A DNA stretch of 42,860 nucleotides, taken from contig JALGPX010000016.1 of NCBI GenBank assembly GCA_023515795.1, positions 65,981 to 108,840 on the forward strand, given 5' to 3'. The stretch comes from Amoeboaphelidium occidentale. Taxonomy: Eukaryota > Aphelidiomycota > Aphelidea. The translations under genes and the position numbers were made by a program. Shown here one piece after another: positions 1 through 42,860 of the stretch. Under the pieces are notes generated by a model. It was not told the DNA's origin, ran no database searches, and saw only the letters and a program-made list of their open reading frames with translations. The first letter of the stretch is position 1. Every line of letters starts with the position of its first letter.

Positions 1-45
1 TAATTGTTTGAGAACTATAGGCAAGTTTGTACACTGGGCTTAAAA

Positions 46-216
46 TCAAGACGGCATAGATGTAATCAAATGGTGATTTAGAATTATGATCTTGCGTAGT
101 TTCTTTTTTGATACCTCATTTTCTTCGAAGCCAACACCTCGTGAACCTTCATTATACTCTAAAGCGTGCCACAATTTCGATTTATTCCCAAATTCTTCGA
201 CCTCGAAACAATCTTC
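46..216 (-). other. possible terminal exon of an unidentified minus-strand gene
   Basis: On the minus strand a 57-codon open frame runs from just after a good 3' splice-site-like sequence (TTTTTCAG at about 217-224) to a TGA at 46-48. The translation is rich in Glu and Lys and looks protein-like, but it contains no early ATG. An in-frame TGA lies just upstream of the acceptor, so it could only be coding as a spliced last exon. The problem is that an upstream exon would have to overlap the start of the kinase-like gene at 281. It may be a relict exon or chance. I do not recognise the peptide. The rest of bases 1-280 shows nothing else. Confidence 0.25.
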
Positions 217-280
217 CTGAAAAATGTTATAAATAAGTCAGCGAATCAACGATTGTTGTGCAAACAATAGCTTTACAGTT

Positions 281-2446
281 GTGAATATGATGTTGATATA
301 CTTGATACAAGTACTAAACTTGGTGTCTATGGCTTATGGAGCGTCGACAGATTCTGGACCGACTACGTCTGCAATTCAAACTCCGAATGATGAGAATTCA
401 AACAATCTGTCTGGGACTTTACAATACGTCGTAATTGGATTAGCTATCGTTTTCGCTTTACTCTTATTTGCTTGCTTCTTTATGGTCTACAAAAGGCGCA
501 GGAATGAGAGGGAATTCCTTAATTCAGATCTCAAGATAGACGGAAGCAAGAATATATCGGGTTCAAACATCTTGTTAGAACACATGAACCAAATCAACTA
601 CGACTCTGATATTGGAGCACAGGGTGCTAGAAAGACAGAGGTTATTAGAACAGGTACAGCTGATAGTAATGCACCTCTACTACGCGGAACTACAGGCACT
701 TCTGACGGAGGTGTTAATCCATCACGAGGAGACACGAGAGAGTTACCACAGAATTATCCACCCACGGAAAACATTAAACAGCTCTCAAGCCTTGCGGAGA
801 CATCTGAATTTCCGCCTGATAGTGTTGTTAGAAGCACCAATAATCAAACTACAGAGCCCGTTGATACTTCAAACATCAAGAGTACTAATCCTGTAATCAA
901 TGGAAGTCAGACTGGCCTACTTTCAGGAGGTGATAGTAATGTCAGGAGTCCACCATCAAACTTGAGCCCAGAACAGAGTACAGTTCCTCCATCTGTTGGA
1001 CACAATACGGTTGCAACTGGCTTCGGTAGTCCTTTGGTTCCTATTGCCGAGAGAACTGAAGAAGGTCAAAACAGCGACATGGGTTACTCAAATATGGCAA
1101 GTAGTGACGCATTAGCTAGTGGATACACTGGAACAAGCCCTCAATTCCAATCAAACATCAACCCAGACGCAACGTCTACACAGTTTGTTGATATGCTTGG
1201 AAGAAGACAAAGTAAACAACAGGGAGGAAACAGAGATAATAATGGAAACCAATTTTTTGAAGCAAGCCCTCTAAGGAGAGGAAGCGCCGCTCCTAATGTT
1301 AATCCTAATCTTCCTCCAAAAGCAAACTACGCTACTTTGACAGAAATTCACGGAACATTGGTTGCTTACGACCAAGCTGTTGTACCTATTGCGTTCGATT
1401 ATTCGATTCCTCTCTATTTACAATGCGAAGAGCATGATGTGGCGTTACAGACTTCTATTTGGGAAGATGCTAGTGCGAAAATGTATGCTGCTGCTTATGG
1501 TTCTCCAGACTTTTTAGAATTAGCTCAAGGTCTGTCGAAATTCTTGGTTAAGAATCTTAAGGATGATGTGGTTTCGGAAAAGATGTTTTACAAAGAAGTG
1601 GTTTTGACAAACAATTTGCTCAAGCATCCGAACTTCATCAAGATTATTGCATACACAGCAAGGCCGAAAATGATCGTCTATCCATTCTACGACAACGGAA
1701 CTCTAAAAGCTGTTTACTTGGACAAAACAAGATTTCCTTCTATATATTGGAATTCTGCTTTTATCGGCGCGTTTTTCTATGATATTGCTAACGGTCTTCA
1801 AACTCTTCATGATCACGGAGTCAGCCACAACGATTTAAGAGTAAGTTTTCCGATAATTAGAGATGAATTAATTTGTAGCCCTCTAATGTTTATGTTGATA
1901 TACATCCTGATGGTAACAGGCTTATGGCCGTAATTGGAGAGCTTGGATGTACAACAATGGCGGATAATCACCACGAAAACAATCTCTCGGTCAGATTTAT
2001 GATCAAAAAAGGTCTTCCGATTACTTACATGCCACCAGAAGTTGTTTATTCAGTTAGAAATAAGCTTCCTTTGTTTATAGACAGTTACAATCTCCACACT
2101 TGGGTAAGTTTATTTTTTATGATGGCTAACCGTTCAGGACTCCTTCTCTTTTGGGATATCTCTCTTTGAAGTGATGGTAAGAAATCGAGCATATGGGGAT
2201 ATGAACAGAGCGGCCATAGAAATCGCAGTGAGCGAAGGAGTCAGGCCAGCTTTCCCATCAGTTTTCAAAACAGATCAGGCTTTGATGTCGGAGTTTGAGC
2301 ATCTTAGAAGTATCATTACAGCATGTTGGTCCGTAGATGCATTTGACCGTCCTTCTATGTCTACTCTTGTGAAAGAGCTACAATATTACAATGATCTTCA
2401 CTACGCTGAACCAACAGAAAGTCAAGCAGCCGAGCTGGATGGATAA
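281..2446 (+). CDS. type I membrane protein with a divergent kinase-like domain (probable pseudokinase)
   Basis: Exons 281-1840, 1879-2103 and 2138-2446 join in frame to give 697 aa; the introns are 38 and 34 nt with GTAAGT donors and TAG/CAG acceptors. Seen: a signal-peptide-like N-terminus (residues 1-20), a short Ser/Thr-rich outer segment, one membrane segment (about 47-70) followed by KRRR, a long Ser/Asn-rich linker to about 340, then a kinase-like fold. The catalytic loop reads HNDLRPSN (516-523), so the catalytic Asp and the Asn are kept, with Arg for Lys. The DFG position reads ELG (541-543), the APE position reads PPE, and the F-helix region has DSFSFG. No clear glycine-rich loop is visible. 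Family knowledge: single-pass kinase-like receptors are uncommon in Dikarya. Inference: a surface receptor-like pseudokinase or a weakly active kinase; the ligand is unknown. It converges on the ZC2HC1 gene with an 11-bp gap. Confidence 0.8.
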
Positions 2447-2457
2447 GTAAAGCGAAT

Positions 2458-3663
2458 TTATTTAACAGGGTCAGCTTTAGCTGCTCTTATGGCAACAATA
2501 AACTCCTCATGCTGTTTACGCCAGTCTTTCTTTTTCGGGGCTGCTTTACTGGCCGCTGGTTGCTTTTTTGTAGAAGTCTTTGAGGGCGATAGAGTGTTAT
2601 CGTCATTAGGAACCATTCTAAAGTGAGCACCATCCAAAACTGGTCTCTTCTTCTTTCCTTTCGATTCGTTATCCTGACAAACTTTTTGGTGCTTTTCTAA
2701 CCTGTCACTAGCGAATGTTCGCTCGCAATGTTCACAACGAACACATCCATCAGGAGTAGGTGATCGCTTCTTCTTCGGTTCCTCCACAACCTCTTCACGT
2801 GGAGCCATCACAGCTGCAGGCTTTTTAGTTGATGTTGTCTTCGCTTTAGGTTTGGGAGAAGGTTTTGAAGCAGTTTCAACCGCTGGAACTTTTGCCGTTG
2901 CAATCGGTGGAATAACAGGTTTAGGTGTGTTTGGTTTACGAGCAGTTGTTGATTTTACCAAACTACTCCAGTCTTCTTTCTCAAGTTCAGAGATAACGTC
3001 TACTTTCTGTTCATTAAGATACCACTGTGAGCTGGCTTCAATCTCTGTTTCGCTTGGTGTTGAAAGATCGCTAGCTTCTTGATCATATGTTGAACGCCGT
3101 GACAATCCCGGAGATAACGGCGACAATTCAGGTTTCTTTGAGGGATTATTCATGATTTTCGGTTTACTTTTACCAACAACGTGTAATGCCTTCTTTGCTG
3201 TCGGAAACTCAACAGGTGCTGCAGCTTTCTGTTCTTGTACCATATCTTTATACTTTTGAACAATAGAGATCTTTTCACCAGAACTAGCACTTCTCTTAGC
3301 ATCTTCGAAGAATGCACGCAGTTTACCAGGTGATCTGACTCTGTCTATAACAGGACCATCTGCTGAACTTGGATGTTTCCTAATGGATGGTGGTGACATG
3401 AATGATTCTTCTGAGTAGATATTCTTTTCGCTATGTGGCGCCATAATCGACGCATTAATGCTGCTGTAATCGTTTGATACTCTTCGTTCCTGTATTGGAG
3501 AAGTTGGACTGGACTTGATATCATAAGTTCCATAGACTGGTGCAGATGCTAAACTTTGATTGTGCCCAGGTAGTGGAGCGAGACGAGTCTGTATAGGCTG
3601 AAGCTTATTCCCAGATGCTAAGCGAGGTAGTCGCGTTGGGACCTTTGAAGTCTTCTGTGGCAT
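2458..3663 (-). CDS. ZC2HC1: ZC2HC1-type C2HC zinc-finger protein
   Basis: Single-exon protein of 401 aa, ATG at 3661-3663. It is mostly low complexity (Lys/Pro/Ser/Ala-rich, probably disordered), with one clear C2HC finger near residue 310. The finger spacing is C-x2-C-x12-H-x3-C (core CEHCERTF, then HQKVC), followed by a basic KKKRPVLD segment as seen after fingers of the FAM164/ZC2HC1 family. That family is poorly understood. The long basic Ser/Pro-rich N-terminus could bind cytoskeleton or nucleic acid, but that is a guess. The gene is divergent from the dehydrogenase gene across 168 bp and convergent with the kinase-like gene, so the two 3' UTRs must overlap. Confidence 0.75.
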   Translation of the reverse strand: MPQKTSKVPTRLPRLASGNKLQPIQTRLAPLPGHNQSLASAPVYGTYDIKSSPTSPIQERRVSNDYSSINASIMAPHSEKNIYSEESFMSPPSIRKHPSSADGPVIDRVRSPGKLRAFFEDAKRSASSGEKISIVQKYKDMVQEQKAAAPVEFPTAKKALHVVGKSKPKIMNNPSKKPELSPLSPGLSRRSTYDQEASDLSTPSETEIEASSQWYLNEQKVDVISELEKEDWSSLVKSTTARKPNTPKPVIPPIATAKVPAVETASKPSPKPKAKTTSTKKPAAVMAPREEVVEEPKKKRSPTPDGCVRCEHCERTFASDRLEKHQKVCQDNESKGKKKRPVLDGAHFRMVPNDDNTLSPSKTSTKKQPAASKAAPKKKDWRKQHEEFIVAIRAAKADPVK

Positions 3664-3831
3664 AGTTGAAACAGAAGGAATCTGATGACTCTAAAGAATT
3701 GATCATTGATCCAATCCGCAGTAAGATCATGGAATTCCTTGCATGGCGAAATTAAGCAAGTTAAGAAGTGTTTACTCGTCCTCGCTTTAGTTTGGTCTAA
3801 CAGAATCTTTGAAAACACTTTCAATTGCGAC

Positions 3832-4701
3832 ATGACCAAACAGATCGTTTTAACGGGAGCAACTTCAGGTATTGGCAGCGCAACAGCAAAGCTTTTTGCA
3901 TCAAACGGATTTAAATTGATATTGACAGGAAGGACCTTGGAAAAGGCTAAAGAGGTTAAGAAGGATGTTAAAGCTGAAAAGGGTCTTACGTCATTGGCTC
4001 TTGATCTTAGTGATATCGGTTCAGTTAAAGCAGCTGCTGATTATTCATCGCAGTTATTGAAAACATCGAAAGCAGCAGTTATTGTTCATAATGCTGGGGC
4101 CTTGTTAAAGAAACGTTTGGTAACGAAGGATGGATTTGAGCAATCGTTACAGGTCAATTTTTTGTCACCTGTATTGTTTTCTGCCCTGGTCATGAAGTCT
4201 CTGCCATCTTGTCACTTCCGTCACGTATTTGTCAGTGCGGGTGTGTACCGCAGTGCGAAAGTTCAATGGGACGATTTGCAGTTTGAGAAGGGCGTTTTCA
4301 ATGGATGGGCTTCATACTGCCAAGCAAAAAAGCTTCAAGTCTTACTTTCTCGCTTTCTTATTGATCAACAGAATAAGCAGTCGTTAGCTGAATTACTAGG
4401 AGTATCCAAGCTGAACTTTGAAACTGCTTGTCTTGATCCTGGATGGATTAAAACCAATTTGGTCCGCCCAGAACATGGTTGGAATGATAAGGACTATGAA
4501 AAGATGATGGGCGGCGCAAAGACTACAGAAGAAGAGGCTGCCAGAACAATTTCATACGCTGCTATTAGTGATCAAGTTCGTGATGGTGATTTTGTTGCAA
4601 AGGAAAAAGTCCAACGAATTCATAATTCAGTCGATGTCAAAGAAGACCGAGAAAAACTGTGGTCTTACACGAAAGAATTCTTGAACAAATACATCAGCTA
4701 A
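3832..4701 (+). CDS. short-chain dehydrogenase/reductase (retinol dehydrogenase-like)
   Basis: The frame is open for 42 codons upstream, but its first ATG is at 3832, giving 289 aa, the usual SDR length. Seen: nucleotide-binding motif TGATSGIG at the N-terminus, HNAG in place of NNAG, a Ser in the FVSAG strand and the catalytic YCQAK (YxxxK). A C-terminal region with DPGWIKTNL matches the substrate-side loop of the classical SDR fold. Family knowledge: NAD(P)-dependent oxidation or reduction of alcohols, ketones or lipids; the closest general resemblance is to the retinol dehydrogenase/WW-oxidoreductase group. The substrate cannot be told from sequence. There is no signal peptide or obvious membrane anchor. 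It ends 18 bp from the convergent OTU-like gene. Confidence 0.9.
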   Translation: MTKQIVLTGATSGIGSATAKLFASNGFKLILTGRTLEKAKEVKKDVKAEKGLTSLALDLSDIGSVKAAADYSSQLLKTSKAAVIVHNAGALLKKRLVTKDGFEQSLQVNFLSPVLFSALVMKSLPSCHFRHVFVSAGVYRSAKVQWDDLQFEKGVFNGWASYCQAKKLQVLLSRFLIDQQNKQSLAELLGVSKLNFETACLDPGWIKTNLVRPEHGWNDKDYEKMMGGAKTTEEEAARTISYAAISDQVRDGDFVAKEKVQRIHNSVDVKEDREKLWSYTKEFLNKYIS

Positions 4702-4719
4702 ATAAAGTGCATGATCTTA

Positions 4720-6398
4720 TTATATTCCAATACGTAAAACGCCACTGATTCTAAGCAATGCTAATATCATAAGAACCACAGCTCCGAGGCCAATTGAAGC
4801 CAGAACGATTGTACATCTTTGTCTTGGAGTAAGGAAAGGAGGTGGTTGTACTTCAACTATTCTTCTTCTCTCTAGTACGCTAGGACTGATATCAACTGGC
4901 TGAAGATATGGTGGATCTTTCACTGCTCTGGCGGCTGTCATAACATATCTAAAGAAAGGCTTCTCCTCTTCTCTCTCGACTGTAGCCATACACACCTCCT
5001 GATTTCTTGGGTAAGCAACTATTGGAGCATAGTATCCTTTTGGGCCTGATCTTCGCAATACAACCTTCTTTGGTCCTCTGGCTTTTCGCTGTCCCGTGAA
5101 TACAAACAGTAACGGTTTGTTGAGTCTTTGTATATGAGCTGCTGGGACTTGATTCCTTCCATTCTGACCTTGAGCCATTTGCTGCTGCATGTATAATTGC
5201 CGATTCTGTAATGCTTGAGGCGGAAGTTCAGGCGGAACATCGCAGAGTACAATATCTACATTGAAGTATGTCGCAAAGTAATCAAGCTCTGCTTCACCGC
5301 CTGGCAAACCATCTTTAACTCCAATTAAATCAGCATATTCAGTTGCAAGCGCCAAAATATCTGGATTATTGAATCTGGTTGCATTCTGCAAGGTCGTAGC
5401 ACGAAGCAAGTTTCTCATAACCAACGCTGGATCAGTTACATCCTTTCGCAGCAAGAGATACCTAATAATTTAGCAATAAAAATTAGAATTCTTTACCCCA
5501 ACGAGAAAAACATACTATCGCTATTCTTTGGTCCGGTGCTGATAACACGAAAAGGACCTCTGGAACCACTAGGAAGAAATGTTGCAGAACTTAAACTCTT
5601 TACAAGAGGTGAATTGATAATCGCTTCTGAAACTCTGCGAATTGCATCTCCTACACCAGTATCTACACGTAATGATGCTCCAAATTTTGCTTTCTTTTGT
5701 TTAAAAGCTTGACCCTTTTCCTCATCATCTGCATCCTTTTCTAGAGGATGGGCAAGGACGGATTTTCTTTTAGATTCTGGTGATAGAATTTTCGGTACAT
5801 CTCCTGCGTCCTTGCTGCGTTTCCTTGGTGGGCCAGCTGTTCCAACTTCAACACCACTACCACCGTAGGAAATTTCTTGCTTAGAAGATTTAAGAACACT
5901 GTTTCGAGGCCCAGACAAAAGCGAGTCTTCTGCTTCATCGCCTCCGCTAGGCTCTTTAATCATGGGCCTTTCGTCGTATGTTTGCTCTCTATCGTCCTGG
6001 AGCACAGGAGACATCAGAACATCTTCCGATACTTCCATGGAGCTTAGATCTAATCTACCCAAGCCGCCTTTACCAGAAGCCAAAGCTGGAACTTTATGTG
6101 ACAGTTTAGCGAACACAACATCATTATGTTCCAAGCCCATATCAGCAAGGCTTCTCGATGGGAACACTTGTAACATAGGCCCCTCATGTGACCCTAATTG
6201 TAATTCTAGAACGTAGATCTCATTGTTGCTCTTGGGATCTGCAGTGCTTGGAACAACCTTGTTTAAAATGGCATTGAACAGCTCAACGGAAGTGACAGCA
6301 GTAAAGTCCATATCATCCAAGGGCACTTCCTTTCCATTCTCTATTACTGTAATTTTCTTCAAATTAGTTCATGATCACAAGTCTGATACAAATACCAT
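4720..6398 (-). CDS. UBX/OTU (YOD1-like) protein lacking catalytic residues, with C-terminal membrane anchor
   Basis: Reading from high to low coordinates, the exons are 6398-6396 (ATG alone), 6356-5497 and 5461-4720, giving 534 aa with introns of 39 and 35 nt. Without the split ATG the main frame has no ATG before codon 18, so the 3-nt first exon is my preferred start. Seen: a ubiquitin-fold-like N-terminus (about 1-90), a low-complexity middle, and a C-terminal region with the order of motifs of OTU1/YOD1: a strand with RVIS, the active-site helix, a YADLIG...GGEAEL segment equal to the EYxxWI...WGGxxEL box, then a final strand. The active-site Cys position holds Ser (DSMFF, about 282) and the final His position holds Tyr (KGYYAP, about 430). 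A hydrophobic segment (about 504-526) forms a tail anchor. Inference: a pseudo-deubiquitinase at a membrane, perhaps the ER; the family call rests on by-eye alignment. Confidence 0.65.
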
Positions 6399-6521
6399 GA
6401 TGATAACGGTGAAGCAAAGTTCCTAATTGAATCGGTCCTGTTTGCACGCTCAAGATAAGAAACATAAACTCAGGGCGCCAAGACAAGATCATCGAGCGTG
6501 ATATGATTATTCACGATTAAG

Positions 6522-9152
6522 ATGTTTCAGAGTTTGAGTGCTTCACCGTTTTGTTTTATCGGATTGTGTATGGATCCACCAACGGTTCAAGTTTATTGGT
6601 TCAAAGCTCTAAACAACCCCCGTGTGCCTCAAACACCCCAGGGAAGGGCAGTTGCATCTGAATTAAATAAGAAGAATGAAAGCAAAGACACATGCAACCA
6701 AGAGGAACCAGGGCAAGATCAAGATCAACTCAAAATTATTACTGATAAACAGAACGCTTCGAAGACTCCGACGCAATGGGCACCATTCTCAATTGAAGAA
6801 TCCAATGAGCTAGAAGAGGCATATCAGCGTTGGTGCAAAGGAAACTCTAAAAAATCGAAATCATTGACAATACCGTTTGCTTCGGAATGGAAAGCATCGT
6901 CGCAGTCGGAAGAGAACTTATTCAAAATTGTCATTGGCGAGCATTTCCTGTTCGAAGTTGATATTGAGAAGCGTTTAATGTATCCGATTTATTGGGATGG
7001 TCCGGCGTTTGCTGTAACAAGATCTATTTGGTTCACGCTCGATTCAACTGGGAAGTACACACCTGTTGATGAAAATCTGAGCGGTCAATTGGAGGATGGT
7101 TATATGAAGTTTCAGCCATGGAAGCATTTCAGTGAAGGCGAAGAACAGTTTGCTCAGACTATTCCGTCTCCCAGCACAGCAGGCGCGAATGTACAATCGC
7201 CTGAAACATTTAAATGGGCTTTATTTGGTCCTTATTCAAACAGCTACATTTTGTATACCGGTCACCATTCTGCTTGGTTGATGAGTGATACTATTACGGC
7301 AAAAGTTACACAGGCTATCTATAGCAGATTTAGTTATGGAGGAAATCTTGGTGGTGCCAAACTTTTGAGAGGCTATGAGAATGTTGAAAAATTGCTGGCC
7401 GCCAGAAAAGTTACAAAAAAATCTGTTAGTGCAAGCTCTTCCTTGACTGCAACCCCAGTAGCCGTGGCGGCAACAGTTACAACACCAACTCCAGTTGAAG
7501 CCGAAGAGTCAACCGTAGAAGAGCCATCATGGAGTGACAAGAAGTCTAATATCAAGCATTTGGTTCTAGCAACTCATGGAATGGGTCAAAAGCTTGGGGA
7601 AAGGATGACGATAGTTAACTTTGTTGAAGATATCAACAATCTGAGGAAAACAGTACATGACGTTTTCGACAATTATTACATTCCATCCAAAAAGACAGAT
7701 CATCCGGATGCTACCAAATACATTAAAGGGAATCCAGGTGTCATGATTATTCCTGTTGAATGGCGAAAAAGATTGAACTTTGAAAAGATTGAAAAACAAT
7801 TGCAAGAGTTGACACTTGACGCTGATTCTTCATTGCCGAGTTTGAAAGACATAACTTTGGAAACTGTTCCGACACTGCGTGATATTATTTCTGATGTCCT
7901 TTTAGATGTTTTGCTTTACATGGAGCCGCACCACAGAACTGATATGATACATGCGACTGTTGATGAAATGAACAAAGTATATTCACTCTTCATTGCAAGA
8001 CATCCTAAATTTCTCCAGAATGGAGGTAAAGTTCATTTCTATGCTCATTCTCTGGGAACTTTGATTTGCATGGATATACTCTGCCATCATTCAAATGCAT
8101 ATTCTCGTTATTTGAACCCAAAACTGAGACCAGAAGATATGAGACGTGACGAAGATATGACTCCGATTGATTTGGGAGATTTTATGAATACTGCTCCGGA
8201 TTATCTACAGGCACTAGGAGTTTCAAACAGAATGTCAGCAGATACTGCATCGGTTCTATCTACATCTTTGGCAGCGGATACCCATCAGCAAAAGAACAAG
8301 GCTCAGAAACAACATCGACCTACATTGGATTTCCCAGTCGACAAGTTTTTCGCAGCAGGGAGTCCTATTTCTTTATTCTTGCGTTTAAAAGAAAAAAGGC
8401 TTGGTGTTCCACTCCAGAAATTCTTGCAGTACTATGAAGGGTGGTGGAAGAAGAAGAGAAAGCCAACTGCAAAACCAAGAACTGAAGAAGAGGAAGCACA
8501 ATACATTTTCAGAAAGGGAATGAAGTTTGTAATGCAAGTTGAAGAAAAAACTGGAGTCCTTCATCCAGATGTGAACGCAGTCTATCACATATTCCATCCT
8601 AATGATGTTATTGCTTACAGACTCGAACCATCAATATGCCGCGATTTCGCTAAACAGAAACCATATTTGATACCTCCTTGCACCAAAGCATCTATCACTA
8701 TGCCAAAGTTGCCAATTCCGAATCTTTCATTTACATGGGAAGAATTGTCGTCCAGAGCATCGGAAACATTCGTTCCAACTTGGGTCAAATCCTACGTTTC
8801 GTCAACATCTGCAGATCAAAAGGACAAGGCAGATGATTCTAAAGAATCTGGAGAAGAAACAGGAGAGGAGCACGAAATGACACAGTTTAATTCATCAGAA
8901 TCTTTAGATCAACTCGCTTCTGCTGATTCTCCCACCAGAAGTTTCATTGCATCAAAATCACATCCTCCTATTCCTAAATTTAAACCAGATGAAGCAATAG
9001 GTCTTTTAAATCCCCGCTTTCAAAGACTTGATTTTACATTACCAGAAAACATGTTGGAATTACATTACTACTCTGCATTGCAAGCACATTTTCTCTATTG
9101 GAAAGATGAGCAGAGTCTACTTTTCGTATTAAAAGAAATATTAAACAGTTAA
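6522..9152 (+). CDS. DDHD-domain intracellular phospholipase (PA-PLA1 type)
   Basis: Single-exon protein, 876 aa from ATG 6522 (a second possible start is ATG 6570). Seen: an N-terminal WWE-like region with FEVD and YPIYWDGP, a THGMG strand near residue 351, a lipase nucleophile motif AHSLG with Ser at about 510, and the DDHD region from LDFPVDKFFAAGSP (about 600) to FHPNDVIAYRLEP (about 690). The DDHD box supplies the metal-binding and catalytic Asp/His residues. Family knowledge: members (mammalian DDHD1/DDHD2/SEC23IP, yeast YOR022C) release fatty acid from phosphatidic acid or related lipids and act at ER/Golgi or mitochondria. The nucleophile elbow has Ala in place of the first Gly. Acidic low-complexity inserts lie before the C-terminal strand. 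The gene shares a 123-bp divergent promoter with the OTU-like gene. Confidence 0.9.
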   Translation: MFQSLSASPFCFIGLCMDPPTVQVYWFKALNNPRVPQTPQGRAVASELNKKNESKDTCNQEEPGQDQDQLKIITDKQNASKTPTQWAPFSIEESNELEEAYQRWCKGNSKKSKSLTIPFASEWKASSQSEENLFKIVIGEHFLFEVDIEKRLMYPIYWDGPAFAVTRSIWFTLDSTGKYTPVDENLSGQLEDGYMKFQPWKHFSEGEEQFAQTIPSPSTAGANVQSPETFKWALFGPYSNSYILYTGHHSAWLMSDTITAKVTQAIYSRFSYGGNLGGAKLLRGYENVEKLLAARKVTKKSVSASSSLTATPVAVAATVTTPTPVEAEESTVEEPSWSDKKSNIKHLVLATHGMGQKLGERMTIVNFVEDINNLRKTVHDVFDNYYIPSKKTDHPDATKYIKGNPGVMIIPVEWRKRLNFEKIEKQLQELTLDADSSLPSLKDITLETVPTLRDIISDVLLDVLLYMEPHHRTDMIHATVDEMNKVYSLFIARHPKFLQNGGKVHFYAHSLGTLICMDILCHHSNAYSRYLNPKLRPEDMRRDEDMTPIDLGDFMNTAPDYLQALGVSNRMSADTASVLSTSLAADTHQQKNKAQKQHRPTLDFPVDKFFAAGSPISLFLRLKEKRLGVPLQKFLQYYEGWWKKKRKPTAKPRTEEEEAQYIFRKGMKFVMQVEEKTGVLHPDVNAVYHIFHPNDVIAYRLEPSICRDFAKQKPYLIPPCTKASITMPKLPIPNLSFTWEELSSRASETFVPTWVKSYVSSTSADQKDKADDSKESGEETGEEHEMTQFNSSESLDQLASADSPTRSFIASKSHPPIPKFKPDEAIGLLNPRFQRLDFTLPENMLELHYYSALQAHFLYWKDEQSLLFVLKEILNS

Positions 9153-9349
9153 ATAAACGATTTATTCAGAATTGAAACTTGCTCATAGTTTCTGGAACTT
9201 TCCTTGCTTATTTAAGCGAGTCGGCAGAATACAGAAGTTTGACGTCGAAGCATGACGGCCCAGCCAATCAGAAATGCTCACCTGATCAAAAAGATGTTTG
9301 CAATCAAACTCGAATCTTTTTCCAAGATATCTTCACATCAAAAGACAAT

Positions 9350-9903
9350 ATGGAATCATCCACCAGCTGTAATCAATTATGCATCCAAAACTGTGGATTC
9401 TTTGGGAACTCAGCATTCAACGGAATGTGTAGCAAAGTAAGTCTGGCTTGTATTTCAGCGTCTAATCTCGCCTGTAGTGTTTCAAAGAGAATGAGAAAGT
9501 GAACGCACAGAAGCCCGTATCAGAGAGCTCTCTATCACCCACCGAAGTCAAAGACAAGACAGTCGCAGCAGCAGCACCTGTATCGCCACCATCATCGCAA
9601 ACGTCCACGTCAGACGTCACACCTGCAGCCGTTGCAGAAGCAGCAGCAGAATCACAAGACGACATGCCAAAGAAGAAGGAACAACTCAACAAGAACAGAT
9701 GCTTTATGTGCAATACAAAACTTACATTAGCTAAGCAAATAGCTGGAAAGTGCAGATGCGATTACATCTTCTGCGATGCCCACCGTACTCCAGCAAGACA
9801 CGAATGCACATATGATCACCAAGCCTTGAATAAGGGTCTACTTGAGAAGAGACTCGAGAAGGTTTCGTCTGGTAAAGGCGGCAGCTTTGTTAAGCTACAA
9901 TAG
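9350..9903 (+). CDS. A20/AN1 zinc-finger stress-associated protein
   Basis: Exons 9350-9436 and 9478-9903 (41-nt intron with branch-like TCTAATC) give 170 aa, the usual length of this family. The join reconstructs an A20 finger split by the intron: C11, C15, C27 and, in exon 2, C30, with the family hallmark NCGFFGN and CSKC. A Ala/Ser/Thr/Pro-rich linker follows. The C-terminal half is an AN1 finger beginning CFMCNTK, with the CRCDYIFCDAHR and HEC ligands. Family knowledge: A20/AN1 proteins (ZFAND5/6 in animals, SAPs in plants) bind ubiquitin chains and deliver substrates to the proteasome in stress. Nothing here gives a partner. Bases 9153-9349 hold the promoter and no gene. Confidence 0.92.
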
Positions 9904-9953
9904 ATATCGTTCATTTTGTCATAACTTGTTAAGGAGTGGATATCTCTATTGGA

Positions 9954-10748
9954 TCACTTTAGTTTGAGCATGAGATGATGTGCATCATAAGTGTGGCCAT
10001 TGATCTCGTAGTATGAGTACTTTGTGGATACATGTTCAAATCCTTGGCGCATGTACATTGCGTATGCAGCCTTATTATTAGGAAGTACATCAAGTTCCAT
10101 CCGTTCTACACCAGCTGTCTTCATTGCCTGTATCAGGTTAACTAGCATAAATGATCCTATTCCCTTGTTTTGCAGCCGCGGAGTTACAGCCAATGTCATG
10201 ATATAACCAATTCTTGGTACATACTTGTCATGATACTGATGATGATGGTCATGAACATTATGCCCATGAGTTATAAGCCTTCTTTTAAGTGGACTATTGC
10301 TGAGAGAAGGTGGAGGCTTCAAAGACAGTTTCTCGGGAGAATCATAAATTGACATGATTCTTGCAGTGGCCACACCAACCAAACCATATGATTCTTTGCT
10401 ATGGTCATGCACCAGTAGAGAATGAACATTACTTGACAGCAGATTCTCATAAAAAGAGTCTGAGTATTTAACTGGGAACATTTTCTTATGAAATAATTTA
10501 ATCTCATCCATATTGCTATCCTTTGATATGTGTGATACTCCGTAATGTTTCAAAACGTTTCTATAATCTATAAGTCTTGCAGAATTAAATGATGCTGGAG
10601 GTTGTGTATTGTGCTGATACTGAATTGAAACAGTTTTCTTGATGAGTGAATAGTCAATCTCCTTATCAGCGTCCAGCGATGACTGATGAAACAGATGGCT
10701 GGGAAATACATATTCAATTTTTGTTCTAAGATTACGATCTCCTTGCAT
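9954..10748 (-). CDS. NAA60: GNAT N-acetyltransferase, NAA60-like
   Basis: Single exon, ATG at 10746-10748, 264 aa. Seen: a GNAT fold with the acetyl-CoA signature RLQNKGIGSFML, a following LDVLPNNKAAYAMYMRQGF strand-helix (the family's motif B), and a C-terminal KYSYYEING strand matching the YYSI(R/N)G region of the protein N-terminal acetyltransferase NAA60. The N-terminal ~90 residues and a His-rich loop (HGHNVHDHHHQYH) between strands are extra compared with the core. Family knowledge: NAA60 acetylates N-termini of membrane proteins facing the cytosol. An NAA50-like or other GNAT role cannot be excluded. The His-rich loop is unusual and may bind metal. The gene is divergent from the next one across 138 bp. 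Confidence 0.75.
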   Translation of the reverse strand: MQGDRNLRTKIEYVFPSHLFHQSSLDADKEIDYSLIKKTVSIQYQHNTQPPASFNSARLIDYRNVLKHYGVSHISKDSNMDEIKLFHKKMFPVKYSDSFYENLLSSNVHSLLVHDHSKESYGLVGVATARIMSIYDSPEKLSLKPPPSLSNSPLKRRLITHGHNVHDHHHQYHDKYVPRIGYIMTLAVTPRLQNKGIGSFMLVNLIQAMKTAGVERMELDVLPNNKAAYAMYMRQGFEHVSTKYSYYEINGHTYDAHHLMLKLK

Positions 10749-10886
10749 TTATGCTTTCTTTCTATGTAATAGTAAAGATATCAATGTCGAAAGGTAAATT
10801 TTTGTTTGAGCTTGGCTTTCAGACAAGAGCGAAGTGTCGTCGCTGCTGCAATTGTTTTCGCTCGCTCACAGAAGTTGACACCCAAA

Positions 10887-11663
10887 ATGCCTTCAGCCAT
10901 CAGACAACCGCCACTATTCCAATTCAAACCATTGGATGACTCTTCTGAAATAAAGATCATGTTTGATCAGCCTCTGTTCAAGAATTCTGACTCAAAGAAG
11001 TGGGAGACTCAGTTGTTACATTTAATTGCATCCCTGGAACAATTACAGACACAGCAAAAACAGAACTTTAAAGAGGAAAGGGAGACAGAAGTCATCCGTT
11101 TAGTTAATGAAGCTGAAACATTGTTCAGTAAGAATTATCAGCGCTTGATCAAGTCAGAACCTGCAGCGTCGCAATCACTGCAAGCTTATCTCGCTCTGAA
11201 GCATGAAACAGTTTCATTCTTTCCATTATCATGCGAAAGACTTGGCCTGGATATTTCATCATTACGCAAAGCGAAGCCAACAATGTCTGATATGTTACAA
11301 AGAATGAACTTGTTAAATCAAGTAATAACTCTGGCTACACAATTAAAAGATGATCTCCTACTGACTAATCACAAGTATATGGCACATCAAATGGCACTGT
11401 TGTATCAGAGTCTGAATGTAATTGGAAAACCTGTTGCGCATTATAAACAGCGCATAGAGAAACGCTTTGATCAATTGAAGGCTATGACTAATGTTCCTTC
11501 ATCGGGTGATACTTCTAAAGGACCTGTCTTGAACAATGAAATGAAATTATGGATTAGCGATTTTTGCTCTGATGTTCTGAGAGATGCTCACGCAATGAAC
11601 CAGTCCATTGCTGGAGAACATGTTACTTCATATGGTGGATTAGTGGCTTCGTACGCAATTTGA
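10887..11663 (+). CDS. unrecognised helical protein
   Basis: The open frame begins farther upstream, but the first ATG with a good context (CAAAATG) is at 10887, giving 258 aa and no intron. The product is almost all alpha-helical in character, with Leu/Gln/Lys heptad-like stretches (for example around residues 30-75 and 140-190), one LSCERLGLDI segment and a glycine/serine linker (about 205). There is no signal peptide, membrane segment or known motif. I do not recognise the family; its composition suits a subunit of a helical-bundle complex, but that is inference. It shares a short intergenic promoter with the divergent acetyltransferase gene. Confidence 0.7.
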   Translation: MPSAIRQPPLFQFKPLDDSSEIKIMFDQPLFKNSDSKKWETQLLHLIASLEQLQTQQKQNFKEERETEVIRLVNEAETLFSKNYQRLIKSEPAASQSLQAYLALKHETVSFFPLSCERLGLDISSLRKAKPTMSDMLQRMNLLNQVITLATQLKDDLLLTNHKYMAHQMALLYQSLNVIGKPVAHYKQRIEKRFDQLKAMTNVPSSGDTSKGPVLNNEMKLWISDFCSDVLRDAHAMNQSIAGEHVTSYGGLVASYAI

Positions 11664-11710
11664 ATAATAAAGGAATTACTTGTCTTAAGAAGCATTTAAC
11701 AGATCAGGAG

Positions 11711-11936
11711 AGCTTGCCCACTTTGATTCTTCACAGCGATCAACAATCAGACTTGAGCACTTGAAACCGAGCAAGAACCCTTTCCTACTACAAAATGTTT
11801 TCCAGAGCAAGAGCAGCAGCAAAGATTTATGCAGCACGTCTCGAAGCGACTCTTTGGAGACCTCTGCTCACTGGTTCCAAGAAGGCTGTGCCACCATTCT
11901 TCAAGAATCGCGCTCAGCCTCATCCTTCGCAATCAG
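11711..11936 (+). repeat. 226-bp direct repeat, copy 1 (promoter plus 5' coding part)
   Basis: Bases 11711-11926 are identical to 14239-14454, followed by ten bases with two mismatches before homology ends. The unit contains 84 bp upstream of an ATG and the first ~45 codons of the gene at 14323. Identity without a single mismatch over 216 bp means a recent event, gene conversion, or an assembly effect. Confidence 0.97.
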
Positions 11937-12214
11937 CCGTGTTAAGTTTTACCGATTACAACCATTCAATCACAATATTTAATCTATTCATAATATTGAT
12001 AAGTTTTATTCTACTGATTACATATGACCTACATTCTTCTATCAGTAATTGTGGTAAAATAGAAGGAGCAGGAGGCTTGAAACCAGATATACTAAAGAAG
12101 CTCAAAATAAAATATAGTAGAAGAATTATCATTAAAAACGTGTCATTCAATAGCAGGAGATTGGAGAGTGAAACAGAGAACATTCCGTGGGAAAACAGCG
12201 TTAATCGTCGGTAG
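11795..12214 (+). pseudogene. truncated, chimeric copy of the 14323 gene
   Basis: The frame starts with the same residues as the protein at 14323 (MFSRARAAAKIYAARL onward, identical to about residue 44) and then diverges completely where the repeat ends. It continues open for about 95 more codons to give 139 aa. The new part contains a hydrophobic stretch (FNLFIILISFILLITY) and a basic tail. It keeps the parent's upstream 84 bp, so it may be transcribed. It could be a dead fragment or a young chimeric gene with an Arg-rich mitochondrial-type leader followed by a membrane segment. No splice signal restores the parental sequence. Confidence 0.6.
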
Positions 12215-12591
12215 CAATACGATAGTAATAAATACTTGTTGTGATCTTACCAACAGGCTGAGAAGCCCAGCCGAGAATGATCTGGGCTAAGGGATTAGTG
12301 CTCGGCTAAGGAATGACGCGTTGGGTTGGAATATAAATGGCGGCCAACATTACAATTAATAAGTAAGGAATCACATCTAATACTTCACTATTTAATCCTT
12401 TTATCTGCTTCAATAGTCCTTACTTCTTACGTCATGTCCTCATTATGAATTCGCCTTGTATAGCCTAACTCCAACAGGATCCGTGAAAGAGAAGGCATAG
12501 AACCCTACAGGAGAGAAACTAAGAAGAGGAAACGTTGAATTTTCTACAATCTGTATTACGAGACCTGTTTGAACTGGAGTCGCTTTATTTT
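12215..12591. other. gene-free interval
   Basis: 377 bp without a supportable gene. It contains a partial palindromic G/C patch (GGCTGAGAAGCCCAGCC at about 12255) and near its end a 35-bp sequence that recurs at 29767. It separates the truncated gene copy from the 3' end of the deaminase gene. Confidence 0.6.
12509..12543 (+). repeat. dispersed short repeat, copy 1
   Basis: Matches 29767-29801 at 32 of 35 positions (core GGAGAGAAAC, then AAGAAGAG and TGAATTTT). Upstream of both copies a weaker shared TTAGTGCTC word occurs (12295 and 29680 regions). It may be the remnant of a degenerate transposable element or a small element end; neither copy has visible coding capacity. Confidence 0.5.
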
Positions 12592-13639
12592 TTAAGGTAA
12601 TATTTTCTTGACGGCAGCAGTGTAAGTCTTAACGGTAGAAACTGTTTCAGGTCGAGCCTCATTAGTTTCAACACCTCCAACAGAACTAACTTTCGTGTCA
12701 GTATGATGTTGATCAACATATTTAGTAAAGGAATTTAACAGCTCATTATCTTTAGAATCGAGCTCGCGGGTATTTTCGGATTCAAGCAAGCCTCCAAATG
12801 TAACTAAAGGAACATTTGTGCCACAAGAAAAAATAGCATGCTCGTTTGCGTCAGCCTTCAAGTAAAAGCAGTATTTTATCCTTCTAAAGGATATCGTTCC
12901 AAAGCACATTCGACAGGGTTGAAGACTGCAAATTAACATATAATCCTTTCCATCTTGTAATCGAATATCTTGACTACGTAGCAACAGCATTTCAGCATGA
13001 TCATTCGGATTAAGTATGCTTTTGGCAGAATAACCTACAACTTGACCAGTCTTTGCTGAAATCAAAATAGCTACGATATTTTTTTGTTCTAACTCCTTTT
13101 CTGTTTTCAGTACTTTACATAGCGCGTTTCCATTAATTTCGAGTAATTTCGTCAACGTGAACGCATGATGATTTGCATAACACTTAATTGCTGGCGGAAC
13201 GGATCTCGTATTCATTAATCTAACATACAGAAAATTCCTCTCCAAACTTGATAGTTTCTTTGCAAACATATAAATACCCAACATTTCCAGGCGGCTGAAT
13301 TCTTTACTGCAATCTTCTAAAAACAATGTCTCGACATTCTTGGCTGCTAAGCTTAATTGGCACTTTTCTCAAACCAAAAACATAATCAGATACCGCATTG
13401 CGAACCAAGGAGTCACAAGATGAAAGCACCTTAAACTCATTGCCAGCAGTTTCCTTCTTGATCTTGTCTAAATATATTGACAGAAGCTTTTTAGCGGCCT
13501 CAAGAATTTGTTTGTCGATAACACTTCCCACGGTCGCATCATTCTCAGCCAAAGTTAAATGATCATTGTCTTTGCCTGAGCTAGCCGGAACTACTACTAA
13601 ACTATCGATGTTAAAATTACTGTGCAAGAATACGGCCAT
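12592..13639 (-). CDS. cytidine-deaminase-fold protein (HAE/PCxxC)
   Basis: Exons 13639-13394 and 13362-12592 join in phase 0 to give 338 aa. The intron is 31 nt (donor GTATCT, branch-like CTGAT, acceptor AAAAG), at the short end for this window. Seen: zinc-binding and catalytic motif HAE within NPNDHAEMLLL, then SLQPCRMCFG, the PCxxC pair, followed by FRRIKYCFY. These are the core residues of the CDA/tRNA-adenosine/dCMP deaminase superfamily, and all are intact. The N-terminal ~180 residues are helical and unfamiliar. Which base or nucleotide is the substrate cannot be told; a Tad-like tRNA editor or a free nucleotide enzyme are both possible. An alternative reading with a frameshift at the A5 run 13319-13323 is less attractive. 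It is divergent from the next gene across 64 bp. Confidence 0.65.
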
Positions 13640-13703
13640 ATTCAATTAAGATTAGGTACAGTCAATTAGTCAATGCAAAAAAGGAACATAAGTTTTGCTC
13701 AAA

Positions 13704-14054
13704 ATGATGTACGCGCATTTTCAACGAGGGCGCGCAACTTTTGGCCTGAAAGATGACAAAGTAGACGTTTTTCTAAAACTTGTTGAGGATTACATTCATA
13801 ACAAGACGCAGAAAGCCCGTGATGAGATTCTAGAGTCATTCGTGGAAGGAACAGACATGAAATTTGCAGAATTCATTATCGACGGCATTGGTGACTTTCC
13901 TGCTTCTAAAGAACCGTTGATTATTGAAAGAACTGATTTTGAAGGCTTTGGCAGAGGTGTTGGCTTGGAAGTGATCTCCATTGAAGCGCTGGAAAATGAC
14001 GCTACACCGCACCTTTCTTGTGTTATAAATGGCGAAAGTGCATCGCCTTTTTGA
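13704..14054 (+). CDS. small unrecognised acidic protein
   Basis: ATG at 13704 (or 13707) gives a 116-aa soluble protein with no signal peptide or membrane segment. It begins with a basic patch (HFQRGRATFG) and then is acidic, with predicted helix (KVDVFLKLVEDYI) and a Gly-rich turn (FEGFGRGVGLEV). I do not recognise it. Its start faces the deaminase gene over 64 bp, so the two probably share regulatory DNA. Between its stop and the repeat at 14239 lie 184 bp with nothing visible. Confidence 0.55.
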   Translation: MMYAHFQRGRATFGLKDDKVDVFLKLVEDYIHNKTQKARDEILESFVEGTDMKFAEFIIDGIGDFPASKEPLIIERTDFEGFGRGVGLEVISIEALENDATPHLSCVINGESASPF

Positions 14055-14238
14055 GCAATAAATTTTAGAAAATGACTTCTCTATTTCATATTTCCTTTAC
14101 GGAGAGATAAATTCATCCTATTTGAAGTAAAATTAACCCTGAAAATCATTTGCATAGCTCTTCATCAGAGGAGGACATTAGAAATATCGTTATTTAACCG
14201 AAAAGGTTCTGAAAACTAACATCTTCGTCGCAACATAC

Positions 14239-14464
14239 AGCTTGCCCACTTTGATTCTTCACAGCGATCAACAATCAGACTTGAGCACTTGAAACCGAGC
14301 AAGAACCCTTTCCTACTACAAAATGTTTTCCAGAGCAAGAGCAGCAGCAAAGATTTATGCAGCACGTCTCGAAGCGACTCTTTGGAGACCTCTGCTCACT
14401 GGTTCCAAGAAGGCTGTGCCACCATTCTTCAAGAATCGCGCTCAGCCTCATCCTGCGCCATCAG
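14239..14464 (+). repeat. 226-bp direct repeat, copy 2 (parental context)
   Basis: Copy of 11711-11936, offset 2528 bp. Here the coding part continues into a long open frame, so this is probably the donor and the copy at 11711 the derived one. Confidence 0.95.
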
Positions 14465-15195
14465 CTGCAACTCAGACTGTATTCAGGAATCCTGTATGGA
14501 CATTCGGACCTCATCTACCAACAACCTTTGAGAATATCGCTGTAGGTGGAAGAATCACAGGGCTCAGAGCATGGCAGCAATTGACAAATATCCCATCGCT
14601 GAAGTTTGAACCGTTTGACTGGAAACTGGATCTGTTCAAAGCGAATGTTCGTAATTCGTACGCTTCAGATTCTTCTGGTTCTGAAGTGTCTTATGCACGT
14701 GAGGATTATGATACCGACTCTTCTGTTGTTTCCATTGCTGATAATGAGTCGCCAGCTTTGACAAGATCATCATCCTTCACTTCACTGAATGCAATTAGTG
14801 CGATCATTGCTGAGTTTGACACGCATTTGTTTCCATACCAGGAATTAAGGAACTTCAAAGGCACTCCTGTAACGGCTCTTAAGAAGTTGGAAGAAGTCAG
14901 ATTCTTTCAGCAGAGGCATATTGACAAGTTGGCAGTGTTTTTGTGTGCATTGGGCGACGCTTATGATGCTTCTTTCATTGGCACGAAACTTTGTATTAAA
15001 TTCAACGCATTTGAGGGAGCTAAAACTGTTATGGATGCAAGACAGTATATTGATGAAATGATTTCTAGTTTGTGTGGTCATGATGTTGCCAGTTACTTGA
15101 TCAATTCATACTTTGTTCGATTTGAGCACGAATATGCTCAAGAAGAAGATTACGACGAGATTTCAGATGTTTTGGTTCAAAGCGAGTTCCAATAA
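14323..15195 (+). CDS. unrecognised protein with Arg/Ala-rich presequence-like N-terminus
   Basis: Single exon, 290 aa from ATG 14323. The first ~35 residues are rich in Arg, Ala and Leu without acidic residues other than one Glu, which is typical of mitochondrial targeting sequences (seen; targeting is inference). A Pro-rich stretch follows, then VWTFGPHLP, a Ser/Asp-rich low-complexity segment (about 110-150), and a helical C-terminal domain (about 155-290) with two Cys-containing segments (FLCALGDAYD, SLCGHDVASYL). No catalytic motif is recognised. The first ~45 codons and the promoter are duplicated at 11711. It may be a mitochondrial matrix protein of unknown role. Confidence 0.65.
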   Translation: MFSRARAAAKIYAARLEATLWRPLLTGSKKAVPPFFKNRAQPHPAPSAATQTVFRNPVWTFGPHLPTTFENIAVGGRITGLRAWQQLTNIPSLKFEPFDWKLDLFKANVRNSYASDSSGSEVSYAREDYDTDSSVVSIADNESPALTRSSSFTSLNAISAIIAEFDTHLFPYQELRNFKGTPVTALKKLEEVRFFQQRHIDKLAVFLCALGDAYDASFIGTKLCIKFNAFEGAKTVMDARQYIDEMISSLCGHDVASYLINSYFVRFEHEYAQEEDYDEISDVLVQSEFQ

Positions 15196-15669
15196 TAACT
15201 GGCCCTTCGTTACAGGATTAGTTAGAATAAAACCAAATCTTACTTAGAAGAGCCTTACATGAATCGCCAATTTCTCGGCTACGCTGGCGGAGACTGTACA
15301 AGGAAATATGCGAGCATAATCACCTGTCTTTATCCTTCATTTGCATTCAAATCCAAGAAAACGAGTCTGATATTTCGTGCAGCGTTGATGTCCCTGTTCC
15401 CAACAGTTAAGCAATCTAAATTACAAACTTTAATCGCCCAAAACTTTGTCTGTTTCAACTCATGTGAACAGAAGGAACATAAATTGCAAGGTTCTGATGG
15501 AGCTAGATATACCCCCTTTAAGAAAGCGCATTCGCACTCCAGCTCGCAGCATGTAGACGCTTGAGCTGGAGCTCTGCGCGATAAAAGAGAATTTCTACTT
15601 GTGACGTTTCATTGGATTTCCAGCTTGGCGATCTTCGCGTCCGCCAGTTTCAGTCTCAAGATTGTCACA
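15196..15669. other. gene-free interval upstream of the myosin gene
   Basis: 474 bp. A 101-codon frame at 15259-15564 is open, but its composition (many Lys, Ser, Cys and Phe without structure) does not look like a protein. A 7-bp inverted repeat (CCAGCTC/GAGCTGG) lies around 15539-15570, just after the end of that frame. The interval probably holds the myosin promoter and leader. Confidence 0.5.
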
Positions 15670-18600
15670 ATGACCTCCACGGATTTGTACTCGCTGGTAC
15701 GCTTTGATTTTACAAAGGGTTAATTTTAGGGTGCTTCTGCATGGCTCCCGAACGCAGAGCAAGGTTAGCTTTTACAGGATTGTACTCATTTTGTCGCAGG
15801 TTATATCGGTGCAAGTATTGTCAAGGCAGAAGTTAAACAAGGAAAGTTTGTTCTGGTCTTAAAAGATTCCTCCTCGAAGGAACATGAAATCGCCGTAGAT
15901 TTGGGGGCTGATGGTGCAGACTCAATGTTGCCGCAGCTACAGAATCCTCCGCTGATGGATTACATTGATGATTTAACGCTTCTCACTTATTTGCATGAGC
16001 CTGGTGTTCTTCATGCGATTAAAAGTCGATACCTTCAACAGACTATTTACACTTATTCTGGTATCGTTCTTATTGCGATAAATCCTTTTGCAAAAGTTGC
16101 CATTTATTCTAATGATGTTGCAAAGGCGTATTCTGGTAAACGAAAGGGCGAATTAGAGCCGCACCTGTTTGCAATTGCAGAGGATGCTTACAGAGATATG
16201 GTCATAATGAATAAGAGTCAGAGTATAATTGTTTCAGGTGAATCTGGTGCTGGCAAGACTGTTAGTGCGAAATACATTATGCGATACTTTGCTTCGGTGA
16301 ATAATTTTGATAAGCACGGGGAAAGCGTGTGGTCTGAGAGACCTTTGAGTGCAACGGCAGGCGGGTCTCATGAAGCAGGCTCTTATGGTTCTGTTGAGGA
16401 TCAAGTCTTGGCGACAAATCCGATTATGGAAGCTTTTGGTAATGCTAAAACCACACGTAACGATAATTCTTCACGTTTCGGAAAGTATTTGGAGTTGCAG
16501 TTTAACAAGGACCACGAGATCATTGGAGCGATTATCAGGACTTATTTGTTGGAACGATCTCGTGTAGTATTTCAACCTGAAACAGAGAGAAATTACCATA
16601 TATTTTATCAGCTGTGCGAAGGAGTACCTCAAGCTGAAAAGAAAGAATTGTTCTTGGACAAAAGTAGTAGTTTTCATTATCTTAATCAAGGAAAAGCTCC
16701 AAAGATCGATGGTGTCGATGATGGTTCTGATTTCAATGAGACTGTTAAATCACTTTCGATGGTAGGGATCAGCGTCACAACACAGTGGAAGATATTCCGA
16801 GTTTTGGCTGGTATATTGCAATTAGGAAACATCAAAGTTCAACATACTCCTGAATTGATTAGAGATGACGACGAAGCTTTAGTAAGAGCATGCCAACTTC
16901 TTAAAATTCCAAAAGACGAGCTAAGAAAATGGTTGACAAAGAAACAAATATCGATGAGACAGGAGAAAATCGTTACCAACTTGAATGCTCAGCAATCTAT
17001 TGTCGTTCGAGATTCTGTTTCTAAGTTTGTTTATAATTGTGTGTTTGACTGGCTGGTACGAAAGATAAATGAATCGCTAAAAGAAAATGATGATTCCAAG
17101 GTTAAGACATTTATTGGGGTTTTAGATATATACGGTTTCGAGCATTTCAAAAAGAATTCATTTGAGCAGTTCTGTATCAACTACGCAAACGAAAAGTTGC
17201 AACAAGAGTTTAATCAACATGTCTTTAAACTGGAACAGGAGGAATATGTCAAAGAGGGGATAAAATGGTCATTCATCGATTTCAACGATAACAAGGATTG
17301 TATTGATTTGATAGAAGGAAAGTTGGGTGTGTTGTCTTTGCTCGACGAAGAAAGCAAACTTCCTGCTGGTGGAGATGATAGTCTGATCAACAAACTGCAT
17401 AAGCAATGCACCGAAAACAAGTATTTTGAGAAGCCAAGATTCAATTCGAACAAAGCTTTCGCTGTAAGACATTATGCAAACACAGTTGTATACGACATTG
17501 ATGGCTTTATTGAAAAGAATCGCGATACCATGCCTGATGAAATTAAGGTTCTTCTGGGAGCGGAGAGTCAAGAAGATTTCATCAAGGATTTAATCACATC
17601 GAGCAATCCTGGAGCTGTTAATCAAGCAAATACCCTTACAAAGAAGTTTAACTCACTCTCAAACACATTCAAATACTCTTTGAGCTTGCTAATGACGACC
17701 ATTAATAGCACAAATGCTCATTATATTCGTTGTATCAAACCCAATGAAGAAAAGAAGCCTTTCTTGTTCAATTCTGGTTATGTTCTTCAGCAATTGCGAG
17801 CTTGTGGTGTTCTCGAAACAATTAGAATTTCTTGTGCAGGTTATCCATCGAGATTCATGTTTACAGAGTTTGCTGAAAGATACAAGATCTTGGTACACTC
17901 ATCTAAGAGAAAGGGCCAAAATGATCCCCGGAAATTGAGTGCTGTGATTCTGGAAGATTTATTTCCAAAAGATGATGAGTCTGCTGTAGGTCAGGATAAG
18001 TACCAATTAGGCTCAACAAAATTATTCTTGCGAGCTGGACAACTTGCATTCATTGAAAACAAGAGAACAAACAAGATTAACGCTGCTGCGGTTATGATAC
18101 AGAAGTATTTTAGAGGATTCTCTCACAGAATCAAATACAATTTGTTTAAAATTATTCTTCTTGAGCTACAAGCTGCGTCTCGTGGTTTCATTGAAAGAAA
18201 GAAATATTTAGAGAGAAGAAAACTACGCAGTGCGATCAAAATTCAAAAGATTTATAGAGGTTATGTGGTTAGAAAGAAGTTCAACGATACCAAGAGCTTC
18301 ATTGTTCTCATGCAATCTGTTGCAAGAGGTTATTTGGTTCGTTCTCATTACTTGCGTGAAAGAAAAGAACAAGCTGCAGTTAAGATGCAATCATTGTGTC
18401 GTGGCTTCTTGGTCAGAAAGACGAACAGAATTTATTTAGCATCTTTGATTAAGGTTCAATCTGTGTTCAGACGACGACAAGCAAGAAAAGTATACAAATC
18501 ATTACGCGCAGAGCAGAAATCCATGCAACATGTGCAAAAGAAAGCATTCGCGCTGGAAAAGAAGGTTATTGAACTCAGTCAAGCAATGTCTAGAAAAGAA

Positions 18601-20398
18601 GACGAAAATGAGCGCTTGAAACTCCAAATGTCTGACCTTGAGGGCAACGTCATCAAGCATTTGAAAGATAAAATTGCCAAGTTGGAGAAGCATACTGAAG
18701 AGATTGTGAAACGAGAAGCGGAGAACATTGCAACCTTCAAGGAAAAGCTATTGAAGTCAGCTGATAAAGTCAAAGAGCTTGAAGCTGAAATCGAAAGCAA
18801 GAACAATGTGCTTGCTGGAAAGGACAAGGAAGCTCAAGAATTCCAACTCAAAATAACTCAGCTAGAAAATCAACTGTCTGGTATGGAATCTTTGAAATCG
18901 AACGAGAGACAAGACGAGTCTTCGAGAGTTGAGGGCTTGTTAACGGAGAACGCAAGTCTGAAAGAAAAAATCAAAGCATTAATGGGAGGTGGTGGAAGCA
19001 AGGCCAGACTTGTTCAATCCCAGTCTTCTCCAAAGCTCGAATTATCTCCAACGGGAAGCTATATTAATCCTAAATACGAACTTCATAGTGTTCCATCAAG
19101 TCAAAGTCTTGCGGCAGAGGAAAGAAAACAACCGACATTGGTCGTCAATGCAACTAGTGATATGAATCCGGCGAAGTCGCCACCAGAAGTCTTAAAGTTA
19201 TTCAAAGACCCTCTTATTGACAAGGAAATTAATGATATTCTGATCGCTCATTTGAATATTCCTCCTACTTTACCTCAAGATGTTAGACCGAAGAAAGACG
19301 TTTTATTTCCTGCACACTTGTTGGGTTTCATTATAATACAATCTCTGAGATACAATTTAATGGACAGATTGAAATTACTCTTTGGAAATGCAATGAATGA
19401 GATAAGGCTTGTAGTCAAATATGATGATAATGTGTGTGTAACCTTCTGGATGAGCAACCTGTATGAGTTGCAATGCATCATGAAAACGATCGTGGAGGAT
19501 AACAAGAATGCAAGCAAGGCTGCTAGCAGCTCGATTGAACAGATTACGAAATCTGCAGACCAAGTCGGATTCTTTATAATTGAAATATTCTACAATTGGT
19601 TAAAGGAATTGAAGAAGAAACTAACTCCGATGATCATTCCAGGTATCATTGAGCATCAAGGCCTTCCCGCATTTATGGATGACTCAAGTACAAGCACTAC
19701 ATCGTTTTTGAGTAGATGGATATCAACAAGCTCTTCGAGTGGCGGTAGCGCCGCCAGTTCGATGGTTGTTTCAACAGACAAGTTGATAAACTGGATGAGT
19801 AAGTTGAACGAGATTATGAATTCATTCTATCTGCATGATTCTATTCGAAGGCAAATAATAACAATTCTTATAAAGCATATCGGGGTCTCATGCTTTAACA
19901 ATTTAATCATGAGAAAGAATTTTTGCACATGGAAGCGAGGAATGCAAATTCAGTACAATGTTACTCGCTTTGAAGAATGGTGTACAAAGAATAATGTTGG
20001 AGAAGCTGCTCTACATCTGGAACCACTAATGCAATGTGCAAAACTTTTACAGCTTAACAAGACTGTTGCAGAAGATGTTGATTTGATGTTTGATGTGTGC
20101 TTCCTTCTGTCTCCGCAACAGATTAAGAAAATGCTTAGTGTTTATTATACCACAGAGTATGAAAATCAAATACCATCAGAAATATTTCACGCGGTTGACT
20201 CGAAGTAAGTTAAATGACTCGATGATCTCATTGTTTAGGTGTGTTGAAGAGGGCAAAGCTGCAAGTTTTCTTCTAGAGAGCGGCGAAGACTCTCCTTTTG
20301 TTGTCCCAAGCCCTTATCACGTGGACAGAATTGAAACATTTGTACCAACCTACCTTGATGCCAAATTGGTCGCGCTAAAGCACATCCTTGATCTTTAG
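15670..20398 (+). CDS. MYO2: class V myosin heavy chain
   Basis: Exons 15670-15696, 15730-15763, 15800-20204 and 20239-20398 give 1541 aa; the introns are 33, 36 and 34 nt. The two tiny first exons restore the family's SH3-like N-terminus (SAWLPNAEQGYIGA). Seen: P-loop GESGAGKT (167-174), switch I NDNSSRFGK, switch II DIYGFE (about 463), six IQ motifs (about 783-930) for light chains, a short coiled coil (about 930-1070), and a C-terminal DIL cargo-binding domain (about 1155-1455). Family knowledge: the motor moves secretory vesicles, vacuoles and mitochondria along actin towards growth sites and binds Rab-type receptors through the DIL domain. All motor motifs are intact. The next gene starts only 42 bp after the stop, on the same strand. 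Confidence 0.97.
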
Positions 20399-20440
20399 GG
20401 CCAAGTCGCGAATGGCCTAAAAATAGATCCATTCTGTCAT

Positions 20441-21091
20441 ATGACTACGACGCAAGTGTTGACGACGCAGAATAGTATTGTATCAACAAGAACGATATAC
20501 CCTACGACAACTTCCTGTGAAAGGGGTAATACGTCGACTAAAACTCCAAACCCGTCACAATATGATAGCGATGTTTCTTACTATCCTGGATCATACACCG
20601 GATATGAAGAGGATCCAACCAGCACATCATCATTCAATGCATCATTTACCGGCGTGTATTACACGGAAGATACGAGAGTTTGGGTTGGAAGACCTCCAGT
20701 CACAATACCCTCAACACCATCACGGACATTGTTGATTGACTTTGCATTCTGGAGCATGTTGTTTATCGTGATGATAGCGAGTGCAACTTACCGAAGATAT
20801 CTAATGCGTCGAAACATGCAATCTCACGTAATTGTACAGCCAATTGGACTCATTGCGATCAGAGCACATGCAGCGCATGCAGCATATCCTGCAACTTATC
20901 AAACTCAGCAACAGCATCAGCATCAGCCACCTTCACAATATCCACCTGCATTGTACGGACATGATGTGCGAGGAAATGTGGTTACTGATTTTGGAGAACG
21001 ACTGCCATCATACGAAGATGCGTTGCCGTCGCCTACTTACAGCGAAGTCACTAGGACAACAAATGATCAGTATCCTTTGACAAACCGGTAA
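20441..21091 (+). CDS. single-pass membrane protein with PY-like motif
   Basis: 216 aa, single exon. Seen: a Thr/Ser/Tyr-rich outer N-terminus with possible N-glycosylation sites but no cleavable signal peptide, one membrane segment (about 97-115) followed by RRYLMRR, then a cytosolic tail with a Gln/His-rich tract and the sequence LPSYEDALPSPTYSE. Family knowledge: (P/L)PxY motifs recruit WW domains of Rsp5/Nedd4 ubiquitin ligases, and short PY-bearing membrane proteins act as ligase adaptors in trafficking. Inference: an adaptor or cargo for Rsp5-type ligase; a cell-wall sensor is the other idea. It follows the myosin stop by 42 bp, with a small imperfect hairpin over the stop codon. Confidence 0.7.
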   Translation: MTTTQVLTTQNSIVSTRTIYPTTTSCERGNTSTKTPNPSQYDSDVSYYPGSYTGYEEDPTSTSSFNASFTGVYYTEDTRVWVGRPPVTIPSTPSRTLLIDFAFWSMLFIVMIASATYRRYLMRRNMQSHVIVQPIGLIAIRAHAAHAAYPATYQTQQQHQHQPPSQYPPALYGHDVRGNVVTDFGERLPSYEDALPSPTYSEVTRTTNDQYPLTNR

Positions 21092-21251
21092 TGTAATTTA
21101 ACTAAGATATTTCATTCAAAGTTGAAGCAAATCGTTAATAAATTTCGCGATGAGTTGAAACAGTGGCGCTGTCGTCATTCCAGAGACCGCCGCTCAAAAA
21201 TTTTGATTCAAAAAACTCGATTCTGTGGTTCCCACCCTTTAGCCTTTAAAG

Positions 21252-24200
21252 ATGCTTTCAAAGAGGGTCTTTACTTACAACAGGACCAAGTCTATGTGGC
21301 AAGGCTTTTTAAGTCGAAGCAACTCAACACATGCACCGAAATCAGCACAGTTTCCTCCATCCGGAAATGCAGTTTATATGGAGCAGATGTACGAGGCATG
21401 GAAGAGAGATCCTAGCTCCGTTCATATATCATGGAAGGCATACTTCGATAATTTGAAAAGTGGGCTACCGTCATCGCAAGCATTCCAAGCTCCTCCTGCG
21501 TTATTGCCCGGGGTTGATCTTGGCGCAGAAGCTGTATCGATTGTAGCTCCGTCTGGAGGTACTTCAGAAATTCTGGACCACTTAAAAGTTCAAATGTTGG
21601 TCAGAGCTTACCAGGTAAGAGGGCATCATATTGCAAATTTGGATCCTTTGGGGATTTTGAATCCTGACTTGACTGATATTCATCCTCCTGAGTTAGAAAT
21701 TGGACATTATGGGTTTACGGAAAAGGATTTAGACAGAGTGTTCTATCTTGGAAGCGCAATGCTGCCTGGTTTCTTGAAGGAAAAGAAGCAAATGACTCTT
21801 AGAGAAATCGTTGCGTCTCTGAGAGATGTGTACTGTGGCACTGTTGGCATTGAATACGCGCACAATCCAGATAGATTACAATGTGACTGGTTAAGATCAA
21901 GATTTGAAGTTCCTGTGAAGTTTGAATTCACCAAAGCTGAGAAGCAGGTCATGCTCGATCGTTTGATTTGGTCCGATTCCTTTGAGAAGTTCGTTGCTAC
22001 CAAGTGGTCTTCTGAGAAAAGATTTGGATTAGAAGGTTGTGAAAGTTTGATTCCTGGCATGAAGGCTTTAATTGATCGTTCTGTCGATTTGGGTGTCAAC
22101 ACAATTGTCATGGGAATGCCTCATCGTGGTCGTTTGAATGTTCTCAGCAATGTTGTACGGAAACCTAATGAAAGCATTTTCTGTGAGTTTAGCGGCACAA
22201 TTGAGCCTTCATTAGAAGGATCCGGTGACGTGAAGTATCATTTGGGAATGAACTACGACAGACCAACTCCATCTGGTAAAATGGTCCACTTGTCCCTTTG
22301 TGCAAATCCTTCCCACTTGGAAGCTGTTGATCCTGTTGTCTTGGGTAAAGTTAAGGCAAATCAGCATTTCGAAAAAGACGATGAAAAGAAAGAGAAGAGT
22401 ATGGCATTGTTGTTGCACGGAGATGCTGCTGTTGCTGGACAGGGTGTGGTTTACGAGACTTTTGGTTTCAGTGAGTTGCCTTCTTACTCTACTGGAGGAA
22501 CTATTCACATCGTTGTCAACAACCAAATTGGTTTCACCACTGATCCTCGCTACTCTCGGTCAACTCCTTACTGTACTGATGTTGCCAAGACTGTTCAAGC
22601 GCCTATTATTCACGTTAATGGAGACGACATTGAATCTGTCGTGTTTAGCTGTATTTTGGCTGCCGAATGGAGACAGAAATTCAAGAAAGATATCGTCATT
22701 GACATCATTTGTTACAGAAAGTATGGTCACAATGAAATTGACCAGCCTGCATTTACGCAACCCAAAATGTACAAGAAGATCAGCGAACAGAAATCAATTC
22801 TTGATAAATATGTTGAAAAACTAATCCAAGATGGAACTTTCACTGTTGAAGAAATTGAAGCCAACAAGAAACGTGTATGGTCTCTGTTAGAAGATGCTTA
22901 CAAGAAGAGCAAGGATTACAAACCATCAAAGAACGATTGGTTGTCATCGAACTGGCCAAGTTTGAAATCTCCTAAAGAAATGACAACTTACATTGCTCCT
23001 GCTCGTCAAACAGGTGCAGCACTTGATGTTCTGAAACATGTCGGAAACGTCACCAGCACATACCCAGCAGATTTTAATATTCATCCAGTCTTGAACAGAA
23101 TTCTGAAAGCCAGAAAGAAGGCGATCGACGAGAATGGATTAATCGACTGGCCCACTGCAGAAGCAATGGCATTTGGTTCGTTGGTGATGGAGGGTACTCA
23201 TGTTCGTTTGAGCGGACAAGATGTTGAGAGAGGAACTTTCAGTCAACGTCATGCAGTTTTACATGATCAAGGAAATGAGAAACAATATGTTCCTTTGAAC
23301 AATCTCTCAGATAAACAGGCTCGTTTTACAGTCTGCAACAGTTCCTTATCAGAATTCGGTGTATTGGGATTTGAATTGGGTTATAGTTTAGCGAATCCTA
23401 ATACTTTAATTATGTGGGAAGCTCAGTTTGGAGATTTCGCAAACAACGCTCAGTGTATCATTGATCAATTTATCGCATCTGGAGAGTCTAAATGGATGCA
23501 GAGAACTGGACTGACCTTGCTTCTGCCGCATGGTTTTGATGGCGCAGGTATGCACTCATCGTTTTCAGAACAACTAATATTTTAGGTCCTGAACATAGTA
23601 GCGCTAGAATGGAACGATTTTTACAACTCTGTGATGACAATCCATTTGTATTCCCTGAAAGCTCACCAGAAAAGAGTCGTCAAATGCAGGACTGCAATAT
23701 GCAAGTTGTTTATTGTTCGACTCCAGCAAATTACTTCCATGTTTTGCGAAGACAAGTTCATCGCGACTTCAGGAAGCCTTTGATTGTCCTGACATCTAAA
23801 TCATTGCTACGTCATCCAATGTGCAAATCCTCATTGAATGATATGGCTGCTGGCACACAATTCCAGCGTTTGATAAATGAAACAGACCCTGAAATCGTTA
23901 ATGGTGGTTCGAAGGTGAAGAAAGTCATATTCTGTTCTGGACAAGTGTATTATGCTCTAGCAAAAACGAGAGAAGCAAACAACATGAAGGATATTGCAAT
24001 CGCTCGTGTTGAGCAAATATCGCCGTTCCCTTACCAAAAAGTATTGGAAACGGCTGATCAATTCCCTGAAGCAGAAATCGTGTGGGCTCAAGAAGAACCA
24101 TTGAACAACGGCGCATGGACATATGTCGAGCCAAGAATAGAGACAGCGCTCACAAAGAGCAAATTCCACGCTGGAAAAAGAATTAAATACGCAGGAAGAG

Positions 24201-24371
24201 ACCCAAGTGGAAGCGTTGCTACAGGGAACAAGAAACAGCACGAAAAGGAAGAATTGAATCTTCTAAGTAAGGCTTTAGTCGGTGAAATAAGGAAACCTAC
24301 CAAAGTAAGTAACGATCTTTTAATATCTTTTAACCTTTTAGTTTGCGAATGGTTTGCCTATTTGGGATTAG
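21252..24371 (+). CDS. KGD1: 2-oxoglutarate dehydrogenase E1 component, mitochondrial
   Basis: Exons 21252-23547, 23586-24304 and 24342-24371 give 1014 aa, the usual length; the introns are 38 and 37 nt. The first join restores [20 protein letters not shown], a signature of the family, and the last exon encodes only nine residues ending in PIWD. Seen: a basic N-terminal presequence, the E1 N-terminal (YMEQMYEAW) domain, thiamine-diphosphate region [24 protein letters not shown] with following metal-binding loop, and the C-terminal transketolase domain. Reaction: oxidative decarboxylation of 2-oxoglutarate with transfer of succinyl to E2 lipoate in the TCA cycle. Nothing is missing from the active site as far as can be read. 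Confidence 0.97.
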
Positions 24372-24666
24372 CAAAAATAAAGGAATTCATAATAGCCATT
24401 TTGTGTGAAACATAAGTCATGGTATTTTGAATAACGAAACTTGGGCAATCTACTCTATTTCACCTTTTAATAACAATTAACGTAGTATGACATTCTCATA
24501 ACCATTTAGCATCAATAACTACCAGAGTGAAACCGAGTCAAGTGATTGACCTCGTCGGTGTGCACTTTAGAACTGACGGCACCGCCCAAAACAAACATCC
24601 ACAATCTTGTTTCATAGAAATCTTTTTAAGCCCTCTGTTTCAGTGCTACTAAACTAAAGATCCCAA
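24372..24666. other. gene-free interval between the OGDH and Reeler-like genes
   Basis: 295 bp holding the OGDH 3' UTR (AATAAA-like sequence at about 24377) and the promoter of the next gene. No gene or notable structure seen. Confidence 0.6.
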
Positions 24667-25432
24667 ATGGCACTGACTCAATTAACAGTTTTAGCTTCGA
24701 TTGCAACCTTGCTCTTCAACTCAGTCTACTCTTACGGCTGTGGTACTCTGGAGTGCAAATTTCCTGATGAAGAAATGGCCTATGGCATGGGCATCGGTCA
24801 AAGATCAAACGGCAGTTGTGAAATTTTCTTGAGAGATGGTAAGAATGCTAATGCGATCACTGGTATCAAGCAAGGCCAGACTTTGTATGTCAATATCAGA
24901 TGCCCTTTCAACTTCAAGGGATACTACATTGTCGGTGTCCATGGAGTTCCTGGTGTTCCTCATAAGAATGTTGCTGGCAAGTTCTGGGACTTGACTGTCT
25001 ATGAAACAATCACTTGTGAAGGCAAAGAGCGTGCTGCCGTTACTCAGAATTGTGAGAGAAACATGAACCCTTACTATTATGAAGTCTTCTGGTGGGAACC
25101 TCCTGCCGATGTTTCCATTGGTGGCGGTCTTACCTTTTACGCCGTTATTGCAAAGGATAGAACAACTGTAAGTTACTGTTTTAATTGTTCACCTCATGTT
25201 TTAGTGGTACGGAAAGTACGACAAGATCTCATCATCATTGCCTTTTGATCCTGCTCCACTGTCATATACAACATACCGACCTCCTACGCCTACCCCAGAT
25301 ACTGGTTACGATGGATACTACTACACTACCATCTACGAGAGCACTGGTGCTTACAATCCTCAATTCTTGTGGGTTGGATCATTAATTGGTGGTGTGATCT
25401 TGGCTGTCATGGCTCTTTTCTACATTGCTTAA
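24667..25432 (+). CDS. secretory-pathway membrane protein with Reeler-like domain
   Basis: Exons 24667-25167 and 25205-25432 (37-nt intron, phase 0) give 242 aa. Seen: a signal peptide (about 1-22), a Cys-containing lumenal domain with the order of motifs of Reeler domains (GIKQGQTLYVNI, then FKGYYIVG, a Cys-rich stretch, then EVFWWEPPADV and LTFYAV.AKD), a Pro/Thr/Tyr-rich stalk, and one C-terminal membrane segment (about 215-238) with almost no tail. Family knowledge: Reeler domains occur in secreted or membrane proteins of animals and some fungi, without one fixed activity. Inference: a type I surface or secretory-pathway protein. A generic secreted beta-sandwich cannot be ruled out. Confidence 0.65.
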
Positions 25433-25523
25433 ATCAAGTACTTCTTTAAGGAATCGGCTATTGTGAATAAAAATCTTGACTCTGACTTTCTGAGAGGAAA
25501 TTGTTTTGCTTTTTGTGCTGTTG

Positions 25524-27112
25524 ATGGACGAAACTGACGACGACGAACAATTTGAGTCTGCTTCTGAGGGTGTAGGTCCAGAGGATGAACCCACGCCTGA
25601 AATTAAGGCTGATATTACTGAGGGGGAACCTGCTAGTACACCTAAAGTTAAAGAACCAGAATCAAAGCCGCCTGCTCCTGCTGCCACTAAAACTTCTGAA
25701 GCGAGCGGATGGTCTGGATGGACTTCATTCCTAACGAGTGCAGTTTCAGCTGTACAAGAAACTTTAAAGGAAGATATCGATACGCTTTATACTTCAGCCG
25801 TGAATACGACCAGCACTCTGTCAAAGACGCTTGTGCCATCGCCAACTGATGATAATCCCACAGTAGCTGAAGGCGAACAGCAACCTGCAGATGATTCTAC
25901 TTCCGCTAAAGCTGAGCAGCATAGCCAAAACGATGATCGCAAGGGATTTGTAAAGACAGACTCTATTCTGCATTCGACTGAGACTATTCTGTCAACTATT
26001 GACAAAACTTTGGATTTCACTTCTGACTTATTGGGCAATGCAGTGCTGGGCGGATATCGTCAAATTGAAAAGGCTAATCTTCCTGAGAAACTTGGGAATA
26101 TCGAAAAATCTTTGAAGGAGACTGTAATGAATGAAAAGGGTTTGACGGAAGTTTTAAAGAGTGGTGTTGGCGCCTTGGAGATGATCGGATCAGTTGTAGG
26201 GACAAAAGCAACCGCTGTTCTCGCAGAAACACGGCTCAGACAAAGGGCAGAAGCTTCAGAATATGATCAAAATTCCGGAGATGGAAAGAAATCTGATGGT
26301 TCTTCTGTAAAGAAAAAGAGGAAGGTAAACTTGGATGATTTGTTCGAAGACAATTGCGGTAATGCTCATTTACAGGTAAATACCTTATGACACTCAATTT
26401 AATTTTTAAGGCTTTGGAAATGCTTGCGACAGAATCTAAAGCGCAAGTCGAAGCTATATCCAAAGACATTTTGGAACTAGTTCACGATGATTTGGCCAAA
26501 GTTGACGAATTGTTGGTTGATTTTGATTACAGCTCAATAATTTCTTCTGTCAAAGAGTCTTTAGTGCTTCAGGATTCAGAGCGTGTTCAGCAATTATCCA
26601 ATGATCTTGGTGTGTCCAATTCTTTGGCTAATCTCAAAGACTTTCTACAAGAAGTGTCCTCTTCGCTTGAGTCAGTTGAAGACGACAAGATTAGAGAAGA
26701 ATGTTTGCGGAAATTAGCGGATATGTGTGAAATTGTGTGTGAACAGACTTTGAGAGTTGCTGAAGTGATACTAATGCTTATTGCTGAAGAGAACTTGAAA
26801 CGAAAGAAAAATCCAAATGTTACTACGGATGGAAAAGAAAAGGCATTAAAGTACGCAACTAATGTGAGTGAACTCAACGGTATTCTTGTTGGGGAGATGA
26901 AATTGATGGTTGAACAGTACAAAAATCTTGCAGAAAAGAAGAAAACAGAAGATAATGCTGCTGAAACCGAAGAAGTGTTGCAAGATTTGAATTCTGAGTT
27001 TACAAAGGGAGTTGGTTTTGTAACAAGCGCTGGAGAGTACCTTGGAACCATACTACGATTGATGGTAGTAAAGTGCACCAATGCTCCTGTCAGTACGCCG
27101 AAAGACTCTTAG
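25524..27112 (+). CDS. FAM114A: FAM114 (NOXP20)-family protein
   Basis: Exons 25524-26375 and 26411-27112 give 517 aa (35-nt intron). The splice junction falls inside the family's conserved box and restores DNCGNAHLQALEMLATES. The frame opens a few codons earlier but its first ATG is 25524. Seen: an acidic Glu/Pro-rich N-terminus, a SGWSGWTSFL block typical of the family, amphipathic helical stretches, and a long helical C-terminal region. Family knowledge: mammalian FAM114A1/A2 are peripheral Golgi-associated proteins linked to RAB2 effectors and receptor traffic. The fungal role is unknown. It converges with the Rab23-like gene with only 6 bp between stop codons. Confidence 0.8.
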
Positions 27113-27118
27113 ATAGAT

Positions 27119-27952
27119 CTATTGAACAATACACTTGTCTTTTTTCCCGCCTGTCCTGCGAATAGTCGGTACAGTGTCGTTGCCGGAATCTTTCTCTTGT
27201 GAAGCCCCCTTTAAGCTCACAACGGAGGCTGTTGGTTCTTTAGTAAATAGTTTTTCTATGTTTGAACTTTGAGTTCTTTTGGTATCACTCTGGCTTTGCT
27301 CTAGTTTTAACCTCTCAAAGTGACTCTTCGCCAAATAAGAAAACACTTCGTCTATATGACTCTGGTCGTTATCTTTCACTGAGATCCTGAAAAGCCGTAA
27401 ATTTAGGGATCGTGCAAGTTGCTCTGCTTCTTTTCTATAGAAATCAGTGGGTGATATTAGAATTACGTTTGAACTTGAACCTCTGACTCAGGGACGTCTA
27501 TCTTGTTCTGCAAAAGTACAGCTGGAAGCGAGCTCAAAGACAGTACTGACTCCAGCTTTGACTTCCATCCCTTGATCATATCAAATGAACCTCTATCGTT
27601 TGCTGAGAATGCTAGAATGACTGCATCAGCGTCTAAAGAATCGTTTAGACACATCAAACCCATAGAAAGATGGCATACCAGTATAATAGTCTCTTGTAAT
27701 CTGATCGAAATCCTCTTGTCCAGCACAGTCCCATACCATTATACGAACTTTTCGCTCTGCTGTTTCATCATGATCATCTTTATCAGACATCTTTACTACT
27801 AACTCTCTTTCCTGATAATCGACGCCGATAGTCTTTTTGTAAGTTGGTACATACTCATTTCGGCAGAATTTCCTTATTAATGAAGATTTTCCAACATTTC
27901 CATTACCGACTACCACGACCTTCAACGCATGATCAAAGTCCTCTTGTTGCAT
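27119..27952 (-). CDS. RAB23: Rab23-like small GTPase with CaaX box
   Basis: Exons 27952-27679, 27632-27467 and 27434-27119 join in frame to 251 aa; the introns are 46 and 32 nt. Seen: P-loop GNGNVGKSS (16-24), effector loop YKKTIGVDYQER, switch II WDCAGQEDFDQITRDYY, guanine-specificity motif QNKID, a SVKD box, and a C-terminal CIVQ. GNGNVGKSS, the YKKTIGVD block, DFDQIT and EVFSYLAKSH fit Rab23 rather than other Rabs, and a CaaX end instead of a CC end is also a Rab23 trait. A charged insert lies between strands 2 and 3. WDCAG has Cys where most Rabs have Thr. Family knowledge: Rab23 acts in traffic and, in animals, cilium-linked Hedgehog signalling. I recall it as missing from most Dikarya; that should be checked. 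Confidence 0.88.
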
Positions 27953-28093
27953 CAAACTTCAAAATAGGACGATATCCGGGTTTCTAGGCCATTCATTCTT
28001 AGAATTTATAAAGATGTGAGGTAATTTAGTGGCATAATGGGACACCTGCGAACATTAAAATAGAATTTATTAAGTTGATATTTTCATATACAT

Positions 28094-29401
28094 TTAGTCC
28101 TGGACAGCAGACTCTGGCGCTACATCCTCGGAAGCATCGGATTCTTCAAATGAGCCCCATGCACCAGACTCTAGAAGAAGAAGCTTTCTTTCAGGAAGAC
28201 TAAAATGAACCAAAGNNNNNNNNNNNNNNNNNNNNNCCTGGACAGCAGACTCTGGCGCTACATCCTCGGAAGCATCAGATTCTTCAAATGAGCCCCATGC
28301 ACCAGACTCTAGAAGAAGAAGCTTTCTTTCAGGAAGACTAAAATGAACCAAAGAAGGATCTTTTAACTTCAACTCGTCTTTTTTGACAAGAACAAACTCA
28401 CCACCGTACTCATTGGTGCCCCAATTACCAGCTATAATTCCACAGCTAAGGAGCTGCCCTTTGTATTCCCAGGATGGCCTGTTGTTGCTTGTGTAATTCT
28501 TCTCCAAAATAACCTGTCTCGTCGTTGGATCATAGCTCCCATTAAAATCAAAGTCTCCCATCACGCCTTGACCGTTACCAAGGATTCTGTTACATCCGTC
28601 CAACTTCAATTCAACATGGATCGCACCGTCCGAGAAAGATCTGTACCATTCAGTGTAATTGTACACACCTATATAAGAACCTTCGATGTTTTCGGCATAA
28701 GACTCGTACTCGAAATAATCATTTGGAAACTGTGTCAATACCGTAAGCGCAGCAAGAGATCTTGGTATTTCAGAAGACACCATTCTCATTTCACCACCAC
28801 AAAGATTAACCCACTTAGTTGTCATCAAGTTGGCGTCAACAGCATGGGATGGTTCGGCTCTCCTGTAATACATGCAGTAGAGTAAAATTACTTCAGCGTA
28901 GTAACTTATATCATCTCTCATGTCATACCGTCCTGAGTGCGTATCAGAGAACAAACTCAAAAACACTTCGGAAATCCGACCGCATTCCCTAAAGAAACTT
29001 TCCATTGTTTTAAGTTGCCATGCGTTCTGACCATCACGTAGAATTTCTTTCAAAGCAAAGGCGATTTCTGAAAGCTTCCCTTCGTCGGGCTTGACGCTGT
29101 GAACATTGATTGTCTTTATGAGGCCTTGGCGTAATCGATACTTCGTGAACCAAACGGTGTCTTCCAAGTCAAAACTCTGAGCAGAAGCTTTTCTTTTGGT
29201 CCTGCGGCTACCAGTAGGCTCTAGTTCAAAGTCGTCAAACTTGGCCAAGAACAATGGCCTCCAGACAGCGTTACATGTGAACAGTTTGTTGAAGGCTTTG
29301 CATGTGAGCATCAGGTTCACCACCGAAACATAGTCATTTATATTCTGTGCAATCTCAACCAGGATCTCTGTGGGTAAATTGCAAATTCCTGTGGCTGTCA
29401 T
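28094..29401 (-). CDS. F-box protein (C-terminus duplicated by assembly gap)
   Basis: ATG at 29399-29401. An F-box (LPTEILVEIAQNI...CKAFNKLF) occupies residues 8-50, followed by a helical region and a C-terminal beta-rich domain with GVMGDFDFNGSYD and WEYKGQLLSCGIIAGNWG, like the ligand-type domains of fungal F-box proteins. The frame crosses 21 Ns and the 38 residues before it are repeated after it. Removing the repeat gives about 389 aa. Family knowledge: F-box proteins recruit substrates to SCF ubiquitin ligases through Skp1. The C-terminal domain suggests a glycan-like or general beta-sandwich binding partner, which is only inference. A truncated copy of the F-box part lies at 32482. Confidence 0.8.
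   Translation of the reverse strand: MTATGICNLPTEILVEIAQNINDYVSVVNLMLTCKAFNKLFTCNAVWRPLFLAKFDDFELEPTGSRRTKRKASAQSFDLEDTVWFTKYRLRQGLIKTINVHSVKPDEGKLSEIAFALKEILRDGQNAWQLKTMESFFRECGRISEVFLSLFSDTHSGRYDMRDDISYYAEVILLYCMYYRRAEPSHAVDANLMTTKWVNLCGGEMRMVSSEIPRSLAALTVLTQFPNDYFEYESYAENIEGSYIGVYNYTEWYRSFSDGAIHVELKLDGCNRILGNGQGVMGDFDFNGSYDPTTRQVILEKNYTSNNRPSWEYKGQLLSCGIIAGNWGTNEYGGEFVLVKKDELKLKDPSLVHFSLPERKLLLLESGAWGSFEESDASEDVAPESAVQXXXXXXXXLVHFSLPERKLLLLESGAWGSFEESDASEDVAPESAVQD
28099..28215. repeat. left side of gap-flanking duplication 1
   Basis: 117 bp repeated at 28237-28353 with one difference noticed; between them are 21 Ns (28216-28236). The left block ends exactly at the Ns and the right block starts exactly after them, as expected for unmerged overlapping contigs. 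Confidence 0.9.
28237..28353. repeat. right side of gap-flanking duplication 1
   Basis: Second copy of 28099-28215. It continues into the F-box gene, so this copy is the one attached to the rest of the gene. Confidence 0.9.
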
Positions 29402-30167
29402 GCTCCTATCAGTCAAAAGAAACTTGTGACGACATCAATCAGAGAGCGTTGTTTCAGCTCAAAGTTTAGACTTTCCTTGAAAATATCATGAGTATCTTGA
29501 TTAATGGACATATCACGCACATAAATAGACTAATTTCTTGGTACAAGCACGACCAGGTGTGACGTAAATGAGAACATCTATCGCGAACACCCTAATTGTT
29601 TCGAGTATATCTTCGCGCAGTTCCAAAGCACTAAAGAAAATGAAGCGACTACTAATATTTCAATGATTTTTGGGTTCACTTAGTGCTCAGCATAGAATTT
29701 CACAGGCCATAACTCTTCGCTTAATTGAAATCACGTCATTTGCTATTCCCATACGTTCCAACAGATAGGAGAGAAACCAAGAAGAGAAAACGCTGAATTT
29801 TTAACAGAGCAGCGTTACTATACCAGATTGAAGTTACTTGTTTTCAACGTCTTCTTCATGTAATTTTTATTTGATGCCTGGAAGCGTACCAAGAGCAGCT
29901 TACTCAAAAACAGCAACAGAAATTCCACTCAATTCCATTACGGCAGATATAAAAGGCTTTGCATCAGGCTCTTAGTGATATTAAAAGTGTCTCAATACGT
30001 CAAGACATTAATAATTCTCAAAGGCAGAAGAAATTCAATAATTGCAGAGCTTATGAGCGCATTCGTTAGTGTTATGATAGAAAGTGTGATATACGCGACA
30101 GTAAGGTGGTAACAATAACATATCAGTGAAACAAATGAGGCAAGCGGCTTTATTTATTTTACCCTGA
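29402..30167. other. gene-free interval
   Basis: 766 bp of A/T-rich DNA with no supportable gene on either strand. It holds the F-box promoter on the right of that gene, the second copy of a 35-bp dispersed repeat (29767), and the 3' flank of the LRR-like gene. Confidence 0.6.
29767..29801 (+). repeat. dispersed short repeat, copy 2
   Basis: Matches 12509-12543 with three mismatches in 35 bp. Flanking similarity is weak and gapped. Confidence 0.5.
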
Positions 30168-30988
30168 TCACATTTTTTTCATCCCATAAAACTCACGGTG
30201 AACACTTTCCGTGATCTTCACTAACTCATCGCTTCCCAACAGCTTCTTCCAAGCATCAGTCACAACAGCAAACGAATCCAGCCAAATAAACTTCTGAGCG
30301 AATTCCCGGTCTTTCAGAGTTAGAGACTGAAAGAAATCAATGCGATCCACGGTGCAAAAGGGGTTGGTTCGAAGCACGAGATACTTGATCTCTGGGATGT
30401 GACAAATTCTTTGAATGGCTTTCGGCACTTCAGTATCGAAAGGCTTTTCAATGCCATGAATGCGATTGTTAGAAATATGCACCTGACATTCTTCTCTTAA
30501 TAACTTGCGCTCATGCAATTCCACTAGAACATCGCGTATAATTAACAAATCAGAGGAGCGGAGATTATTATTAGACAAATCAACCATTCCAAGCGGTTCC
30601 TTCACATATTTTTCACACAAAGCCGGTAATTGCCTAATATTACCACGTCCATGAATGTCATCCTTTTCTTCATTAACCGAGGAAATGAACTTGTTGTTGC
30701 CACTCAAGCTTGCGCTCTGAAAAATCTCTGTCGCATCCGTTTGAGCTTTGTCTTGCTTTTGAATAAATGGTATTAAATGGTTTCTTAGGAACACATTCAT
30801 TAAGAGATGGTGCTTGTAGGGGACATTTTCTGCAAGCAATTCCAAGTCAAAAGTTTCCAAATCAGAAATGCTCAAAGAGCCGAAGTATTCTGTTATTGGG
30901 CATACTTTCTCCTCTCTTCTGTGTCAAGACCTAGCTCGCTAAATAAAACGCAGCTGTCGTTGATGTTTTGCGTTCCAGTTGAGGCCAT
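30168..30988 (-). CDS. unrecognised protein with LRR-like repeats
   Basis: The main frame lacks an ATG. Joining exon 30988-30906 to 30870-30168 (35-nt intron, donor GTATGC, branch-like AATAAC, acceptor TTTGAG, phases match) supplies one and gives 261 aa. Seen: a segment MVDLSNNNLRSSDLLII, then VHISNNRIHGI and KYLVLRTNPF, spaced like irregular leucine-rich repeats of the RNI/NOD type, and a helical C-terminus with two Trp residues. There is no membrane segment. Family not recognised. It may be a small LRR adaptor, perhaps related to the F-box gene nearby, but that is only proximity. The alternative acceptor ACAG at about 30890 also keeps frame with a weak GTCTTG donor. Confidence 0.6.
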
Positions 30989-31006
30989 AAAGTTGGATAA
31001 CCAATT

Positions 31007-31286
31007 CATCGCTTCTTTGGATGGCAAACTTTTACTGTGATTTGCAAACTTTTTGCATAATCGAGCTCGTGCAGTCCGAGTTAGCTGGTCAGCGAGTCCG
31101 AGTTAGCTCCTCACGCGAGAAAACGTAATAAAAACACTCGGAAAAGTCCTCTTACCTTCTTTTATTGCTTCTATCGGACTAACGGTCGATTAAAATTATG
31201 AAATTGCACAATGAACAGCCGTTCAAAGTCACGATACTGATGATACTACAACTCTGAGACGTAACTGGTGACTTGGAACTTCAGAT
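31007..31286. repeat. left side of gap-flanking duplication 2
   Basis: 280 bp repeated at 31288-31567 with about a dozen differences; a single N at 31287 separates them. A 14-nt direct repeat (AGTCCGAGTTAGCT at 31073 and 31095) lies inside. No coding frame supported. Confidence 0.9.
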
Positions 31287-31287
31287 N

Positions 31288-31567
31288 CATCGCTTCTTTG
31301 GATGGCAAACTTTTACTGTGATTTGCAAACTTTTTGCATAATCGAGCTCGCGCAGTCCGAGTTAGCTGGTCAGCGAGTCCGAGTTAGCTCCTCACGCGAG
31401 AAAACGTAATAAAAACGCTCGAAAAAGTCCTCTCACCTTCTTTTATTGCTTCTATCGGACTAAAGGTCGATTAAGATTATGAAATTGCACAAGGAACCAC
31501 AGTTCAAAGTCACGATACTGATGATACTACCGCCCTGAGACGTAACTGGTGACTTGGAACTTCAGAT
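31288..31567. repeat. right side of gap-flanking duplication 2
   Basis: Second copy of 31007-31286, beginning immediately after the single N. A few per cent divergence between the copies would fit two alleles. Confidence 0.9.
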
Positions 31568-31602
31568 CTACTCCGCTGTATCAGGCTCCGCTGTTTCAAG
31601 TT

Positions 31603-31908
31603 CATATTGGAGAGATTGAGTGGTCTGTGGGGAGCACACGCTATTGCAGCCTGCCTCTAATTGACACAGAATTATACAGAGATTTCAACGAACGTTTGAA
31701 GTTCAATGCGTCTTGCTATCTCTGTGGAACTTTTATGCTTCTATGTTTGGAAATAAACATCTTGAAAGCCTGCTTTAACCACTCTGAAATCAGAACTTTG
31801 TTACACTCGTACACCGTCTTCCTGCGCTCGGGTGGTTGTTTCAATAGCTCGCTAGCACAGTAAGCGCCAATGAATACGATGTCGTTTCTTGTTAAGACTC
31901 TGCAACTG
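31603..31908. repeat. left side of gap-flanking duplication 3
   Basis: 306 bp repeated at 31910-32215, with a single N at 31909. Most differences cluster in a 25-bp patch (about 31670-31695); the rest is almost identical. Confidence 0.9.
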
Positions 31909-31909
31909 N

Positions 31910-32215
31910 CATATTGGAGAGATTGAGTGGTCTGTGGGGAGTACACGCTATTGGAGCCTGCCTCTAATTGACACAGCGCTCGTTGGAGATATCAATGAAC
32001 GTTTGAAGTTCAATGCGCCTTGCTATCTCTGTGGAACTTTTATGCTTCTATCTTTGGAAATAAACATCTTGAAAGCCTGCTTTAACCACTCTGAAATCAG
32101 AACTTTGTTACACTCGTACACCGTCTTCCTGCGCTCGGGTGGTTGTTTCAATAGCTCGCTAGCACAGTAAGCGCCAATGAATACGATGTCGTTTCTTGTT
32201 AAGACTCTGCAACTG
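31910..32215. repeat. right side of gap-flanking duplication 3
   Basis: Second copy of 31603-31908, starting directly after the N. Confidence 0.9.
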
Positions 32216-32229
32216 TTTCCGTCAGATAA
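32023..32229 (-). other. short open frame of uncertain status
   Basis: A minus-strand frame of about 69 codons ends at a TAG at 32023-32025 and is kept, with one residue change, in the other copy of the repeat (stop at 31716). The peptide (for example VLTRNDIVFIGAYCASELL and a KQAFKMFIS helix) looks protein-like. It has no ATG and is closed by a TAA just upstream, so it would have to be a last exon. No good donor was found. Not recognised. Confidence 0.25.
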
Positions 32230-32481
32230 GTTCTTTTACTTTTCGCACTTTCAATATTCGAGCCAAAATCAAAATTCGTAAAGAATAACGATGAAACATG
32301 AAAATGTTGGGAATAATGCTGCAACTAGTCACAAATGATCAAACAAGTTATCTCGATAAACCAGTTTCAACGAACGAACTCGGAATAATCTCGATTAGTA
32401 TAAAGTCAATCTATGAATGTCTTTTAATAAATAACTTGCATTCACTATACTCTGTGCGTATTTTGTTTGTAGTTTATCAAA

Positions 32482-32682
32482 TTATAAGACAGGCAGCAGC
32501 TCAAAATCATCAAATTTTGCCAAGAACAAAGGCTTCCAAACAGCATCACAACTCAACCTGTTGTATAATGCCGTACAAGTCAGCATCAAGTTCACCACCG
32601 AAACGTGATCATTCAGATTTTGTGCGACCTGTGCCAAGGTTTCTTTCGTTAAAGTGCAAATTCCTGTTTTTATCACTGTCAT
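32482..32682 (-). pseudogene. truncated F-box gene copy
   Basis: ATG at 32680-32682. Its 66 residues align with residues 1-60 of the F-box protein at 29401 (shared VSVVNLMLTC, WKPLFLAKFDDFEL), with about two thirds of residues the same. Similarity also extends into the 5' flank (GAGCGTTGTTTCA). It stops shortly after the F-box, so the substrate-binding part is missing. It is a diverged, probably old partial duplication; a tiny F-box-only protein is possible but unlikely. Confidence 0.7.
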
Positions 32683-32785
32683 ATCAGTTAAAAGAGAAGG
32701 ATGACTTGGCGATGACTGAGCGTTGTTTCATGTCCAATCCTAGATTTGCATTCGAAACCACAAATATATTCATTAAAGCACACTT

Positions 32786-34350
32786 TCAGATATAAGATCT
32801 GTCTTGGGTTTCTGTGCTTGATGATTTTAGGACCGGAAATAACTCTAAAAAGTCAAACATACTTCCGGAGTTAGATTTTCTTGGTGTTTGAGGGGAAGCT
32901 TTCGGCGAGTTCTGAGCAGAATTAATTCTTGACGCTTCTCTAGAAAGCATAGCCACAATTCTATGCATACCTAGCTCCATTTCTTGCTCAGACGGTGTCG
33001 CGTAAGAGAGGCGAACATGACTTGATCGTTTGTGTCGAAAATAGAATTCAGAGCCGGGGACAATTAGAATTTTCGATTTGACTTGGTCTCTGTCGATCAT
33101 TTTGAAGGTGTCTAGAGCTATGTGTTTGTCGCCTTGCTTTACGAAGAATTCCGCCCAAACAAACATTCCGGCTTGAGGCACCTCCCATTTTGCATAATAA
33201 TCTCGACCATCTGATTCAGATAAATACAACCGAAGTGAAGATAGGAAAGCATCCCTTCTTTTCTTGTAAACACTACATACTTCTTGACAATGTTTCATGA
33301 AACCATCGAATCCAATTTGATCTAGCCACTTCAGCAAAAGAGCTTGTGCTAGTCTACAAGGATGCCCTGTTGTTGCCATTTGATGAATAACCAGCTTGCT
33401 TATGACCTCGCTTGGTCCAGAGGCAAAACCTATCCTCAAACCAGGAGCTGCGATTTTTGAGAATGAATCTAGACGTACAACTCTTTTGAAAACATTCTGA
33501 TCTAGCGATAGATATGACGCAGTCCTCTCTTCTTTATCTTCTGAATTAAATTGCAGGTAATAGTAAGGATCATCCTCTACTATCATGAAGTCATGCTTGT
33601 GTGCCAACCTCAAGACCTCAATTTTTCGTTTCAACGAAGTATTCTTTCCAGTGGGATTACAACCAGTTGGTATCGTGTACAAAAGCTTTGGCTTTGGTAT
33701 ATTTGAAGGCCAGCTTGTAAGAATTTGGTCCAGTTTCGCTGCATTTATCCCTTCCGTGTCTGAACTTACTTCCAAACATTTTACCTGTCTACCCTTCAAG
33801 CATGTAATGGCTCCAACGTAACACGGGCTTTCAATGATAACTATATCACCAGGATTTAAGAAGAGGTCAAATACTTTGTCTATCAAATCTGCACAACCAA
33901 CTGAAACCATAAGATCAAACTCTTTGTAAGCTTTATGCTCTTTAATCTGTATCTCCTTCAATTTCGCAATAAGGTCATTATCACCAGTCTACAAATACAT
34001 TAATGGAAACATTGATGGATTGTACGTACACTTGCGCCATACTGTAGAACCTGTTGCATTTCTTCCATGTTGAAACAGATCTTGCCGCCAGACTTTAATT
34101 TAAACGACGCAGATTCGAACGGGAACGTGGAAGGATTAGGTAGACCTCCGCCAAAGCTTATCACCTCAGGATCTTTCAAGTACTTCTGTAGAGTTCTGAT
34201 GTATGAAGGCGTTCTTGATTTAGCAGATTCTGACCAGAAGCGATCATATGAGTTATCGCTCGGTTCACGTTTCGCTTCAACGGGAGAAATCTGATCTGCC
34301 GCTTGCTGCTTAGAGTCCCTTAACGCAGTTAATGCGTAAAGCATGTGCAT
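32786..34350 (-). CDS. ARO8: class I/II aminotransferase, Aro8/AADAT type
   Basis: Exons 34350-34030 and 33988-32786 (41-nt intron, phase 0) give 507 aa. The join restores LQYGASTGDNDLIAKL. Seen: ISFGGGLPNPSTFP, the LQYG...G substrate-side block, IPTGCNPTG, the Asp-Tyr pair of the PLP pocket (EDDPYYYL) and SFSK with the PLP lysine at about 285, then APGLRIGF with the phosphate-binding Arg. These place it with fungal Aro8/Aro9 and animal AADAT (kynurenine/2-aminoadipate) aminotransferases. Role: transamination of aromatic amino acids and/or 2-aminoadipate, the latter a step of fungal lysine synthesis. No clear mitochondrial presequence. Only 65 bp separate its ATG from that of the divergent BORCS5-like gene. 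Confidence 0.92.
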
Positions 34351-34415
34351 CTTGTCAAGTGAAACGAGAAGTTCAGAAATAGATTGCGAAAGTTATTTTT
34401 ATCGTCGAAACAGAC

Positions 34416-35367
34416 ATGGTTTGCTTAGAGAGATAGGAATTCAATTAATATTGTAGGGACAAGAGCAAAGTTCACAGACAAACGCAGCAGTGCGTCCCTC
34501 AAACTCGACAACTGGAATTGTTTCTGTTACAGCGGTGCCTGGCAATGCTTCAAAGGACAAAAGCGCAGACAAGTTCTTAACTGAGCTCAAGGCAATTCCA
34601 AAAGTATGCTATTCAACATAAATCGTGTTAACTTTGAAGTTCCAACCGCTAATTAAAACTTCTGTTGGCCAGGCTCCTTCAGCTTTATACTTTCCTGCAT
34701 CGAAGGAAGGAACCTCTGACAAGGAAAACATTCCAACAGCTGCTTTCTACGAACTTCTCACAAAACTTCAGAAGCATTATTTACGATGCGCTACTTCCAT
34801 AGCGTCTGAACAGGTAAGCTATTTACCTTTGAAAATAATGTTTTAAAGAAATCCATATTTGATAATCTTGTTGAGTTGCAGGTTGAGACTTCTAGAATCG
34901 AAAGTGCAGTGAAAGACACGGCAACGCAAGCTTCAAAAGAAGACACTGCGGCTATTGTTATTCCGAAGTTACACCAGGAACTGCACAAGACTCACTCTTA
35001 CATTTACGAGATCATGAATGTTCTTGACGAACTTGCAGTTAAGAAAGGTTTCAACATTGAAGAACATGCAGGAGAATTTCCTACTTTGGCGATGTTGACC
35101 CAGCATAGAGAAGCTTACAAAACATACCCGTACAGTTCTGAACATAATGCTATGTCTTCTGTCTCCGTTGGAAGTGGACCTAAGGTTGACACACGAAGTT
35201 CGCCTCTTATTGCGAGTTCAAGACAAGCTAGCACGGTATCTATTGGTCTTGTTTTGGACCCTGTTTTGAGTGAAAAGCACAGAAATTCGCCTAAACTGAG
35301 TGCGTCTAAGTCAAACAACAGCATTGCAGATCATGAAGGAACCGATTACTCCGAGGACATTCAGTGA
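34416..35367 (+). CDS. BORCS5: BORCS5-like (loricin-type) BORC subunit with myristoylation signal
   Basis: Exons 34416-34418 (ATG only), 34457-34603, 34640-34813 and 34882-35367, all in phase 0, give 269 aa; the introns are 38, 36 and 68 nt. The 3-nt exon is supported because the product then starts MGQEQSS, an N-myristoylation pattern, as in BORCS5, whose N-terminus also starts MG..QSS. Next comes the family's most typical block, LKAIPKFQPLIK, then a YFPA segment and a helical core (HYLRCATSIASEQ, HKTHSYIYEIM), and a Ser-rich tail. Family knowledge: BORCS5 is the lipid-anchored subunit of BORC, which recruits Arl8 to lysosomes and drives their movement. Inference: vacuole or late-endosome positioning in this fungus. 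Confidence 0.78.
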
Positions 35368-35517
35368 AGATTATGGCGTTCGAAATCGGCTTTTCTTCAT
35401 CCCATGATTCTTTTTCCTGAAATGGAAACCGGTGCTGTGCTATGATTGAAGGGTTGGTTGTTCATTGATGAATGATGATACCAAAGAAATTAAAGTTTTC
35501 ATAAAAATCACAAAATT

Positions 35518-36727
35518 ATGAAACCCACAATGAAAGAGATCAAGTATGAGTCTATTGTTGACAAGACCAGTCTCTTGTATGACGCAAGTGATGCTGCAAA
35601 GTCAACAGACGCAAAATCAAAAGACTTTGATCGTGTCATTATTCCTGAGTCGCTGCATTTGGATGAAGAGAACGCAGAATTGCTTCCTGGTATTGATGAT
35701 GATCGCATTTGGAGAGATTCGCTCGATAACTTGAAAAATACCGCTCCAAACAAGTCAAAGGAAGAGATATTTGGTTTGGCATTAATGCTCGCATCTTCAG
35801 TGATGTTCTCATCCATGTCTCTTGGTGTTAAAGTGTTGAGCTCTAATCCGAAATTCAGGTTCCCGTCTTTCGAGATGGCGTTTGCAAGATCTTTGCTTCA
35901 AGCAATTTTGTCTGGATCATATCTCTTGATCAAGAAACAAAACCCTTTTGGTCCAGCAGATAAGAAAGTGAGAACTTTGCTGCTACTTAGAGGCTTATGT
36001 GGTACAATTGGTCTTTGCTTGTTCTATTGGACTCTGACTGTGATGTCCCTTTCTGATGCGAACGTTGTTTTCTTCACCGGACCTCCATTCACTGCTTTAT
36101 TGTCATACCTCGTGTTAAGAGAACCTATTTCTGGTCTTGATATTTTCGCATTCATTTCAAGTTTATTTGCTGTAGTTCTTGTTGCTAGACCATCCTTCAT
36201 ATTCCACGACCAACAATCCGGAGATTCAAGTTCGGCTGGAAGAGTTTTTGGTGCAATTGCTGGAATAGTTGGTGCAATGACTTCTGCCGTTACTGTAGTG
36301 ACAATCAGAAAAATTAAGAAGATTCATAATGACATACCTGCGATGGTATTGGTTTTCTACTTTGGGTTTGTAGCTAGTCTCGTCACTCCATTATTCATGT
36401 TCACCTTGCAAAAACCAGTGCTTCCAGAAACACCTGAAGCATGGGTTGGAATTTTCATTACAAGTTTATTGGCTTTCTTTGGACAGTTGCTCAGTAACAA
36501 GGGATTTCTTTTAGCTCCAGCAGGTAAGCATTCTTGTTACAAGTTTAACTAAAACTTTCATAGGTCCTGCAATGTTGATGAGAAACCTTGATATCGTTTT
36601 CGTGTTCATCTTTGATATTTTCATTCTGAACACCGCACCTGATACATGGTCATATGTTGGTGCTGGAGTTATTGTCTTGTCGACATTGCTAGTTGCTGCA
36701 AAGAAATTATTCTCGAGTAAATCATGA
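35518..36727 (+). CDS. EamA/DMT-superfamily transporter (SLC35G-like)
   Basis: Exons 35518-36523 and 36564-36727 (40-nt intron) give 389 aa. Seen: a soluble acidic N-terminus of about 80 residues, then about ten hydrophobic segments arranged as two EamA repeats: FGLALMLASSVMFSSMSLGVK and, in the second half, VFGAIAGIVGAMTSAVTVV. Conserved family features visible are RSLLQAILSG, LFYWTLTVMSLSDANVVFF and PPFTALLSYLVLREPIS. The intron lies in the second repeat and restores APAGPAMLMRNLDIVF. Family knowledge: drug/metabolite transporters move small solutes across plasma or organelle membranes; this subgroup is poorly assigned. Substrate unknown. Confidence 0.88.
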
Positions 36728-36781
36728 TCTAGATGATATACATTCTAATAAATATGAGTACAAATATATCAGCTTTGAAGC

Positions 36782-37505
36782 ATGAACGCGATTTTGAAGA
36801 GCTGTTCACAAACTCGCCAAGAACTTGATCGCAACGCCATTTTTCCCGTTGTTCTTCCACAGATGATTGCGACTGAAATTATTTCCAAGACAGCAAAGCC
36901 GCTTTCGCCGCATCCTACGCAGCTGAATCCGAATTCAAATTGGGTCAACTTTAGAGGTGCATGGGTTACTAATATGGTCCTTCTGGTGTTCTTGAGGATG
37001 TTTTTCACTATCATTCCTGGAATTTCTACTGAGATCGCATGGACATTGACTAATGTGCTGTTCCTCTTTGTAAGCGCTGCGATAATTGAGATTTTCCTTA
37101 TTTCTTTAGGGTCACTTCATAATGTTCCACTGGCTTACTGGCACACCTTTCGATGCTGATCAGGGCGAATTCGATGGACTTACGCTCTGGGAACAGATCG
37201 ATAACGGCGCACAATTCACACCCGCTAAAAAGTTTCTTACCGCACTTCCTATTGTATTGTAAGTGTTTTACCTGGCTTGATCACATGAGCCACAATACAC
37301 GACAATCGAGTATGTGGCTCATGTGATCAGATTGCCAATTGGAACTCTGCTAATATTTTGTAGCTTTTTACTCAGCACCCACTACACCAACTACGATTTG
37401 ACCCTTTTCTGCATCAATTTGATTCCGTTAGTTATTGTTCTTATTGGGAAGCTACCCGCTATGCACCGTGTCAGATTGTTTGGTATCAACAAGATTGAGG
37501 ATTAG
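36782..37505 (+). CDS. ORM1: Orm/ORMDL family sphingolipid regulator
   Basis: Exons 36782-37069, 37110-37258 and 37364-37505 give 192 aa, longer than human ORMDL (about 153) and near the yeast Orms. Introns are 40 and 105 nt. The second join restores FLTALPIVFFLLSTHYTNYD, the expected family sequence. Seen: a N-terminal extension, NPNSNWVNFRGAW, a hydrophobic segment, GHFIMFHW, GTPFDADQGEFDGLTLWEQIDNGAQFTPAKKFLTALPI in pieces typical of the family, then two C-terminal membrane segments. Family knowledge: Orm proteins bind and hold serine palmitoyltransferase in the ER. Odd: intron 2 contains a strong hairpin, and a nearer AG (37329-37330) would keep the frame open and add about eleven residues. 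Confidence 0.95.
37278..37329 (+). promoter_or_regulatory. strong inverted repeat inside an Orm-gene intron
   Basis: The left arm 37278-37298 and the right arm 37310-37329 pair over 20 bp with one bulged A; the loop is 11 nt (37299-37309). It lies between the donor (37259) and the branch/acceptor region (acceptor ends 37363). The 3' base of the stem contains the proximal candidate acceptor AG. The intron is 105 nt, far above the local 31-46 nt norm. The pairing is seen; its effect on splicing is inference. Confidence 0.85.
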
Positions 37506-37651
37506 AGAATGTAAATACAACTTAATAAAATTGTTATGATATAGTATTCTGCGGGTTTGCTTTTATGTGGGTTAGTTTACCTTAAGGTCTGAGCGTTCTC
37601 AGGTCTTTGCTATTTATACATTGAATCAACACCTGACTTCAACTACCACAA

Positions 37652-40075
37652 ATGGAGTTCATTAATGGGATGGATGTTACAAGCGAAAGCACGGGCAGTA
37701 TAACGTCTGCTGCATCATCTGATAAGACCAGTTCATCGCCTGGGAAGAGACGAGCTGCGAAAGCATGCGATCTTTGTCATCAGAGAAAGGTGAAGTGTGA
37801 TGAGAAAGTGCCTTGTTCCAACTGCATTAAACATAACGCAGAGTGTGTATACATCAACCGGAAGAGGGGTCTTTCCACAAAAGTGAAGATGAATCTTGCA
37901 CAATTGTTCTCCACGAGGGTAGGAATAGGAAGTGATGGGTCTGGCGTCAGCAGTGATAATGTCCATAAGCCACGAAAAAGACCAGGTAGTAGCTTTAGTG
38001 TAAGTGCACCAGCTTCTCCAGCTATACAAAGTCGCCCCATATTTGCAACTGGAGGGTTTGCTGAAGATTCTGGTGGTTCCAGTAAATCGGGTTCGAAATC
38101 AAACGAAAGTTTCACGGATAAGCTGCATGGACTGTTTACTGGTGGGACAAAATCTAATTCAAGTTTGGGTTCCAAGGGTACTGTTGGATCTCGATCTTTC
38201 ACATTGTCTCCCGCAAGAAGTTTCGCGACTGAAGATCATCAGCATATTGATATTATCGTGGATTACTACTTCCTTCATCTGTACGAAGGGAACCCAATTT
38301 TCCATGAAAGTACCTTCAAACAAGCGGTCAGAGAGCGAAAAGTTCCTTCTCATTTGTTGAGTTCCCTGATGGCGTATACTTGTAAATATGCTCAAGTTAC
38401 AGGAGATCTAACGTTCATTTCTCACAAAAGCGTGGAGATATACAACAAAGCAAAGGACAACCTGAAAAGTATTATTGAAGATGAAACAATTGCTTCTGTT
38501 CAGTCAATGATATTATTGGCCCTTTGTGCTTGTTTGAACGGAGAGCTCAGACAGGCAAAGCTTTTCGTTAGCATGACCGTAACTTCTTGCGTCGGTTTGA
38601 CTTTGAATATTGATCCTAATGATATACCTGTATGCGCATCTCTTTGTCCGTTAGAAAAAGAGATGAGACGAAGGATATGGTGGTTGACTTATGTGTTGGA
38701 TAGAACTGTAGCATTCAGTACCATGGAGTTTCCCAACATTGACGATATGAAATGTGCTGTTTCGTTTCCTATGCCAGAGTTGGTATTCAGAAGCCTTGAT
38801 AAGCAGCCAAGACCCTCGTCTATGTATGGTGTCACTCTACATTCGATACATAATATCACACCTGAAGCCTTACGACCAAAAATTGATGTGGGATCATTTG
38901 CTATCGCACTCTGTAGCTTCCTAGGAAGACTAACCTTATATCTTAAAAAGGTCGTACATTCAGGCTTTGATCAGATATACACGGAATCTGCGGAAAAAGA
39001 AGCATTATTGAAGGAGTTCCAGCGACTGAGTCGACTGAGACCGGGTGATATTAACGACGAAATCAAACCTGCTCAATTGTTTTCAATGAGGATGGCAGAG
39101 TGTGTAATAACCTTCTTGAATTCAATGTTGTTGTTGGCATATCCGCAATTGATCACTATGGACTTTCCAACCGTACAGCACTTCCGGCCAGAAATTCTGA
39201 GTCTCTTTGCTACTTATTCTAATGAAATTGCAATAGTCACAAAAAACATTGCGATTTCGAACGATACCTTCTCCAGAGTATCTCCATTTATCGCGTCGCA
39301 GTTATTCTTTGCTGCTTTAGCCACTGTGATTGTAATTGCTAATGAAACTGATTTAAACCGGAGGCATAGACATGTTTCACATCTTAAAGTGCTTATGAAT
39401 GCGATATCAAGGATTTCAAACATGTGGGTTTCTACAAAAAGATTTGATATACAAATTAACGAGCTGACAAAGAAGCACAGGATATTGACTGAGAAACGTA
39501 AAATTAGCAATGTCAACGCTCAGCCTGCTATTTCGGAAAAGCCTAAAGAAACATCTACTTGGTCACGAGCCTCTACATCGGAAGCATCAAAGACAGAAAG
39601 CTCTCAAGAAACGGATTATTCTGTGACCGGATTGCAAGGAATCCCGATGCCTACAGAGTTTAATCTGGACGTGAATTTGGCAGACATGCTGAGTCTGAAT
39701 TATGAAGGTTTGGAACTCCCGTTGAATCAAGGAGGTGATGACACGGAAATGCTTTCAAGGGAGATTAAATTAGAACTTTCATCAAACGACTCACTCACCG
39801 CAGACATACTTCGAGCAACATCATTAGAGTTTGCACAATTTGAAGTTGAAACAATGTCTTCGAGTCAACAAGGCTCATCTGCTACTCCTACAGATACTCC
39901 ATCTATGTCTGCTAAGAAGGCCAGAACCAATTCTAAAGATAGTGAACTATCACCTGGAAACGCATTTCAAAGTATCAGAACGCGTCCAGGTATAAAAGCT
40001 TCGGGCTCGATTAATAATGGCATTAAGGGGGGCACAGATCAAAACAATTCCAGTAAAAGCTGGTTCACCATGTGA
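37652..40075 (+). CDS. Zn2Cys6 fungal transcription factor
   Basis: Single exon, 807 aa from ATG 37652. Seen: a binuclear zinc cluster with C39, C42, C49, C55, C58 and C65 (spacing 2-6-5-2-6) and basic residues RKVK between, a basic/Ser-rich linker, and the fungal-specific middle domain from about residue 195 (DIIVDYYFLHLYEGNPIFHE) containing MRRRIWWLTYVLDRT, typical of the family. The C-terminal third is Ser/Thr-rich and acidic, consistent with activation. Family knowledge: such regulators bind CGG half-sites and often control nearby metabolism genes. Whether it acts on the adjacent subtilisin genes is unknown; only proximity suggests it. Confidence 0.95.
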   Translation: MEFINGMDVTSESTGSITSAASSDKTSSSPGKRRAAKACDLCHQRKVKCDEKVPCSNCIKHNAECVYINRKRGLSTKVKMNLAQLFSTRVGIGSDGSGVSSDNVHKPRKRPGSSFSVSAPASPAIQSRPIFATGGFAEDSGGSSKSGSKSNESFTDKLHGLFTGGTKSNSSLGSKGTVGSRSFTLSPARSFATEDHQHIDIIVDYYFLHLYEGNPIFHESTFKQAVRERKVPSHLLSSLMAYTCKYAQVTGDLTFISHKSVEIYNKAKDNLKSIIEDETIASVQSMILLALCACLNGELRQAKLFVSMTVTSCVGLTLNIDPNDIPVCASLCPLEKEMRRRIWWLTYVLDRTVAFSTMEFPNIDDMKCAVSFPMPELVFRSLDKQPRPSSMYGVTLHSIHNITPEALRPKIDVGSFAIALCSFLGRLTLYLKKVVHSGFDQIYTESAEKEALLKEFQRLSRLRPGDINDEIKPAQLFSMRMAECVITFLNSMLLLAYPQLITMDFPTVQHFRPEILSLFATYSNEIAIVTKNIAISNDTFSRVSPFIASQLFFAALATVIVIANETDLNRRHRHVSHLKVLMNAISRISNMWVSTKRFDIQINELTKKHRILTEKRKISNVNAQPAISEKPKETSTWSRASTSEASKTESSQETDYSVTGLQGIPMPTEFNLDVNLADMLSLNYEGLELPLNQGGDDTEMLSREIKLELSSNDSLTADILRATSLEFAQFEVETMSSSQQGSSATPTDTPSMSAKKARTNSKDSELSPGNAFQSIRTRPGIKASGSINNGIKGGTDQNNSSKSWFTM

Positions 40076-40202
40076 TTATCAAAATAGAGTGTATTTTCAG
40101 GGCTTTGTTCGATGGTCCGAGTCTTATGACTAGATTACAGTTGATTGGACGCTTCAGACTAGGCTTGAACACAGAGAGTTGTGTTTCAACGATCTCTGCG
40201 AA

Positions 40203-41513
40203 ATGAAATTCTTAGCTTTACTTGCATCCGTTGCTGTTATCACATTTGCTGTTCCTTTCGAAGTTAACTTGGCACGTTATACTCAACCAGAAGGAGCTGA
40301 ATTGATCCCTGATGAGTACATTGTCACTTTGAAAAAGCCAAACACGTTTCATGGCCATGATTATTCTCAGTACGTAAGAAAACATATCGAAGAGGTCTTG
40401 GGTGATAACTTAATCTCTCGTGGCAGTTTAATGCATACATATCAGTTGGGTTATGCTGCAGTCTTAACAAAACATCAATTGGCAAAGTTAAGACAAAACC
40501 AAGATGTTGATTTAATTGAACAGAACTCGGTCGTCACTGTTAACGACGTCCAAGAAAATCCTTCTAGTTGGGGTTTGAAGAGAATTGATCAAAGGGAATT
40601 GCCTTTGAATAATTCTTATGAATACTCTTCATCAGCTGGTGAAGGTGTCGATGTTTATGTCGTCGATACTGGTGTATTCTGTGATCATGTTGATTTTGAA
40701 GGAAGATGTGTATGGGGAGCAACGATCCCAAAGAATGATCCAGATGAAGATGGCAACGGACACGGAACTCACGTGAGCTCCACAATCGCAGGAAAGAAAT
40801 ATGGTGTCTGCAAAAAATGCAAAGTCATTGCAGTTAAAGTCTTGCGCTCAAGCGGATATGGCTCAATGGCTGATGTTTTGAAAGGTGTTGAATGGGTAGC
40901 TGAAGACCATTTGATGAAATCAAAGAAAAACAAGAATGTTCGTTCTGTTGCCAATATGTCTTTGGGTGGCTCGAAGAGTCCTACTCTAGACCGTGTAGTC
41001 GATAATGCCGTCAAGAGTGGTGTTTTGTTTGCTGTAGCTGCTGGAAACTCAAATGTTGACGCTTGTAAGTCTTCTCCTGCCGCTTCCAAATCAGCTGTGA
41101 CTGTCGGTGCTTCCACTAAAGACGATGAAAGAGCTTACTTCTCAAACTACGGAAAATGTGTTGACTTGTTCGCTCCTGGACATATGATTACTGGCGCATG
41201 GATCGGTTCTAAGACTGCTGAAAAGACTATTTCTGGCACTTCTATGGCATCTCCTCATGTTGCTGCTGTTTTGGCATTGTTGGCACACGATCATCCAGAC
41301 ATGAGTCCTGAAGAATTGAAGTCTCATTTATTGTCTGTAGCAACAAAAAATGCATTATCTGATATTGGTGAAGACTCTCCAAACTTGCTATTGTATTCTG
41401 ATCCTAAAGGACACAGCGCATCTGATGATCAGGCAGTTATGGATTATGGATGGGGCAATGAATTTTCGTTCGATTCGGACAATTTGAGACACGAACAAAT
41501 GGTCATGTTCTAA
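40203..41513 (+). CDS. secreted subtilisin-like serine protease (proteinase K type)
   Basis: The frame is open upstream, but ATG 40203 gives a signal peptide (KFLALLASVAVITFA) and 436 aa. Seen: signal peptide, an I9-type inhibitor propeptide (EYIVTLKKP...), then a S8 domain with catalytic Asp155 (VVDTGV), His187 (GNGHGTHVSST), oxyanion Asn282 (AAGN) and Ser347 (SGTSMASPH). Extra Cys residues near the His loop (VCKKCK) suggest disulfides. A 65-residue tail follows the catalytic domain. Reaction: hydrolysis of proteins outside the cell or in the vacuole. No introns. It faces its paralogue tail-to-tail, 70 bp apart. Confidence 0.96.
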   Translation: MKFLALLASVAVITFAVPFEVNLARYTQPEGAELIPDEYIVTLKKPNTFHGHDYSQYVRKHIEEVLGDNLISRGSLMHTYQLGYAAVLTKHQLAKLRQNQDVDLIEQNSVVTVNDVQENPSSWGLKRIDQRELPLNNSYEYSSSAGEGVDVYVVDTGVFCDHVDFEGRCVWGATIPKNDPDEDGNGHGTHVSSTIAGKKYGVCKKCKVIAVKVLRSSGYGSMADVLKGVEWVAEDHLMKSKKNKNVRSVANMSLGGSKSPTLDRVVDNAVKSGVLFAVAAGNSNVDACKSSPAASKSAVTVGASTKDDERAYFSNYGKCVDLFAPGHMITGAWIGSKTAEKTISGTSMASPHVAAVLALLAHDHPDMSPEELKSHLLSVATKNALSDIGEDSPNLLLYSDPKGHSASDDQAVMDYGWGNEFSFDSDNLRHEQMVMF

Positions 41514-41583
41514 GCGTATTTGAATAATAAACTATTGTTTCATGATTTGAAAAAATTACGGCCTTTTATTACAAGTTACTCAC

Positions 41584-42786
41584 TTAAAAGTAATACTCAA
41601 CATCCTTCTGGAAAACAACCTTGTCTTGTTTCAACTCTTCACTTCCTTGGTAGTTGTTGAACAACAAGAAGTTTGGAGTATCCTTCTGAATCTTCTTGAT
41701 GTAGTTCTGAGTTGAAGACTTCTGTAAAGCAGTCTTGATATCAGCTGGACCCAAAGTCTGATCCTGGCTCAACAACAAAGCTGCGACACCAGCAACATGA
41801 GGTGATGCCATACTGGTTCCACTGATGGTCTTCAGAGCAGACTCTCTGCCGATCCAAGCACCAGTGATTTGATGACCAGGAGCAATGATATCAACGCACT
41901 TTCCGTAATTGGAGAAGTAAGCCAAAGAATCAAACTTGTCAGATGCAGCAACAGTGATAGCATCAGGAACATTAGCAGGAGAGTATGAGCAAGCATCTGC
42001 AGCAGAGTTTCCAGCTGCAACAGCCATGATCAAACCATTCTTGATTGCCTTTGCAACAGCATTATCCAAAGCAGCAGACTTTCCTCCACCCAAAGACATG
42101 TTTGCAACACTCTTCTTTCCAGACTTCTTTGCATTAGATGCTGCCCAGTCAATACCCTTGATGACATCAGCAAGAGTACCAGAACCATAAGCATTCAAAA
42201 CCTTGACACCAATAATTGTAGCCTTCTTTGCAACACCATATAATTTACCAGCAATTGTAGAGCTAACATGAGTACCATGACCATTACCGTCAACATCGCC
42301 TTCTCTTGCAACAGCATTGAAACCAAACTTGGCTCTGCCTTCAAAGTCTTCATGATCAACATAGACACCAGTGTCAATCACATAAACATCAACATTCCCA
42401 CCAGCTGCAGCAGGATACTTGTAAGTCTCAGTTGACTCGAAGTCGCGTTGCCATAATCTTGCCAAACCCCATGAAGGAACGTCTTCCTGTGTCTCACGGA
42501 TAGAGTAAACCTTGTTTTGTTCAATGATCTCAACCTCAGGCATTGATCTGACATGCGCCAAAGCTTTTTCATTCAATTCAGCAGCGAAACCATAAGTGTA
42601 CTCATGAATGAGTTTAGCTGAAGCAAAAGAATCGTCTTGAAACAAAGAGCCAACAATTTGAGTAGTTTCAGCACAAGCACCTTCCTTGAATATCACAACA
42701 TATTCTTCAGGGCCAACCAACTGATCCTTCAACGGAGCAGCAAAAACAGTCAGAGAAGCTAACGCAGACAAAAGAATAGATTTCAT
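41584..42786 (-). CDS. secreted subtilisin-like serine protease, paralogue
   Basis: ATG at 42784-42786, 400 aa, no intron. Seen: signal peptide (about 1-16), I9 propeptide (EEYVVIFKEG), catalytic Asp138 (VIDTGV), His170 (GNGHGTHVSST), Asn260 (AAGN) and Ser325 (SGTSMASPH), then a short tail ending VEYYF. It shares order and most catalytic-domain motifs with the protein at 40203 (HVSSTIAGK.YGV, SVANMSLGG.KS, YFSNYGKCVD) but lacks the VCKKCK cysteines and has a different C-terminal tail. It is thus an older inverted duplicate rather than a fresh one. A TATA-like box lies about 40 bp upstream. Confidence 0.96.
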   Translation of the reverse strand: MKSILLSALASLTVFAAPLKDQLVGPEEYVVIFKEGACAETTQIVGSLFQDDSFASAKLIHEYTYGFAAELNEKALAHVRSMPEVEIIEQNKVYSIRETQEDVPSWGLARLWQRDFESTETYKYPAAAGGNVDVYVIDTGVYVDHEDFEGRAKFGFNAVAREGDVDGNGHGTHVSSTIAGKLYGVAKKATIIGVKVLNAYGSGTLADVIKGIDWAASNAKKSGKKSVANMSLGGGKSAALDNAVAKAIKNGLIMAVAAGNSAADACSYSPANVPDAITVAASDKFDSLAYFSNYGKCVDIIAPGHQITGAWIGRESALKTISGTSMASPHVAGVAALLLSQDQTLGPADIKTALQKSSTQNYIKKIQKDTPNFLLFNNYQGSEELKQDKVVFQKDVEYYF

Positions 42787-42822
42787 TGTTGTTGAAACAA
42801 AATGTTTACGGCAGAACAGCGG

Positions 42823-42830
42823 CTTTTATA
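42823..42830 (-). promoter_or_regulatory. TATA box of the minus-strand subtilisin gene
   Basis: The minus strand reads CTATAAAAGCC here, ending about 37 bp before the ATG at 42786. That is a strong TATA-box match and leaves a very short leader. No such clear box was noticed for the other genes. Confidence 0.55.
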
Positions 42831-42860
42831 GTGGGACTTGTTTGCTGTTTTGTTGCGTGA

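What the first reader, a model, noticed from the sequence alone, without database searches (positions are those of the whole stretch)
37259..37363. Hairpin-containing long intron in an Orm-family gene, with a second in-frame acceptor at the stem base
The intron is 105 nt while nearly all others here are 31-46 nt. A 20-bp stem with one bulge and an 11-nt loop sits in it, and the proximal AG (37329-37330) lies at its 3' foot. Using that AG would keep the frame and insert about eleven residues into a membrane segment; the far AG gives the family's normal sequence. The hairpin could hide the near acceptor, or its opening could switch isoforms of a sphingolipid regulator.
Basis: partly seen in the sequence, partly recalled or inferred. 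Interest (0 to 1): 0.8.

Follow-up and report, generated by a model that had tools for sequence, protein, structure and literature searches.

The report
Stem-loop inside an Orm gene intron
An algal parasite carries an unusually strong stem-loop inside one gene intron; it most likely folds out of the way so that the intron is spliced normally, much like stems already known in yeast introns, and nothing yet shows that it acts as a switch.

Summary
The window is Amoeboaphelidium occidentale (identical deposited protein). Intron 2 of its ORMDL gene (37259-37363, 105 nt) holds a near-perfect hairpin: 17-bp perfect core, z -8.1. It is the longer of two perfect inverted repeats of at least 13 bp (loop up to 60) in 249,831 sampled bases; no second copy was found in the 11.3-Mb assembly. 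Introns here are mostly 30-60 nt.

The near AG (37329) is in frame (+11 aa) but lies upstream of the best branch-point word (CTAAT, A 37353); its nearest own candidate (CTCAT) is weaker and paired in the stem. The deposited protein uses the far AG. The stem also buries a decoy donor, GTATGT at 37310; its use would give an immediate stop.

Two metagenome relatives seem to carry an unspliced 42- or 45-nt intron at this position. Best reading: a lineage-specific insertion that loops out, leaving a ~40-nt effective intron, like a yeast zipper stem. The genome has two Dicers and six Argonaute loci, so a small-RNA precursor is an open rival. Isoform switching has no evidence.

The parts
36863..37069 (+). 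ORMDL exon 1
   Evidence: Joined exons translate to the deposited 165-aa protein; PF04061 E 1.3e-56
37070..37109 (+). Intron 1, 40 nt, ordinary size
37110..37258 (+). ORMDL exon 2
37259..37363 (+). Intron 2, 105 nt, phase 2, with the hairpin
   Evidence: signal score rank 2 of 251 modelled introns
37259..37264 (+). 5' splice site GTAAGT, 88th percentile of 131 modelled short-intron donors
37273..37337 (+). Whole hairpin; outer helix 37273-37276/37334-37337
   Evidence: MFE structure
37278..37294 (+). 5' arm of the 17-bp perfect core; holds a branch-point-like TTGAT partly (A 37280)
37313..37329 (+). 3' arm of the 17-bp perfect core
37310..37315 (+). Decoy 5' splice site GTATGT, paired in the stem; its use gives a 119-aa product
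   Evidence: 54th percentile of 131 donors, unpaired probability up to 0.02
37318..37322 (+). Branch-point-like CTCAT (A 37321) before the near AG, paired
   Evidence: 31st percentile of 131
37329..37330 (+). Near AG, in frame, paired
37350..37354 (+). Branch point CTAAT (A 37353), best in the intron, 83rd percentile of 131
37362..37363 (+). Far AG, used in the deposited protein
37364..37505 (+). ORMDL exon 3 with stop

Best explanation
Intron 2 of this aphelid ORMDL gene is an old, normally spliced intron that gained a self-complementary insertion of about 65 nt in the lineage of A. occidentale. [quoted passage not shown] The stem also buries a decoy donor (37310) and the near acceptor (37329), so the far AG is the productive choice. 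It works like zipper stems and site-occluding stems of yeast introns. Shown by computation: hairpin, signals, spacing, no second copy found, far-junction protein. Inferred: folding in cells, insertion rather than loss elsewhere, benefit to splicing.
For: Hairpin far beyond chance. 5' splice site to branch A is 94 nt against a median of 26 in 141 modelled introns of up to 60 nt; without the hairpin the intron is 39-40 nt. Linkers of 19 and 23 nt, sum 42, meet the yeast zipper-stem rule of 42-85 nt, at least 10 and at least 20 (passages of PMC12350175). Decoy donor and near AG are paired. Deposited protein is the far-AG product. P0040 and P0121 read as unspliced 42- and 45-nt introns at the same place.
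Against: No RNA data. The 42-nt sum is at the lower limit of a rule made for yeast, and with the 4 outer pairs the rule fails. [quoted passage not shown] Some modelled introns over 60 nt are not structured (mean z near 0 by eye), so the stem may not be needed, though many of those models are doubtful. The relatives' introns are inferred from proteins only; P0116 and P0129 show none here.
Confidence: 0.55

Rival explanations
1. Neutral accident: a palindromic insertion, for example from a template switch in replication, that is tolerated because it folds up, has no selected role, and is young enough to be still near-perfect.
For: No second copy found; relatives seem to have short introns here; perfect pairing is also what a young event leaves.
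Against: It sits with spacing that fits a zipper stem and covers two decoy sites, which may be chance.
Confidence: 0.35
2. Intronic small-RNA precursor: Dicer cuts the hairpin to a 21-23-nt duplex, as for intron-derived miRNAs of Chlamydomonas.
For: Two genes with Helicase_C, Dicer dimerisation and two RNase III domains and six loci with both PAZ and Piwi matches. Hairpin size and stability fit a precursor (MFE index 1.33). In Chlamydomonas intron hairpins give miRNAs without blocking splicing (PMC4817775, abstract and section 7).
Against: No small-RNA data. Rfam gave 4 sub-threshold hits of E 4.4-8.7 in 36500-38000. Target evidence is weak: 0 non-self sites with 0-1 mismatch and 3 with 2 for the 17-mer; 16-nt identity in one Ctr-like gene. 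Fungal hairpin small RNAs lie very rarely in introns (passages of PMC9757828).
Confidence: 0.15
3. One reading: opening of the hairpin exposes the near AG and makes a +11-residue ORMDL isoform.
For: In frame, CAG, a branch-point-like CTCAT 7 nt before it; 3 of 66 modelled long introns have all this.
Against: Upstream of the best branch point; the other good word, TTGAT at A 37280, is 48 nt away where modelled introns show 3-31 nt. No homologue held has such a peptide. Decoy donor competes and gives a stop.
Confidence: 0.04
4. Fold-back mobile element related to a repeat that holds GATCACAATGCGTCACAATACAC.
For: That motif (or a one-base variant) lies at 8 other places and differs from the 5' arm plus loop by 2 changes and 1 gap.
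Against: Only 22 nt alike, noticed after the fact (about 0.06 expected by my hand estimate); the flanks seen differ; no target-site duplication by eye; no second hairpin copy.
Confidence: 0.06

Closest known systems
Zipper stems of S. cerevisiae introns (RPS17B type; PMC12350175, passages seen)
   [quoted passage not shown] spacing rule met at its lower limit
   Different: Here a 17-bp perfect hairpin in a 105-nt intron of a genome with ~40-nt introns; no probing or splicing data
Stems occluding cryptic 3' splice sites in yeast introns (RPS23B, RPL34A; PMC12350175, passages seen)
   Same: A decoy AG is paired
   [quoted passage not shown] here the decoy AG lies upstream of the branch point, and a decoy donor is buried too
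Intron-derived miRNAs of Chlamydomonas (PMC4817775, abstract and section 7 seen)
   Same: Hairpin within an intron, Dicer and Argonaute genes in the genome
   Different: No small RNAs known here
Mirtrons (recalled; named in listings)
   Same: Intronic hairpin of precursor size
   Different: Hairpin ends 14 nt from the donor and 26 nt from the intron end, not at the splice sites

Membership tests
[quoted passage not shown]
   17 bp perfect core, branch A 37353
Zipper stem (criteria of PMC12350175) | Linkers 42-85 nt in sum, at least 10 nt from 5' splice site, at least 20 nt from branch point | tested here: met
   19 + 23 = 42 for the 17-bp core; not met if the 4 outer pairs are counted
Zipper stem (criteria of PMC12350175) | Forms in cells and aids splicing | not testable with these tools
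   No probing, no RNA reads, no minigene
Fungal mi/milRNA hairpin | Dicer and Argonaute present | tested here: met
Fungal mi/milRNA hairpin | Duplex without secondary stems or large loops | tested here: met
   structure; criteria from passages of PMC9757828
Fungal mi/milRNA hairpin | Small-RNA reads of defined size from one strand | not testable with these tools
   No small-RNA data
Mirtron | Hairpin ends at the splice sites (recalled definition) | tested here: not met
   Tails of 14 and 26 nt (structure)
Mobile fold-back element (MITE) | Several copies | tested here: not met
   No second copy (the latter skips common words); a 22-nt likeness to an 8-place motif remains
Mobile fold-back element (MITE) | Target-site duplication | tested here: inconclusive
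   None seen by eye; no empty site available
Alternative 3' splice site switch | Both junctions found in RNA | not testable with these tools
   Only an annotated protein
Alternative 3' splice site switch | Good branch point for the near AG | tested here: inconclusive
   CTCAT, 31st percentile of 131, paired in the stem
ORMDL protein family | PF04061 over its cut-off | tested here: met
   190.6 bits against 27

The most novel reading that the evidence does not exclude
The stem is a dual-purpose element: closed, it hides a poison donor and a decoy acceptor and lets ORMDL be spliced; cut by one of the two Dicers it yields a small RNA and spoils the pre-mRNA, so that ORMDL output and a small RNA are coupled in an aphelid, a lineage close to the root of Fungi.
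Probability: 0.1. Interest if true: 0.7.

Novelty: new member of a known kind. Interest (0 to 1): 0.35.

Why it matters
It would show that intron stems that fold away excess length and bury decoy sites are not peculiar to yeasts, and how a genome with ~40-nt introns can absorb an insertion. If the small-RNA rival is right it would be a candidate small-RNA hairpin in aphelids; two searches of the paper library for aphelids with RNAi terms (listings only, the first capped at 10 of 9,273) listed nothing about it.

Tried and rejected
Rfam on 36500-38000 at E up to 10: 4 hits, all far below their gathering scores. My first intron finders failed: too strict (6 introns) or over-predicting. The third is usable for short introns, but its long ones are doubtful: of 9 inspected one has an intron wholly open in one frame and reading like protein (C89a minus 17878-18098). 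So 'long introns are unstructured' is weak evidence. P0150 also has extra residues at the place; by hand decoding I read a ~71-nt intron, which no call supports. P0116 and P0129 show no intron here (P0116 by a hand-read frame shift); they may be transcripts or may have lost it. Structure prediction was not run: it would not decide the question, and the near-AG isoform cannot be read letter for letter from the DNA. Searches (intron structure; template switching; aphelid introns; aphelid genome paper by title) gave listings only; one paper was then opened. The genome paper itself was not among the 8 listed.

Full report
What the window is. The ORMDL protein joined from 36863-37069, 37110-37258 and 37364-37505 is identical over 165 aa to MP638_004059 of Amoeboaphelidium occidentale, an aphelid. 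That record is an annotation; whether RNA data stand behind it I do not know. The assembly G000 has 11,314,846 bases in 204 contigs.

The observation. Intron 2 is 105 nt with GTAAGT, CTAAT (A 37353) and TAG; its splice-signal score is rank 2 of 251 modelled introns. The hairpin is real: perfect 17-bp arms, MFE -46.3 kcal/mol, z -8.1, 0 of 200 shuffles as low. With 60 shuffles its z is -6.1, the lowest of the 78 modelled introns over 60 nt with signal 13 or more (next -3.5 and -3.0). Of 6 inverted repeats within 60 nt in the window it is the longest and the only perfect one. In 249,831 sampled bases 2 perfect repeats of 13 bp or more with loops up to 60 were found, this one the longer; 0.24 of 13 bp or more and 0.001 of 17 bp or more are expected by an independent-base estimate. 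In the whole assembly the 17-mer arm gives 38 matches with up to 3 mismatches: its own two arms at 0, none at 1, 3 at 2 and 33 at 3; the backward control gives 5, while my hand estimate of chance is about 26. The intron matches only itself at E up to 10, in a search that skips common words.

Normal intron size. My gene model puts 126 of 251 introns at 30-49 nt and 150 of 251 at up to 60. A count free of that model, donors against downstream branch-point/acceptor pairs in the 288-kb sample, gives 28 at 30-59 nt against 16, 11 and 13 in three controls; two longer bins are also above controls, 105-119 (11 against 6-7) and 285-299 (14 against 5-9). In the whole assembly GTAAGT..CTAAT..YAG gives 97, 18 and 27 matches for gaps of 13-43, 44-74 and 75-105, overlapping matches included; 4 of the 27 belong to one repeat. 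The backward patterns give 152, 111 and 129, more in number but far flatter.

Near AG or far AG. The near AG is in frame and would add LPIGTLLIFCS. It lies 24 nt upstream of the best branch-point word (GCTAAT, 83rd percentile of 131 modelled short introns). Its own nearest candidate is CTCAT, 7 nt upstream, 31st percentile: weak, not absent. A third word, TTGAT with A 37280 (52nd percentile), lies in the 5' arm 48 nt before the near AG, where modelled introns show 3-31 nt; the AGs close to it, 37288 and 37309, are GAG. CTCAT and the near AG are paired: unpaired probability about 0, and 0.03 and 0.12. Of 66 modelled introns over 60 nt, 26 have an in-frame stop-free upstream AG and 3, this one included, have one with YAG and a fair branch-point-like word. 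Of 155 homologues held, 147 have both flanks and 3 have extra residues here (P0040, P0121, P0150).

A second decoy. The stem also holds GTATGT at 37310, a donor of median strength (54th percentile of 131), 43 nt from the branch A and 54 nt from the end of the far AG. Its use would keep 37259-37309, where TTG is followed by TAA: a 119-aa product. If the stem ever opens, this site may compete at least as well as the near AG.

History of the intron. P0040 (metagenome, 65% identical to this ORMDL) and P0121 (78% identical to P0040) have 15 and 16 residues at exactly this place that begin LY, as TT|GTAY would, and end in S or R, as AG-something would: unspliced phase-2 introns of 42 and 45 nt. The codons are inferred from the proteins, and only in-frame stop-free introns can be seen this way. 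The intron is therefore probably old and short and the hairpin a later gain; loss in the relatives is the alternative, and P0116 and P0129 show no intron here. Without the hairpin the intron is 39-40 nt.

Mechanism. The 17-bp stem begins 19 nt after the 5' splice site and ends 23 nt before the branch A, 42 nt in sum. Published modelling for yeast zipper stems asks for 42-85 nt, at least 10 and at least 20 nt (passages of PMC12350175). The same paper reports stems enriched at cryptic 3' splice sites (passages). Both roles fit here. [quoted passage not shown]

Small-RNA rival. Two genes have Helicase_C, Dicer dimerisation and two RNase III domains (1354- and 1666-aa frames; best solved relative a plant Dicer homologue), and six loci have both PAZ and Piwi matches (C9, C69, C96, C163, C178, C197). 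The hairpin has precursor-like size and stability. Targets are weak: 3 non-self sites with 2 mismatches, one of them a 16-nt identity in a Ctr-like gene. In Chlamydomonas intron hairpins give miRNAs and do not block splicing (PMC4817775, abstract and section 7); in fungi hairpin small RNAs within introns are very rare (PMC9757828, passages).

Verdict. A real and striking hairpin with an ordinary most likely role: a new member of the known class of intron stems. Switching is not supported. A Dicer substrate is the most interesting open reading.

Noticed in passing
L048:359-5359 (+) and L047:474-4538 (-): Two intronless-looking Dicer genes (helicase C, Dicer dimerisation, two RNase III domains) in an aphelid; a third, short RNase III frame lies at G000:C74:16025-16288.
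   Followed up: partly
G000 C9, C69, C96, C163, C178, C197: Six loci with both PAZ and Piwi matches; the one on C9 has a TAA inside one Piwi match.
   Followed up: partly
G000 C26, C41, C44, C55, C106, C171, C178, C183: A dispersed motif GATCACAATGCGTCACAATACAC (8 places) resembles the hairpin's 5' arm plus loop with 2 changes and 1 gap; nature of the repeat unknown.
   Followed up: partly
L006:1051-3015: Frame with cysteine-rich repeats and a C-terminal Ctr copper transporter domain; shares 16 nt exactly with the hairpin's 3' arm.
   Followed up: partly
L034-L042 (G000:C12:100001-190000): 36,312 of 90,000 bases read N, and two modelled introns (segment positions 12583 and 13218) begin with the same 62 nt, so there is a local duplication, real or of assembly.
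   Followed up: no
window 15769-20208: Myosin V-like frame: myosin head, IQ and DIL domains. Neighbours of the Orm gene are an EamA transporter (from 35494) and a Zn2Cys6 transcription factor (37637-40075).
   Followed up: no
window 38165-38186 and 38276-38297: Imperfect 22-nt inverted repeat (73%) in the transcription-factor frame; probably chance.
   Followed up: no
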